A DNA stretch of 55,735 nt from Candidatus Giovannonibacteria bacterium (GTDB lineage Bacteria; Patescibacteriota; Minisyncoccia; JACPKW01; UBA11713). The stretch is taken from contig JACPKW010000007.1 in the NCBI GenBank assembly GCA_016186825.1, positions 1 through 55,735 on the forward strand, in the 5' to 3' direction. The notes below the pieces were generated by a model. That model was not told the DNA's origin. It worked only from the letters and a program-made list of their open reading frames with translations, and did not search any database. This document shows, one piece after another, positions 1 to 55,735 of this stretch (position 1 is its first letter; the number at the start of each line of letters is the position of its first letter). Position numbers and translations under genes: made by a program.

Positions 1-1
1 A

Positions 2-232
2 CTCTGCCCTAACTGCAGACACTACCAGAGAATCAAACAGCGCAATCCCTTGAAGTTATGGAAAAGAACGTGCCAATGTGCTGGCATCAAATCTTCGAAC
101 AATCTATATAAAAACACTGTCGAACACGAACACGGTTCGAGCTCCTGTCCCAATGAGTTTGAGACGACATATGCGCCTGACCGCCCCGAAATCGTTTATT
201 GCGAGGCGTGTTATTTGAGGGAGGTGGTATGA
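2..232 (+). CDS. C-terminal part of a zinc-ribbon-type protein (5' truncated by window edge)
   Basis: Frame 2 is open from the window edge: LCPNCRHYQRIKQRNPLKLWKRTCQC...SCPNEFETTYAPDRPEIVYCEACYLREVV; several CxxC/CxC pairs. Confidence 0.7.
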   Translation, partial: LCPNCRHYQRIKQRNPLKLWKRTCQCAGIKSSNNLYKNTVEHEHGSSSCPNEFETTYAPDRPEIVYCEACYLREVV

Positions 233-239
233 TAAAGCT

Positions 240-791
240 ATGGTATACGATTTTAAGAAATTAGAAGAAAAAGTAGGAGGAGGAGTGAGGCATTTTGAAA
301 GTGAAATTGCTTCGTTGCGAACCGGGCGTGCGAACCCCGCGCTTTTGGAAGAAATTAAGATTGATGCATACGATACGTCAAATCCTTTAAAAAATGTGGC
401 GGCTATCAATGTCGAAGACGCGCGCACGCTAACCGTTCAGCCATGGGATAAATCACTAATGGAGGCGATAGAGAAGGGGATTCGGGCTTCTAATTTAGGT
501 TTGAATGCAGTAGTTTCAAAAGATTTAATTAGAGTTACTCTGCCACAGCTTACGGAAGAGCGGAGGGGGCAACTGATGAAATTATTAAAAGAGAAGCTGG
601 AAGAGGCGCGGGTTAATATAAGAAAAGCGCGGGATGAAGTTTGGAAAGAGATTCAAGATAAGGAGCGCGCTAAAGAAATTTCGGAGGATGAAAAGTTCCG
701 TCTAAAAGAGCAGATGGAAGAAAAAATTAAAAAAGGAATCGAAAAACTCGACGAAATTTTCGCAAAAAAAGAGCGGGAGATTAAGGAATAG
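240..791 (+). CDS. frr: Ribosome recycling factor
   Basis: 183 aa; LRTGRANPALLEEIKIDAY and C-terminal RKARDEVWKEIQDKE...ISEDEKFRLKEQMEE typical of RRF. Confidence 0.96.
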   Translation: MVYDFKKLEEKVGGGVRHFESEIASLRTGRANPALLEEIKIDAYDTSNPLKNVAAINVEDARTLTVQPWDKSLMEAIEKGIRASNLGLNAVVSKDLIRVTLPQLTEERRGQLMKLLKEKLEEARVNIRKARDEVWKEIQDKERAKEISEDEKFRLKEQMEEKIKKGIEKLDEIFAKKEREIKE

Positions 792-858
792 GGAGTATTT
801 TGTTATTTAATTTCGGTGTTTACTAATACTTTTTCCAAGAGTAAAATAAGCCAATTAT

Positions 859-1935
859 ATGTTCGGAACTATATTGATATTTTTGTTAATCCTTCTGGTG
901 CTCGTGCTTTCACACGAGTTCGGGCATTTTATTATAGCCAAATGGCGGGGAGTCAAAGTTGAAGAATTCGCGTTTGGATTTCCCCCGCGCCTTTTCAGCG
1001 TTAAAAAAGGAGAAACGAAATATTCTTTCAATCTTTTGCCGCTCGGCGGTTATGTAAAAATACCAGGCGAGGATGGAGAAACGGATGGAGATCCGCGGAG
1101 TTTTACAGCGCAGCCGTTTTTAACCAAATTCGGGATCATCATCGCAGGCGTAATTTTTAATTTAATTCTTGCTTACATTCTTATAAGCGCGAGTTTTATG
1201 ATTGGAATTCCGGTTCCGCTTGAAGATGAAATTCAAAACGCTGGAGCGGAAGTGAAAATTGTAGCGGTTGAAAAAGGCTCTCCGGCCCAAATCGCGGGGA
1301 TTGAGCCTGGAGACACGATTCGTAATGTCAGCTTTGGCGGGGAACAATTAAGCATAAACAAAATTACCGAAGTCAGAAATTTTATTTTAGATCACAAAGG
1401 AAAAGAAATTTCGCTTTCGCTTTTGCGCTCGGGAAATGTTATTGAAGCAAAAGCAGTGATTAGGTCCGAGGTTAGGGACGGACAGGGGGCGCTTGGAATT
1501 GAAATGGCGCGAATCGGGATTGAGCGCACCTCAATTTTTGGCGGATTGGCCAAAGGATTTTCGCATACGGCGGATATGACGGTTTTGACCGGGAAAGCGC
1601 TTTTCTCATTTTTTGGGTCGCTTTTCAGCGGCCGCGAGTCGTTTGAATCGGTTTCGGGGCCGATTGGAATTGCGCGCATTGTCAGAGATTTCTCGCGTTT
1701 TGGCTTCATTTTTCTAGTCCAGCTTACGGCGCTTCTATCAATCAATCTTGCAATCATCAACCTTATTCCCTTTCCGGGCCTCGACGGCGGAAGAGCGCTT
1801 TTGCTAATTATCGAGCAGTTAAAAGGCTCTCCCTTTAACGCAAAAGTAACGCGCGCGATTCATGCGACTGGTTTTGCTTTCCTGCTGGCTTTGATAGCTT
1901 TGGTTACTTACCATGATATTGTTAAAATGATGTAG
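859..1935 (+). CDS. rseP: Site-2 protease family membrane metalloprotease with PDZ domain
   Basis: HEFGHFIIAKW, PDZ region GSPAQIAGIEPGDTI, C-terminal NLIPFPGLDGGR. Confidence 0.95.
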   Translation: MFGTILIFLLILLVLVLSHEFGHFIIAKWRGVKVEEFAFGFPPRLFSVKKGETKYSFNLLPLGGYVKIPGEDGETDGDPRSFTAQPFLTKFGIIIAGVIFNLILAYILISASFMIGIPVPLEDEIQNAGAEVKIVAVEKGSPAQIAGIEPGDTIRNVSFGGEQLSINKITEVRNFILDHKGKEISLSLLRSGNVIEAKAVIRSEVRDGQGALGIEMARIGIERTSIFGGLAKGFSHTADMTVLTGKALFSFFGSLFSGRESFESVSGPIGIARIVRDFSRFGFIFLVQLTALLSINLAIINLIPFPGLDGGRALLLIIEQLKGSPFNAKVTRAIHATGFAFLLALIALVTYHDIVKMM

Positions 1936-1937
1936 CG

Positions 1938-3182
1938 ATGAAGCAAAGCCAAATTTTTTCAAAAACTATCCGGGACAATCCCAAAGATGAGGAAAGTGTC
2001 AATGCGAAATTGCTGGTTCGTGCCGGATACGTTGAAAAAGTCATGGCCGGCGTTTACAATTTTCTTCCCCTCGGCCTTAGAGTTTTTAAAAAAATAGAGA
2101 ATATTCTAAGAAAGGAGATGAACTTGCTCGAAGGGGAGGAGATTTTGCTGTCCGCACTTCAACCAAAAGAGAACTGGCTTGCGACCGGGCGTTGGGAGTC
2201 ATATGACACGCTCTTTAAATTTTTGAGCCACTATTCTAAAACAGAATACGTTTTAGGCCCGACACACGAAGAAATTATCTCTCCCTTGGCTAAAAAAAAT
2301 ATTGTCTCATATAGAGATCTTCCAAGATATCTTTTTCAAATTCAGACTAAATTCAGGGATGAGAAAAGGGCAAAAGCGGGGCTACTTCGGGGAAGAGAAT
2401 TTACCATGAAGGATCTTTATTCCTTTCACAGCGATGAAGCGGATCTCGATGAATATTATGAAAAAGTCCAAAAGGCGTATGAGCATATTTTTGAAAAAGC
2501 GGGCATCGGGGACCTTACTTATCTGACTTTTGCATTTGGAGGATCATTTTCTAAATATTCGCATGAGTTTCAGACTTTGACGCCTGCGGGAGAGGACACG
2601 ATTTACATCTGCGATACATGCAAAATTGCGGTCAATCACGAAATAATTGGTGAACAGGATTCATGCCCGAAATGCGGAAATAAAAAGTTGCGAAAGGAAA
2701 CAGCTGTTGAAGTGGGAAATATTTTCAAACTCAAAACAAAATTTTCTGAGCCTTTCGGACTGAAATTCAAAGATGAAAATGATCAGGAGCGCAACGTCCT
2801 GATGGGCTGCTATGGGATAGGGCTGAACCGGCTGATGGGAACAATTGTTGAAATTCACCATGATGAGAATGGAATAATTTGGCCGGAATCAGTTGCGCCT
2901 TTCAAAGCCCATTTGATTTTGATCGAAAATTCCGAAGGCGAGATAAAAAAATCGGCTGATGAAATTTACAATAATTTGCTCGCAGACAATATTGAAGTTT
3001 TGTATGATGACCGCGATCTTTCCGCAGGGGAGAAGTTCGCGGATGCGGATTTGATCGGAATTCCATGGAGAGTCGTGGTTTCCGAAAAAACTTTGCGCGA
3101 AGGCAAACTAGAGCTAAAATCACGGAAGAAAGAAACAGGCGAATTGATTAGCTATGATAATTTTGCAAAAGCAATAAATTAA
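1938..3182 (+). CDS. proS: Prolyl-tRNA synthetase (short form)
   Basis: Class II motifs: LGPTHEEIISPLAKK, FRDEKRAKAGLLRGREFTMKDLYSFH, GCYGIGLNRLMGTIVE. Confidence 0.95.
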   Translation: MKQSQIFSKTIRDNPKDEESVNAKLLVRAGYVEKVMAGVYNFLPLGLRVFKKIENILRKEMNLLEGEEILLSALQPKENWLATGRWESYDTLFKFLSHYSKTEYVLGPTHEEIISPLAKKNIVSYRDLPRYLFQIQTKFRDEKRAKAGLLRGREFTMKDLYSFHSDEADLDEYYEKVQKAYEHIFEKAGIGDLTYLTFAFGGSFSKYSHEFQTLTPAGEDTIYICDTCKIAVNHEIIGEQDSCPKCGNKKLRKETAVEVGNIFKLKTKFSEPFGLKFKDENDQERNVLMGCYGIGLNRLMGTIVEIHHDENGIIWPESVAPFKAHLILIENSEGEIKKSADEIYNNLLADNIEVLYDDRDLSAGEKFADADLIGIPWRVVVSEKTLREGKLELKSRKKETGELISYDNFAKAIN

Positions 3183-4240
3183 TGGGAATTTTTGACAGGC
3201 TTTGGGGATATTTTTCCCACGATATTGGAATTGATCTTGGAACTGCAAATACCCTCGTTTACGTGCGCGGACGGGGGATTATTATCAACGAGCCTTCTGT
3301 AGTCGCGGTTAACCAGAAAACGGGGCAGGTTGTTGCCGTTGGAAGCGAGGCGCGAAGAATGGTTGGCAGAACTCCCGCGCACATCGTGGCAGTGCGTCCG
3401 CTTGTGGAGGGCGTCATTTCTGATTTCGAAATAACGGAAGAGATGATTTCTTATTTTATTAAGAAAGTTCACTCCGACACCAATAAATTTTTTGCGCGTC
3501 CGAGAATTGTAATAGGAATTCCATCCGGCATCACGGAAGTTGAGCGCAGGGCAGTCCGCGATGCCGCGAGAAACGCGGGCGGGAGGGAGGTGTATCTCGT
3601 CGAAGAACCGATGGCGGCTGCGATTGGCGTCGGCCTTCCCGTTCAGGATCCCGTCGGCAATTTTGTGGTTGATGTTGGAGGTGGAACAACTGATGTCGCC
3701 GTAATTTCACTCGGCGGAATAGTAGCTGCAAAAAATTTGAGAGTCGCTGGAGATAAATTGAATCAGGATATTATTAATTATGTGCGGGACGAGTTTAAAC
3801 TGCTTTTGGGCGAGCGGACTGCGGAAGATGTGAAAATCGCAATCGGTTCCGCCTGGAAGCTTCCGGAAACGCTCGAGACGCGCGTGCGCGGGAGAGATTT
3901 AGTTACAGGCCTTCCTCGGGAGGTAATTATTACCGATGCAGATGTACGTGAAGCCATGTCCAAATCAGTTAAAAGCATCGCGGAATCAGTTAAAGAAGTT
4001 ATTGAACAAACTCCGCCAGAACTTATTTCCGATGTGATGCACCGCGGAATCGCGCTCGTCGGAGGAGGTTCGTTTTTAAAAGGGCTTGATAAGCTGATCG
4101 AAGTTGAAACAAAAATACCCGTGAAAGTTCCCGATGATCCAATAACTGCAGTTGTAAGAGGAACGGGAATTATTCTTGAAGACGTCGATTCTCTGCGCGA
4201 AGTTCTCGTTGAACATGAGGAAGAGCTCCCTCCAACTTAG
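3182..4240 (+). CDS. mreB: Rod shape-determining protein MreB (copy 1)
   Basis: IGIDLGTANTLVYVRGRGI, VDVGGGTTDVAVISLGGIV, GERTAEDVKIAIGSA. Confidence 0.97.
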   Translation: MGIFDRLWGYFSHDIGIDLGTANTLVYVRGRGIIINEPSVVAVNQKTGQVVAVGSEARRMVGRTPAHIVAVRPLVEGVISDFEITEEMISYFIKKVHSDTNKFFARPRIVIGIPSGITEVERRAVRDAARNAGGREVYLVEEPMAAAIGVGLPVQDPVGNFVVDVGGGTTDVAVISLGGIVAAKNLRVAGDKLNQDIINYVRDEFKLLLGERTAEDVKIAIGSAWKLPETLETRVRGRDLVTGLPREVIITDADVREAMSKSVKSIAESVKEVIEQTPPELISDVMHRGIALVGGGSFLKGLDKLIEVETKIPVKVPDDPITAVVRGTGIILEDVDSLREVLVEHEEELPPT

Positions 4241-4994
4241 GCGCCCTTTCATACGCGGAATAATTTTCACCGTCTTGGGTCTATTTTTGGCGCTCGGAAT
4301 TTTTAGGTTTTTTGTTTTTGAATCAAGCGCGGGTTGGAATACAGTGCTTTCAAATATTTATGAAAAATTTACAATACCCTTCGATTTTTTAGAAAACAAA
4401 ATTTTGGGATTTAAAATCCGCAATCTAGAGAGTGAGTTGGAAGCGGCGCGTTCTTTTAATAAGGAATTGGAAATAAAAAATTCTTTTTTGGAAAGCCGGG
4501 TTAGGGAATTTGAGAATCTAAACGTTTCGCTCGGCGGAAATTTTCCGAGCGGTAAAACCGCTTCCATTTTGAGCCTGCCGCCCCAGAGCCCATTTGATGT
4601 GATACTCGTAAACGCAGGGAAAAATGACGGAATAGGAACTGGCTTAAAAGCAGTAATCAAAGGAGGTATCTTGGTCGGAACAGTCGATAAAGTTTATGAC
4701 AACTCTGCGGAAGTGAAGCTCTTGTCTTATCCGGGACTAAAAACTGAAGGATATCTCGAAGCTTCCGCGCTTAATGTTGCGTTGCAGGGGCTGGGTGCAT
4801 CAAACCTTAAATTTTCCGTTCCAAAGGAAATCGAGTTGAAAACAGGAGACAGAGTAATTTCGAATACGAATCCAGCTTATCTAATTGGAGAGATAGCGTA
4901 TATTAAAAAAGATCCTTCCGAGCCGCTACAGGAAGCCATTTTGCGCTTTCCACTGAACTTACGCAACGAGCGTTTTGTGGAATTTAAACGCTGA
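4215..4994 (+). CDS. mreC: Rod shape-determining protein MreC
   Basis: N-terminal TM, coiled coil, beta domain (VNAGKNDGIGTGLKAVIKGGILVGTV); follows mreB. Start placed at internal Met. Confidence 0.88.
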   Translation: MRKSSLQLRRPFIRGIIFTVLGLFLALGIFRFFVFESSAGWNTVLSNIYEKFTIPFDFLENKILGFKIRNLESELEAARSFNKELEIKNSFLESRVREFENLNVSLGGNFPSGKTASILSLPPQSPFDVILVNAGKNDGIGTGLKAVIKGGILVGTVDKVYDNSAEVKLLSYPGLKTEGYLEASALNVALQGLGASNLKFSVPKEIELKTGDRVISNTNPAYLIGEIAYIKKDPSEPLQEAILRFPLNLRNERFVEFKR

Positions 4995-5437
4995 TGGAAA
5001 GAATATTTATAATTTTTTTGTTAGGAGCGCTCGCATATACTTTCAGCTGGGAATTTTTGGTCGCAGGAATTATTTTTTTTGTAAGCCTCGAATCGAAAAA
5101 TATCGAATATATTTTTCTTGCTCTTTTTTTTGATTATCTCTTGACAATGCCTTTTGCTTTTTTTGCACTGATCACCGCCGTCCTCTATGCGGCTAATCTT
5201 TTTTTTGGGCGGTATTTTAAGGAAAATAACTTGCCGAGCCTCTCAATAAAATTGGGCGTCGGGCTTTTAATGGCGCTTATTGTCATATCCGTTTATCTTG
5301 CGCTTGCTTTTCCGTTTGACGCGCGGGAAATTCTTAAAAATGCAGGATCGTTCGCTCTAAAGGCGCTGGGTTTGCTTATCCCATTGACCTTAATTATGAG
5401 CGTTCTATCTTATAGTGATGAGACGCGATCGATTTAA
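4994..5437 (+). CDS. mreD: MreD-like polytopic membrane protein
   Basis: 147 aa, hydrophobic, between mreC and PBP2; assigned mainly by context. Confidence 0.6.
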   Translation: MERIFIIFLLGALAYTFSWEFLVAGIIFFVSLESKNIEYIFLALFFDYLLTMPFAFFALITAVLYAANLFFGRYFKENNLPSLSIKLGVGLLMALIVISVYLALAFPFDAREILKNAGSFALKALGLLIPLTLIMSVLSYSDETRSI

Positions 5438-7352
5438 GGCAAGCTCGCTCGAGCCCGACGAAATTTTTTTAGATTCGAAAAACCTTCCCGGCTTTGATCA
5501 GGAACGTTTTGAAGGAAGGCTTGAACATCCCATTTCCCGAAGCTCTTACGTTTATCTGGTTTTGCTGCTTTTGGCTGTTATCAGCTCTTTTTTATATAAA
5601 TCATTCGAACTTCAGGTTTTAAACGGCGCAAAATTTTGGGCGCGCGCGGAGTCAAACCGCCTGCGAATTGTTCCTGTCTGGCCGGAGCGCGGCTTGATTT
5701 ACGACCGAAACGGGAAAATTCTTGCTTCCAATAAATCCGCTTTCCGGCTGCTCTTGGATCCGTTTTCCATGGAGGGACGAGGTGATCCTGAGAAAATTCA
5801 ATTGCTTGAGAAAGAACTCAAAGAACAAAATAAGTGGGGAGAAGAAAGCATAGAAAAGGCATTGGAAATTGCCCGGAAGAAAAAAGAAAATTTAGTCCTC
5901 ACAACTTTTTATAATTGGAAGGAGATTGATGATTTGGTGCGCAAGCATTCAGAGCTACCCCTAGCGATCGAACCCTTTTCTTCAAGAAGCTATGGCGCCG
6001 GGGAAGCTTTTTCTCATTTATTGGGCTATTTGAGCTATCCCAACGAAGAGGACGTGAAAAAAGAAATAATAGGAAGCTGGCAGGTTCCCGTGGGCAGAAC
6101 TGGCGTTGAATCGCAATTCGAAGATCAGCTTAAAGGAAAAGCTGGATCGAAATTGAGCGAGGTAGATTCGCAGGGGAAAATTTTTTCGGAGTCAGTTGAA
6201 GATTTGCCCGAGCACGGAAAAAATATTTTTTTGACAATTGATTCGGATATCCAAGAGCGGACTTTTGAAAGCCTCAAAAATTCAGTAGATAATCTTGGAT
6301 TCAGAGGCGGAGCGGCCGTAGTCGTCGACGTTAAATCAGGAGAACTTCTCACTTTAACAAGCTACCCGAGTTTTAATGCCGAGATTATGACGAAAGGCGA
6401 GCCTTATGAAGAAATAGGAAAACTTTTTGCAGATGCTTCGAAGCCATTATACAACCGCGCAATTGCCGGCCTTTACCCGTCCGGATCTATCATAAAGCCG
6501 CTGATGTCTGTTGCGGCGCTCGAGGAGGGCGTTATTTCTCCGGAGCGAGAAGTTCTCTCGACTGGAACGCTTACGATTCCGAATCCTTTCCATCCCGGTC
6601 AGCCGAGCATTTTTTATGACTGGAAAGCGCACGGCTGGGTAGACATGCGAAGAGCTTTAGCGGTCTCATCGAACATTTATTTTTATACTGTTGGGGGTGG
6701 ATTTGGAGATATCAAAGGGCTTGGAATAAAAAAAATGCAGGAGTGGTTTGGAAAATTTGGCCTTGGGGAGAAAACGGGAATTGAGCTCGGCGGCGAAAAA
6801 GAAGGATTGGTGCCGGGGCCGGAATGGAAATCAGCAAACGATAAAGATAATCCAATTTGGCGGGTGGGGGACACTTATAACCTTTCGATTGGCCAGCAGG
6901 CTCTGACTGTAACGCCGCTCCAAATGGCAATGTACAATGCGGCGATCGCAAATGGCGGGGCAATTCTGAAGCCGCAAATTCTAAAGGAAGTTAGAGAACG
7001 CGATCGAACCGTGGAATCAAGAAAACCGGAAATCAGGAAAACGATCGCTATAAATGAGAATAATATTAGAGTGGTCCAAGAAGGGATGGAATTAATGACT
7101 CATAGCGGCAATGCGGCGCAGCAGCTTGCGGGGCTAAAAATCAATATGGCTGGAAAAACGGGAACCGCCGAAATCGGATCCGGGAAAACCATAAACTCTT
7201 GGTTCATAGGCTTCCTGCCTTATGAAAACCCGCAGATTGCTTTTGCGGTTGTGCTTGAAGCGGGACCTGCAAACGCTCCGGTCGGCGCTACCGGAGTCGC
7301 AAAGCAAATTGCCGAGTGGCTTTCCATTTATCAGCCGGAGCTGATTCGCTAG
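5418..7352 (+). CDS. mrdA: Penicillin-binding protein 2
   Basis: PBP dimerisation domain plus transpeptidase motifs SIIK, SSN, KTGTAE. Confidence 0.93.
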   Translation: MRRDRFKASSLEPDEIFLDSKNLPGFDQERFEGRLEHPISRSSYVYLVLLLLAVISSFLYKSFELQVLNGAKFWARAESNRLRIVPVWPERGLIYDRNGKILASNKSAFRLLLDPFSMEGRGDPEKIQLLEKELKEQNKWGEESIEKALEIARKKKENLVLTTFYNWKEIDDLVRKHSELPLAIEPFSSRSYGAGEAFSHLLGYLSYPNEEDVKKEIIGSWQVPVGRTGVESQFEDQLKGKAGSKLSEVDSQGKIFSESVEDLPEHGKNIFLTIDSDIQERTFESLKNSVDNLGFRGGAAVVVDVKSGELLTLTSYPSFNAEIMTKGEPYEEIGKLFADASKPLYNRAIAGLYPSGSIIKPLMSVAALEEGVISPEREVLSTGTLTIPNPFHPGQPSIFYDWKAHGWVDMRRALAVSSNIYFYTVGGGFGDIKGLGIKKMQEWFGKFGLGEKTGIELGGEKEGLVPGPEWKSANDKDNPIWRVGDTYNLSIGQQALTVTPLQMAMYNAAIANGGAILKPQILKEVRERDRTVESRKPEIRKTIAINENNIRVVQEGMELMTHSGNAAQQLAGLKINMAGKTGTAEIGSGKTINSWFIGFLPYENPQIAFAVVLEAGPANAPVGATGVAKQIAEWLSIYQPELIR

Positions 7353-7399
7353 GAAAAATCAGCCAAAGACTATCCACAGACGAGATTTATCAAAAACCG

Positions 7400-7427
7400 T
7401 TGACAGTCAATTTGTTTCTGATATACT
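7400..7427 (+). promoter_or_regulatory. Sigma70-like promoter upstream of greA
   Basis: TTGACA (7400-7405), 16 nt spacer, TATACT (7422-7427); greA ATG at 7447. Confidence 0.7.
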
Positions 7428-7446
7428 TCTCAAAACCTAAACGAAA

Positions 7447-7923
7447 ATGCCAAATAATGTTGAAAATTCAGAGTATTTAAGCGAGTCTGGTTTCCAGCGT
7501 TTAAAGGAGGAGCTTCAGCAGTTAAAAGAAGTTAGGCGCAAAGAAATCGCAAGCCGCCTAGAATATGCGTTGAGTCTTGGAGATATTTCTGAAAACGCAG
7601 AATATTCCGAAGCTAAAGAAGAGCAGCTTACCTGCGAAGCGAGGATTTTGGGGTTGGAAGATATTTTGAACAGAGCGGTATTGATTTCTCATAAAAATGA
7701 CGGCTTCATTAATCTCGGAGCCACGGTGCACGCGAAAAAAGAAGGCAGTGAACAAATTGAATCTTACTTTATTGTTGGTTCAGAAGAAGCAAATCCGGCA
7801 GAAAAAAAGATTTCCAATGAATCTCCACTCGGCAAATCATTCTTAGGAAAAAAGAAAGGGGACATCGTTTCCGTATATACACCCAAAGGCGAGATGCGCT
7901 ATCATATCATTGATATCGCATAA
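7447..7923 (+). CDS. greA: Transcription elongation factor GreA
   Basis: LSESGFQRLKEELQQLKEVRRKEIASRLEYALSLGDISENAEYSEAKEEQ. Confidence 0.96.
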   Translation: MPNNVENSEYLSESGFQRLKEELQQLKEVRRKEIASRLEYALSLGDISENAEYSEAKEEQLTCEARILGLEDILNRAVLISHKNDGFINLGATVHAKKEGSEQIESYFIVGSEEANPAEKKISNESPLGKSFLGKKKGDIVSVYTPKGEMRYHIIDIA

Positions 7924-7938
7924 TAAACTCAACCGCGG

Positions 7939-9438
7939 ATGGGACTCGAAGATTTAAGAAAAACTCGCATAGAAAAACTTGAGCTTTTAAAAAAGGCGGG
8001 GGTGAATCCATATCCTGCCAAGTCTGTTTTTAAATTGTCAGAGATTTCCGAACTCCGTAAAAATTTTAGGAAACTTGCGAGTGCGCGAAAAAAAATTGCG
8101 CTTGCCGGAAGAGTTATGGCAAAGCGGGGGCATGGCGGTATTTTTTTTGTTGATTTATTTGATGGTTCCTACGTGCTCACCACAAGTGGTTTGTCAGTTG
8201 CAAGTGATAACAGTAAACTGCAGGTCTTTTTTGCAAAAGACAAAATAGGCGATAAATCATTTGAATTTTTTTCCGAGAGTGTCGATGTTGGCGATTTTAT
8301 TGCCGTTGAAGGCAAAGCTTTTTATACGAAGAAGAAGGAAGCGACTATTGAAGTTTCGAATTGGGAGATTCTCACGAAGTCATTGCTGCCGCTTCCTGAA
8401 AAATGGCATGGGCTTTCCGACAAAGAGGAAACGCTTAGAAAAAGATATCTCGACATATTATTTAATTCAGAAACGCGCGAAATGATTCAGAAAAAGGCGC
8501 TCTTTTGGAGCGCTGTTAGAGAATTTCATTTGAAACATGGATTTCTTGAAGTGGAAACGCCTGCGCTTGAAGTAACAACGGGAGGGGCTGACGCACGGCC
8601 GTTTGAAACGCATCACAACGCACTCGATATAGATGTTTATTTAAGAATTTCTGCGGGAGAGTTATGGCAGAAAAGATTAATGGTATCTGGGCTCAAAAAA
8701 ACTTTTGAAATTGGAAGAATTTTCAGGAACGAAGGAATGTCAGCTGAGCACCTGCAGGATTATACGCAATGTGAAGCTTATTGGGCTTATGCAAATTTTG
8801 AAGATATGTATAAGTTTTTACAGGAATGCTATCGCTTCGTTGCCAAAAGAACTTTTGGCACTCTTAAATTTAAAATCAGTGATTTTAATGTCGATTTGGG
8901 TAAAAAATGGCCCCTTGTTGACTACACAGATGAAATCAAAAAACAGACCGGGATTGATATTTGGAATTCGACTGCAACAGAAATGGGAAAAGAATTGAAC
9001 AATTTAAATATAGAGTATGATGTTTCTAACAGATTAAGGATGATCGATGCGCTTTGGAAATACTGCAGGAAAAACATTGGGGGCCCCGCAATTTTGATAA
9101 ACGAACCGAAGGCGATGTCGCCCTTGGCAAAATCCTCACCAAAAAATCCTAAAATTACCGAGCGTTTTCATTTTCTGATCGCGGGATCAGAAATGGGGCA
9201 GGGGTATAGCGAATTAAATGATCCGATTGATCAAAGAGAAAGATTTGCTGCTCAGCAAAAATTGCGCGATGCAGGAGACGCGGAAGCGCAAATGGCCGAT
9301 TTTGATTTTGTGGAAGCGCTTGAATACGGCATGCCTCCGACAGCAGGGCATGGTTTTTCAGAGCGTCTATTCAGTTTTTTGATTAACAAGCCTGTGCGCG
9401 AAGCGCAAATTTTCCCGCTGATGAGGCCGAAAGAGTGA
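7939..9438 (+). CDS. lysS: Lysyl-tRNA synthetase (class II)
   Basis: KRYLDILFNSETREM, FLEVETPALEVTTGGADARPFETHHNALDIDVYLRIS, GYSELNDPIDQRERF. Confidence 0.96.
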   Translation: MGLEDLRKTRIEKLELLKKAGVNPYPAKSVFKLSEISELRKNFRKLASARKKIALAGRVMAKRGHGGIFFVDLFDGSYVLTTSGLSVASDNSKLQVFFAKDKIGDKSFEFFSESVDVGDFIAVEGKAFYTKKKEATIEVSNWEILTKSLLPLPEKWHGLSDKEETLRKRYLDILFNSETREMIQKKALFWSAVREFHLKHGFLEVETPALEVTTGGADARPFETHHNALDIDVYLRISAGELWQKRLMVSGLKKTFEIGRIFRNEGMSAEHLQDYTQCEAYWAYANFEDMYKFLQECYRFVAKRTFGTLKFKISDFNVDLGKKWPLVDYTDEIKKQTGIDIWNSTATEMGKELNNLNIEYDVSNRLRMIDALWKYCRKNIGGPAILINEPKAMSPLAKSSPKNPKITERFHFLIAGSEMGQGYSELNDPIDQRERFAAQQKLRDAGDAEAQMADFDFVEALEYGMPPTAGHGFSERLFSFLINKPVREAQIFPLMRPKE

Positions 9439-9473
9439 TCCAACGAAGTCAGTTAAACTGATCTGTTTCCTTT

Positions 9474-9497
9474 AAATCGCCTTCGGGCGGTTTTTTT
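9474..9497 (+). terminator. Rho-independent terminator after lysS
   Basis: AAATCGCC-TTCG-GGCGGTTTTTTT. Confidence 0.85.
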
Positions 9498-9543
9498 GTT
9501 GGTTTTCCACAGAGAAACCCTTTTAAATATTTGCACGTTATAT

Positions 9544-9595
9544 AAAAGTGGGATAAAATGAAATAAAAGTGGTAAATTGTGGATAATTCTGTGGA
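9544..9595 (+). promoter_or_regulatory. Putative MraZ operator (phased GTGG repeats)
   Basis: GTGG cores at 9548, 9569, 9579 and 9591 with weaker AATGAAA near 9558, upstream of mraZ. Confidence 0.5.
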
Positions 9596-9683
9596 TATGT
9601 TGATAACTACAATTTACCTTTGAAAATAAACGATATATTAGACAAATCTCACAATAATATAGCTCGAGTATGGCTCGCGAATC

Positions 9684-10118
9684 ATGTTCATAGGCGAATA
9701 CATCCATAGCATGGATGCCAAGAAACGCTTGGCAATCCCGGCTAAATTTAGAAAGGAATTGGGCAAAAAAGCTGTGCTCGCGCGCGGGCTTGATTCATGT
9801 TTGGCTTTATATCCGATAGATGAATGGTCAAAAGTTGCTTCAAAACTCGCCGAGCTTCCGACAGGACAGCGCGATGCGCGGAGTTTCGTAAGGCTCTTTC
9901 TCTCTGGCGCCGCAGAGGTTGAATGCGATCAGCTTGGAAGAATTTTAGTCCCGGAATATTTGAAAGATTATGCAAAACTTGGTGAGGAGATCGTGGTTAC
10001 GGGAGTCTTCAGGCGAATCGAAATCTGGAACAAAGAGCGCTGGGAAGAGTACAAAAAGAAAATTGAAGGCTCCTCTGATGAACTGGCAGAAAAATTGGGT
10101 GAGATTGGAGCTTACTAA
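9684..10118 (+). CDS. mraZ: Transcriptional regulator MraZ
   Basis: MFIGEYIHSMDAKKRLAIPAKFRKELG...; first gene of a dcw-type cluster. Confidence 0.95.
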   Translation: MFIGEYIHSMDAKKRLAIPAKFRKELGKKAVLARGLDSCLALYPIDEWSKVASKLAELPTGQRDARSFVRLFLSGAAEVECDQLGRILVPEYLKDYAKLGEEIVVTGVFRRIEIWNKERWEEYKKKIEGSSDELAEKLGEIGAY

Positions 10119-10120
10119 AC

Positions 10121-11038
10121 ATGAATGGGGCGGAAAGCAAAGGGGTCAGTGAATCACAAAAGCATATTCCCGTCCTTTTGAAGGAAAGTATTGAGGGACT
10201 GAATCTTAAAAAAAATTCTCTGGTTATGGATGTAACAGCAGACGGGGGAGGGCATCTCGGGGCAATCCTCGAAAAACTTGGCAAGAATGGAAAAATAATC
10301 GCCCTCGACTGGGATCCTGAAATGATAACGCGGCTTCAAAAAAAATTTGGCCGCGAGCAGAGAGTAAAAATTTTCAATTTAAACTTCCGATTTTTAGAGA
10401 AGTTAGCGAGTACCCTCGCCGCCGCATGGCGGAGGCCGGATGCAATTTTTTTCGACCTTGGGCTAAGCACTTTACAACTTATGGCATCCGGCCGAGGATT
10501 CTCGTTTCAAAAAACAGAGCCGCTTCTTATGACTTTCGAGCCGTCGCGGACGATCGATGCAAGAAAGCTAGTCAATGAAGAAAATGAAAAAACGCTTGCG
10601 GACATTATTTTTCGTTACGGCGAGGAAAGATTCTCGAGGCGCATCGCGAAAGCTATTGTGAACGCGAGAAGAATAAAAAAAATAGAGACATCCAACGAGC
10701 TTGCGCAAATTATTTTGCGGGCGGTGGGGCGAAGAGGGAAGATTCACCCTGCGACAAAAACATTTCAGGCGCTCCGGATCTACCTGAATGAAGAGCTGCT
10801 CAATTTGGAAGAAGGATTGAAAGGCGCATTCAAAATCCTTAAGCCGCAGGGGAGAATCGCAGTAATATCGTTCCATTCGCTTGAGGATAGAATTGTTAAA
10901 AATTATTTTCGGGAAAGAGCGAGGGAAGGATCCGCGAAGCTTATTACAAAAAAACCAAAGCGGCCCGGAGAAGGTGAAGTCGCATTAAACCCGAGCGCTA
11001 GATCATCAAAATTGAGAATTTTAGAAAAAATATGTTGA
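10121..11038 (+). CDS. rsmH: 16S rRNA (cytosine1402-N4)-methyltransferase
   Basis: HIPVLLKESIEGL, IFFDLGLSTLQL, FQALRIYLNEELLNLEEGL, AVISFHSLEDRIVKNYF. Confidence 0.96.
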   Translation: MNGAESKGVSESQKHIPVLLKESIEGLNLKKNSLVMDVTADGGGHLGAILEKLGKNGKIIALDWDPEMITRLQKKFGREQRVKIFNLNFRFLEKLASTLAAAWRRPDAIFFDLGLSTLQLMASGRGFSFQKTEPLLMTFEPSRTIDARKLVNEENEKTLADIIFRYGEERFSRRIAKAIVNARRIKKIETSNELAQIILRAVGRRGKIHPATKTFQALRIYLNEELLNLEEGLKGAFKILKPQGRIAVISFHSLEDRIVKNYFRERAREGSAKLITKKPKRPGEGEVALNPSARSSKLRILEKIC

Positions 11039-11379
11039 GATTTATAGATACAAATGTCAGAACCGCGGATAAGGCGGAGGCGCTGGGACAGGAACGCCTT
11101 GGCGCAATTTTTTTAATATTGATTCTCGCTTCTCTCGCGGTTTACATTGCAACGCTTAATTTTGCGATTTCCGAAAATTTTAGAAAAGAAAGCATTGAAA
11201 AAAAAATGCGCCTTGTAAAACAGGAAGTAAACGAAAAAGAAGAATTATTAATTTCCGCTTTGAACGAATATTATAACGAGAGAAGCTCGGCGCTTACGAA
11301 AGCTGAAGAAGGAGAGATAAAATTTGTATATCGAAACGGAGAAGTCGCAAAAGCTGAAGGTTTGAGCCTTTATAGATAA
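11032..11379 (+). CDS. ftsL: FtsL-like small bitopic protein
   Basis: One TM plus coiled coil, between rsmH and ftsI; by context. Confidence 0.55.
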   Translation: MLRFIDTNVRTADKAEALGQERLGAIFLILILASLAVYIATLNFAISENFRKESIEKKMRLVKQEVNEKEELLISALNEYYNERSSALTKAEEGEIKFVYRNGEVAKAEGLSLYR

Positions 11380-11381
11380 AA

Positions 11382-13106
11382 ATGGCGGCTCCTTTGGCAC
11401 AGGTAAATTTAGCGAAAAGAATCCGCTGGAGCTTCTTAATTTTCCTCGTTCTTGGATTAATTATCACAATCCGTCTTTTCTTTTTGCAAGTAATTTCCGG
11501 CGAATATTTTCGCACACTTGCCGTGAGGCAATATAATTTTTTTGGGGATATTTCGCCAAGGCGCGGCGATATCTTTCTCACTGATAAAAATAACGATCTT
11601 TACTCTGCCGCATCGACTAAAGAAGGTTATTTATTGTATATCAATCCCGATAAGCTGGTTGATTCGGAAGACGCATATGCTAAATTAAAAAATTATCTCG
11701 AACTCGACAAAGAAGATTTTATAATGCGCGCGGCAAAGAAAGCCGATCCTTATGAAGTCATTTCGCACAAAATTGATAAAAAAATAGCGGAGAAAGTTAA
11801 TGCATTAAAAATTACTGGAGTGGGAACTGCGCCCGAAGAATGGAGATCCTACCCCTCAAAAACGCTCGCATCGCATGTGCTTGGGTTTCTCGGGTATAAA
11901 AATGATGAACTTGAAGGACGCTATGGGGTCGAGCGTTATTACGAAGATGTTTTGAAAGGAAAGGCTGGATATATCAGCGACAACCGCTCCGGCGCCGGGA
12001 TGCTTATAGACATTGGTAGAAATTTCTTTTCGCCTCCCTCGGAAGGATATGATGTAGTCTTAACGCTTGAACGAAATGTACAGGCTTATCTTGAAAAAAA
12101 TATCGAGGAAATTGATAAGAAGTGGAAGCCGAGCGAGGTTGGAGGAATTATTCTTGAGCCAGCCACGGGAAAAATTCTTGCAATGGCGGCATACCCGAAC
12201 TTTGATCCTAATTCCTACGGAAAAACGGAGTCGCTCGAAACGTTTAAAAATCCTTTAGTTGAGAATATTTATGAATTCGGTTCGGTTTATAAACCCTTGA
12301 CTATCGCCGCAGGAATTAATGAAAAACTTGTTACACCGGAGACAACTTACAAAGATGAAGGATTTGTTGCGATTGATGGGGCTGTCATCAAAAATTTCGA
12401 TGGGCGGGGACGCGGGACAATCAATTTGCAGAGAGTTATTAATGAGTCACTCAATACGGGCGCGGTATTTGTTGCGCAAAAATTAGGCAAAGAAAATATG
12501 CGCAAATATTTTTTGAATTTCGGTATTGGCGAAAAGACAGAGATCACGCTTCCGGGAGAAGTTAGCGGAAATGTTTCCAATCTATATTCCAAGCACGATG
12601 TTGAATATTTTACAGCTTCATTCGGACAAGGGGTTGCAACGACGCCCTTGGCTTTTGTTAAAGCTTTTTCCGCGCTTGCAAACGGCGGGAAGTTAATGCG
12701 GCCTTACATTGTTGAGCGCGTGGTGCGGCCGGGGATGGGAAGCATTATTAATGAACCAAAGATGGAGCGCGAGGTAATATCGCCTGAAACTGCTGAATCA
12801 ATTACGACGATGCTCGTGAAAGCGGTGGACGAGGCGCTGCTTGCAGGAAAAACTAAGTTTAAAAATTGGACATCTGCCGCGAAGACCGGAACTGCCGAAA
12901 TCCCTTTGAAAGATAAAAAGGGCTATTCAAATGAAAGCCTCCATTCGTTTATTGCATTTGCACCTGCATATAATGCAAAATTTATTTTATTTTTATATAT
13001 GCTGCGTCCCCAGGGAAATGCATTTTCTTCAGTAACGCTTGCGCCGTATTACGAAGATATCATGCGATTTCTGCTTACATATTACGAAATTCCGCCGGAT
13101 CGGTAA
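11382..13106 (+). CDS. ftsI: FtsI/PBP3-type penicillin-binding protein
   Basis: SVYK, SLN, KTGTAE motifs; dcw position. Confidence 0.9.
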   Translation: MAAPLAQVNLAKRIRWSFLIFLVLGLIITIRLFFLQVISGEYFRTLAVRQYNFFGDISPRRGDIFLTDKNNDLYSAASTKEGYLLYINPDKLVDSEDAYAKLKNYLELDKEDFIMRAAKKADPYEVISHKIDKKIAEKVNALKITGVGTAPEEWRSYPSKTLASHVLGFLGYKNDELEGRYGVERYYEDVLKGKAGYISDNRSGAGMLIDIGRNFFSPPSEGYDVVLTLERNVQAYLEKNIEEIDKKWKPSEVGGIILEPATGKILAMAAYPNFDPNSYGKTESLETFKNPLVENIYEFGSVYKPLTIAAGINEKLVTPETTYKDEGFVAIDGAVIKNFDGRGRGTINLQRVINESLNTGAVFVAQKLGKENMRKYFLNFGIGEKTEITLPGEVSGNVSNLYSKHDVEYFTASFGQGVATTPLAFVKAFSALANGGKLMRPYIVERVVRPGMGSIINEPKMEREVISPETAESITTMLVKAVDEALLAGKTKFKNWTSAAKTGTAEIPLKDKKGYSNESLHSFIAFAPAYNAKFILFLYMLRPQGNAFSSVTLAPYYEDIMRFLLTYYEIPPDR

Positions 13107-13222
13107 TTTTGCTCGCTATCAAGTTTTTGAGAGGTGAATTTTGAAATCGCCAACAGCTCTGTGGCCTTCGTGTTGCGGAGGGGAATTTTGCTATATAATA
13201 TTTAAGTCAATTGTGAACCGAT

Positions 13223-14521
13223 ATGAAGCAATTTTTAAAGCAAATCGTAATTTTAATCCTCGCCTTGCAGGGGAAGTTAATCTTAAAAAAATATAAGCCG
13301 AAAATTGTTGCTATAACAGGGTCGGTTGGAAAAACTTCAGCGAAAGAAGCGATCGCAAAAGTTCTCGAAAGTTCGTTTAAAGTTCGCGCAAGTGAAAAAA
13401 GTTACAACAGTGACTTCGGCGTGCCTTTAACGATAATAGGCGCAAAAAGCGGTTGGGATTCGCCGGTAATGTGGATGAAAGCGATGCTAGAAGGATTTCG
13501 TATATTTTTTACGCGCGTGGATTATCCCGAGGTTCTGGTTTTAGAGGTCGGGGCGGACCGTCCGGGCGATATCAAGCGCATTCGCGGTTGGATGACGCCT
13601 GATGTTGCCGTGGTAACTGCGCTTGCCGCGACGCCTGTCCACATTGAATTTTTTCAAAATCCCGAAGAAGTTTTTGAAGAGAAGGCTGAACTTATTAAAA
13701 ATCTTCCAAAAGATAACTGGGCGGTTTTGAATTTGGACGACCCGAATGTCCGCACAATCAGGGGTAGCACGCAGGCGAATATAAAAAGTTTTGGTTACGG
13801 CGACGGGCTTGAAGCCAGAGGATCCGATTACAAAATTATGCTTCGAAAAGAAGGCGTTCGGACGGTGCCGGAAGGAATTGAATTTAAAGCGATATGCGAA
13901 GGAAGTGAAGTTTCTATAAAAATCGAAGGGGCCTTTGGAAAACATCAAACTTATGCAGCACTCGCGGCTATCGCCGTTGGGTTGGTTTTTAAAATTTCAC
14001 TTGAAGATTCTGCCAGAGCGCTCTCGCTATATGTCGCCCCGCCCGGCAGATTGCGCTTGATTAAGGGGATAAAAAATTCTTGGATTCTCGATGATACTTA
14101 CAATTCTTCGCCGAAAGCCGTTGAGGCTGGGCTCGAAACGCTTTCTGAAATTCCGGCCGAGCGAAAAATTGCGGTTTTAGGCGATATGCTTGAACTTGGA
14201 AAATATACAATTACAGCGCACCGCGAGATTGGGAAAATGCTGGTTGGTAAAGTTGATATGCTTTATGCGGTCGGCCTTCGCGCCAAATTTTTTATCGAGG
14301 GAGCAATCAAGGGAAGATTCAAAAAAAGTGAGATTCTTTCCGCGCCAGATTCAGTGAGCGCGTCGGGAGAGCTCGAGAAGTTAATAAAGCCTGGCGATTT
14401 AATTTTAATAAAAGGGTCGCAAAGTATCCGGATGGAAAAAATTGTCGAGAATATCATGGCGGAGCCGGAACGCGCTTCCGAGCTTCTTTGCAGGCAAGAA
14501 AGAGAGTGGAAAGATAGATAA
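13223..14521 (+). CDS. murF: UDP-N-acetylmuramoyl-tripeptide--D-alanyl-D-alanine ligase
   Basis: AITGSVGKTSAKEAI, ILDDTYNSSPKAVEAGLETL, GDMLELG. Confidence 0.9.
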   Translation: MKQFLKQIVILILALQGKLILKKYKPKIVAITGSVGKTSAKEAIAKVLESSFKVRASEKSYNSDFGVPLTIIGAKSGWDSPVMWMKAMLEGFRIFFTRVDYPEVLVLEVGADRPGDIKRIRGWMTPDVAVVTALAATPVHIEFFQNPEEVFEEKAELIKNLPKDNWAVLNLDDPNVRTIRGSTQANIKSFGYGDGLEARGSDYKIMLRKEGVRTVPEGIEFKAICEGSEVSIKIEGAFGKHQTYAALAAIAVGLVFKISLEDSARALSLYVAPPGRLRLIKGIKNSWILDDTYNSSPKAVEAGLETLSEIPAERKIAVLGDMLELGKYTITAHREIGKMLVGKVDMLYAVGLRAKFFIEGAIKGRFKKSEILSAPDSVSASGELEKLIKPGDLILIKGSQSIRMEKIVENIMAEPERASELLCRQEREWKDR

Positions 14522-14555
14522 TCTCCTGAAAAACTCAATTTTTTGATTAGTTTGC

Positions 14556-14596
14556 GGTACCATCTCGGGGCGATCGTGGGGAGATGGTACCTTTTC
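14556..14596 (+). terminator. Probable terminator after murF
   Basis: Perfect 11 bp inverted repeat GGTACCATCTC/GAGATGGTACC followed by TTTTCT. Confidence 0.65.
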
Positions 14597-14681
14597 TGAA
14601 TTTCAAACCACGAAAAACATTTCACACTGTGTAGTTATAATTATAAAAGGTCGATTATAAGTTTTATTCTGCAATATATTT

Positions 14682-14858
14682 ATGACCTGGGAAAGATGGC
14701 TTAACGCGGTGCTCGGTCTCTGGTTGATAGTATCGCCGTTTTTAGGGTTTGCCGCCAACGCTATGATGATTAATCTCGTCGTGGTGGGTCTAGTGCTCGC
14801 CGCCGTTAACCTGTTTGCCACCGCAACTGGTCAAATCCAACGCCGAGCGCACATGTAG
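14682..14858 (+). CDS. Small SPW-repeat-like membrane protein (58 aa)
   Basis: Translated by hand: MTWERWLNAVLGLWLIVSPFLGFAANAMMINLVVVGLVLAAVNLFATATGQIQRRAHM; followed by a terminator. Confidence 0.65.
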   Translation: MTWERWLNAVLGLWLIVSPFLGFAANAMMINLVVVGLVLAAVNLFATATGQIQRRAHM

Positions 14859-14882
14859 TCAAACAATTGAATATCGAAAGAT

Positions 14883-14912
14883 AAAACAGCCGCGCGAGGC
14901 GGCTGTTTTTTA
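14883..14912 (+). terminator. Rho-independent terminator
   Basis: AAACAGCCGC-GCGAG-GCGGCTGTTTTTTA. Confidence 0.85.
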
Positions 14913-15027
14913 TTTGAAATTTAAGAGAAAATGCGATAATATTTCATTGTTTTGCCCCTGTCGCCCCGAATGAATTGCAGAGCCAATTCTGACGGGGTAA
15001 ATCTAGCAGGTGATTGATGGTTCCTTG

Positions 15028-15141
15028 CACCGTTAAAAATTTGCTATTGTGCCGCTATCGTCTAGTCCGGTCTAGGACGCATGGTTCTCATCCATGTAAC
15101 CTGGGTTCAAATCCCAGTGGCGGCGCAAATTTTTAACGGTG
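15028..15141 (+). repeat. 17 bp perfect inverted repeat enclosing tRNA-Glu
   Basis: CACCGTTAAAAATTTGC (15028-15044) / GCAAATTTTTAACGGTG (15125-15141); outer TTGATGG (15014-15020) / CCATCAA (15146-15152) extends it. Confidence 0.95.
15051..15125 (+). tRNA. tRNA-Glu (anticodon CUC, 15087-15089)
   Basis: Cloverleaf by eye: acceptor GCCGCTA/TGGCGGC, anticodon arm CATGG-TTCTCAT-CCATG, T-arm CTGGG-TTCAAAT-CCCAG; no encoded CCA. Confidence 0.93.
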
Positions 15142-15154
15142 TTAGCCATCAAAC

Positions 15155-15179
15155 CCGGGTTCGAATCCCGGCGGGGGCG
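15155..15179 (+). other. Orphan tRNA 3' portion: T-arm plus 3' acceptor strand
   Basis: CCGGG-TTCGAAT-CCCGG + CGGGGGC + G; complementary GCCCCTG at 14954-14960 (one G-U). Confidence 0.6.
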
Positions 15180-15181
15180 CT

Positions 15182-15721
15182 ATGAAAAAACGCGGACCGT
15201 GGAAAATTAAAAAAACAAGAGTTGTTTATAAAAATCCTTGGATCACAGTTCGGGAGGATTCTGTTTTGCGTCCAGATGGAAAACCTGGAATTTTCGGAGT
15301 TGTTACGATGCTCCCTGGAGTGTCTGTTATTCCTCTCGACGAAAATGGAAATGTTTATTTAACTAAAGAATTTCATTACGGGGTTGGTCGAACAACTATC
15401 GAAGCTATTAGCGGTGGCATTGAAAAAGGTGAAAATTTATTAAAAACTGCAAAAAGGGAACTCAAAGAGGAAACCGGTCTGACTGCGAAAAAGTGGACTT
15501 ACCTTGGAGTTGTGGATCCCTTTACAACAGTTGTAAATTCATCAAATCATATATACTTGGCGGAGCAATTGAATCATGGAAAATCAAATCCAGAAGGAAC
15601 AGAAAAAATTAAGGTTATAAAAATGCCGTTCAAAAATGGATTGAAGATGGTGTTGGATAGTAAAATAACTCACTGCGCGACATGTGTGGCTATTCTCAAG
15701 ATCGGCAGATTAAGATTTTAA
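15182..15721 (+). CDS. NUDIX hydrolase (ADP-ribose pyrophosphatase-like)
   Basis: Nudix box GGIEKGENLLKTAKRELKEETGL. Confidence 0.92.
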   Translation: MKKRGPWKIKKTRVVYKNPWITVREDSVLRPDGKPGIFGVVTMLPGVSVIPLDENGNVYLTKEFHYGVGRTTIEAISGGIEKGENLLKTAKRELKEETGLTAKKWTYLGVVDPFTTVVNSSNHIYLAEQLNHGKSNPEGTEKIKVIKMPFKNGLKMVLDSKITHCATCVAILKIGRLRF

Positions 15722-15790
15722 ATTTGATGGAATCAAAGGCGCGTCGGCAAAAGTTGGCGCTTCTTTTTTTTGAGATGATAATATGTATGC

Positions 15791-16309
15791 ATGCTTTCAA
15801 AAGAATTTTTTGAAAATAATACTTTGGATGTCGCAAGGAATTTGATTGGAAAAGTGCTTGTCAGAAAATATCGCGGCAGAGCGATCGAGGGTGTCATCAC
15901 CGAAACTGAAGCCTATATGGGGCATAACGACAAAGCATCTCATGCTTCGCGCGGAAGAACGCAACGAACGGAAATAATGTTTGGTGAAGCTGGGCATGTT
16001 TATGTTTACCTGATTTACGGAATGTACTATTGCTTGAACATTGTTACAGAAGCAAAAGATTATCCATCGGCCGTTTTAATTCGCGGCGTGGTTTCAAGTG
16101 GAATAAATTTGAATGGTCCAGGAAAGGTAGCTAGATATTTTCATATTGATAAAAAAATAAATACTTTGCCGCTCGGAAAAGAATCAGGACTTTGGGTTGA
16201 AAATGGAAAGTCTGCAGCATTAATAAAAATAAATCGGGGAGCGAGAGTAGGGGTTGATTACGCGGGCTGGTGGGCGAAGCGAAATTGGCGTTTTTATCTG
16301 AAAAAGTAG
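15791..16309 (+). CDS. DNA-3-methyladenine glycosylase (AAG/MPG family)
   Basis: [71 protein letters not shown]. Confidence 0.94.
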
Positions 16310-16340
16310 TTGTGTCTTTTAGACGTGCTAAAATACGAAC

Positions 16341-17378
16341 ATGAGTGATGCAATCGTTTTATTTGTTGGATTAATCGGCGGCGGACTTTTTATTTATTTC
16401 GTATTATCCAAGAAAACCGCTCCGAAAGATGTAGAAGGTATGGTCCTTTTGCAAAATCAAATGCAGGAGCTTGTGAGAAAGATTGACCATGGCCTTGGTC
16501 AATCGACGGATATGATGCAACGTCAATTCGGGGAGTCGGCAAAAATAATTAAAGAAGTCACGGAGCGGTTAACCAAACTTGATGAAACAAATCGTCAGGT
16601 AATTAACTTTGCCGATCAGCTCCGAAATTTGCAGGACATTTTACAAAATCCGAAACAGCGCGGGGTGCTTGGGGAATTTTATCTTGAAACAGTTTTAAAA
16701 AATGTCCTTCCACCCGGGAGTTATGAGGTCCAATATCCATTCAAAGACGGCACAATCGTTGATGCGATAATTCATGTGAAAGATAAAATTATTCCGATTG
16801 ATTCGAAATTTTCGCTTGAAAATTATAATCGCATAATTGGCGAAAGGGATGAAGGCGAACGAGAGCGGCTTGAAAAACTATTTCGGCAGGATTTGAAAAA
16901 CAGGATTGATGAGACTTCAAAATATGTAAAACCTTCTGAAGATACGATGGATTTTGCATTTATGTTCATCCCGTCGGAGGCTGTTTATTACGACCTTTTG
17001 ATTAACAAAGTCGGCGCTGTAAAAATTGCAACGCAGGATTTAATTGAGTATGCCTTCAAAGAGCGGCACGTGATTATTGTCTCTCCAACTTCTTTTTTGG
17101 CTTATTTGCAGACGGTTTTGCAGGGATTAAAGGCATTACAGATTGAGGAATCTGCGAAGGAGATGGGAAAATTTGTGGAGGCGCTCGGCAGGCACCTTTT
17201 GAGCTATGAAGATTATTTAAAAAGGCTCGGTAAGAATTTGGGAACTACTGTCAGCATGTATGACCGCGCTTACGGCGAATTTCAAAAAATAGATAAAGAT
17301 ATCTATCATATCACTGGGGACAAAATCGGCGCAGAGCCGGTTTTGATCGGAAAACCGAGGTCTGAAGATAATGAATAG
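16341..17378 (+). CDS. rmuC: DNA recombination protein RmuC
   Basis: N-terminal TM and RmuC core: RGVLGEFYLETVLKNVLPPGSYEVQYPFKDGTIVDAIIHVKDKIIPIDSKF. Confidence 0.93.
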   Translation: MSDAIVLFVGLIGGGLFIYFVLSKKTAPKDVEGMVLLQNQMQELVRKIDHGLGQSTDMMQRQFGESAKIIKEVTERLTKLDETNRQVINFADQLRNLQDILQNPKQRGVLGEFYLETVLKNVLPPGSYEVQYPFKDGTIVDAIIHVKDKIIPIDSKFSLENYNRIIGERDEGERERLEKLFRQDLKNRIDETSKYVKPSEDTMDFAFMFIPSEAVYYDLLINKVGAVKIATQDLIEYAFKERHVIIVSPTSFLAYLQTVLQGLKALQIEESAKEMGKFVEALGRHLLSYEDYLKRLGKNLGTTVSMYDRAYGEFQKIDKDIYHITGDKIGAEPVLIGKPRSEDNE

Positions 17379-17445
17379 GATTGTGACATTTGCCATTGCT
17401 GACTAGTTTAATTTGTGCTTTAATTAAAACCAAAAGGAGGTATAT

Positions 17446-17667
17446 ATGAGAACCATAGTCTTTTTTGTATGTGCGGTGGTGTTGTCGGTCTTCGCCAGTA
17501 TTTTTCTGGCCTTTACATGGGAGCTATGGGCGAGAGACAGAAAGTCTTTCAAGCAGAGCACCAAAGAAGGATGGAGCTCTGCCTTGGAGGGTGTTGGTCG
17601 ACTGGCAGATTTGGGTCAATTGATTTTACGTTTTTTGCGTCGGCGTTTCAAACATTTCTTTGCCTAA
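17446..17667 (+). CDS. Small membrane protein, unknown function
   Basis: AAAGGAGG ribosome-binding site, N-terminal hydrophobic segment, downstream terminator. Confidence 0.6.
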   Translation: MRTIVFFVCAVVLSVFASIFLAFTWELWARDRKSFKQSTKEGWSSALEGVGRLADLGQLILRFLRRRFKHFFA

Positions 17668-17685
17668 ATAAGATCTCGCGAATTT

Positions 17686-17721
17686 CAAGAGCCTACTCGA
17701 ATGTGGGCTCTTGTTTTTTTT
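17686..17721 (+). terminator. Rho-independent terminator
   Basis: CAAGAGCC/GGCTCTTG stem followed by T8. Confidence 0.9.
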
Positions 17722-17753
17722 GAGATATCTTGCTAAATTTAATAAATCATTTT

Positions 17754-18074
17754 ATGCCAAAATTTGCTGTAATTAAGACCGGAGGGAAACAATATTTAGT
17801 TACTCCCGGGATGAAACTAAAAATCGAAAAAGTTCCAAACCTGCCATCTAGCGGAGGCAAACTTGTATTTGACGAGGTTTTGGCTGTTGGAGATGAAAAT
17901 GGGTTAGAGGCTGGTAAAAACGTATCGGGCGCAAAAGTAGAAGCCGAATGGCAAAGGGAGGGGAAAGGAAAAAAGATAATTGTAGCTAGATATCACTCAA
18001 AAACGCGCTACAGGCGCAAAAAAGGCCACAGGCAGCCTTTTACTGAAGTATTGATAAAAGATATAGTTAAATAA
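17754..18074 (+). CDS. rplU: Ribosomal protein L21
   Basis: MPKFAVIKTGGKQYLVTPGMKLKIEK...YRRKKGHRQPFTEVLI. Confidence 0.96.
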   Translation: MPKFAVIKTGGKQYLVTPGMKLKIEKVPNLPSSGGKLVFDEVLAVGDENGLEAGKNVSGAKVEAEWQREGKGKKIIVARYHSKTRYRRKKGHRQPFTEVLIKDIVK

Positions 18075-18146
18075 TTTTTCGGCATTTTGAAATCAATTGC
18101 ATGCTTTTTTAGGCGTGCTATTTTAATTTTAGGGAAGGAGGAATAA

Positions 18147-18824
18147 ATGAAGCTCTTTGGAAAGAAACTAAAACTCGCAATTCTGGATGTGGACGGTACG
18201 ATTCTCGACCTACTAAAAAACTTTGAAGTCAATCTTGTTCAAGCTGCGTCCTTGATGAGATTGCCACTTAAACCTTTCCACGATCACATGCGTGATTTAA
18301 GAAACGGAAAAACATCATTGCATGTTGATTTCGAAAAGGGCGTAAGTTCTTTTTGGCCCCATCTCTCCGGAGAAGAGATTAAAAATTTTGAATCTCTTTT
18401 TCGTGAGGCAGAATGTTCGCAACCTTACCCGCCCATAGAAGGGAGTATTGAAACATTGCTTCGATTCAAAGAGCTTGGAATGTCTGTGGCCGTTTGCACT
18501 TCGAACACCGAAAGCGTCATGCTGAAAAGATTTGAAGCTGCGGGAATTTCTCCAGCTCTTTTTGACGCGATGAGTGTTGCTGGAAATGGATGCCCGATGA
18601 AGCCTAATAAGGGTTGCCTGAATATAATCTTCAAGTCGACGGGATATGCTGCAGATCAAGCCTTTTATGTCGGAGATACTGAAGCTGATTTCCAAACTGC
18701 GAAAAATAACGGCGTTGATTTCTTTGCTGTTTTATCAGGCGGCGTAGGGTGCAAAGTTTTCGAACGTTTGGGAGTCGAGTCGGACAGGATTTTGAACAAA
18801 CTGTCTGATATATTAACGATCTAA
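18147..18824 (+). CDS. HAD-family hydrolase (phosphoglycolate phosphatase-like)
   Basis: LDVDGTILDLL, CTSNTE, KPNKG, YVGDTEADFQTAKNNG. Confidence 0.88.
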   Translation: MKLFGKKLKLAILDVDGTILDLLKNFEVNLVQAASLMRLPLKPFHDHMRDLRNGKTSLHVDFEKGVSSFWPHLSGEEIKNFESLFREAECSQPYPPIEGSIETLLRFKELGMSVAVCTSNTESVMLKRFEAAGISPALFDAMSVAGNGCPMKPNKGCLNIIFKSTGYAADQAFYVGDTEADFQTAKNNGVDFFAVLSGGVGCKVFERLGVESDRILNKLSDILTI

Positions 18825-18856
18825 GAAGGGAGAGTGGGAAGCTTCTCCCTTCTTTT
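18823..18856 (+). terminator. Rho-independent terminator after the HAD gene
   Basis: Perfect 11 bp stem AAGAAGGGAGA/TCTCCCTTCTT plus TT. Confidence 0.75.
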
Positions 18857-18864
18857 GTTTAAAT

Positions 18865-19473
18865 CTACTTTCTATTCTCGAAAGCATGTTTAAGAGTGTC
18901 GCGATCGGAATATTCAAGTTCCGTGCCTGTCGAAAGGCCGCGGCCAAGGCGAGATATTTTTAACTTTCTTTTTGCTAAAATAGGCTCAATGATTTTTTCG
19001 ATATAACGGACTGTCATATCGCCTTCGGTAGTGGAAGAGAGGCCGATAATAATTTCATTAATTTCTTTTGAACTTTCTACTTTCTTGAAAAGTTCGCGGA
19101 AGCGGAGCTTGTCTTGTTTTTCCGGCCGGAGAGGGGAGAGAAGCCCACCTAAAACATAATATTTTCCATCAAAGATTTTATTTTTTTCAAGATTTTCAAG
19201 ATCCGCATCTTTTTCCAGTATTAAAAGTTTAGAATTATCTCGCGACTTATCCGCGCAAATATTGCATACCTCTGATTTTCCCTCGAAAATTCTGAAGCAC
19301 ACGGAACAGTGCGAAACTTCTTTAGAAAGCCTAGATAAAACATCAGAAAATTCTTCAATAATTTTTGGATTTTCGTCTACCAATGCATAAACAAAACGCC
19401 GAGCCTGCCGCGGCCCGATTCCCGGAAGTTTTTGAAAAATTTCGATGAGTTTAATTATTATTGAAGTTGCCAT
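18865..19473 (-). CDS. recR: Recombination protein RecR
   Basis: LPGIGPRQARRFVYALVD, CSVCFRIFEGKSEVCNICAD, Toprim YYVLGGLLSPLR. Confidence 0.95.
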   Translation of the reverse strand: MATSIIIKLIEIFQKLPGIGPRQARRFVYALVDENPKIIEEFSDVLSRLSKEVSHCSVCFRIFEGKSEVCNICADKSRDNSKLLILEKDADLENLEKNKIFDGKYYVLGGLLSPLRPEKQDKLRFRELFKKVESSKEINEIIIGLSSTTEGDMTVRYIEKIIEPILAKRKLKISRLGRGLSTGTELEYSDRDTLKHAFENRK

Positions 19474-19505
19474 AATTGATAAATTATAGCATTTGATTCG
19501 CCTTT

Positions 19506-19544
19506 AAAAAAAGCGGCACTGGAGCTATTTTGCTCACAGTGCCG
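19506..19544 (-). terminator. Rho-independent terminator on minus strand
   Basis: CGGCACTG...CAGTGCCG with poly-A on plus strand (poly-T on minus). Confidence 0.85.
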
Positions 19545-19560
19545 GTTGAACATTTGGTGA

Positions 19561-20139
19561 TTAACACGCCTGTTTTTTGAAAACCATGATGTCAAACACT
19601 AGCTGCGTCCATTCCTCGGTCGCATCTATCCTGCATTTCGCTTCCTCGCGAAGCAGATAAATGCGAGTCCAGGCAAGTTCGCCAGGTGTCATCCAGGCCT
19701 TTGCCAAATCCCATGTTGCCCCTCTCAAATGGGAAGATGCTTTCGGGCCTCTTGCTGGCGCTGCGTTCTTATTTCGCATCCGCAAATCCTCTTGATATTC
19801 GATATAACGAACGGCCGAGGTAACAATGTGTGGCTTACGAAAAATGCCAAAAAAGATGCGGGTCATTTCGAGGAAAAAATCGTTTGCCCAAGGTCTTGAA
19901 TAGCGGAGCTCTTTGCCAAGCCGCCGATCCACCTTCAAAAATCCATTTTCTGGAAGCGGAATCAGCAATTTCAATCGTCGAAACTTGGAAACATGCGTTT
20001 CATCACGGAGCGCAGTCAAATCTTGAAGATCAGCAACTCGGTTTCTGAAAATAAGAGAAAGACCGGATCCGTTTAAAGAGACTTCCGCATTCGCTATCGG
20101 GACAATAAGAAACAAAAAAATTAAAAGCAAAAATGTCAT
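19561..20139 (-). CDS. Hypothetical secreted protein
   Basis: Signal peptide MTFLLLIFLFLIVPIANA; own terminator; no family recognised. Confidence 0.6.
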   Translation of the reverse strand: MTFLLLIFLFLIVPIANAEVSLNGSGLSLIFRNRVADLQDLTALRDETHVSKFRRLKLLIPLPENGFLKVDRRLGKELRYSRPWANDFFLEMTRIFFGIFRKPHIVTSAVRYIEYQEDLRMRNKNAAPARGPKASSHLRGATWDLAKAWMTPGELAWTRIYLLREEAKCRIDATEEWTQLVFDIMVFKKQAC

Positions 20140-20216
20140 AGTTCCGCCCTCCTTTCCCAAATCAAAATTAGCAGTTTTTATTAAATTTTGTCAAACCAAA
20201 CCAACCAAGGCAAATC

Positions 20217-21647
20217 TTATCCTACTTCGAAGGATTCAAAACCAGCTCCTTCGTCAAGAGAGCTGAAGGAGACTTTTTCCTGGTTAAAGTAGAGGTCTGC
20301 TTTCCCGACGGGGCCGTTTCTATGCTTTGCAATAAGTATTTCAGCTTGATTGGGTCTGGATGAATTTTCTCGGTAGCGGTCTTCGCGATAAATAAACATA
20401 ACTACATCAGCATCCTGTTCAATTGAACCCGATTCACGAAGATCCGAAAGGCGAGGAATCGGAGGATGTCGTTGTTCAACGGCGCGCGAGAGCTGGGAGA
20501 GTGCGAGCACCGGAACGTTCAGTTCGCGCGCTAGGCCCTTCAGGGAGCGTGAGATTTCAGTAATTTGTTGAACCATGCTGTCGGACGTTGTTCGCGGCTG
20601 CATAAGCTGGAGGTAATCAATTACCAGAAGTCCCAGATTGCCGTGTTCAGCCTGCAGGCGGCGCGCCATCGCACGCATCTGCAAGATATTGTTTGACGCT
20701 TCATCATCGATATACAGCGGCGCTTTGGAGAGCCGATCAAGCGCATCTCTGATTCTTAGAAAATCATCTGAATTTTCCGAGAGGCGTCCTGTCCGAAGTT
20801 TCCAAAGATCAACATGCGCCTCGGCAGCAATGAAACGGTCAACCAATTGCTGCGTGGACATTTCAAGTGAAAAAATTCCGACCGGAATATTTTGGTGAAC
20901 CGAAACGTTGCGGGCGATATCAAGCGCGAGCGCGGTTTTACCTATAGATGGGCGGGCGGCAATAATAACAAGATCGGATTTCTGAAGACCCGCAAGCAAG
21001 TTGTCCAGTTCTCGAAAGCCGGTGGGAACTCCGCGCATCTCGTTTTTATTTTTGTGCAAGTGATCAATCCGTTCCCAGGCTTCCTCGAGCACCGTTCCCA
21101 GCGATGAAAACTTTTGCGAAAGCGAACGCTGGGAGATCGCAAAAACTTTGCGTTCCGCCTCGTCGAGAATTTCATCAATTTCGCCGCTTTCCTTGTATCC
21201 GAGGTCCGCAATTTCTCCAGAAGCCTGAATCAATTCGCGGGAAACTCTTTTTTTTCTGACAATTTCCGCGTAATAGACAATATTTGATGCCGACGGAACA
21301 GCATTTACTAAATCGGCGAGATAGCCCGAACCACCAACCGAGTCGAGCTGTCCTTTTTCACGAAGTTTCGTGGAAACCGAAAGAAGATCAATTGGTTCGT
21401 GGCGTTCGAAAAGATCTATGACAGCACTAAAAATTATTTGATGCGCAGGCCTGTAAAAATCTTCCGCTCTTAAAATATCCGCAATTTTAATGATTGCGTT
21501 TTGATCGAGCATCAAAGCTCCAAGCGTAGAGATTTCAGCTTCAATTGCCTGCGGAGGAATGCGAACCTGCCCTGAAGCAAAAGGTGATTCCACCTGCCCG
21601 TTCGGCAGGCGGATTCCTAGCCCCGATTGCTTTTCTGGAAGCGCCAT
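20217..21647 (-). CDS. dnaB: Replicative DNA helicase
   Basis: PPQAIEAEISTLGALMLDQNAI, Walker A ARPSIGKTALALDIA, LSQLSRAVEQR. Confidence 0.97.
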   Translation of the reverse strand: MALPEKQSGLGIRLPNGQVESPFASGQVRIPPQAIEAEISTLGALMLDQNAIIKIADILRAEDFYRPAHQIIFSAVIDLFERHEPIDLLSVSTKLREKGQLDSVGGSGYLADLVNAVPSASNIVYYAEIVRKKRVSRELIQASGEIADLGYKESGEIDEILDEAERKVFAISQRSLSQKFSSLGTVLEEAWERIDHLHKNKNEMRGVPTGFRELDNLLAGLQKSDLVIIAARPSIGKTALALDIARNVSVHQNIPVGIFSLEMSTQQLVDRFIAAEAHVDLWKLRTGRLSENSDDFLRIRDALDRLSKAPLYIDDEASNNILQMRAMARRLQAEHGNLGLLVIDYLQLMQPRTTSDSMVQQITEISRSLKGLARELNVPVLALSQLSRAVEQRHPPIPRLSDLRESGSIEQDADVVMFIYREDRYRENSSRPNQAEILIAKHRNGPVGKADLYFNQEKVSFSSLDEGAGFESFEVG

Positions 21648-21710
21648 TTTTTAAGAATAAACCCCGCCATTAAACGTTACAACGAGACAAAAGTTGATAA
21701 GCTGTGCAGT

Positions 21711-23096
21711 CTAATGGATTTTTTCTATTACAGGGCCCCCCGGAGTGTCTTTGATATTAAATCCAAGCTTTTTAGCTTGCTTGCGAAGCGCATCTGCCTC
21801 TTTCCAGCTTTTAATTTTGCGGTATTCCTCGCGTTTTTTGGTAAGTATGAGTATTTCATCTGGAATTGCGTCACTTTTAAATTTATTCAGCGCCAGTCCC
21901 AATATGTGGTCTGCAAATAGGAGCAGCTCTTTTATGTTTTTGTTTTTTTTGAGATAAGCGTAAAGAATCGCGAGGGCGGCGGGAATGTTCAGATCATCAT
22001 TTAATTTATTAGTAAATTCTTTTTTGAATGACTGGAATAATTTATTTCCGCCTGCGCCCTTATTTTTCAGATTTGAGGGTGCATCCTGATAAATATTTTG
22101 AAGACGCAATCTTCCAAGGCGGCTTGCTTTTAGCGCTTGCCAGGAAAATGAAAGGGGCGAGCGGTAGTGCGCGCTAAAAACAAAATAGCGGAAATCGAGC
22201 GGCTCAAAACCCTTTGCTTCGAGAGTATCGAGGGTAATTGCGTTTCCTTCCGATTTGCCCATGCGCGTTTTGCCCAAATTTAAAAACTCGGAGTGCATCC
22301 AAAAGCGCGCAAATTTTTTGCCAAATGCGGCTTCTGACTGGGCGATTTCATTTGTGTGATGCGGATGAATATGGTCCACCCCGCCTGCGTGAATATCGAT
22401 GAGTAGTCCCAGATATTTTAAGCTCATAGCGGAGCACTCAATATGCCAGCCGGGGAAACCTACACCCCAGGGCGAGGGCCATTCCATTTGCCTTTGCTCA
22501 ACTTTAGGCGAAAATTTCCAAAGCGCAAAGTCCATCGGATTTCTTTTCTCGCCTAGGCTCACGCGCGATCCTGCTCTTAACCCTTTCAGTTTTGATTTCA
22601 CAAGAACTCCGTAATTTTTAAATTTTTTCGTATCAAAATAAATCCCGTCTTTGGTGCGGTAGGTATATTTTTTCTTTTCCAATTTTTTTATGAGCTCAAT
22701 TTGCTCCTTAATATGCTCTGTTGCGCGCGGAAAAAAATCTGCCGGAAGAATATTTAATTTCTTAAGGTCTTCTTTAAATAGTTTTTCATACTCGCGCGAA
22801 ATATCCCAAGCGGATTTTCTTTGCGCACGCGCTTCCTTTTCGATTTTATCTTCACCTGTGTCTAAATCATGTTCGAGATGCCCGACATCCGTGATATTCA
22901 TTATATGCCTTACTTTAAAATTATTTAGAAGCAGAGTACGCTTGAGAATGTCTTCATTTATATAAGTTCTGAAGTTCCCAATGTGCGCTCTTTGGTAAAC
23001 CGTCGGACCGCAAGCGTAAAAACGCACCTCTTGGGAGCGATTTGGCTTAAAATTTTCCTTTTTTTTTGAAAGCGAATTGTAAAGTTTCAGGGCCAT
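21711..23096 (-). CDS. cysS: Cysteinyl-tRNA synthetase
   Basis: YACGPTVYQRAHIGNFRTYI, GWHIECSAMS, GKTRMGKSEGNAI. Confidence 0.97.
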   Translation of the reverse strand: MALKLYNSLSKKKENFKPNRSQEVRFYACGPTVYQRAHIGNFRTYINEDILKRTLLLNNFKVRHIMNITDVGHLEHDLDTGEDKIEKEARAQRKSAWDISREYEKLFKEDLKKLNILPADFFPRATEHIKEQIELIKKLEKKKYTYRTKDGIYFDTKKFKNYGVLVKSKLKGLRAGSRVSLGEKRNPMDFALWKFSPKVEQRQMEWPSPWGVGFPGWHIECSAMSLKYLGLLIDIHAGGVDHIHPHHTNEIAQSEAAFGKKFARFWMHSEFLNLGKTRMGKSEGNAITLDTLEAKGFEPLDFRYFVFSAHYRSPLSFSWQALKASRLGRLRLQNIYQDAPSNLKNKGAGGNKLFQSFKKEFTNKLNDDLNIPAALAILYAYLKKNKNIKELLLFADHILGLALNKFKSDAIPDEILILTKKREEYRKIKSWKEADALRKQAKKLGFNIKDTPGGPVIEKIH

Positions 23097-23097
23097 G

Positions 23098-24015
23098 CTA
23101 GATCCAGTGCCTATATTTGAAAAATCCGTACATCAAGAATATTACTGCGATTAGAATCCCTACAATAATCCAGAAGTCGTTGGGATCGCCTACAATCGGG
23201 CGTCCCGCGGCGTCAATTGAAAAAACAGTGGCGATAAGCGAGAGGGGGAATGTGAAAAGCGCAAGCATCGTAAACATTTTTACGATTTCGTTTGTGCGGT
23301 GGGTAAGAAAAGAGTTGTTGGTTTCATAAAGAGTTTCAAGCGCGTCCTTGTTATTTTCGCTAAGACTCATAATGCGGCGCCACGAGCTCAAAAGTTTTCT
23401 GACAGAATCCAAAAAGTTGTCGCCAAAAAATTCGGGAGCAAGGCCGCGGAGCGCTTCCAAGACGCTTTCATGCGTTCGGACTGCGCGCAGGAAATCAAGA
23501 ATATCGCGGCGGAGATATGAGATATCCTTGATCAGTGTTTTTTCGTTATCTTTAAAAATAAAAATTCTTTCTTCGATCCGGTCTACTTTAGACTGAATAC
23601 GCTCGAGCTCTTTATAAATGCTTTCATAGAGCGTGCTCCAGAGGGCGTAGAGAAGAGCTGAGGGATTGTCAAAATGCTGATCGCGAACGGCCAAATTGAG
23701 GTCGCAGGAATCAAAAAAATCTGCGAGCGGGCGCATCGTGTCATAGTGGACTGTTAAGAGAAAATTTTTTCCGACTACTATATCAATTTCTTTTGACCGT
23801 AGTGAGTGCCGGTCTGGATCAGAAAGAGGGAAATAGAGAACAAAATATAAATGCGAATCGTAGCTGTCCGAGCGCGGGCGGAGGCTCGGACGAAGCAGTC
23901 CCTCCGAGACGAGAGGATGCAGGCTGAATTCCTTTGAGGCCTTTACGATGTCCTCGGCGGTAGGATTGTGGAGGTTCAACCATTTGAGGCCTTTATGTTC
24001 GATTCTTGAGATCAT
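23098..24015 (-). CDS. corA: CorA-type magnesium transporter
   Basis: Two C-terminal TM helices after LALFTFPLSLIATVFSID; ends MYGFFKYRHWI. Confidence 0.85.
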   Translation of the reverse strand: MISRIEHKGLKWLNLHNPTAEDIVKASKEFSLHPLVSEGLLRPSLRPRSDSYDSHLYFVLYFPLSDPDRHSLRSKEIDIVVGKNFLLTVHYDTMRPLADFFDSCDLNLAVRDQHFDNPSALLYALWSTLYESIYKELERIQSKVDRIEERIFIFKDNEKTLIKDISYLRRDILDFLRAVRTHESVLEALRGLAPEFFGDNFLDSVRKLLSSWRRIMSLSENNKDALETLYETNNSFLTHRTNEIVKMFTMLALFTFPLSLIATVFSIDAAGRPIVGDPNDFWIIVGILIAVIFLMYGFFKYRHWI

Positions 24016-24034
24016 AATATTTTTAGTATACTAT

Positions 24035-25276
24035 ATGGAAATAAGGCCTTCTATGTATAACGAATCGAGACCAAGGAAGTCTTTTTTTATTATTAGCTCC
24101 ATTGTCGTAATTATTGCGGCTTTCGCGCTCGGCGTGTTCTTTGGATTTTCAAAACGCCCGGCAATCGAGCAAATTACTGGAATTACGAGTAAAGAGCCGG
24201 AGATAGATAAAGCTCAAGAAGTTGATTTTTCGCCATTCTGGGCGGCTTGGAAGATTGTTGAAGAGCGATACGCGGGCTCTGAAAAAGTCGACCGTCAAAA
24301 GATGATTTGGGGCGCGATTCAGGGCGCGGTTTCGTCGGTAGGGGATCCTTATACGACTTTCTTCCCGCCGGAAGAGAAAAAACTTTTTGAATCTGAAATC
24401 AAAGGAAATTTCGAGGGTGTGGGAATGGAGATCGGCATTAAAAAAGGAATGCTTACTGTGGTTGCGCCGCTGAAAGACACGCCTGCTTTTCGCGCGGGCA
24501 TAAAGCCTGGCGATAAAATTTTAAAAATAGGGGATAAGGAAACGATCGATATGACAACTGACGAGGCTGTGCGCTTAATCAGAGGCGAAGGGGGCACGAA
24601 AATTAAATTAATAATTCTTTCTGCAGACAGCGAGAAACCGCGCGAAGTTGAGCTTACGCGCGAGGTTATCAAAATTCCTGTGTTAGATACGGAGCAAAAA
24701 AGCGATGGAATATTCGTAATTAAACTTTATAATTTTTCGAGCGATTCGACAAACGAATTTCGAAAGGCGTTGCGCCAGTTTACAGATTCCGGCTCGAATA
24801 AATTGATATTGGATCTGCGCAGCAATCCGGGAGGATTTCTCGATGCTGCGGTTGACATCTCTAGCTGGTTTTTGGATATGTCGAAGATTGTAGTGCGGGA
24901 ACATTTTAAAGACGGGCGCGAAGAGCTCTATCGTTCAAAAGGATATCCTATCAGCAGATTTCCGATGGTCGTATTGGTTAATAACGGCTCTGCTTCCGCT
25001 TCGGAGATCGTTGCCGGCGCCTTGCAGGATCAAGGCGCGGCGAAACTTGTTGGCGAAAAAACATTCGGCAAAGGTTCCGTCCAAGAGCTTGTTAGCGTGA
25101 CGGACGATACTTCGCTCAAAGTTACTATCGCGCGCTGGCTCACACCTAAGGGGACGGACATTTCTAAGAACGGATTGACTCCGGACTTTGAAGTAAAAAA
25201 TACTGAAGATGCAGAAGCGGAAGGGCGCGATTTGCAGTTTGAAAAAGCTCTTGAAGTATTAAAAAATTGGAAGTGA
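24035..25276 (+). CDS. ctpA: S41 carboxyl-terminal processing peptidase with PDZ
   Basis: GVGMEIGIKKGMLTVV, PDZ FRAGIKPGDKILKIG, NNGSASASEIVAGALQD, GEKTFGKGSVQEL. Confidence 0.94.
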   Translation: MEIRPSMYNESRPRKSFFIISSIVVIIAAFALGVFFGFSKRPAIEQITGITSKEPEIDKAQEVDFSPFWAAWKIVEERYAGSEKVDRQKMIWGAIQGAVSSVGDPYTTFFPPEEKKLFESEIKGNFEGVGMEIGIKKGMLTVVAPLKDTPAFRAGIKPGDKILKIGDKETIDMTTDEAVRLIRGEGGTKIKLIILSADSEKPREVELTREVIKIPVLDTEQKSDGIFVIKLYNFSSDSTNEFRKALRQFTDSGSNKLILDLRSNPGGFLDAAVDISSWFLDMSKIVVREHFKDGREELYRSKGYPISRFPMVVLVNNGSASASEIVAGALQDQGAAKLVGEKTFGKGSVQELVSVTDDTSLKVTIARWLTPKGTDISKNGLTPDFEVKNTEDAEAEGRDLQFEKALEVLKNWK

Positions 25277-25278
25277 CT

Positions 25279-25731
25279 ATGATTAAAGTTGTTTTGCTAA
25301 AAGATGTCCCGCAAGTCGGCGTTTGCGGTGAAGTAAAGGAGCTTAAGGATGGCTTTGTCAGAAATTTTCTTCTGCCGCGCAGGCTTGCCGAGATTGCGTC
25401 AGCAAATAAAATCAGAGAAATCGAGAACACAAAAAGAAGAGCCGATCTTGAACGCCAAAATATTAATAATGAGTCAAGGAAAGAATTTGCTAAAATCGCA
25501 GGCATGAAGTTTACAATCGAATCAAAGTCAAACGAATCCGGACATCTTTTTAAAGGCATCTCTGCCGAGGATATCTCAAAGTTTCTTCAGAAAAAAGGTT
25601 TTGTCCAAATGAATGATGGGTGGGTAATTTTGGAAAAGCCAATTAAGGAGACGGGAAGCCATAAGATAAAACTGAAACACGGCGAAAACGAGGCCGAAAT
25701 TGAGCTTGAGATCAACCCTCAAAGAAAGTAA
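25279..25731 (+). CDS. rplI: Ribosomal protein L9
   Basis: MIKVVLLKDVPQVGVCGEVKELKDGFVRNFLLPRRLA plus C-terminal domain. Confidence 0.94.
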   Translation: MIKVVLLKDVPQVGVCGEVKELKDGFVRNFLLPRRLAEIASANKIREIENTKRRADLERQNINNESRKEFAKIAGMKFTIESKSNESGHLFKGISAEDISKFLQKKGFVQMNDGWVILEKPIKETGSHKIKLKHGENEAEIELEINPQRK

Positions 25732-25789
25732 ATACTTTTAATTATGCGCTCCTTCCTTGAAATCATTCACAGAAAAGTGATAGTAAATT

Positions 25790-27055
25790 ATGCGCACAGT
25801 AAAGAATCGGTCTCGAATCAATGATTATCTAAGAAGTTATAGCTTTGTTGGAAGTTTACGTTCGCTATTTTCGGATTATGAAAGTTTCCAAACGAAAGTA
25901 GATTTTTTAGAAATAGGAGAAAAAAAAATTCCGAAATACACAAATGAGTTTTGGACATCAAAGCAAAGACAGGCTTCTTCTCTTCACGAAATCGCATATC
26001 GCGCGTGTTTTAAACCTCAATTGCCGCGTTTTTTTATTAATCTGCTGACTAAAACAGGTGACAATGTTTATGATCCATTTTCTGGCCGAGGGACAACAGT
26101 TATTGAGGCTGGAATTTTGGGACGCAATATAATCTCGAATGATATAAATCCTTTAAGCCAAGTATTGTGCAGTCCAAGATTTTTTGTGCCAAATTTGCAG
26201 CAGGTTTTAACGCGAATAAAGAATATTAATATTGACTACAATTCCAGAGCCGATATAGATATTTCGATGTTTTATCATCAAAAAACAGAAGCGGAAATAG
26301 TGTCCTTGAAAAAATATTTTCAAAATTTAGCGGCAAGAAATAAATCAGATCATATTGATAAATGGATAAATATGGCCGCTACTAATAAGCTTACGGGCCA
26401 CTCACCAGGTTTTTTCTCAGTTTATACGCTTCCTCCCAATCAGGCTGCTTCACAGAAAAGTCAGATCAGGATTAACGAAAAAAAGAAGCAGAGGCCGGAA
26501 TATCGAAACGTAAAAGAAATAATATTGAAAAAAACCCTAAGTCTGACAAGAAATCTCAATATCTCCGAAAAGAATAACCTTTCGAATTCAGGAAAGAAAG
26601 CCGTGTTTCTGTGTGAAGATTCCGGAAATACACATAAAATTAAATCTCATTCAGTTCAATTGACTGTAACATCTCCTCCTTTTTTGGACATTGTTAGTTA
26701 TCGCCAAGATAATTGGCTAAGATGTTGGTTTAACGACATTAATGCCCGTGAGATTTCAAATAAAATGTCAATTTCAAAAACTGTTGAAGATTGGTCCAAT
26801 TCAATGGGCCGCGTTTTTGGAGAACTCTTTAGAATTACAAAAAAGGGTGGTTGGGTGGCCTTTGAGGTAGGCGAGGTCAGAAATGGCTCAATAAATCTTG
26901 ATGAATTTGTTATACCGCTCGGTGTAAGTTCAGGATTTGAGTGCGAAGGAGTTCTTATCAATCAGCAGAGCTTCACGAAAACATCAAATATTTGGGGAGT
27001 AAAAAACAATTCTCGCGGCACAAATACAAATCGAATAGTATTATTTCACAAATGA
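25790..27055 (+). CDS. DNA methyltransferase (N4/N6 type), solitary
   Basis: DPFSGRGTTVIEAGILGRNIISNDINPLS (SAM motif) and TVTSPPFLDIVSY (TSPP[YF] catalytic motif). Confidence 0.87.
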   Translation: MRTVKNRSRINDYLRSYSFVGSLRSLFSDYESFQTKVDFLEIGEKKIPKYTNEFWTSKQRQASSLHEIAYRACFKPQLPRFFINLLTKTGDNVYDPFSGRGTTVIEAGILGRNIISNDINPLSQVLCSPRFFVPNLQQVLTRIKNINIDYNSRADIDISMFYHQKTEAEIVSLKKYFQNLAARNKSDHIDKWINMAATNKLTGHSPGFFSVYTLPPNQAASQKSQIRINEKKKQRPEYRNVKEIILKKTLSLTRNLNISEKNNLSNSGKKAVFLCEDSGNTHKIKSHSVQLTVTSPPFLDIVSYRQDNWLRCWFNDINAREISNKMSISKTVEDWSNSMGRVFGELFRITKKGGWVAFEVGEVRNGSINLDEFVIPLGVSSGFECEGVLINQQSFTKTSNIWGVKNNSRGTNTNRIVLFHK

Positions 27056-27084
27056 GCAAGGAAGAAAATTGCAAATAAAATGGA

Positions 27085-27369
27085 TCAAAATTGCTTTGCG
27101 ATTACACGCACCATGTTAACGCGCTTTGCTTTTCCATTGAAGGAATGCCGGCGGGATGTATAAAAATCTACCGTCCCTGTTACAAGCGAGTATATTGTGT
27201 GGTCCTTCCCTAGCTTCGCGTTTGTTCCCGGAAAAAATTTCGTCCCGCGTTGGCGCACTATGATGGAACCAGCTTGGGCTTTTTCGCCCGCGAAAAGCTT
27301 AACTCCAAGAAATTTCGGCTGCGAGTCGCGCAGATTTGATGTCGAGCCAGTTGCTTTTGTATGTGCCAT
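27085..27369 (-). CDS. rpmA: Ribosomal protein L27
   Basis: [61 protein letters not shown]. Confidence 0.97.
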
Positions 27370-27418
27370 AAAATCAGTTTATAGTTAGTGGTTTTTAGTT
27401 TATAGTTAGACAAGAACA

Positions 27419-27823
27419 ATGATAAGGGAAAAAATAGAAAAGATCAAGTTCTCCTTTCTGCCGCACGAAAATGATATTATTTTCGTGCTTGCTGTTATTT
27501 TAATCGGGGTAATCGGCTTTGGGCTTGGAAGAATTTCTGTTTCGAAGGAAAAATATGCGATAAAAATTGAACAAAATAAAATAGAACAAAAAAAAGCGCA
27601 AAAAACAGATGATCAAAGCGCTGCAATCATAAAAGCAGGGGAGAGCGCGCAAGTTGCAAAAAAAAATGAGCAGTTTGTAGGGTCAAAAAACGGCGATGTC
27701 TTCCATTTGCCTTCATGTCCCGGCGCCAAAAGAATAAAAGAAGAGAATAAAATTTATTTTACCTCAAAAGAAAATGCAGAAAAAGCGGGCTATCGGCCTG
27801 CGGAAAACTGCGAGGGTATTTAG
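27419..27823 (+). CDS. Membrane-anchored protein with Ada-like Cys metal-binding (sunset-type) domain
   Basis: N-terminal TM; C-terminal GSKNGDVFHLPSCPGAKRIKEENKIYFTSKENAEKAGYRPAENC. Confidence 0.65.
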   Translation: MIREKIEKIKFSFLPHENDIIFVLAVILIGVIGFGLGRISVSKEKYAIKIEQNKIEQKKAQKTDDQSAAIIKAGESAQVAKKNEQFVGSKNGDVFHLPSCPGAKRIKEENKIYFTSKENAEKAGYRPAENCEGI

Positions 27824-27826
27824 GTC

Positions 27827-29008
27827 TTAGATAGTTTCAGGTTCAGTCCAAACATCCTGTTTCTTCCGGCTGACGGTGAGAGTCGATGTTTTTTTGACGT
27901 TAACTACGAGTTGGTTAATTTCTTTTTGAGTATCTGGAGATAAATTCTTCATTATCTTTTCCAGTTTCCTTTCATCCGCCTTCAGAATTTCATCCGCGCG
28001 TCCCAGTTTCAAAAGAATCTCCCTAACTTTTTCCATATCGTAAGTCCTTTTTTCTCCGCTCCGCCGCGTTATATAGCCTTCCTCGCCAAAAACACGTTCG
28101 TAGCCTTTATCATCCAAATACTGATGAATTTTTTGCTGGAGCATTTTTATTTTATCGTTATGGGACTCAACAGAATTTTTTAACTCAAAATAATCCTTAA
28201 CAATATTTTTAATCTCATTTTCGTCGGGCGCGGATTCTTTTTGATAAAGGTGCTTCCACATCGGGCAGAGCTGACGATAAGAACACCACTGGCACCATGG
28301 GCCGGGGAGAGGCGGGAAATCATTGGTTTTTTCTTTTAACGAGATTTCTCTGATCGTGCCAAGCACATCATTTTTAGTTTTTTCAAGAGCTTCAGGCCCC
28401 CGCGCTGATGAAATCTTTTCACCGTGTTCCAGAAAAATGAGCGATAATTTTACCTGTTCCTGCTTGATGTGCGGCCAGCGCTTCATCAAGCCTAGATTGT
28501 AAATAGAAAGCTGAAGATTATTATCAATCATTTCCTGCGAAGGCATTTTTCTCGAAGTTTTATAATCAATAATTTCGTAAGAGTTTTCACTTGGCTTGTC
28601 TATACGATCAATAATTCCGGCGAGAATATGGTTTTCCGCGCGTTCATGGTCTTCAATTAATACTTCGAAGCGTGATTCCAGATCCAAAATATTAAAATTC
28701 CAAGGCTGATTTTTTACAAAAAACTTTTTAAGAAGCATTTTTCCCTGTTCATGATAAAAATCTTTTTCTGAATCAGGAATATTTATTTTTTCTTTGATGC
28801 CCTGCCAATATTTGGAATAGTAATCAAGAATCTCATCCAGGGTAGGGAAGACGGGGTTACGCGTAAACATGAAATGGAGGGCTTTATGAATCGCCGTCCC
28901 AAATACCTGCTCTTTTGACTTGGGCCCTTTAATTTTATCAATTGCGCTGTATTTATATCTAAGCGGGCAAATTTTAAATGTCTCGAGTGCTGAATAAGAC
29001 GTTCTCAT
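27827..29008 (-). CDS. PD-(D/E)XK superfamily (RecB-like) nuclease
   Basis: MRTSYSALETFKICPLRYKY, GTAIHKALHFMF, GIIDRIDK...YEIIDYKTSRK, C-terminal CQWCSYRQLCPMW. Confidence 0.88.
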   Translation of the reverse strand: MRTSYSALETFKICPLRYKYSAIDKIKGPKSKEQVFGTAIHKALHFMFTRNPVFPTLDEILDYYSKYWQGIKEKINIPDSEKDFYHEQGKMLLKKFFVKNQPWNFNILDLESRFEVLIEDHERAENHILAGIIDRIDKPSENSYEIIDYKTSRKMPSQEMIDNNLQLSIYNLGLMKRWPHIKQEQVKLSLIFLEHGEKISSARGPEALEKTKNDVLGTIREISLKEKTNDFPPLPGPWCQWCSYRQLCPMWKHLYQKESAPDENEIKNIVKDYFELKNSVESHNDKIKMLQQKIHQYLDDKGYERVFGEEGYITRRSGEKRTYDMEKVREILLKLGRADEILKADERKLEKIMKNLSPDTQKEINQLVVNVKKTSTLTVSRKKQDVWTEPETI

Positions 29009-29063
29009 TTTGTAACTATAGCATGGCTATTTCATGTTCAGGGGGAGTGTGGATAAGGCGTAT

Positions 29064-29091
29064 TTGTGCGCAATAGTATACTTCGTATAAT
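29064..29091 (+). promoter_or_regulatory. Sigma70-like promoter overlapping an imperfect palindrome, upstream of the recombinase gene
   Basis: TTGTGC-16 nt-TATAAT; AGTATAC-TTC-GTATAAT inverted repeat. Confidence 0.5.
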
Positions 29092-29114
29092 GTAGGTAAA
29101 GCGATGTATAAACT

Positions 29115-30065
29115 ATGTTGAAGCCACTACCCCACTATTTAACAGATTTTTTAGAATATTCGGAGGTCGAAAAGGGCCTCTCTCCTACTACCGTAAAAAA
29201 CTATTCAAATTTTCTTAGGAAGTTTATTATTTGGCTTAACAAAAATAATTTAAAAAATATAAAACCAGCCGATCTCACTGAAGATCATATCTGGAAATAT
29301 CGTCTATGGCTCTCCCATCTTCCAAATAACACGAGGCGCAACATGCGCGGGCTTAATACATCTACCCAAACCCGGTATTTGATAGCTTTGAGGTCATTTT
29401 TAGCCTTTTTTCATGAAAAAAATATACCATCTCTGCCGACAGAAAAAATTAAGCTTCCGAAGGAGCGCAGTGAACGCCATGTTAAATTTTTGGAGTTGGA
29501 ACAAATCGACAAGCTCCTGAATGCTCCAAAAACTAAATCAATAATGGGAGTGCGTGATCGCGCCATATTGGAGATATTGTTCTCGACTGGGCTTCGCGTG
29601 CAGGAATTAGTTTCTTTGGATCGAAAAAATTTGGAAGGAGCTAAAAATAAAAACGATTTTGAGATGAGCGTGGTCGGCAAGGGCAATTATCCCCGCACAA
29701 TTTATTTTTCCGAGCGTGCGCTTCATTGGACTAAGAAATATCTATCCTTGCGTGAAGATGACGATTCGGCTCTTTTTGTCAGGCTCAAAGGCCCAGAAAG
29801 CCAGTCCTTGAGAATGACAACGCGCTCAATTGAACTTTTAGTCCAAAAATATGCAAAAATCGCCGGTCTTTCAATTTTAGCTACGCCGCATACGCTTCGC
29901 CACAGTTTCGCGACAGATTTATTGAATCAAGGTGTTGATCTAAGGACCGTGCAGGAATTTTTGGGCCACAGAAATATTGCTACAACTCAGGTTTACACGC
30001 ACGTAACTTCAAAAAGGCTTCGAGAAATTCATCGCAAATATCACGGCGGAAAAAATCTTTCTTAA
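29115..30065 (+). CDS. Tyrosine recombinase, XerC/XerD type
   Basis: STGLRVQELVSL, PHTLRHSFATDLLNQGVDLRTVQEFLGHRNIATTQVYTHV. Confidence 0.94.
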   Translation: MLKPLPHYLTDFLEYSEVEKGLSPTTVKNYSNFLRKFIIWLNKNNLKNIKPADLTEDHIWKYRLWLSHLPNNTRRNMRGLNTSTQTRYLIALRSFLAFFHEKNIPSLPTEKIKLPKERSERHVKFLELEQIDKLLNAPKTKSIMGVRDRAILEILFSTGLRVQELVSLDRKNLEGAKNKNDFEMSVVGKGNYPRTIYFSERALHWTKKYLSLREDDDSALFVRLKGPESQSLRMTTRSIELLVQKYAKIAGLSILATPHTLRHSFATDLLNQGVDLRTVQEFLGHRNIATTQVYTHVTSKRLREIHRKYHGGKNLS

Positions 30066-30069
30066 ATTG

Positions 30070-30309
30070 CTATTTTTGAAAAAATTTGCTGATGGGATCC
30101 AGCACAAAACTTACGAGCGTATGCCAAACGTAAACGGCGGGAGCTGCAAGAAAATTATTCCAGACATAATTTAGGGCTTTGAATGTGATTGAAAAATTGT
30201 CTTTAAGAACCTGATTTTGGAATAGTTCTCCGAGAGAGATTCCAAGCAGACTGACGATAATGATAGATAATACGATTATGACTATGAGCTGGATGAATCC
30301 CTTTTCCAT
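30070..30309 (-). CDS. Small membrane protein, unknown
   Basis: MEKGFIQLIVIIVLSIIIVSLLGISLGELF...; TM segment. Confidence 0.55.
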   Translation of the reverse strand: MEKGFIQLIVIIVLSIIIVSLLGISLGELFQNQVLKDNFSITFKALNYVWNNFLAAPAVYVWHTLVSFVLDPISKFFQK

Positions 30310-30338
30310 CCTTTCATTATAAAGCGGATAATATTTTT

Positions 30339-31586
30339 TTATAAGTAATTCAGTGGATCGAGCGGTCCGCCGTAAGGCATGGGTCCGCAAAATCTGCTGT
30401 TGCGGATTTGGGATGTTTTTCCTCCGTAAACTGTGAAATGCAAATGAGGACCCGTAGTATATCCGGATTCACCGCTATAAGCGATTAAGTCTCCTCTTTT
30501 AACATTCTGGCCCGCTCTTATCTGAATCAGCGAGAGATGCCCGTAAACCGATGCGAGCCCGTTATTATGCCCAATCATGATCCATAGCCCGTAGGCTGCA
30601 TTTGGGCAGAAATTGTCGCTGTTTCCTGTCCCTTTGACTACGCCGTCTTCTGAGGCAAAAATCGGCGTTCCAAGTGCGGCTCTCAAGTCAATGCCATTGT
30701 GCCCCGTTTTACCGTAAATGTCGCTATTTTTTTGGGCAAAAGCAGTCAAGCCAAACTTTTGAGTTACATATGGCCGAGAGACCGGCCAGGCAAGTACGCC
30801 TTTGCGGGGTTGCGGAAGGCTGGAAGGATCTATTGCGAGCCTTAATTCATCTTCGATTTTTTTCATCTCGTCAAGGATTTCTGCGCGTTTTTTTTCACGG
30901 TCTCTAAGAAGGCGCTGATATTCCGCTTCTTTATTTTTTGTATCGATGAGAAGAGTATTTTTGCTTTTCTGCGTATTCAATGATATAGATTTTCTTGAGG
31001 AAAGCTCGTCAGATAATTTTTCTAGCGAGACTTTAACTTCAGTTTCATTCGCTTCTTTCGACTCGAGCTCAGTTTTAAGTTCTGTCAACCTCGAGACATC
31101 AACTCTCAAGGCGTTTTGAAGGCTAAGCAACCGCTCAAGATCGCCGAAAAAGTCGGAGAGCTCGTCGTTTGAAATCAAGATCTCTACGATGTTGGAATTT
31201 TCACTCTGATAAAGCGCGCGGAGAGTTTGGGCAATGGCATTCTTGCGATTTTTGATATCGGAAGTTTTCTCATCGATTTCAATAGAAATTTTTTCAAGCG
31301 CAAGTTTGGATGCACTAATCTTTTGTTCAGTGAATCTAATGTCAGCGTTTAGTTTCTTTATGATCGATTCAAGCCGTGCGATTTCATTTTTTAGCGTTTT
31401 TGCTTCGCCTTCCCGCCTCTCAATTTGCTTTTGATATAAAGCAATTTCTTTTTGGATGGCTTCGATCTGCGATTCGCGTTCTATAATCTGCCCCTCAAGC
31501 TCTTCAATGTTTTTTGCCCCGCTTTGTGGCAAGAGCATAAAAGAGATTAAAAAAGCAAATAATATTTTTTCAAAAGCCTTCTTCAT
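30339..31586 (-). CDS. EnvC-like murein hydrolase activator (coiled coil + M23 peptidase domain)
   Basis: Signal peptide, long coiled coil, KTGHNGIDLRAALGTPIFASEDGVV...GPHLHFTVYGG. Confidence 0.92.
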   Translation of the reverse strand: MKKAFEKILFAFLISFMLLPQSGAKNIEELEGQIIERESQIEAIQKEIALYQKQIERREGEAKTLKNEIARLESIIKKLNADIRFTEQKISASKLALEKISIEIDEKTSDIKNRKNAIAQTLRALYQSENSNIVEILISNDELSDFFGDLERLLSLQNALRVDVSRLTELKTELESKEANETEVKVSLEKLSDELSSRKSISLNTQKSKNTLLIDTKNKEAEYQRLLRDREKKRAEILDEMKKIEDELRLAIDPSSLPQPRKGVLAWPVSRPYVTQKFGLTAFAQKNSDIYGKTGHNGIDLRAALGTPIFASEDGVVKGTGNSDNFCPNAAYGLWIMIGHNNGLASVYGHLSLIQIRAGQNVKRGDLIAYSGESGYTTGPHLHFTVYGGKTSQIRNSRFCGPMPYGGPLDPLNYL

Positions 31587-31591
31587 GGGCG

Positions 31592-32908
31592 TTATCCTCT
31601 CAATAATTCGATCGCTTTCTTAACGCGCCGGAGCGATTCCTCTTTTCCCAAAATTTCAGAAATTTCAAAGGGGCCCGGGGAAGACTCCTTGCCTGAAAGA
31701 GCTGCACGAAAAGGCCATAAGAGCTCTCCCCTATCTTTGAATTCTTTGGCGTGTTCAAGAAATATTTTTTCCAGATATTCTTTTGTGAAATTTGCATCAT
31801 CAATCGATTCTATAATATTGTTCGAAATTTCAAGAGATTTGTTAATCTCGGCGTTTGTCATTTTCTTCCATTTAAGCAGCTCGGGATTGTATTTGGGTTC
31901 GACATTAAACATAAAAAATATTTTCGGAAGTTCGGAAAATGTGGTTAAGCGAGGCTTTTCAAGCTCTAGTATTTTGAGAACTCTTTCTTTATTAAACTCC
32001 ACTCCGCCAATTTTGAAGCTTTGGTCTTTCTCTCCATATTCCTTAACTCGTTCAAATAAGGTTTCTACCGGCATTCTTTTAATATATTCTCTATTTATCC
32101 AGTCTAATTTTGTCATGTCAAAAATAGCTCCGGACTTCTGCACATGCTCAAGTCTGAATTCGTTTGTAAGTTCTTCTAAAGAAAAAAGTTCCTTGTCGGA
32201 TTTGCTCGGATGCCAGCCTAAAAGAGCCACAAAATTTATAATCGCTTCTTTTAGATATCCTTTATGCAAAAAATCGTAAACGGACATTTCGCCTTCTCTT
32301 TTGGAAAGTTTTGCGCGATTTTTGTCCAGCAGGAGGGGTAGGTGCGCATATCTTGGTATTTCCCAGTCGAACGCTCGGTGGAGCGCTGCATATTTAGGCA
32401 TAGATGATATAAATTCTTCGCCGCGGATAACGTGAGTAATAGCCATATCATGATCGTCTACTAAATGAGCCAGATTGTAAGTCGGGTAGCCATCCGATTT
32501 TAGAATAACGAAATCTTCCTGAAGTTTGTTTTCTATTTTGATCTCCCCGCGGATTATGTCCTCAAACACAGTCGCGCCGTCTTTTATCATTTTAAAGCGA
32601 ACCGCATCTCCGTCCTTATACGCTGCCCCTTTATTGATCAGTTCTTGAGTGCATTCCCTGTATCTGTCTAAATTTTCTGATTGCCTAATCGGGCCTTTGT
32701 CAAAGTAGAGTCCAAATGTTTTTAAAGTCTCGATAATATTTTCTTCAGCTCCATCGACTGTGCGGGCTCGATCCGTATCTTCAATTCGCAAAATAAATTC
32801 TCCGCTATTTTGTTTAGCGAAAAGATAATTATAAAGAGCGGTCCTAAGACCGCCCAGATGAAGAAATCCAGTTGGGCTTGGGGCAAATCTTGTTTTAATT
32901 TCATGCAT
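31592..32908 (-). CDS. gltX: Glutamyl-tRNA synthetase
   Basis: TRFAPSPTGFLHLGGLRTALYNYLFA, RIEDTDRART, AKLSKREGEMSV. Confidence 0.96.
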   Translation of the reverse strand: MHEIKTRFAPSPTGFLHLGGLRTALYNYLFAKQNSGEFILRIEDTDRARTVDGAEENIIETLKTFGLYFDKGPIRQSENLDRYRECTQELINKGAAYKDGDAVRFKMIKDGATVFEDIIRGEIKIENKLQEDFVILKSDGYPTYNLAHLVDDHDMAITHVIRGEEFISSMPKYAALHRAFDWEIPRYAHLPLLLDKNRAKLSKREGEMSVYDFLHKGYLKEAIINFVALLGWHPSKSDKELFSLEELTNEFRLEHVQKSGAIFDMTKLDWINREYIKRMPVETLFERVKEYGEKDQSFKIGGVEFNKERVLKILELEKPRLTTFSELPKIFFMFNVEPKYNPELLKWKKMTNAEINKSLEISNNIIESIDDANFTKEYLEKIFLEHAKEFKDRGELLWPFRAALSGKESSPGPFEISEILGKEESLRRVKKAIELLRG

Positions 32909-34028
32909 GCTCGAGGGCTAGTTTTACAATTTCTATCGCAATTTTATCCGCAGCGTCTATTTTCGAAAAAGTTTGCGCGACTTGCGACATGCCCTTTAAC
33001 CTGTCGAGGTTAACCGCAAGTTTTCGGATTTCAGAAATCAAAATGTGCGGGGACAAATTTTGTTCTTCAATTACAATCGCCGCACCGGAGCGCGCGTAGT
33101 TATAGGCATTTTCACGCTGATGGTTTTCGGCGGAGTTTGATAGCGGAACTAATATTGCCGGTTTTGCCCAAGCAGAGATCTCAAAAATCATGCCCGCACT
33201 TGCGCGCGCAACGACAATCAACGCCGCTTTTGAGGCGTTTCTTAATTCGCCTTCGGAAAGAAAAGGAAGCGCATGAAAGCGTTTTGCAAATCTTTCATTT
33301 TCGAGGATGAGTTTTGCCCTTCCGCGTATTTCATTGATGTTGTTTCGTCCAGTTTGCAGAATAATCTGATAATCTTTGATCAATTCGGAAAGCGAATCCA
33401 AAATTATATCATTTATTTTCTGCGCTCCCTGTGAGGCTCCCAAAACCAAAATAACAGGTATTCCCGCCTCCAAGTCAAAGACGGTTTGCGCTTCGTCGAT
33501 ATTACCGCCAAGCACTTGTTTTCTGATGGGATTGCCTGTAAGCGCGGTTTTTGATTCGGGAAAAAATTTAAGGCTAGACGCAAATGAGATAGAAATTCTT
33601 TTCGCAAAATGTGAGGCCCAAAGGCCTGTTTTGCCTGGAATTGTGTCGGAAATGTGGATTACGACCGGAATCCTGAAAAATTTTGCCGCAAAAAGAGTCG
33701 GAAAACTTGCGTAACCTCCGTTCGAAAAAATGACATCGGGGAAATTCATATAAACTATAAGAAGCGTTTTTATCAAACCCCACCCAGTTTTAAAAAAATC
33801 AAAAAAATTGGAGAACGAAAAATATCTCCGTATTTTTCCGGCAGGGATTTTTAAAAATCCAATTTGCTCTTCGCGGAGCATTTCAGGGTCAAATGGATCA
33901 TCAGAAATGAATTTTAAATTCATTTCAACAATGCGTTCGCGTTCCGCGATTTCTTTCAGTGCGCGCGCAACCGCAATCAGAGGGTAAAAATGCCCCCCAG
34001 TTCCTCCGCCTGCCAAAAGTATTTTCAT
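32901..34028 (-). CDS. murG: UDP-GlcNAc:lipid I N-acetylglucosaminyltransferase
   Basis: MKILLAGGGTGGHFYPLIAVARAL, VIFSNGGYASFPT, LGASQGAQKIND. Confidence 0.95.
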   Translation of the reverse strand: MKILLAGGGTGGHFYPLIAVARALKEIAERERIVEMNLKFISDDPFDPEMLREEQIGFLKIPAGKIRRYFSFSNFFDFFKTGWGLIKTLLIVYMNFPDVIFSNGGYASFPTLFAAKFFRIPVVIHISDTIPGKTGLWASHFAKRISISFASSLKFFPESKTALTGNPIRKQVLGGNIDEAQTVFDLEAGIPVILVLGASQGAQKINDIILDSLSELIKDYQIILQTGRNNINEIRGRAKLILENERFAKRFHALPFLSEGELRNASKAALIVVARASAGMIFEISAWAKPAILVPLSNSAENHQRENAYNYARSGAAIVIEEQNLSPHILISEIRKLAVNLDRLKGMSQVAQTFSKIDAADKIAIEIVKLALEHA

Positions 34029-34133
34029 CCCGTTAGAGGCAGATCGCGACGGGACTCGCTTTCTGCTTGATTTTAACTTTTATAAACATTTTGTTTTTTT
34101 TAATTAATTTAAATGTTTTAACTCTAACGGGAT
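34027..34133. repeat. Inverted-repeat-bounded intergenic sequence upstream of murG
   Basis: ATCCCGTTAGAG (34027-34038) / CTCTAACGGGAT (34122-34133), perfect 12 bp. Confidence 0.8.
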
Positions 34134-34160
34134 TCATCCGATAAAGTTTTAAATGCTTAA

Positions 34161-35249
34161 CTAAATTTTTCGTGTCTTAGAGATATTTAAAAGAATTCCA
34201 ACTTCGGCAAGCGTGATTGCTAAGGCGCTTCCTCCCTGTGATACAAACGAAAGGGGAATTCCTGTGAGCGGTATTAAGCCTGTGAGCGCGGCTATATTGA
34301 TAAAAGATTGGAACAGAATAAGTATAACAATTCCTGTGGCTGACAGTCTAGAAAATGAATCTTCTGACCAAGCCGCAATAGAAAGCCCTCGCCATGCAAA
34401 TGCAAGGAAAATGATAATTATTGACAGACTTCCAATAAAACCAAATTCTTCGCTAGCAACCGAGAAAATTGAATCACCTACTGGTTCAGGCAAATATTGA
34501 AACTTCTGCATGCTCATTCCGAAACCGCGGCCAAATAAGCCTCCCGAGCCAATAGCTATTAGCGACTGGCGCAGCTGGTATCCCGAGCCCTGCGGGTCGT
34601 GCTCTGGATTCATGAATACGAGGATGCGTTCCATTCGATAAGGTTCAAGGCGTACCAAAATATAAAAGGATGCAATGCATATCAAAAATAAAACAAGGAC
34701 ATGTTTTTTGTTCCCGCCCGCAATCAGGAAGAGTAAGAGACCGGATAAAACCAAAACGCCAAGAGTCCCTAGATCCGGCTGCAATATAAGCAAAATAGCG
34801 CTCAAACCCGTAATAAAAAGGAAAGGCAAGAAACCATATTTAAAAGTCGGCAAAGCCTTTGATTTTGACGATAGCCACGCCGCTAAATATAAAATATATC
34901 CGAATTTTAGAAGTTCGGATGGCTGAAAGTTGATGGGCCCGAGCACAATCCAGCGCGTCGCACCGGCGTATTTGAAAGAAATTTGCGGAATAAAAACAGC
35001 GGCAGTGAGTAAAATCCCAAAAATAAAAATTAAAAGAGAGAAACGTTTAAGTTTTTTGTAACTTGTGCGCGCAAAAAAAATCAAAGCCGCGAGTCCCACC
35101 AAGCCTCCGCTAAGAAACTGCCTCAAAAAATAATAATAAGAAGGAAGCTCTTTTTTGGTTGTGAGTCCGATTGAAGCTGAAGTGAGAATAAAAAAACCCA
35201 TCAGCACGAGCGCTATTGTAAGCCATTTCAAAACCGGGTCCGCGCGCAT
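34161..35249 (-). CDS. ftsW: Lipid II polymerase FtsW/SEDS family
   Basis: LQPDLGTLGVLVLSGLLLFLIAGG, polytopic, C-terminal LPLTGIPLSFVSQGGSALA. Confidence 0.93.
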   Translation of the reverse strand: MRADPVLKWLTIALVLMGFFILTSASIGLTTKKELPSYYYFLRQFLSGGLVGLAALIFFARTSYKKLKRFSLLIFIFGILLTAAVFIPQISFKYAGATRWIVLGPINFQPSELLKFGYILYLAAWLSSKSKALPTFKYGFLPFLFITGLSAILLILQPDLGTLGVLVLSGLLLFLIAGGNKKHVLVLFLICIASFYILVRLEPYRMERILVFMNPEHDPQGSGYQLRQSLIAIGSGGLFGRGFGMSMQKFQYLPEPVGDSIFSVASEEFGFIGSLSIIIIFLAFAWRGLSIAAWSEDSFSRLSATGIVILILFQSFINIAALTGLIPLTGIPLSFVSQGGSALAITLAEVGILLNISKTRKI

Positions 35250-35251
35250 AG

Positions 35252-36553
35252 TTAAAGGCGCCTGACTAATTTTTTAAAAATATCGCCGCGCTCCTCATAG
35301 CTTTTAAACTGATCAAAACTCGCAGTCGCCGGTGCAAGCAAGACAGCGTCACCGGGTATGGCTTTTTTATGCGCGATCAGGATTGCTGATTTTAAATCGA
35401 CTGCCGTCTTATATTTATTCGCACCTAACTGCTTTAATTTTTTAGCTATTTCATTTTTTGATTTTCCGAATAAAACAGCGTAACTGACATCGTTCTCTAA
35501 AAGCCTCTTAGCGAGTGGCGTCATGTCGAGGTTTTTATTAAGTCCGCCTGCAAGAACTATTTTCCTACCATTTATTGCGTCTATGCCGGCAATTGCTGAT
35601 TTAACATTGGTGGCTTTGGAATCATCATAATATTTTACGCCTTTGATATTCTTTACGAATTCAATTCTGTGCGGGAGCCCTCTGAATTGCTTAACAGTAT
35701 TTCTGATTATTGTTGGTTTTACAGCGCACGAAATTGCCGCAAGGGTTGCCGCCATAATATTTTTTTGGTCGTGCTTCCCAACGAGTTTTATTTCAAAAAG
35801 CGGGATGACCTTTTTATTTTTATAAATTATCCAGCCGTTTTTTGTGAAAATCGAGGACGGATGTGATATAGAATATCCGAGTTTTTTTGCCCGAGACAAG
35901 CGCGCGATTTTTTTGGAGTATTTATTATCGGCTGCATAAATTAGAGTATCAGAATTATGCTGGTAGAGCGCAATGTTAGCTTTTGCGTTCAAATACTCCG
36001 CAAAATTTTTATGCATATTGAGATGTTCCTCGTAGATATCCAGAAGAATTGCGACCTCGGGAGATTTTTTTAAATCTTGGAGCTGAAAACTTGAGAGCTC
36101 CATCACTGTAATCGAATTTTTTTTGAGCCTATTTAGAATAGAAAGCGCGTTTATGCCAATATTTCCGCAAAGATAGGCATCTTTGCCGGCATTTCTTAAA
36201 ATTTTATATAGCAGGGTCGCCGCCGTGGTTTTACCTGCTGAACCGGTAATCCCAATCACAGCCCCTTTTTTCAATTCGAAAAATAGTTTTGAGAGGCTCG
36301 ATAATTTATTTTTTAAGCCACTGAATTCGGGGGAATTATAAGGAACGCCGGGACTACGAAAAATTATATCAAACCGTTCCAGATTTTTAAGATAAGCGGG
36401 CCCAAGAACGGCTGCTGCTCCGTTTGGAATTTTTAAATCCCTTTTTCTATCTAAAATGGTGAAGTTGTGTCCACCGCTTTTTTTTAGAAAATTAAAAAGC
36501 GCCTGCCCTTCAAGTCCAAACCCGATAATGGCGACTTCTTTTCTATGCATCAT
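35252..36553 (-). CDS. murD: UDP-N-acetylmuramoylalanine--D-glutamate ligase
   Basis: GITGSAGKTTAATLLYKIL, VMELSSFQLQDL, YYDDSKATNVKSAIAGIDAINGRKIVLAGG. Confidence 0.94.
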   Translation of the reverse strand: MMHRKEVAIIGFGLEGQALFNFLKKSGGHNFTILDRKRDLKIPNGAAAVLGPAYLKNLERFDIIFRSPGVPYNSPEFSGLKNKLSSLSKLFFELKKGAVIGITGSAGKTTAATLLYKILRNAGKDAYLCGNIGINALSILNRLKKNSITVMELSSFQLQDLKKSPEVAILLDIYEEHLNMHKNFAEYLNAKANIALYQHNSDTLIYAADNKYSKKIARLSRAKKLGYSISHPSSIFTKNGWIIYKNKKVIPLFEIKLVGKHDQKNIMAATLAAISCAVKPTIIRNTVKQFRGLPHRIEFVKNIKGVKYYDDSKATNVKSAIAGIDAINGRKIVLAGGLNKNLDMTPLAKRLLENDVSYAVLFGKSKNEIAKKLKQLGANKYKTAVDLKSAILIAHKKAIPGDAVLLAPATASFDQFKSYEERGDIFKKLVRRL

Positions 36554-38127
36554 TTCTTTCTCAAAACTCTTCCTGAAAAGCCGGCGAAATTTCCGTTTGA
36601 GTAAGCAACCTCGCCGTTTATAAGGACGTGATCTATTCCATTAGGCGCTGCGTAGGGATTGCTGTAATCAGACCGACTTCCTATTTTTTCAGGCGAAAAA
36701 ATTGTAATGTCCGCAAAAAAATCTCTTTCTATTTTGCCACGGTCATTAATGCCCATGATTTTTGCGGGCAATTCAGTAATTTTTTGAAGCATTGGGCCCC
36801 ATTCTAAAATCTTCGATGATTTAGAAAACATCTCAAGAGCTTTCGGATAAGTCCCAAAGGAACGGGGATGCGGCAAATTATATGTCGGCTTGGGAGTCGA
36901 ATTATATCCCACTCCGTCAGAAGATACGGCCGCATAATCTTTCGCGGCAAGCTCTCGAATATGCTCTTCTGAAATGACTTCGCTAAAAATGGAAACGTTC
37001 AATTCGTTTATTTCCAAAAGCTCGAGAATAAATTCTTCGGGCGAGATGCCAGAACTCTCACTTAGCAGTTTGACTGTTTTCCCGATGGGAGTTTGATCGC
37101 GCAGAGTTGACGCAATTGTAATTCTGTCATAGTGGAGGGTTAGGGATTTAAGATAAGAAATTGCTTCCTCGCGAGCAGGCGGACTTTTCAGGCTCGAGAT
37201 GATTTTAGCTCTCGAGCCTTCAACGATCCACGGCGGAAGGAGGCTATATAATTCTGAACCGGTCCTCGTATATGGAAAAAAATCTAGGGTAAGATATTGG
37301 CCTGCATCACGCGCGTTTTCAATCAAGCTAAGCGCATCATGAAAAAACGGCCACGAATTTTTTCCGAGCACTTTGAAGTGCGAAAAATGCGTTCTGAAGC
37401 CCGCTCCCCTCTCGAGCTGGATTAGCTGAACGATGGCAGGTAAAATGTTTTTTCCTTCATCTTTGATGTGATGTTTGGCAAGGGCGGCATTATCTTTAAC
37501 GATATTGAAAAGAGACGCAAGTTCGCGCTCGTCTGATGGGCGGCCGTGCGCCGCGCCTAAGTTCGTTGAAATTCCCCAGGCGCCTTCCTTTAGGGATTCA
37601 TCCAAGAGAATTTTCATTTCTTTTATTTCTTCTTCGTTTGCTTTTCTTGCTTCATTGCCAACAATTCCCCGCCTTAGCGTGCCGTGCCCGATTAATGTTC
37701 CATAATTTACTCCGAGCGGATGTTTTTCGAGTTCATCAAGAAATTCAGAAATGCGGCGCCAATTGAAATTTATTTCCTTGACATCCACCCATTTTTGGAT
37801 GCCTTCGATGTCTTCAATTTTAATAAGCGGAGCAAGCGATGCTCCGCAGTTTCCGCCAAGAACTGTCGTAATGCCTTGGGCGAGAAAACTTTCCTGTTCG
37901 GGATAGTTAAATAACGTCCAATGAGTATCGGAGTGCGAAGTTAAATCAATAAAGCCCGGCGAAACAAATTTTCCGGTTGCGTCAATAACCAATTCGGCAT
38001 TATCACGGGAAAGATCACCGATCTTAGAAATTTTATCATTTTTCAATCCGACATCTACGCGTTCGAGCGCCTTTCCCTGCAAAACCATCCCGCCTTTGAT
38101 TAAAATCGAGTATGCCATACAGCTCAA
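36550..38127 (-). CDS. D-aminoacylase / N-acyl-D-amino-acid deacylase-like amidohydrolase
   Basis: PGFIDLTSHSDTHW, TVLGGNCGASLAPL, FRTHFSHFKVLGKNSW, AAVSSDGVGYNSTPKPTYNLPHPRSFGTYPKALE. Confidence 0.87.
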   Translation of the reverse strand: MSCMAYSILIKGGMVLQGKALERVDVGLKNDKISKIGDLSRDNAELVIDATGKFVSPGFIDLTSHSDTHWTLFNYPEQESFLAQGITTVLGGNCGASLAPLIKIEDIEGIQKWVDVKEINFNWRRISEFLDELEKHPLGVNYGTLIGHGTLRRGIVGNEARKANEEEIKEMKILLDESLKEGAWGISTNLGAAHGRPSDERELASLFNIVKDNAALAKHHIKDEGKNILPAIVQLIQLERGAGFRTHFSHFKVLGKNSWPFFHDALSLIENARDAGQYLTLDFFPYTRTGSELYSLLPPWIVEGSRAKIISSLKSPPAREEAISYLKSLTLHYDRITIASTLRDQTPIGKTVKLLSESSGISPEEFILELLEINELNVSIFSEVISEEHIRELAAKDYAAVSSDGVGYNSTPKPTYNLPHPRSFGTYPKALEMFSKSSKILEWGPMLQKITELPAKIMGINDRGKIERDFFADITIFSPEKIGSRSDYSNPYAAPNGIDHVLINGEVAYSNGNFAGFSGRVLRKK

Positions 38128-38181
38128 TTATAAAATACAAATTGAGGCGACAAAAGGAGTCTCGCGCCAAAACTGCGGCGT

Positions 38182-39234
38182 CTATGCGCCCAAAAGGGCA
38201 ATGACCATTCCCACAATAGCGGAGACTGCCGCAAGGACCCAGGCGCGCATTACAACTTTATAAGCGGGCCAGCCTTTTGCTTCAAAATGATGATGCAGGG
38301 GGGCAACCAAAAAAACTTTTCGTCCAAAAAATTTTTTAGAAAAAAGCTGGATGATGTCTGATCCCGCATCAAGGACCAAAGGAAGGGCAATGATCGGCAG
38401 CACCAACACCGCATTTGTTAAGAAAGCGATCACGGTAAGCGCCGCAGTCAGTCCGAGCATTCCGGTTTCTCCCATATAAAAACGCGCTGGCGGAATGTTA
38501 AACCAGAGAAAAGCGCCGATCGCTCCCGCAATCACTGCTGAAAATGCCGCAAGATCGATTTGATTTTGGAAGAATGCGATGCCGGCATAAGCCGCAAAAA
38601 TTGACGCCATTACTCCTCCCGCGAGGCCGTCTAAGCCGTCGATTACACCGCCCGAAAAAGTCGCAAGCATCACAATTACGAAAAAGGACGGAAATAATAA
38701 TCCCAATTCGTATTCGCCGAAAAATGGAACATGAACGGCGGAAACATCGAGTTTTACATAAAACCACCAGGCTCCTACAGCCGCGATTAAAATCACGAGC
38801 ATTACTCTCCCCAAAAAGCTCATTCCGCCCGCAATATATTTTCCCCGGCCGCTAACCTGCATTAAATCGTCTGCCAAACCCACAAGTGCGGCGGCAACAA
38901 GCGTGAAGAGCGGAAGCCATGTCTGCGAACGAGAAAGAAAATTCAATTTATCGAATAACGCCCCGTCCAATAGCGAAATAATCCAGAATAAAATTGTAAT
39001 TGCGAGCGGCACCGCCCAAACAAGAATACCTCCCATCCGTGGAACTTTGACCTCCCGCTCCTTGTGCAGCTCATGAAAAATCGGCGTAGCGGAGCCGTCG
39101 GGAGAATGCGTGCGAGCGTCTTTGCGCCACAGCTGATGTTTGTATAAATAATGCGTAAGGAGCGGAGTTACCAAAACGCCGATTGCAAAAGCAAAAGCGG
39201 AAAGCCCGAAAACTTTTAAGACATCCAGATTCAT
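38182..39234 (-). CDS. mraY: Phospho-N-acetylmuramoyl-pentapeptide-transferase
   Basis: PRMGGILVW, LVGLADDLMQV, DGLDGLAGGVM, APLHHHFEAKGW. Confidence 0.94.
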   Translation of the reverse strand: MNLDVLKVFGLSAFAFAIGVLVTPLLTHYLYKHQLWRKDARTHSPDGSATPIFHELHKEREVKVPRMGGILVWAVPLAITILFWIISLLDGALFDKLNFLSRSQTWLPLFTLVAAALVGLADDLMQVSGRGKYIAGGMSFLGRVMLVILIAAVGAWWFYVKLDVSAVHVPFFGEYELGLLFPSFFVIVMLATFSGGVIDGLDGLAGGVMASIFAAYAGIAFFQNQIDLAAFSAVIAGAIGAFLWFNIPPARFYMGETGMLGLTAALTVIAFLTNAVLVLPIIALPLVLDAGSDIIQLFSKKFFGRKVFLVAPLHHHFEAKGWPAYKVVMRAWVLAAVSAIVGMVIALLGA

Positions 39235-39264
39235 GAATTAAGACTGATTATTTTTTGCTCGAGC

Positions 39265-40302
39265 TTATCTGTTAGTTCCATGAATGCCTAAAAACATTAT
39301 TTGTCCCGCAGAATCAACAATGAATGAAGAAATATTTCCTCCTACTGGAATGCGCCTCGCGCTCCAGGTAAGGCCTCTGTCTTCGGAAAGATAAACTTGG
39401 TTCCCCGCGCCCACTAAGAGAGTTGATGAACTTGCAGGGTTAGAAGCAATAGCTGTTACGGGCAGAGCTTCCGGCGGAAGCGTGATTGTCAAGTCTTTCC
39501 AAGTCGCGCCTTTGTCTTGCGATTTTAATATTCCGAAGTTCGATCCGTGGTACAAAACTCCCGAGCGTGTCTCATAGAACAAAACTTTAGGAACTTCTGT
39601 TCCAAAAAAATCGCGAAGTCCTTCCGTCAAATCCGTCCAGTCCCGCCCGCCGTTGGTTGATTTAAAAATGGAGCCCTGTCCGTCCGCAACCCAAATTTCA
39701 GCCGGATTAACCTCGTTAACTTCCAAAAGAATCAGACCTTCACTGAAACGTGCAAGCGTTAGCCATCTTGATCCTCCGTCGTTTGATTCATATAGTCCTC
39801 CGTCAGAACCAATCACGCGAATTGTTCTTTTATCTCGCGATATCCAGCCTTTGAAGAAAGCAAAGCTTTGAAGCGGGGTTTGGAGAAGCTCACGTCGCTC
39901 GGTTCCTCGCGATTCGATAATTCTTCCGAAGTTTCTGTAAAAAACAGAAGCAATGAGATTATCGATGCCCGCTGGCTCCAGAATATCCAAAACGCGCGAA
40001 GTCTCCCCTAGGCTTAACGGATATTGGTCCCAAACATCCCCGATTATTTTTCCTCGGTATAGGCCGTTTGCTTCAGTCCCCGCAAGAATATACTCCTCAT
40101 TTTCTCCTCCCCAGGCGAGTTTTGAAATTTCTCCTCCCGGAAAGCTTTGAATGTTTTCCCATGTTTGGCCTCCGTCTTCACTTCGATACAATGAATTACC
40201 AACTATTTGTTGAGTTGCCTGACGCCCCACGAGGACCGGATAAAGCGTTCCGATTACAACAAGCGCAACAATAATTAAAAATATTATTATGACGACTTTC
40301 AT
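39265..40302 (-). CDS. Membrane-anchored YCF48/BNR (sialidase-like) repeat protein
   Basis: Repeated SxDGGxTW units: SEDGGQTWENI, SNDGGSRWLTL, STNGGRDWTDL, SQDKGATWKDL, SEDRGLTWSAR. Confidence 0.85.
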   Translation of the reverse strand: MKVVIIIFLIIVALVVIGTLYPVLVGRQATQQIVGNSLYRSEDGGQTWENIQSFPGGEISKLAWGGENEEYILAGTEANGLYRGKIIGDVWDQYPLSLGETSRVLDILEPAGIDNLIASVFYRNFGRIIESRGTERRELLQTPLQSFAFFKGWISRDKRTIRVIGSDGGLYESNDGGSRWLTLARFSEGLILLEVNEVNPAEIWVADGQGSIFKSTNGGRDWTDLTEGLRDFFGTEVPKVLFYETRSGVLYHGSNFGILKSQDKGATWKDLTITLPPEALPVTAIASNPASSSTLLVGAGNQVYLSEDRGLTWSARRIPVGGNISSFIVDSAGQIMFLGIHGTNR

Positions 40303-40346
40303 CCCGTTAGAAATAGGATGCGGATAATCAAAATCATGGCTCTATT

Positions 40347-41084
40347 TTACTCCAAATACGTCTTAGATAAAATTACATGCTCGAGAAGCTGTCTGTTTGA
40401 GTAAGTCTTATCATAAAAACGTTTTTTAATCATCAAAAGATCATTGGTGAAGATGAGCATTCTTTTTAAATCAAGCGCGAGTGATTTTATTTTTTCCTCC
40501 GCCCAAAATTCAAAAGCTTCAAGCGCTTTTTCAGTCTTGGCGCGGTCCTTTGAATATGTAAGCGCTGTTTCGAGCATCTTTGAAGCATTTTTAGATTCGA
40601 TATATTTGTTGAAATCCTCGTCCGGGGCTTTGGGAAGCGCAATTTTCAAAGTAGTTAAGCGCGAAAGCAGGGGAAGCGAAAAACCTCCGTCGCTCGGGCT
40701 TAAAAAAATAAAATACGAATTTGATCCTGGCTCCTCAAGCGTTTTTAAAAGTGTAGACTGGACGTCAAAAGCAAGCGATGACGCTTTGATTAAAAAAATT
40801 TTTGTTCCGGCCCAGGACGTAAGTCTGGAACGTGAGTAAATGTCCCTGGCATCTTCGATTTTTAGAGCGCTAGCCTCATAGATTTTGAGTCCGAATGGCG
40901 TAGCAGTCAGGCAGGCGCTGCATTTTTTGCAATAAATTTTATTTTTGCAGTTAAGAAATTTTATCAAGAGTTCGGCAGTCTTTTCAGTTTCGCGCCCGTC
41001 ACCTAGAATTAAAAATGCATTTGACGGGAGTTTATTTTTAAAAATTTTTTCGAAGAAACTAAACGCCTCTCCCTGGATAATCAT
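40347..41084 (-). CDS. holB: DNA polymerase III delta'-like subunit
   Basis: FLILGDGRETEKTAELL, CKKCSACL, STLLKTLEEPGSNSYFIFLSPS; start overlaps mreB stop. Confidence 0.8.
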   Translation of the reverse strand: MIIQGEAFSFFEKIFKNKLPSNAFLILGDGRETEKTAELLIKFLNCKNKIYCKKCSACLTATPFGLKIYEASALKIEDARDIYSRSRLTSWAGTKIFLIKASSLAFDVQSTLLKTLEEPGSNSYFIFLSPSDGGFSLPLLSRLTTLKIALPKAPDEDFNKYIESKNASKMLETALTYSKDRAKTEKALEAFEFWAEEKIKSLALDLKRMLIFTNDLLMIKKRFYDKTYSNRQLLEHVILSKTYLE

Positions 41085-42094
41085 CTTTTTGCAAGAATAT
41101 TTCGTTTGTAAACATCGAGGTGCTCGAGCGCGATTCCTGTGCCTTTCGCCACGCAAAGGAGCGGATCAGCGGCAACTTTTGCTTTTACTCCCGTGGAGCG
41201 ATAAACAAGCTCTTCAATATTTCTAAGAAGCGAGCTTCCGCCGGTCATGACGATGCCCTGATCTATGATATCGGAAGCGAGTTCCGGAGGCGTTTCCTGC
41301 AGGACATTTTTTATCGCTTTCGTAATTTCGCGAAGCTCGCCATCAATTGCTTTTACAATTTCATTGGTGGAGATTGATGTGGAACGAGGCAGGCCTGTCA
41401 AAAAGTCGCGCCCTTTGATTTCAAATTTTTCATCTTTTTCAAGCGGAACGGCTGAACCAATCGCTATTTTAATTTCTTCGGCCGTCCGCTCCCCTATTAC
41501 TAAATTAAATGTTTTTTTGATGTAATCAGCGATGGCCTGGTCAATTTTGTTGCCTGCAACTTTAACCGAAGTTGAAGCTACGATTCCGCCAAGCGAAATT
41601 ACAGCCGCGTCTGTCGTCCCGCCTCCGATATCAACGATCATATGGCCAGTCGCTTCATGAATCGGAATTCCTGCGCCAATCGCGGCTAAAATCGGCTCTT
41701 TAATGACGTAAGCAGCGCGCGCGCCCGCTTTCACGGCCGCCTCAACAACGGATCTTCGCTCCGTGGAAGTTACCCCGGCAGGCACGGAAATCATAACTTC
41801 CGGCTTGAAAAAATTCCAGCGGCCGAGCGCCTTGTTGATGAAATAACGGAGCATTGCTTCCGTAACGCGGTAATCCGCAATCACCCCGTCTTTCATCGGA
41901 CGATAGGCCGCAATGGAATCGGGAGTTTTTCCGACCATGTTTTTTGCTTCATTTCCGACTGCGAGAACCCTGTTTTCAGGAACAGAAACAGCTACGACAG
42001 AGGGCTCGTTTAAAACTACGCCTTCGTTTGGAACAAAGACAAGCGTATTTGCGGTTCCAAGGTCAATTCCAAGTTTTTTTATTAAAAATGGCAT
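41081..42094 (-). CDS. mreB: MreB/Mbl-type actin homologue (copy 2)
   Basis: LGIDLGTANTLVFVPNEGVVLNEPSVVAV, VDIGGGTTDAAVISLGGIV. Confidence 0.95.
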   Translation of the reverse strand: MPFLIKKLGIDLGTANTLVFVPNEGVVLNEPSVVAVSVPENRVLAVGNEAKNMVGKTPDSIAAYRPMKDGVIADYRVTEAMLRYFINKALGRWNFFKPEVMISVPAGVTSTERRSVVEAAVKAGARAAYVIKEPILAAIGAGIPIHEATGHMIVDIGGGTTDAAVISLGGIVASTSVKVAGNKIDQAIADYIKKTFNLVIGERTAEEIKIAIGSAVPLEKDEKFEIKGRDFLTGLPRSTSISTNEIVKAIDGELREITKAIKNVLQETPPELASDIIDQGIVMTGGSSLLRNIEELVYRSTGVKAKVAADPLLCVAKGTGIALEHLDVYKRNILAKR

Positions 42095-42095
42095 G

Positions 42096-43421
42096 TTATA
42101 TTCTCTTTATGTCTGCCCCCAAACCATTTAATTTCTCAACTATATTCTCGTAGCCTCTATCTATATGGTTTGACGGATCGTTTATTATGCTTTTTCCCGG
42201 CGCAACTAAACTTGCCAAAAGCATATCCATACCTGCCCTGACGTCGTGAGAATTTAACTCCGCAGATTGCAAGTTAGTTGGGCCATAAACATTAGCGGCA
42301 TAAGTTTCTCGTGCGTCATATTCGGAGTCGTTAAAGTTATAATAATCTGCTCCAAACTCGTCGGGATGATAAAGATCATAACGCAGTCCCATTTTTTGCA
42401 GTTCACCAAGATATCTCCAACGGGTTTCAAAAATACGCTCGTGGATCATAGATTTTCCATCCGCCATACATGCAAGAAGGAGCGTGATCAGGGGTTGCCA
42501 ATCTGTCATAAATCCTGGATGCCAATCTGTAATAATGTTAGCTGGTTTTAAAGGACTCGCAATTTTAACTATTTTAGCGGTATTTCCATCAAATTTAACC
42601 TCAACCCCGATTTCCTTTAAAACTTTGATCAGTGGCTCCAAAAGTTCTTTAGAGGCGTTTTCAATCTCTATGCCCCCGCCGGTCATGACAGACAAGATTA
42701 TGGCTGTTGCTGCTTCAAGGCGGTCGTAAATAGAAGAAGCCTCTGCTCCTTTTAATAATGGCTCAACTCCATTAATTTCAATTACTCTTGATTCGACTCT
42801 TTTTATTTTTGCCCCCATATCATTCAAGCATTTTATTAAGTTATCAACCTCTGGTTCCTCTGCGGCGTTTTTTAACGTTACCGCCCCCTGATTAAAAACC
42901 GAAGCCAAAATTAAATTTTCTGTCCCGCAGTGAGTATTTTTTTCAAATGTATATGTTGCTGATTTCGGTCGCGTCGGCATAGATATTTCCATACGGTTAT
43001 TTCGTTCAAGCACTTTTCCGCCCAGGGCTTTGATGCCCGCAAGATGCCGATTGAGTGGTCTTTTGCCGATTGCGTCTCCTTTGGGCGGATAAATAATAAC
43101 GCTTCCAGTGCGAGCTAATGTTGCGCCGATGAAAAGCACGGCTTGGCGCGCTGACATAGCTTCGAGAGGTATTTCCGAAGAATAAATATTGGAGCTTTCA
43201 ATTTGGATCGAGTTTTTATCCGTAAAGCGAACAAAACACCCCAATGAAGTTAGGGCGTCGATAGTTCTATAAGTGTCCGAAATTCTGGGAATATTGTGGA
43301 AAATATTTTTTTCACAGCTCAACAAGGCGGTGATCGGAAGCTTCGGACCTGCGTTTTTTGCACCGGAGACAACATATGTGCCTTTTAACGGTTTGCCGCC
43401 CCAAACAACGAATTTGCTCAT
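42096..43421 (-). CDS. murA: UDP-N-acetylglucosamine 1-carboxyvinyltransferase
   Basis: LKGTYVVSGAKNAGPKLPITALLS, WHPGFMTDWQPLITLLLACMADGKSMIHERIFETR. Confidence 0.95.
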   Translation of the reverse strand: MSKFVVWGGKPLKGTYVVSGAKNAGPKLPITALLSCEKNIFHNIPRISDTYRTIDALTSLGCFVRFTDKNSIQIESSNIYSSEIPLEAMSARQAVLFIGATLARTGSVIIYPPKGDAIGKRPLNRHLAGIKALGGKVLERNNRMEISMPTRPKSATYTFEKNTHCGTENLILASVFNQGAVTLKNAAEEPEVDNLIKCLNDMGAKIKRVESRVIEINGVEPLLKGAEASSIYDRLEAATAIILSVMTGGGIEIENASKELLEPLIKVLKEIGVEVKFDGNTAKIVKIASPLKPANIITDWHPGFMTDWQPLITLLLACMADGKSMIHERIFETRWRYLGELQKMGLRYDLYHPDEFGADYYNFNDSEYDARETYAANVYGPTNLQSAELNSHDVRAGMDMLLASLVAPGKSIINDPSNHIDRGYENIVEKLNGLGADIKRI

Positions 43422-43534
43422 ATTTTTGCTATTTTGGTTATTTATACACCTTACGCCAAATGGGCTTAAATTTCAAAGTTAAAACAGATTTTTCTCCTTT
43501 ATTTTGCTGACATTCCCTGCTATGGTAAGGACAA

Positions 43535-44578
43535 ATGCTGACTCGTAGAAAAAGGAAAATACTGTTTTGGGTTGCGGTTTTCATTTTTTTCGCGCTCACT
43601 CCATTCGTCATTCTTTATTCGCTTGGCTATAGAATCGATTCAAATTTCCAGCTTTATTCGACGGGCGGAATTTATATTTCATCTTCCCTGACTGGTTCGG
43701 AAATATATATTAACTCCGAGCTGAAAAGAACGACAAACTTTTTTCAATCAGGAATTTTCGTTCAGGATCTTTCTCCCGGAATATATGAAGTGATGATTCG
43801 TAAAGAGGGTTACAATATCTGGAAAAAAAATTTGAAAGTAGCTTCGCAGTTTGTAACAGAGGCGCGCTCGCTTTTGGTTCCCAAAGAGGCAAATGCGCGC
43901 GTTCTTTTGCGGGGCGCTTTCGTTGATTTTTCCGCGTCATCAAAAGACCCCATCCTGCTTCTAGTTGAAAGCGCAAAGAATGCGCGAAAAATGAATTTTT
44001 ATCTCCCGCAAACTAACGAATTTCTTATCCCGGGCCTCAATCAGCTAAATCCTGAATTTCGAACAATTGAAATCGGAAACTGGCTCCCGCAGGAGCTTCT
44101 GGTAAAACTGGACGCTAAATATTATCAGATTAGATTTGACCTGAATCAGCGCACATTCAGTTTGGAGACAATTGCGGATCCATTAATAACGATGAGCCTT
44201 GACAACTATCGCCTTTCATTGAAAGAAGATGCCGGAGAAGATTTTGAAATTACTTGGAATGCTTCTTCGACCGAATTGAAGGCTCGATGGCTCCGCGACA
44301 GGATTCCACCTTATTACTTGGCGTCTTCAACTGAACCATTGATGAAAGATGTTAGTTTGAGAAACTTTGATTTTTTTCCGCAGAGGCGCGATGTGCTGAT
44401 CGCATCATACGACAACGGAATTTGGGCAGTTGAGTTAGACAACCGTGAACGTCAGGCCTTCCCGCTTTACAAAGGGCGCAAGCCCGAGTTTGCGGTTTTC
44501 CCGTTTGGGGAAATGGTTTACGTTTTTGATGATGGAGTTTTGATGGAAATTTCAACTCTTGCGAGGGAGGATTCCTGA
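43535..44578 (+). CDS. PEGA-domain membrane-anchored protein
   Basis: N-terminal TM; GSEIYINSELKRTTNFFQSGIFVQDLSPGIYEVMIRKEGYNIW. Confidence 0.8.
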   Translation: MLTRRKRKILFWVAVFIFFALTPFVILYSLGYRIDSNFQLYSTGGIYISSSLTGSEIYINSELKRTTNFFQSGIFVQDLSPGIYEVMIRKEGYNIWKKNLKVASQFVTEARSLLVPKEANARVLLRGAFVDFSASSKDPILLLVESAKNARKMNFYLPQTNEFLIPGLNQLNPEFRTIEIGNWLPQELLVKLDAKYYQIRFDLNQRTFSLETIADPLITMSLDNYRLSLKEDAGEDFEITWNASSTELKARWLRDRIPPYYLASSTEPLMKDVSLRNFDFFPQRRDVLIASYDNGIWAVELDNRERQAFPLYKGRKPEFAVFPFGEMVYVFDDGVLMEISTLAREDS

Positions 44579-44579
44579 T

Positions 44580-45872
44580 TTAAATTAAATTCGCAATTTT
44601 TTTCGCTTTTTGCCAGATATCTCCAGCACCCATGAAAAGGATAATTGTATCAGGATGTTTTTTTATTTTGCTAGCGAATTTTTCTAAACTAAATTCACTT
44701 AATTTGCAAACTAATTTGCCAGCTTTTTCGGTCTCTCTAATTAAGTCTTTGATACTGACAGCGCCGATTTTCTCGCGAGCCGAGGCATAAATTTCGTCAA
44801 AATAAACTTCGTCAGCTTTTGTAAAAGCTTTTGCAAAATCATTTAGAAAGGCGGCAGTGCGCGAAAATGTATGCGGCTGGAAGACGGCAATTATTTTTGA
44901 ACTAGGATACTTTTGAGAAATCGCATCGAGTGTTGCCACAATTTCTTCCGGGTGATGAGCGTAATCATATATAATGGCCGGCTTTGCGCCCTCCTTTGTA
45001 TAAAGATCCAGCCTTCTTCCCACACCCTTAAAATTATTTATTCCAGAAATTATTTTTTCAGATGCAATTCCGAATTTTTGCGATAGGTGAATTGCAAGAA
45101 GGCAGTTTGATTTATATTTTTCTCCAGGCATCAGAAATTTGGATTGATTGAAAATCACTTCATCATTAAAATCAGCAGATTCAAATTTTTTTCCAATCCT
45201 CTCCCCTGTTTCTTTTGTCGTAACCAGTGTGGCGTCTGGGTTTTCAGTAACGAATTTTTTGAAAGCTTCAAGATAAATTTCAGGCGTTTTGAAATAATCC
45301 GGGTGGTCGTAATCGAGCGAGGGAATTAAGATTGCAACAGGCCTGAAAAGGCGGAATTTTTCCTGATACTCATCTCCTTCAACAATCATGAATTCACCAT
45401 GGCCGATTCTTACTGAATTTTCCCAAGCTTTGATTCGGTCTCCCGCAAGAACTACTGGGTCCAGATTTCCTGCTTCAAAGATTTGGCCCAAAAGCGCAGT
45501 GGTTGTAGTTTTACCATGTGTTCCTGTAATCACGATCACTTTTTTATTTGCAGCGAAAGCCGCAAGCGCGTCAGCGTAGTTAATTTGCTCAACTCCGAGT
45601 TCGCTTGCGCGCTTGCGCTCAATGTTATTTTCATCAAAAGCGGAGGAATAAATAACTAAATTAATGTCGGGTTTAATATTTTCCACCTTAAACTCTTCTG
45701 AAATAATTCCGGCTTTCTGAAGATTTTCATTTGACTGAAATTCCTCGCCCGAAACATCGGATCCGGAGACAATCGCATCTTCATTTTTGATCAACTGCGC
45801 AAGTCCTGAAACGCCCGTTCCCTTGATGCCAATAAAGTGAATTTTTTTATTTTTCCAACCGTATGTTTGCAT
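44580..45872 (-). CDS. murC: UDP-N-acetylmuramate--L-alanine ligase
   Basis: IHFIGIKGTGVSGLAQLI, ITGTHGKTTTTALLGQI, YDYAHHPEEIVATL. Confidence 0.92.
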   Translation of the reverse strand: MQTYGWKNKKIHFIGIKGTGVSGLAQLIKNEDAIVSGSDVSGEEFQSNENLQKAGIISEEFKVENIKPDINLVIYSSAFDENNIERKRASELGVEQINYADALAAFAANKKVIVITGTHGKTTTTALLGQIFEAGNLDPVVLAGDRIKAWENSVRIGHGEFMIVEGDEYQEKFRLFRPVAILIPSLDYDHPDYFKTPEIYLEAFKKFVTENPDATLVTTKETGERIGKKFESADFNDEVIFNQSKFLMPGEKYKSNCLLAIHLSQKFGIASEKIISGINNFKGVGRRLDLYTKEGAKPAIIYDYAHHPEEIVATLDAISQKYPSSKIIAVFQPHTFSRTAAFLNDFAKAFTKADEVYFDEIYASAREKIGAVSIKDLIRETEKAGKLVCKLSEFSLEKFASKIKKHPDTIILFMGAGDIWQKAKKIANLI

Positions 45873-45942
45873 GATTATAAAACCTCTTTCAAATAACGAC
45901 TCTAAACATTCATTTTTATATTAAAATCGTTATACTATATTT

Positions 45943-47835
45943 ATGTTTGTCTACGAAATAATTCCAATTTCGAGGAGCCGTTTTGCGGCCGATACTCTTT
46001 CATATTTTAGCACGAAAGAACTGAAAATTGGCGATTTGGTTGAGGTTGCCTTGCGCGGAAAAATTGTCCCGGGAATAGTCTCGGATGCGCGCGATGCGAA
46101 AGAATTAAAATCGGAGATCAAAAGAACATCGTTCAAGCTGAAGCCAGTAAAAAAAATAATCGTGCCCGGTTTTTATCAAAATTCCGATTTTGAGATTCTC
46201 GAAAAATTGAGCGCGGAAATGTTGATTTATAAAAGCGCTATTCTTTATGAGATGATTCCGAAGGCGCTGTTAAGTTCAAAATTTATCCGGCCTAATGCTC
46301 CCAACAGGACAAACATTCCGAAATACCATTCAAAAATAGCGTTGAGCGGATCTTTTGACGATCGGATTGGCTATTTTAAAACATTGATTCGCGAACACTT
46401 CGCGCGTTCGCAAAGCTTAATGATAATTTCTCCCCGCATTCAAATTGTAAATAGATTTGAAGAAGAACTCGGGAGGGGCATCTCCGATTACGTTTTTACT
46501 TTTACGGGCGCGCTTTCTTCAAAAAAATATTTTGATTTTTTTCAGAAAGCCTTGGAACTTCAACATCCTGTTTTGATCATTGGAACGCCGCAAATTTTAT
46601 GTTTCTCAAGGCCGGATCTGGAAACTGTGATTCTTGAAGATGAGGCATCAGCTCTCTATGAAAATTTTGAACACGTTAGATTTAATTTCAAAAAAGCTGC
46701 AGAAATTATTACAGAAGTGAAAAAAAATAAATTGATCTTGTCCGGCGAGGTGTTGAAGGTTGAGACCGTCTGGAAGGCCGAACAGAGAGAAATTGAATCG
46801 CGCGGACGACCTCTTTTTCGCATTCAAGGGGGGCCGCAGACGGAACTCATCAAAATTCCTGACAAAATCGATAAAAATAATCTCACCTGGTTTCTGGATA
46901 AGCTGTCTCCCGATCTGGAAGAAGCGATTTTTAAAAAAGAACGCGTTTTGCTTTTTATTAACAGACGCGGCTATAGCTCGTTTACCGTTTGCGGGGACTG
47001 CGGGAAAAACCTAATTTGTCCAAATTGTTCTGTGCCTTTAGTCTTGCATGCTAAGAAAGACCAGCACAAAAATTTTGTCTGCCATCATTGCCTGCAAACA
47101 CTTCCCCTTCCCTCGTCCTGTCCTGATTGCGGTTCCTGGAATTTAAGGGATTTTGGGATTGGGATCGAAAAAGTTGAATCAGCACTTAAAAAATTATTTC
47201 CGAAAGTAAATATTGCGCGCATCGATGGGGATGCTTCAAAAGGCTTGCCAAAAAATAAAAAAAGCCGCGATAATCAAAACTTTAAAGAAGGCGCTTTTGT
47301 TCTCGCGACGGAACTTATTTTTTCCGATCCGGATTCAAAATTCGATCTGACGTGTATCGTTACACTGGATCATCTTTTTACACTCCCCGACTTTCGCATG
47401 AATGAAAAAATATTTCGGCTCATCACAGAATTAAAAAGCCGCACAATAAAAAAAATGATTTTACAGACGCGCCTCGACGAAGGAGATTTGCTTGAGGATG
47501 CGCTTCAAGGAAATATTTCGAATTTCTACCGCCGAGAGTTGGAAGAAAGAAGAACTCTATTTTATCCTCCATTCTCTCGCCTGATAAAGCTTTCGCTCGA
47601 AGGTAACAATTTGATTCAAATCAAGCAGTCTGCGCAAAAAGTTTTAGAAACGCTTCGCGCTTACGATCCTTTAAGCTTTCCGGCGTTTCTAGAAAAAATT
47701 AAGGGCCGCCATCGCTGGAACATTTTAATAAAAACAGCGCCCGGCGAGTTTTCAAAAGATTTAAACTTGAGGGCAATTCTTAAAAATTTGAGAGGCGTAT
47801 GGGATATTGCAGTCGATCCGGAATCGATAATTTAA
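45943..47835 (+). CDS. priA: PriA-like primosomal protein N' with degenerate helicase motifs
   Basis: Zinc region CGDCGKNLICPNCSVPLVLH...CHHCLQTLPLPSSCPDCGSWNLRDFGIGIEKVESALKKLFP; no Walker A GK[TS] seen. Confidence 0.8.
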   Translation: MFVYEIIPISRSRFAADTLSYFSTKELKIGDLVEVALRGKIVPGIVSDARDAKELKSEIKRTSFKLKPVKKIIVPGFYQNSDFEILEKLSAEMLIYKSAILYEMIPKALLSSKFIRPNAPNRTNIPKYHSKIALSGSFDDRIGYFKTLIREHFARSQSLMIISPRIQIVNRFEEELGRGISDYVFTFTGALSSKKYFDFFQKALELQHPVLIIGTPQILCFSRPDLETVILEDEASALYENFEHVRFNFKKAAEIITEVKKNKLILSGEVLKVETVWKAEQREIESRGRPLFRIQGGPQTELIKIPDKIDKNNLTWFLDKLSPDLEEAIFKKERVLLFINRRGYSSFTVCGDCGKNLICPNCSVPLVLHAKKDQHKNFVCHHCLQTLPLPSSCPDCGSWNLRDFGIGIEKVESALKKLFPKVNIARIDGDASKGLPKNKKSRDNQNFKEGAFVLATELIFSDPDSKFDLTCIVTLDHLFTLPDFRMNEKIFRLITELKSRTIKKMILQTRLDEGDLLEDALQGNISNFYRRELEERRTLFYPPFSRLIKLSLEGNNLIQIKQSAQKVLETLRAYDPLSFPAFLEKIKGRHRWNILIKTAPGEFSKDLNLRAILKNLRGVWDIAVDPESII

Positions 47836-47888
47836 AAATTGATTTTTTTCATTTAGCGTTGTTTAATGAGGTTGTTTAACATACTTAT

Positions 47889-48464
47889 ATGGCCAAATTG
47901 GAAATCATCCAGGAGCCCAACGCAATTTTGCGCCGCAAGGCTTCTTTGGTTTCGCCTGACGAAATAACTTCGCCAAAAATTCAGAAACTGATCCGGGACA
48001 TGTCTGAAACGCTCCGAGGAATCGATATCGGGATCGGGCTTGCGGCGCCGCAAGTCGGTGTTTCAATTGCGCTTTTTCTTGTATCCAAAGAAGCCCTGCT
48101 TTCAAAACGCGATCAGGAAAAGCTCGATGCGGAAAAAATGAAAGCTTCCAAAAAATCAAAAAACTGGAAACATCTTGTTTTTATTAATCCGGAGATCGTG
48201 AAATCATCGAAGAAGAAAAGAAAGTTAGTTGAAGGCTGTCTCTCCGTGAATGACAAAGAGGGCAATCTGATTTCCGGGTTTGTTGGGCGCCTTGAAAAAC
48301 TTACAGTTGTTGCCCGCGACGAAAAAGGTAAAAAATTTATGCGCGGCGCATCAGGCCTTTTTGCGCAAGTGATCCAACACGAATACGATCATTTGAACGG
48401 AGTTTTATTTATTGATAAAGCCGAAAAAATAGAAAAAATGAAGTTGGACGATAATGGAAAATAA
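47889..48464 (+). CDS. def: Peptide deformylase
   Basis: GIGLAAPQVGVSIALFL, EGCLSVNDKEG, QVIQHEYDHLNGVLFID. Confidence 0.94.
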   Translation: MAKLEIIQEPNAILRRKASLVSPDEITSPKIQKLIRDMSETLRGIDIGIGLAAPQVGVSIALFLVSKEALLSKRDQEKLDAEKMKASKKSKNWKHLVFINPEIVKSSKKKRKLVEGCLSVNDKEGNLISGFVGRLEKLTVVARDEKGKKFMRGASGLFAQVIQHEYDHLNGVLFIDKAEKIEKMKLDDNGK

Positions 48465-49401
48465 AAAAACTAGAATCGTTTTTTTTGGAACTTCAGATAC
48501 GCCTGTATTTTCATCTCTTCCTTTTCTCGAGGCTCTTTTTAAAGCTGGCTATAATATTGTGAAAGTTGTAACATTGTCGCCAAAACCATCCGGCAGGAAA
48601 AAAGAGTTGATCCCGTCTCCGGTTAAAGCCAAAGCGCTCGAACTTGGCTTGGATGTAATTGAGGCTGCGAGGCTTAAAGATATAAAAGAAAATATTTCTG
48701 AATCAGAACCGGACGTTGGAGTTATTGCCGCTTTCGGTAGAATTATTCCTAAAGATATCTTGAACATTCCAAAGAAGGGATTAATTAACGTTCATCCCTC
48801 TCTCCTTCCGCGCTGGCGTGGACCTGCTCCAATTCAATATACGTTGATGGCTGGTGACAAAGTTACGGGGGTTACGATTCATGTTACGGCTGATAAAGTC
48901 GATGCGGGAAATATTATAGCCAAAAAAGAAATTGCAATTTCCGATGGCGAGGATTATATAAAATTAAAAAAAAGACTGGAGATTTTAGGTGTGGAAACTT
49001 TACTGGAATGCTTACCCGACTATCTCGAGAAAAAAATTACTCCGCAGGCGCAAAACGAGGCGGCTGCGACTTACTCAAAATTTATTAAAACCGAAGATGC
49101 CAAGATCGACTTCTCCAAACCGGTAGAAACTATTTATAATCAGATCCGCGCTTTAAATCCGGATCCTGGCACTTTCGCTTTTTATAACTCAAAAAGGATT
49201 ATTATTTCCAAAGCTTTCATGGAAAAGCGCGATCATAATTTCGAATTTGGCTCGATTAGCACGGAAGGAAATGTTCTCAAGATTGCGACTTTGGGCGGCT
49301 TTATTATTCCGGAGTTGATCAAATTTGAAGGAAGAAAAGAAATATATTCTAAAGCTTTCTTATTAGGCCACTCTGATATAGTCGGTAAAGTATTGAAATA
49401 G
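48454..49401 (+). CDS. fmt: Methionyl-tRNA formyltransferase
   Basis: RIVFFGTSDTPVFSSLPFLEAL, INVHPSLLPRWRGPAPIQYTLMAGDKVTGVTIH. Confidence 0.96.
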   Translation: MENKKTRIVFFGTSDTPVFSSLPFLEALFKAGYNIVKVVTLSPKPSGRKKELIPSPVKAKALELGLDVIEAARLKDIKENISESEPDVGVIAAFGRIIPKDILNIPKKGLINVHPSLLPRWRGPAPIQYTLMAGDKVTGVTIHVTADKVDAGNIIAKKEIAISDGEDYIKLKKRLEILGVETLLECLPDYLEKKITPQAQNEAAATYSKFIKTEDAKIDFSKPVETIYNQIRALNPDPGTFAFYNSKRIIISKAFMEKRDHNFEFGSISTEGNVLKIATLGGFIIPELIKFEGRKEIYSKAFLLGHSDIVGKVLK

Positions 49402-49402
49402 T

Positions 49403-49442
49403 TTTTCATAATGTCCAACCTCTTTTCATAATGTCCAACCTC
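49403..49442. repeat. Tandem duplication, 20 bp unit x2
   Basis: TTTTCATAATGTCCAACCTC at 49403-49422 and 49423-49442. Confidence 0.97.
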
Positions 49443-49455
49443 TGATGTTTGACAT
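49432..49455. repeat. REP-like sequence 5' of the RAYT gene
   Basis: TGTCCAACCTCTGATGTTTGACAT; one mismatch from the 50179 REP copy. Confidence 0.85.
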
Positions 49456-49483
49456 TATATGGCCATTTGGGAATAATTAATTT

Positions 49484-50155
49484 ATGAAGCGTGGCAAGTT
49501 CGGATCAGATCAATATTTTCATATATATAATCGAGGAGTTGAAAAGAGAACGATTTTCAACACAGACGATGATCGCTACCGATTTATGCTGTTATTGATA
49601 TTAATGCAGGCTGATGTGCCGTGTCCTCAAATTGGGCGTCTGCTACCCTCTGTCAAACATCAGATGTTTGACAATGAGATATTCCCCCAAATCATAAATA
49701 AGAGGAGTGTCGAGCTCATTAGCTTTTGTTTGATGCCGAACCATTATCATTTGATTATAAGAGAATTGGCTGAAAATGGCATTTCAAAGTTTATGCAGCG
49801 ACTCTCTGACTCATATACAAAATATTTTAATATTAAATATGACCGTTCAGGGCATTTATTTGGAAGTAAATTTCAGGCCATTAATATTGATAGGAACGAA
49901 TACCTTAATTATTTGTCAGCTTATATACACTTAAATCCTAGAGAACTGAAAGATTATTATCATAAGGAAGTGCGGTACAAATGGTCAAGTTTTCAGGATT
50001 TTGTTTTCGAAAACAGGTGGGGTGCTTTTTTGAACCCATCAATAATATTAGATCAATTCGATGACGGGAATGAATATAAAATTTTTGTTGGGGAAACGCC
50101 AATTAAGGAAATCGCTTCAGAAGTTGAATCGCAATATTTGATCGATTCTTCATGA
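49484..50155 (+). mobile_element. REP-associated tyrosine transposase (RAYT / Y1_Tnp, IS200/IS605-like)
   Basis: SDQYFHIYNRGVEKRTIF, HUH motif MPNHYHLIIRE, DRSGHLFGSKFQAINIDRNEYLNYLSAYIHLNP. Confidence 0.92.
49651..49673. repeat. Perfect 23 nt REP palindrome inside the RAYT ORF
   Basis: TGTCAAACATC-A-GATGTTTGACA. Confidence 0.95.
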
Positions 50156-50178
50156 AGATGCTTTATTAGACTGCTAAT

Positions 50179-50245
50179 TGTCAAACCTCTGATGTTTGAC
50201 ATTTTTTTATAAAACACACTTATGTCAAACATCAGAGGTTTGACA
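50179..50245. repeat. Inverted pair of REP sequences (BIME-like)
   Basis: TGTCAAACCTCTGATGTTTGACAT (50179-50202) and its exact reverse complement (50222-50245). Confidence 0.95.
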
Positions 50246-50262
50246 GAGAGGTTTTTACCTTT

Positions 50263-52986
50263 TTATTTTCCCATTTGATAGAGGCGTTTGATTTCGTCGG
50301 CCAAAAGAGCTCTATTATATATCCTTACATCGTCGATGGAGCCGTTCATTATTGACCCAAAACTGCTTGATTGCCCATCCCAGAATGCTCCTATGGTCGT
50401 CTTGGGTGTACTTGCGCTTGAATAATCGATCGTTTCTGTCGTTATCGTTCCAGATGCTGCCTCTGTGCCGTTTACAAAGATTTTGAGTGTGGCGCCAATC
50501 TTAGTTGCGGCAACATGATACCAAGTATCGGCGGAGTAAGTGGTTGTCGTGTCCACCTCGCCACCGGCCCATAAATTAGGATCACGTGCAACAAAATGCG
50601 TGAGGTGCCCCGTATTGTCGAACCGTAAATAAGCGCCCGCTATATCGGCCGTGCCACCTTCTGTCTGCAAGCCCACAACCATTTGATACGCGTTTGTTAC
50701 ATTTAATTTCACCCAAGCAGACATAGTATACGTCTGCAAAGCAAAATTTGAGTTGTTGCCAATTAGAACTAAATCATCCGTCCCGTCAAACGAGAGAGCT
50801 TGGCCGAGTTTGCCTATTACCTGCGCGGAAGACGTCGCCATGTTTTTCAGTTTTCCAGTGTTGCCGTTTCCAGAGCGATCCATTGCGAAATAATTATTCG
50901 GGCTTTTTGAAATATCTCCCCCATCCATAGTCCAATGCCCCACGAGGCCGTTGGAAAGCGTTCCTGTGCTTAAAGGACTATTTACTTTCAAGGTCGTGCC
51001 GATTTTGTAGAGCCTCTTAATCTCCTCCCCGCTCAAGGCTCTGTTATATATCCGGACATCGTCAATGGAGCCGCCAAAATAACCTGAACTTATGCGTCCG
51101 ATATTAACCGCGCTTGCATTCAATGCTGTGTCGGTTGAAACAACTACTAAATGCCAATTTGTGTCATTAATGGATGAATTCTGAATGCCGTCAACATAAA
51201 CTGTCGCACTTGGAGAGTAAGTTATTTCAACGTAAGGTTCACTTCCAGATGTTGTCCTCACATGAAAATAATCTTGGTGGTATGAACCATCAACTTCATC
51301 ACTCAATCTAACTAAAACATTTACATGTCTATTTACATTATCAATCGCATCTTTCACAATGTTAGTTATAGTAGTGCCTACCCAAGTTCCATCCACTCCA
51401 GGCAGTGGGTTATAAGAACCCCCAGAAGGATTAGAAGTTACGTAACTTCCCGCTAAGTTGTTCCAGGTCGCAGTGCTTTCTCCCCAAGAGTCACTAGTAA
51501 GTTTGTAAATTTGCATCGTCATATTGTAGCCAGCAACGTTATTTGGAGCATTTTCTCTCATGTATAACGTTGCACTGCTTATGCTGCTAGAGGTGTCGGT
51601 AAAATCTGAAATATCAAAATACAAAGCGTCTCGCTGGGCATAACCCGAGGCCCCATTATTTAAAAGGTAAATATTCCCTGCGTAGTTGGTATCAGGTTGG
51701 TTCTGATATAGCATCGTGTTTTTGCCTGCGATTTTCGTATATGTTGACGAATCAGTAAAATTATTTGCAGTAATCGTTCCATTTGATAATGTAATATTTG
51801 CGGTTCCGTTTAAATCCATAATATTACCGGCATTTGTGCTTGTGGCGGCTTTTACCCAGAATGCAACTGTTTTGACACTTGAGGAGACATTCCCAGCATT
51901 CACATAATCATCCGTCCCGTCAAACGAGAGGGCTTGGCCGATTTTTCCTGCCAGTCTCGCAGAACTGGTTGCCATGTTTTTAAGCTTCCCGTTATTCGCG
52001 TTGCCTGAATTATCCAACGCAAAAACATTGTTCGGGCTCTGGGACATGTCTTTTCCATCAAAGCTCCATGATCCGACTAGGCCGTTCTGTAGGCTGTTTG
52101 AATAAATAGGGGTGTTAATTTTCGCCGTCGCTCCGATTTTGTAGAGCCTCTTAATCTCCTCCCCGCTCAAGGCTCTGTTATATATCCGTACATCGTCGAT
52201 GGAGCCGTTCACATAGCCGTATCCTCCGCCATTGGAGCGGCCAATGTTCACAGTCGATGCGGTGTTGCGCATTGTAACAAACACGCCACCTTGACTGTTA
52301 GTGTTATCAGTTTGTATCCCGTCTACGTATATTTTTACTCCACTCGAAGATGTGCCCCCGTCATATGTCATTACTATATGATGCCAAGTATTAAGGCTCG
52401 GGATTGGGGCATTTCGTCCGATGTAACTTCCTCCTGCATTATCATAGATAAGTCCAGCTACGACGCCCGTGCCGTGCATGTTGAGTGTCCATTCGAACGG
52501 ACTCTGATATTTGTCAATAAGTGAAGGGTGATTGGCTACAGACCGCACGTTAGCCCACAACGATACCGTCATTCCTGAACCACCGGCAGGAAAAGTGAAA
52601 GAATCTTGGTCGGCGATACCAACATAATCATCCGTCCCGTCAAACGAGAGGGCTTGGCCGATTTTGCCTTGAGTGTGAACACTTGAGGTAGCGGTGTTTT
52701 TTAATTTTCCATTATTACTATTACCGGAACGATCAAGTGCGAAAACGTTGTTTGGACTGACTGACATATCTTGATCATCGAATGACCACTGACCGACTAG
52801 GCCATTATTAAGGCCGATATATAATGGACGGTTGATGATGGTGGAAGCATGCACATTGGAGATTGGGAGAAATAAATAGAAATTTATAGAAATCAGAAAA
52901 CTAGCAGGAATTATAAATAGATATCTATAGAATTTCTGTAACCGTTTAGTAATACTATTTTTAAATTTTATACTGTCATTTTCCAT
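50263..52986 (-). CDS. Secreted protein with three LamG (concanavalin-like) modules and an internal DNRLRE-type domain
   Basis: Three repeats of GLVGxWxFDGxDMSxSPNN...LSFDGTDDxV...GSIDDVRIYNRAL; DNRLRE-like ISSATLYMRENAPN...TSDSWGESTATWNN. Start placed at internal ATG (MENDSIK). Confidence 0.87.
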   Translation of the reverse strand: MENDSIKFKNSITKRLQKFYRYLFIIPASFLISINFYLFLPISNVHASTIINRPLYIGLNNGLVGQWSFDDQDMSVSPNNVFALDRSGNSNNGKLKNTATSSVHTQGKIGQALSFDGTDDYVGIADQDSFTFPAGGSGMTVSLWANVRSVANHPSLIDKYQSPFEWTLNMHGTGVVAGLIYDNAGGSYIGRNAPIPSLNTWHHIVMTYDGGTSSSGVKIYVDGIQTDNTNSQGGVFVTMRNTASTVNIGRSNGGGYGYVNGSIDDVRIYNRALSGEEIKRLYKIGATAKINTPIYSNSLQNGLVGSWSFDGKDMSQSPNNVFALDNSGNANNGKLKNMATSSARLAGKIGQALSFDGTDDYVNAGNVSSSVKTVAFWVKAATSTNAGNIMDLNGTANITLSNGTITANNFTDSSTYTKIAGKNTMLYQNQPDTNYAGNIYLLNNGASGYAQRDALYFDISDFTDTSSSISSATLYMRENAPNNVAGYNMTMQIYKLTSDSWGESTATWNNLAGSYVTSNPSGGSYNPLPGVDGTWVGTTITNIVKDAIDNVNRHVNVLVRLSDEVDGSYHQDYFHVRTTSGSEPYVEITYSPSATVYVDGIQNSSINDTNWHLVVVSTDTALNASAVNIGRISSGYFGGSIDDVRIYNRALSGEEIKRLYKIGTTLKVNSPLSTGTLSNGLVGHWTMDGGDISKSPNNYFAMDRSGNGNTGKLKNMATSSAQVIGKLGQALSFDGTDDLVLIGNNSNFALQTYTMSAWVKLNVTNAYQMVVGLQTEGGTADIAGAYLRFDNTGHLTHFVARDPNLWAGGEVDTTTTYSADTWYHVAATKIGATLKIFVNGTEAASGTITTETIDYSSASTPKTTIGAFWDGQSSSFGSIMNGSIDDVRIYNRALLADEIKRLYQMGK
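50774..50806 (-). repeat. LamG conserved DNA block, copy 1
   Basis: tcatccgtcccgtcaaacgagagagcttggccg (encodes GQALSFDGTDD). Confidence 0.9.
51908..51940 (-). repeat. LamG conserved DNA block, copy 2
   Basis: tcatccgtcccgtcaaacgagagggcttggccg. Confidence 0.9.
52628..52660 (-). repeat. LamG conserved DNA block, copy 3
   Basis: tcatccgtcccgtcaaacgagagggcttggccg. Confidence 0.9.
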
Positions 52987-52990
52987 TTTG

Positions 52991-53086
52991 ACCCCGTTAG
53001 AAATAGGCATAAATTTTTACGACCCGTTTTTATTTATTAATTTTATATATATTATATTTGGAATCATGTTGATTTTCTAACGGGGT
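52991..53086. repeat. Inverted-repeat-bounded intergenic sequence upstream of the first LamG gene
   Basis: ACCCCGTTAGAAA (52991-53003) / TTTCTAACGGGGT (53074-53086), perfect 13 bp. Confidence 0.8.
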
Positions 53087-53100
53087 TGATTTTCTAACGG
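53068..53100. repeat. Direct repeat GTTGATTTTCTAACGG x2
   Basis: 53068-53083 and 53085-53100, 16 bp identical. Confidence 0.95.
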
Positions 53101-55286
53101 CCTAAATTATATAATCTTTTAATTTCGTCTGCTGGCAGCGCACGATTGTAAATTCTTACATCGTCGATTTTTCCCAGCATAGGATTAGGATAGGTTGTAT
53201 TTAAATAGCCGATTCTATAATTTTGCGTGCCTGAAGAAATCGAATTAAACCATTTTCCAGCGTTCGATCCGGCTACTACAGTTGATGACTGTAAGACCCC
53301 ATCTATATAAAACTTCCATATAGAACCGTCGCTGGTAAGTGACACGTAATACCAAATTCCTGGCGATAATATTTTGTCCACCTGTACATTATCATTGAAA
53401 TCAGGATCATCATAAGCTTGAACGTAAAGTTTCCCGGTATTTCCGGCCTGAACATTAACGCCAAATGCGAAAATTTTATTGTCATCACCAGAAGTTGTAG
53501 AAATTAAAATTTCTCTATAATCCGCGTTTGTGGTCGGTTTAATCCATGCAGTAATTGTGCCATTTGTGTCAGTGTCGCGTATGTCATTTCCTATATCGAC
53601 ATAGTCGTTATTCCCGTCAAACGAGAGGGCTTTGCCCATTTTTCCCGTTGGGCCGTCCACCCAGGAGGCGAATTTGTCCATTCCAGTGAGCGTTCCCGTA
53701 TTATTATTTCCTGATAAGTCGAATGCTTTCAGTCCTTCAGAGCCAACGTCAAAATTCCAATAGCCGACAAGGCCTTGGTTTATTGGAACAGAAAATTTCG
53801 ATTTCTGCGTTTTATATAATCTTTCAATCTCGCTCGCCGAAAGTGCTCTATTATATATCCTTACATCGTCAATGGAGCCGGGGAAAGGCAGCATGCTAGT
53901 AGAATAACTGCGGCGACCAATATTCAAATTAGCAGCAGTCGCTTGCATAGTTTGTGGAAAATCAGCAGCAGAAATTGCGGCGTCGTATGTGGCGTTTTTA
54001 TCAATTGCATTAACATAAATTTCAAATTTGTTTCCAATTCGTTGCCCCAGAATGTGTTGCCACACGTTCGCTTGCACAGCAGCAGTCGCCTTGTAAACGG
54101 TATTTTGAGCGGCAGGGTTATCTGGCCCATAAAATAACTGCATATAACTGTCGCCATTGCTAGCTATACTGAAAGTGAGCTGCCTCCCATTCACGTCGTC
54201 GTCTTTTCCAATAATAAATCCCGTTGTTGCTAGTGTAGGTTTTATCCATGCAGAAAAAGCATAATTACCTGAACCAAAATCTACAACCGAGGTGTCACCC
54301 AAATCCACATAATCATCCGTCCCGTCAAACGAGAGGGCTTGGCCGCGGCCGGTTGGGCCATCAACCCACGCAGTCGCGGTGTTCATGCTTGTAAGCGTCC
54401 CAGTGTTTGCGTTGCCAGAGCGGTCATATGCTTTATCTCTCCCCTTTCCTGTATTGAAATCCCAATAGCCGACAAGGCCGTGTCCTAAACTATTTTGATT
54501 TGAAGCAACTTTCGATTTTGTAGTTTTATATAATCTCTCAACTTCTCTTTCCGAAAGCACTCTATTATATATCCTTACATCGTCAATGGAGCCGGAAGCC
54601 ACTTGGATAAACGCTTCGCTGTCATAAGAATAACCTCCGATATATAGACCAAAGTCAGAGGCACCGGAGCCATTGCTGTTTGCGGTTGTAGTTATTAATG
54701 CGCCATCTGTAAATCTTCGTACATTAGTGCCGTCCCAAGAAAAGACCATGTGATACCAGGTATTGGCGATTGGTGAAAATGACCCCATGTCTGTTGCTAG
54801 GTTGTTTAGATGAAAATAAAGTTTGCCATCAGTATAATGATAACCGCCGTATAAAGCGGTCGAAACCGCTGAGCTTGACTTACTAATCAAGCCTTTATAG
54901 ACTCCTGGGGCGCCTGAATAATCCGGTCGCCACCAAAATGAAATTGTTCCAGTGGTTAAATTGTCTAAAGATGCATTGTCAGCTATTCTCACATAATCAT
55001 CCGTCCCGTCAAACGAGAGAGCTTGGCCACGGCCGGTTGGGCCGTCCACCCAAGCAATCGCAGTGTTCATACCTGTAAGGGTTCCCGTATTATTGTTGCC
55101 AGAGCGATCATAAGTTTTGTTTGTATTAACGCCGGTTTCCATGTCCCAGTAGCCAACAAGGCCGACGTTGAGAGGAGGACGGAGGATAGTTGCTGCCCTG
55201 GCATTGCTCTGCCAAAGAAAAAAGAAAAGTGCGGCAACTAAAATTTTCAATTTCCAATTTTCAATTTTCAGTGAATTTACAAACAT
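53094..55286 (-). CDS. Secreted protein with three LamG modules
   Basis: Signal peptide ILVAALFFFLWQSNARA; three modules GLVGYWDMETG/GLVGYWDFNTG/GLVGYWNFDVG ... SIDDVRIYNR. Confidence 0.9.
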   Translation of the reverse strand: MFVNSLKIENWKLKILVAALFFFLWQSNARAATILRPPLNVGLVGYWDMETGVNTNKTYDRSGNNNTGTLTGMNTAIAWVDGPTGRGQALSFDGTDDYVRIADNASLDNLTTGTISFWWRPDYSGAPGVYKGLISKSSSAVSTALYGGYHYTDGKLYFHLNNLATDMGSFSPIANTWYHMVFSWDGTNVRRFTDGALITTTANSNGSGASDFGLYIGGYSYDSEAFIQVASGSIDDVRIYNRVLSEREVERLYKTTKSKVASNQNSLGHGLVGYWDFNTGKGRDKAYDRSGNANTGTLTSMNTATAWVDGPTGRGQALSFDGTDDYVDLGDTSVVDFGSGNYAFSAWIKPTLATTGFIIGKDDDVNGRQLTFSIASNGDSYMQLFYGPDNPAAQNTVYKATAAVQANVWQHILGQRIGNKFEIYVNAIDKNATYDAAISAADFPQTMQATAANLNIGRRSYSTSMLPFPGSIDDVRIYNRALSASEIERLYKTQKSKFSVPINQGLVGYWNFDVGSEGLKAFDLSGNNNTGTLTGMDKFASWVDGPTGKMGKALSFDGNNDYVDIGNDIRDTDTNGTITAWIKPTTNADYREILISTTSGDDNKIFAFGVNVQAGNTGKLYVQAYDDPDFNDNVQVDKILSPGIWYYVSLTSDGSIWKFYIDGVLQSSTVVAGSNAGKWFNSISSGTQNYRIGYLNTTYPNPMLGKIDDVRIYNRALPADEIKRLYNLGR
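54313..54345 (-). repeat. LamG conserved DNA block, copy 4 (second gene)
   Basis: tcatccgtcccgtcaaacgagagggcttggccg. Confidence 0.9.
54997..55029 (-). repeat. LamG conserved DNA block, copy 5 (second gene)
   Basis: tcatccgtcccgtcaaacgagagagcttggcca. Confidence 0.9.
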
Positions 55287-55298
55287 AAAAAGTAATTT

Positions 55299-55670
55299 TC
55301 AAACATGATTTCTCGCTGACGAAGCGATTTTTTGGAATATTAAAGTTAATTCTTGGCATTCTTGCCATAATTTATTGATATCAATATTTTTATCGGGCAC
55401 ACAGATAATAAGCATACGCAGCCAATGCTTAGTTTCTTGGGCTTCTTTTTTACATATAAATATTTTGTTGATGAAATCTTTTTTAGAACTTGCGCCGTTT
55501 GCTTCCATGTAATTTGCACCGATACTTGTAGCAGATCTGATTAACTGGTTAATGATCGGCTTAGCGATTGAATCTTGTCTCATATTTTTGCACAACTGAA
55601 TAACATTCTCACCGAATTTCGCAGTTCGCTCTTCAAGGTCATATTTATTGTTGTTTGAAAATTCTGTCAT
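55299..55670 (-). CDS. Four-helix-bundle protein (23S rRNA IVS / S23 family)
   Basis: DLEERTAKFGENVIQLCKNM...LIRSATSIGANYMEANGASSKKDFINKIFICKKEAQETKHWLRML. Confidence 0.9.
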   Translation of the reverse strand: MTEFSNNNKYDLEERTAKFGENVIQLCKNMRQDSIAKPIINQLIRSATSIGANYMEANGASSKKDFINKIFICKKEAQETKHWLRMLIICVPDKNIDINKLWQECQELTLIFQKIASSARNHV

Positions 55671-55735
55671 TAAAATTTATTGAAAATTAGAAATTGTAAA
55701 ATTGAAAATTATTGTATTCGTATTGTTTCCATCAC

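Follow-up and report, generated by a model that had tools for sequence, protein, structure and literature searches.

Nested tRNA-Glu genes in Candidatus Giovannonibacteria and a recurrent tRNA-within-tRNA layout in Patescibacteria

Organisation of the locus

The stretch of DNA analysed here, referred to as the window, is contig JACPKW010000007.1 (55,735 nt, forward strand) of the Candidatus Giovannonibacteria bacterium assembly GCA_016186825.1, and coordinates without a prefix refer to it. Genomes are labelled G, with G000 for the window's own genome, and loci are labelled L. As far as its tRNA genes were found, the G000 genome (756 kb in 7 contigs, 95% complete) has a single good one for each anticodon. 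No intact tRNA-Glu(CUC) was found in it other than the one in the window (15051-15125, forward strand), which was detected by ARAGORN and Rfam (RF00005, 58.8 bits) as the sole tRNA called there; no permuted tRNA or tmRNA was called in the window by ARAGORN.

This tRNA gene is enclosed by a second, broken tRNA gene of the same strand (14954-15179), located between a gene of a MurF-like Mur ligase (13223-14521, forward strand; PF08245 and PF02875) and a NUDIX gene (15182-15721). A promoter-like sequence, TTGAAA-17-TAATAT (14914-14942, forward strand), ends 11 nt upstream of the outer gene; it was found by a consensus scan and is a consensus match only. The same scan revealed no promoter-like sequence between the 5' end of the outer gene and the inner tRNA.

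Alignment with the intact tRNA-Glu(CUC) of a relative, G001, divides the outer gene into three exons and two inserts, all on the forward strand. Exon 1 (14954-14963) comprises the acceptor 5' strand GCCCCTG (14954-14960) and TCG, i.e. nucleotides 1-10 of the tRNA, and is identical to the G001 gene in 10/10 positions. Insert 1 (14964-15001, 38 nt) interrupts the D-stem after G10 and consists of the hairpin CCCCG-AAT-GAATTG..CAATTC-TGA-CGGGG (14964-14997) followed by TAAA; similar CCCCG..CGGGG hairpins were seen in the D-loops of other outer tRNAs, e.g. L152. Exon 2 (15002-15023, nucleotides 11-34) carries the D-arm remnant TCTAGCAGGTGATT, the anticodon stem strand GATGG and TTC. Insert 2 (15024-15141, 118 nt) follows this TTC in the anticodon loop and is composed of CTTG, a left inverted-repeat arm CACCGTTAAAAATTTGC (15028-15044), the complete tRNA-Glu and a right arm GCAAATTTTTAACGGTG (15125-15141), whose first base, as read from the sequence, is also the discriminator of the inner tRNA. 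The left arm is a variant of the arm CCCCGTTAGAAAWTT found around the Thr and Leu tRNAs of the same genome. Exon 3 (15142-15179) contains TTAG, the anticodon stem strand CCATC, the variable loop, the T-arm, the acceptor 3' strand CGGGGGC (15172-15178) and the discriminator G; its T-arm and acceptor share 24/25 positions with G001. The boundaries of insert 2 can be written as TTC/CTTG-arm..arm/TTAG, and a comparable arrangement, TTC/CTTG-CCCCG..CGGGG/TCA, is readable in L245 and L223.

An earlier inspection of the letters only (the sequence-only reading) had described the complete tRNA-Glu, a perfect 17-bp inverted repeat around it (15028-15044/15125-15141), a further repeat TTGATGG/CCATCAA (15014-15020/15146-15152), an orphan T-arm CCGGG-TTCGAAT-CCCGG (15155-15171) and the two outer acceptor strands, and all of these are present as described. 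It had also assigned the hairpin at 14964-14997 to the position of a D-arm. The hairpin exists, but it belongs to the separate insert 1, the true D-arm remnant being TCTAGCAGG..GAT at 15002-15016. RNA folding of 14940-15185 reproduced the nested fold drawn in that reading (-107.5 kcal/mol, z = -6.9), with 0 of 200 shuffles as stable. Only 2 sites in the window have inverted repeats of at least 15 bp with arms within 150 nt, and 40 shuffled windows contain none.

Identity of the outer tRNA gene

Judged by its ends and by synteny, the outer frame (14954-15179) is the tRNA-Glu(CUC) gene native to the lineage, interrupted twice. Its ends match the intact tRNA-Glu(CUC) of G001 in 34/35 nucleotides, the next best tRNA compared reaching 30/35, while the ends of the inner and outer tRNAs of the window locus agree in 28/35. 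In G001 this tRNA-Glu(CUC) is located downstream of the same MurF-like gene (tblastx synteny of L032 with the window) and is uninterrupted; G001 therefore shows the empty site. A promoter-like sequence TTGAA..TATTAT occurs at the matching position 5' of the G001 orthologue. Thus, among the three readings that had been offered, a tRNA interrupted by another tRNA is the one supported, with an ancestral tRNA-Glu(CUC) carrying two inserts, one of which encloses a whole tRNA-Glu. A decayed tandem array is contradicted, since the 5' half upstream pairs with its own 3' half downstream, and a tRNA-like RNA is weighed below. An orthologue of the window nest was looked for in six further family genomes and not found.

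When both inserts are removed, the D-loop of the outer tRNA is 5 nt shorter than in G001 and the joined exons present a Lys anticodon in a Glu body, so the outer gene is unlikely to work as tRNA-Glu. With the D-stem hairpin retained, no tRNA was called in the window outer sequence. The outer anticodon stem has G27-C43 in place of the C27-G43 of G001, which is a paired change.

Another assignment of the outer gene was considered and rejected. Joining TT to GTTAG gives the anticodon GUU, and ARAGORN then calls a tRNA-Asn(GUU), which seemed to be missing from G000; however, the outer body matches tRNA-Glu, and a tRNA-Asn does exist in G000. It is interrupted by a group I intron (L108, G000:C2 near 86968-87400; L109 in the relative G002, contig C4; Rfam 89 and 84 bits), which is why standard tRNA finders report none.

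The NUDIX gene was of no use for synteny, as it is an accessory gene that other family members lack or match only remotely. It has no close family match and shares 76% identity with a NUDIX gene in an unrelated contig (L135), which suggests, as far as sequence comparison goes, that it was acquired recently downstream of the tRNA. Its ATG lies 3 nt past the last base of the outer tRNA (15179-15182), and in G033 a tRNA-Glu (L073) also has the ATG of an ORF within 3 nt downstream. Leaderless mRNAs could arise in such places from RNase cleavage at the tRNA end.

Recurrence of the nested layout

Further nests were found in G000 at about five loci beyond the window: Cys, which is the clearest, Thr and, judged from flanks, Leu, Ala and possibly Pro. 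At L006 (G000:C4 around 18540-18611) a tRNA-Cys is nested inside an otherwise intact tRNA-Cys, and ARAGORN calls a spurious tRNA-SeC across the boundary between the inner and outer genes.

For a wider survey the search pattern was two T-arms too close together for two whole tRNAs; other T-arm sequences and spacings are missed by it. The genomes scanned were Patescibacteria only, probably metagenome assemblies for the most part. The pattern matched 74 of 387 genomes of the class, and the same pattern read backwards matched 0/387. A complete tRNA precedes the orphan T-arm in 94 of the 104 distinct matches. A phylum-wide sample gave matches in 43/384 genomes; roughly 36 of these genomes were among the 352 Patescibacteria sampled outside the class. 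In 69/119 loci a 7-mer lying upstream and followed by T8 can be paired with the acceptor strand of the orphan half at a score of at least 6.5 of 7, compared with a mean of 2.3 and a maximum of 4 for control acceptors borrowed from other loci. This pairing indicates that the 5' half upstream and the 3' half downstream are parts of one gene that encloses a complete tRNA. Scores of the flanking repeats alone overlap with chance in about half of the loci; the strong evidence for nesting is the pairing of the outer halves together with the isotype match, not the flanking-repeat score.

The T-stems of the outer tRNAs pair at a mean of 4.66 of 5 positions (4.85 in the inner tRNAs). The anticodon or the entire anticodon arm is missing in L147, L159, L174, L175 and L183, the 5' half is lost in L306, and 3 nt are lost from the outer tRNA-Thr of G000. 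In two orthologous tRNA-Pro nests (L163 and L164, in G118 and G097) conservation of the outer body and the additional hairpins equals that of the inner tRNA, and the hairpin stems show paired changes. This is the strongest sign that an outer tRNA may have some function. A search for orthologues returned only one further copy of the L163 nest, and scattered matches for the L152 nest.

The G120 genome, a single complete contig of 923 kb, has approximately 14 nested chromosomal tRNAs, including three-level nests of Met and Ile(GAU). The same arms and flanking tetranucleotides occur in it without a tRNA at 563568, 603257 and 716414. An intact tRNA cassette at a neutral site was not seen in G120, contrary to what free transposition would produce.

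Other features of G120:C1 may be mentioned. About 20 small inverted-repeat elements of a conventional kind, with ATCCCCCCACCTTCCCAG ends, are present (e.g. 225870-226051 and 900313-900436), one of them inside a nested tRNA-Gln locus. The region 722018-725195, the one long pair of ends examined in this genome, encloses ordinary genes and was rejected as an autonomous element. A dense tRNA array with encoded CCA ends and many duplicated isotypes (439800-442720 and 519291-519987) looks like the tRNA set of a prophage or plasmid.

Isotype and orientation

Because automatic joining at the junctions proved too junction-sensitive for assigning the outer isotype, the tRNAs were classified by their ends, a procedure that was correct for 126 of 150 intact tRNAs. 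The outer isotype is the same as the inner one in 82/89 loci, while label shuffles gave 10.2 on average and 20 at most. The nests represent 17 isotypes. Nesting in the opposite orientation was met in 2/387 genomes, with a pattern covering a narrower geometry, which makes the ratio indicative only.

The inner tRNA matches its own outer tRNA at 22.7 of 31 positions and same-isotype outer tRNAs elsewhere at 21.2 of 31. Being hardly closer to its own outer gene than to others, the inner tRNA is usually not a fresh copy. Acceptor stems of the inner and outer tRNAs are identical in only 4/89 loci. On the other hand, the two bodies are identical in L151, as are the 3' halves in some loci, and gene conversion between outer and inner genes blurs the origin.

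Insert boundaries and arms

In intact outer tRNAs the anticodon is the site of the insert, which falls between nucleotides 34/35 or 35/36. A tetranucleotide (CTTG, CCCG or CCTG) often opens the insert ahead of the first arm, and the insert stops flush at CGGGG or CGGGA; the window locus conforms to this pattern. Removal of the insert restores tRNA-Cys in G000 and in L146, tRNA-Asp (L180), tRNA-Pro (L173) and tRNA-Arg (L236, L244), and every restored tRNA has the same anticodon as the tRNA inside it. Other inserts are located in D-arms (L152, L170) or T-loops (L151 and the Met locus of G120). A target-site duplication, TTCA, is present in L151 (T-loop); none is clear at the precise anticodon-loop insertions.

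One arm family, CCCCGTTAG, flanks six isotypes across genomes, and the Thr arm CCCCGTTAGAAAAT and Leu arm CCCTGTTAGAAATT of G000 resemble its Glu arm CACCGTTAAAAATTT. Arms vary, and 51 of 119 loci fit none of the defined families. GTTAGA/TCTAAC, which occurs in one arm family, is similar to attC core sites; this is a lead only.

Possible origin of the nested genes

The explanation preferred for the window locus, with a probability of roughly 0.7, is that a tRNA gene was replaced from within by an inverted-repeat cassette of the same isotype. An ancestral tRNA-Glu(CUC) gene 3' of murF would have been interrupted in its anticodon loop by a CTTG-arm-[tRNA-Glu(CUC)]-arm cassette, and the small hairpin would have entered the outer D-stem separately. 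The cassette tRNA may come from another lineage and apparently has no promoter of its own, so that it would be transcribed from the promoter of the old gene. The arms are predicted to fold into a stem with the inner tRNA held at its tip, from which it could be freed by ordinary end processing, with RNase P at the 5' end and nucleases at the 3' end. The broken outer gene would then no longer be needed and would decay, and the inner one would become the essential gene.

More generally, tRNA genes may receive such cassettes in their hairpin loops, and selection would keep only those insertions by which the lost isotype is restored; these could then no longer be lost. As most tRNA genes here are single-copy, an insertion could be survived only with the same isotype in the same orientation; a ratchet of this kind, in which the insert cannot be lost, would explain why isotypes match, why one orientation prevails and why three-level nests exist. 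It is conceivable, at somewhat less than even odds, that active self-rescuing tRNA cassettes of Patescibacteria target tRNA hairpin loops, destroy the resident gene, install a same-isotype tRNA under its promoter, become essential and in this way drive the stepwise horizontal replacement of the tRNA set, leaving Russian-doll genes behind. Against the cassette model, no transposase is linked to the arms, no target duplication is clear at anticodon-loop sites, and the arms vary.

Alternatively, the inner tRNA might be a local copy of the outer one made by template switching, with the inverted repeat as a by-product and no mobile cassette involved. The nearly constant isotype identity, the identical bodies of L151, the loci with identical 3' halves and the perfect inverted repeats, which are typical of template switching, all agree with this. 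We nevertheless consider it unlikely, because the inner tRNA is typically as unlike its own outer gene as it is unlike outer genes elsewhere, acceptor stems are so rarely identical, the same arms surround different isotypes within one genome and across families, and arms occur without a tRNA elsewhere in G120.

Slightly less probable is an intron model, in which the outer tRNA is spliced as RNA and the inner one is matured from the excised insert, so that both are functional. Several inserts do lie exactly at nucleotides 34/35 or 35/36 and leave a perfect tRNA when removed, outer stems are mostly paired, and the outer tRNAs of L163 and L164 are highly conserved with paired hairpin changes. But many outer tRNAs are irreparable (the seven damaged examples listed above, from L147 to the Thr outer of G000), and the joined outer gene of the window reads a Lys anticodon in a Glu body. 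The archaeal-type tRNA splicing endonuclease (PF01974) was absent from 8/8 nest genomes and detected in 4/4 archaeal controls, and Rfam at gathering score recognised in the two inserts of the window only the inner tRNA.

That the whole 226-nt RNA serves as a functional tRNA-like scaffold, as the first of the earlier readings would have it, appears improbable. It would account for the very stable predicted fold, for the acceptor and T-arm pairing kept in many outer tRNAs and for the paired G27-C43 change in the outer anticodon stem. However, 17 different isotypes occur in this layout and their outer tRNAs are unrelated, meaning that no common RNA is conserved; outer tRNAs bear deletions, and no orthologue of the window nest was found in the six other family genomes. 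Finally, the view of the locus as what is left of a tandem tRNA array after decay, or of the attachment site of an integrative element, which in isolation would also look like a tRNA followed by an orphan T-arm, has hardly any probability left, given the upstream 5' half and its pairing with the orphan 3' half, at this locus and in the 69/119 loci (about 2 by chance), and the syntenic empty site in G001, which refutes it for this locus.

Comparison with known systems

According to a review (PMC4033280), bacterial tRNA genes are structurally uniform except for group I and II introns. A literature search returned no description of tRNA-within-tRNA genes, within a coverage that lacks most subscription papers and preprints, so this absence is not proof of novelty. 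The nested layout suggests that essential tRNA genes are broken and replaced by a route that has not been described. Recurrent tRNA-in-tRNA genes, present in about one-fifth of the genomes sampled from one class of a very large bacterial radiation, would extend the known kinds of disrupted tRNA genes and would show a way for the horizontal swapping of single-copy tRNA genes. They would also mislead tRNA annotation through orphan T-arms and chimeric calls, such as the apparent false tRNA-SeC in G000.

Among known elements, the inserts resemble MITEs in being short, in having no reading frame and in their inverted-repeat ends common to many dispersed sites; terminal inverted repeats of this sort are represented by the 17-bp arms and the CCCCGTTAG-type arms, with the 51/119 loci outside the arm families as exceptions. 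Unlike MITEs, the nests carry a complete tRNA gene, sit in tRNA genes of the same isotype and have neither a consistent target duplication nor a known partner transposase. Phages and conjugative elements that target tRNA genes likewise insert at anticodon or T loops and leave the host supplied with the tRNA concerned. These integrative elements, however, encode an integrase and rebuild the target from a carried fragment, whereas the nests carry a whole independent tRNA in an insert of about 110 nt and the old gene remains broken on both sides. An integrase and a repeated tRNA fragment were not found beside the window site, where the neighbours are the MurF-like and NUDIX genes and the insert has 118 nt.

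Group I introns of bacterial tRNAs interrupt the anticodon loop as well, the tRNA-Asn of G000 being an example. The nest insert differs in its length of about 110 nt, in containing a tRNA and in an outer gene that often cannot be restored; Rfam detected no group I core in the window (only RF00005), while the same library detects the tRNA-Asn intron of this genome. Archaeal genes with BHB introns and split or permuted tRNA genes are similar in being interrupted, sometimes by several inserts, and in having long helices near the anticodon. Nests are distinguished from them by a complete tRNA of the same isotype, a decaying outer gene and a splicing endonuclease family that was not found. Joining the exons gives a proper tRNA in some other loci and not in the window.

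The targeting of hairpin loops, the lack of target duplication and the tetranucleotide next to a hairpin are reminiscent of Y1 (IS200-like) transposases and, by analogy, REP elements with their RAYT enzymes, and Y1 genes occur in the window. One of them, an IS200-like Y1 transposase gene (PF01797), lies at 49484-50155, and G120 has two motif-level Y1 candidates. The repeats flanking these genes, among them the hairpins beside the window gene (TGTCAAACCTCTGATGTTTGACA), are, however, unlike the tRNA arms. Downstream of the window gene lies an inverted repeat of 24 bp without mismatch (50179-50202/50222-50245), which is similar to the upstream flank of the gene. A likeness to integron attC sites is limited to the GTTAGA/TCTAAC motif of the one arm family and, as said, serves as a lead.

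A parallel in logic exists with engineered systems. In home-and-rescue drives the insertion destroys an essential gene and brings its replacement, and in tRNA-scaffold constructs an RNA is placed in the anticodon arm. The nests differ from both in being natural, tRNA-borne and free of any known nuclease, and the analogy is one of logic only; they would be a clear example from nature of an element that both disrupts an essential gene and provides its substitute.
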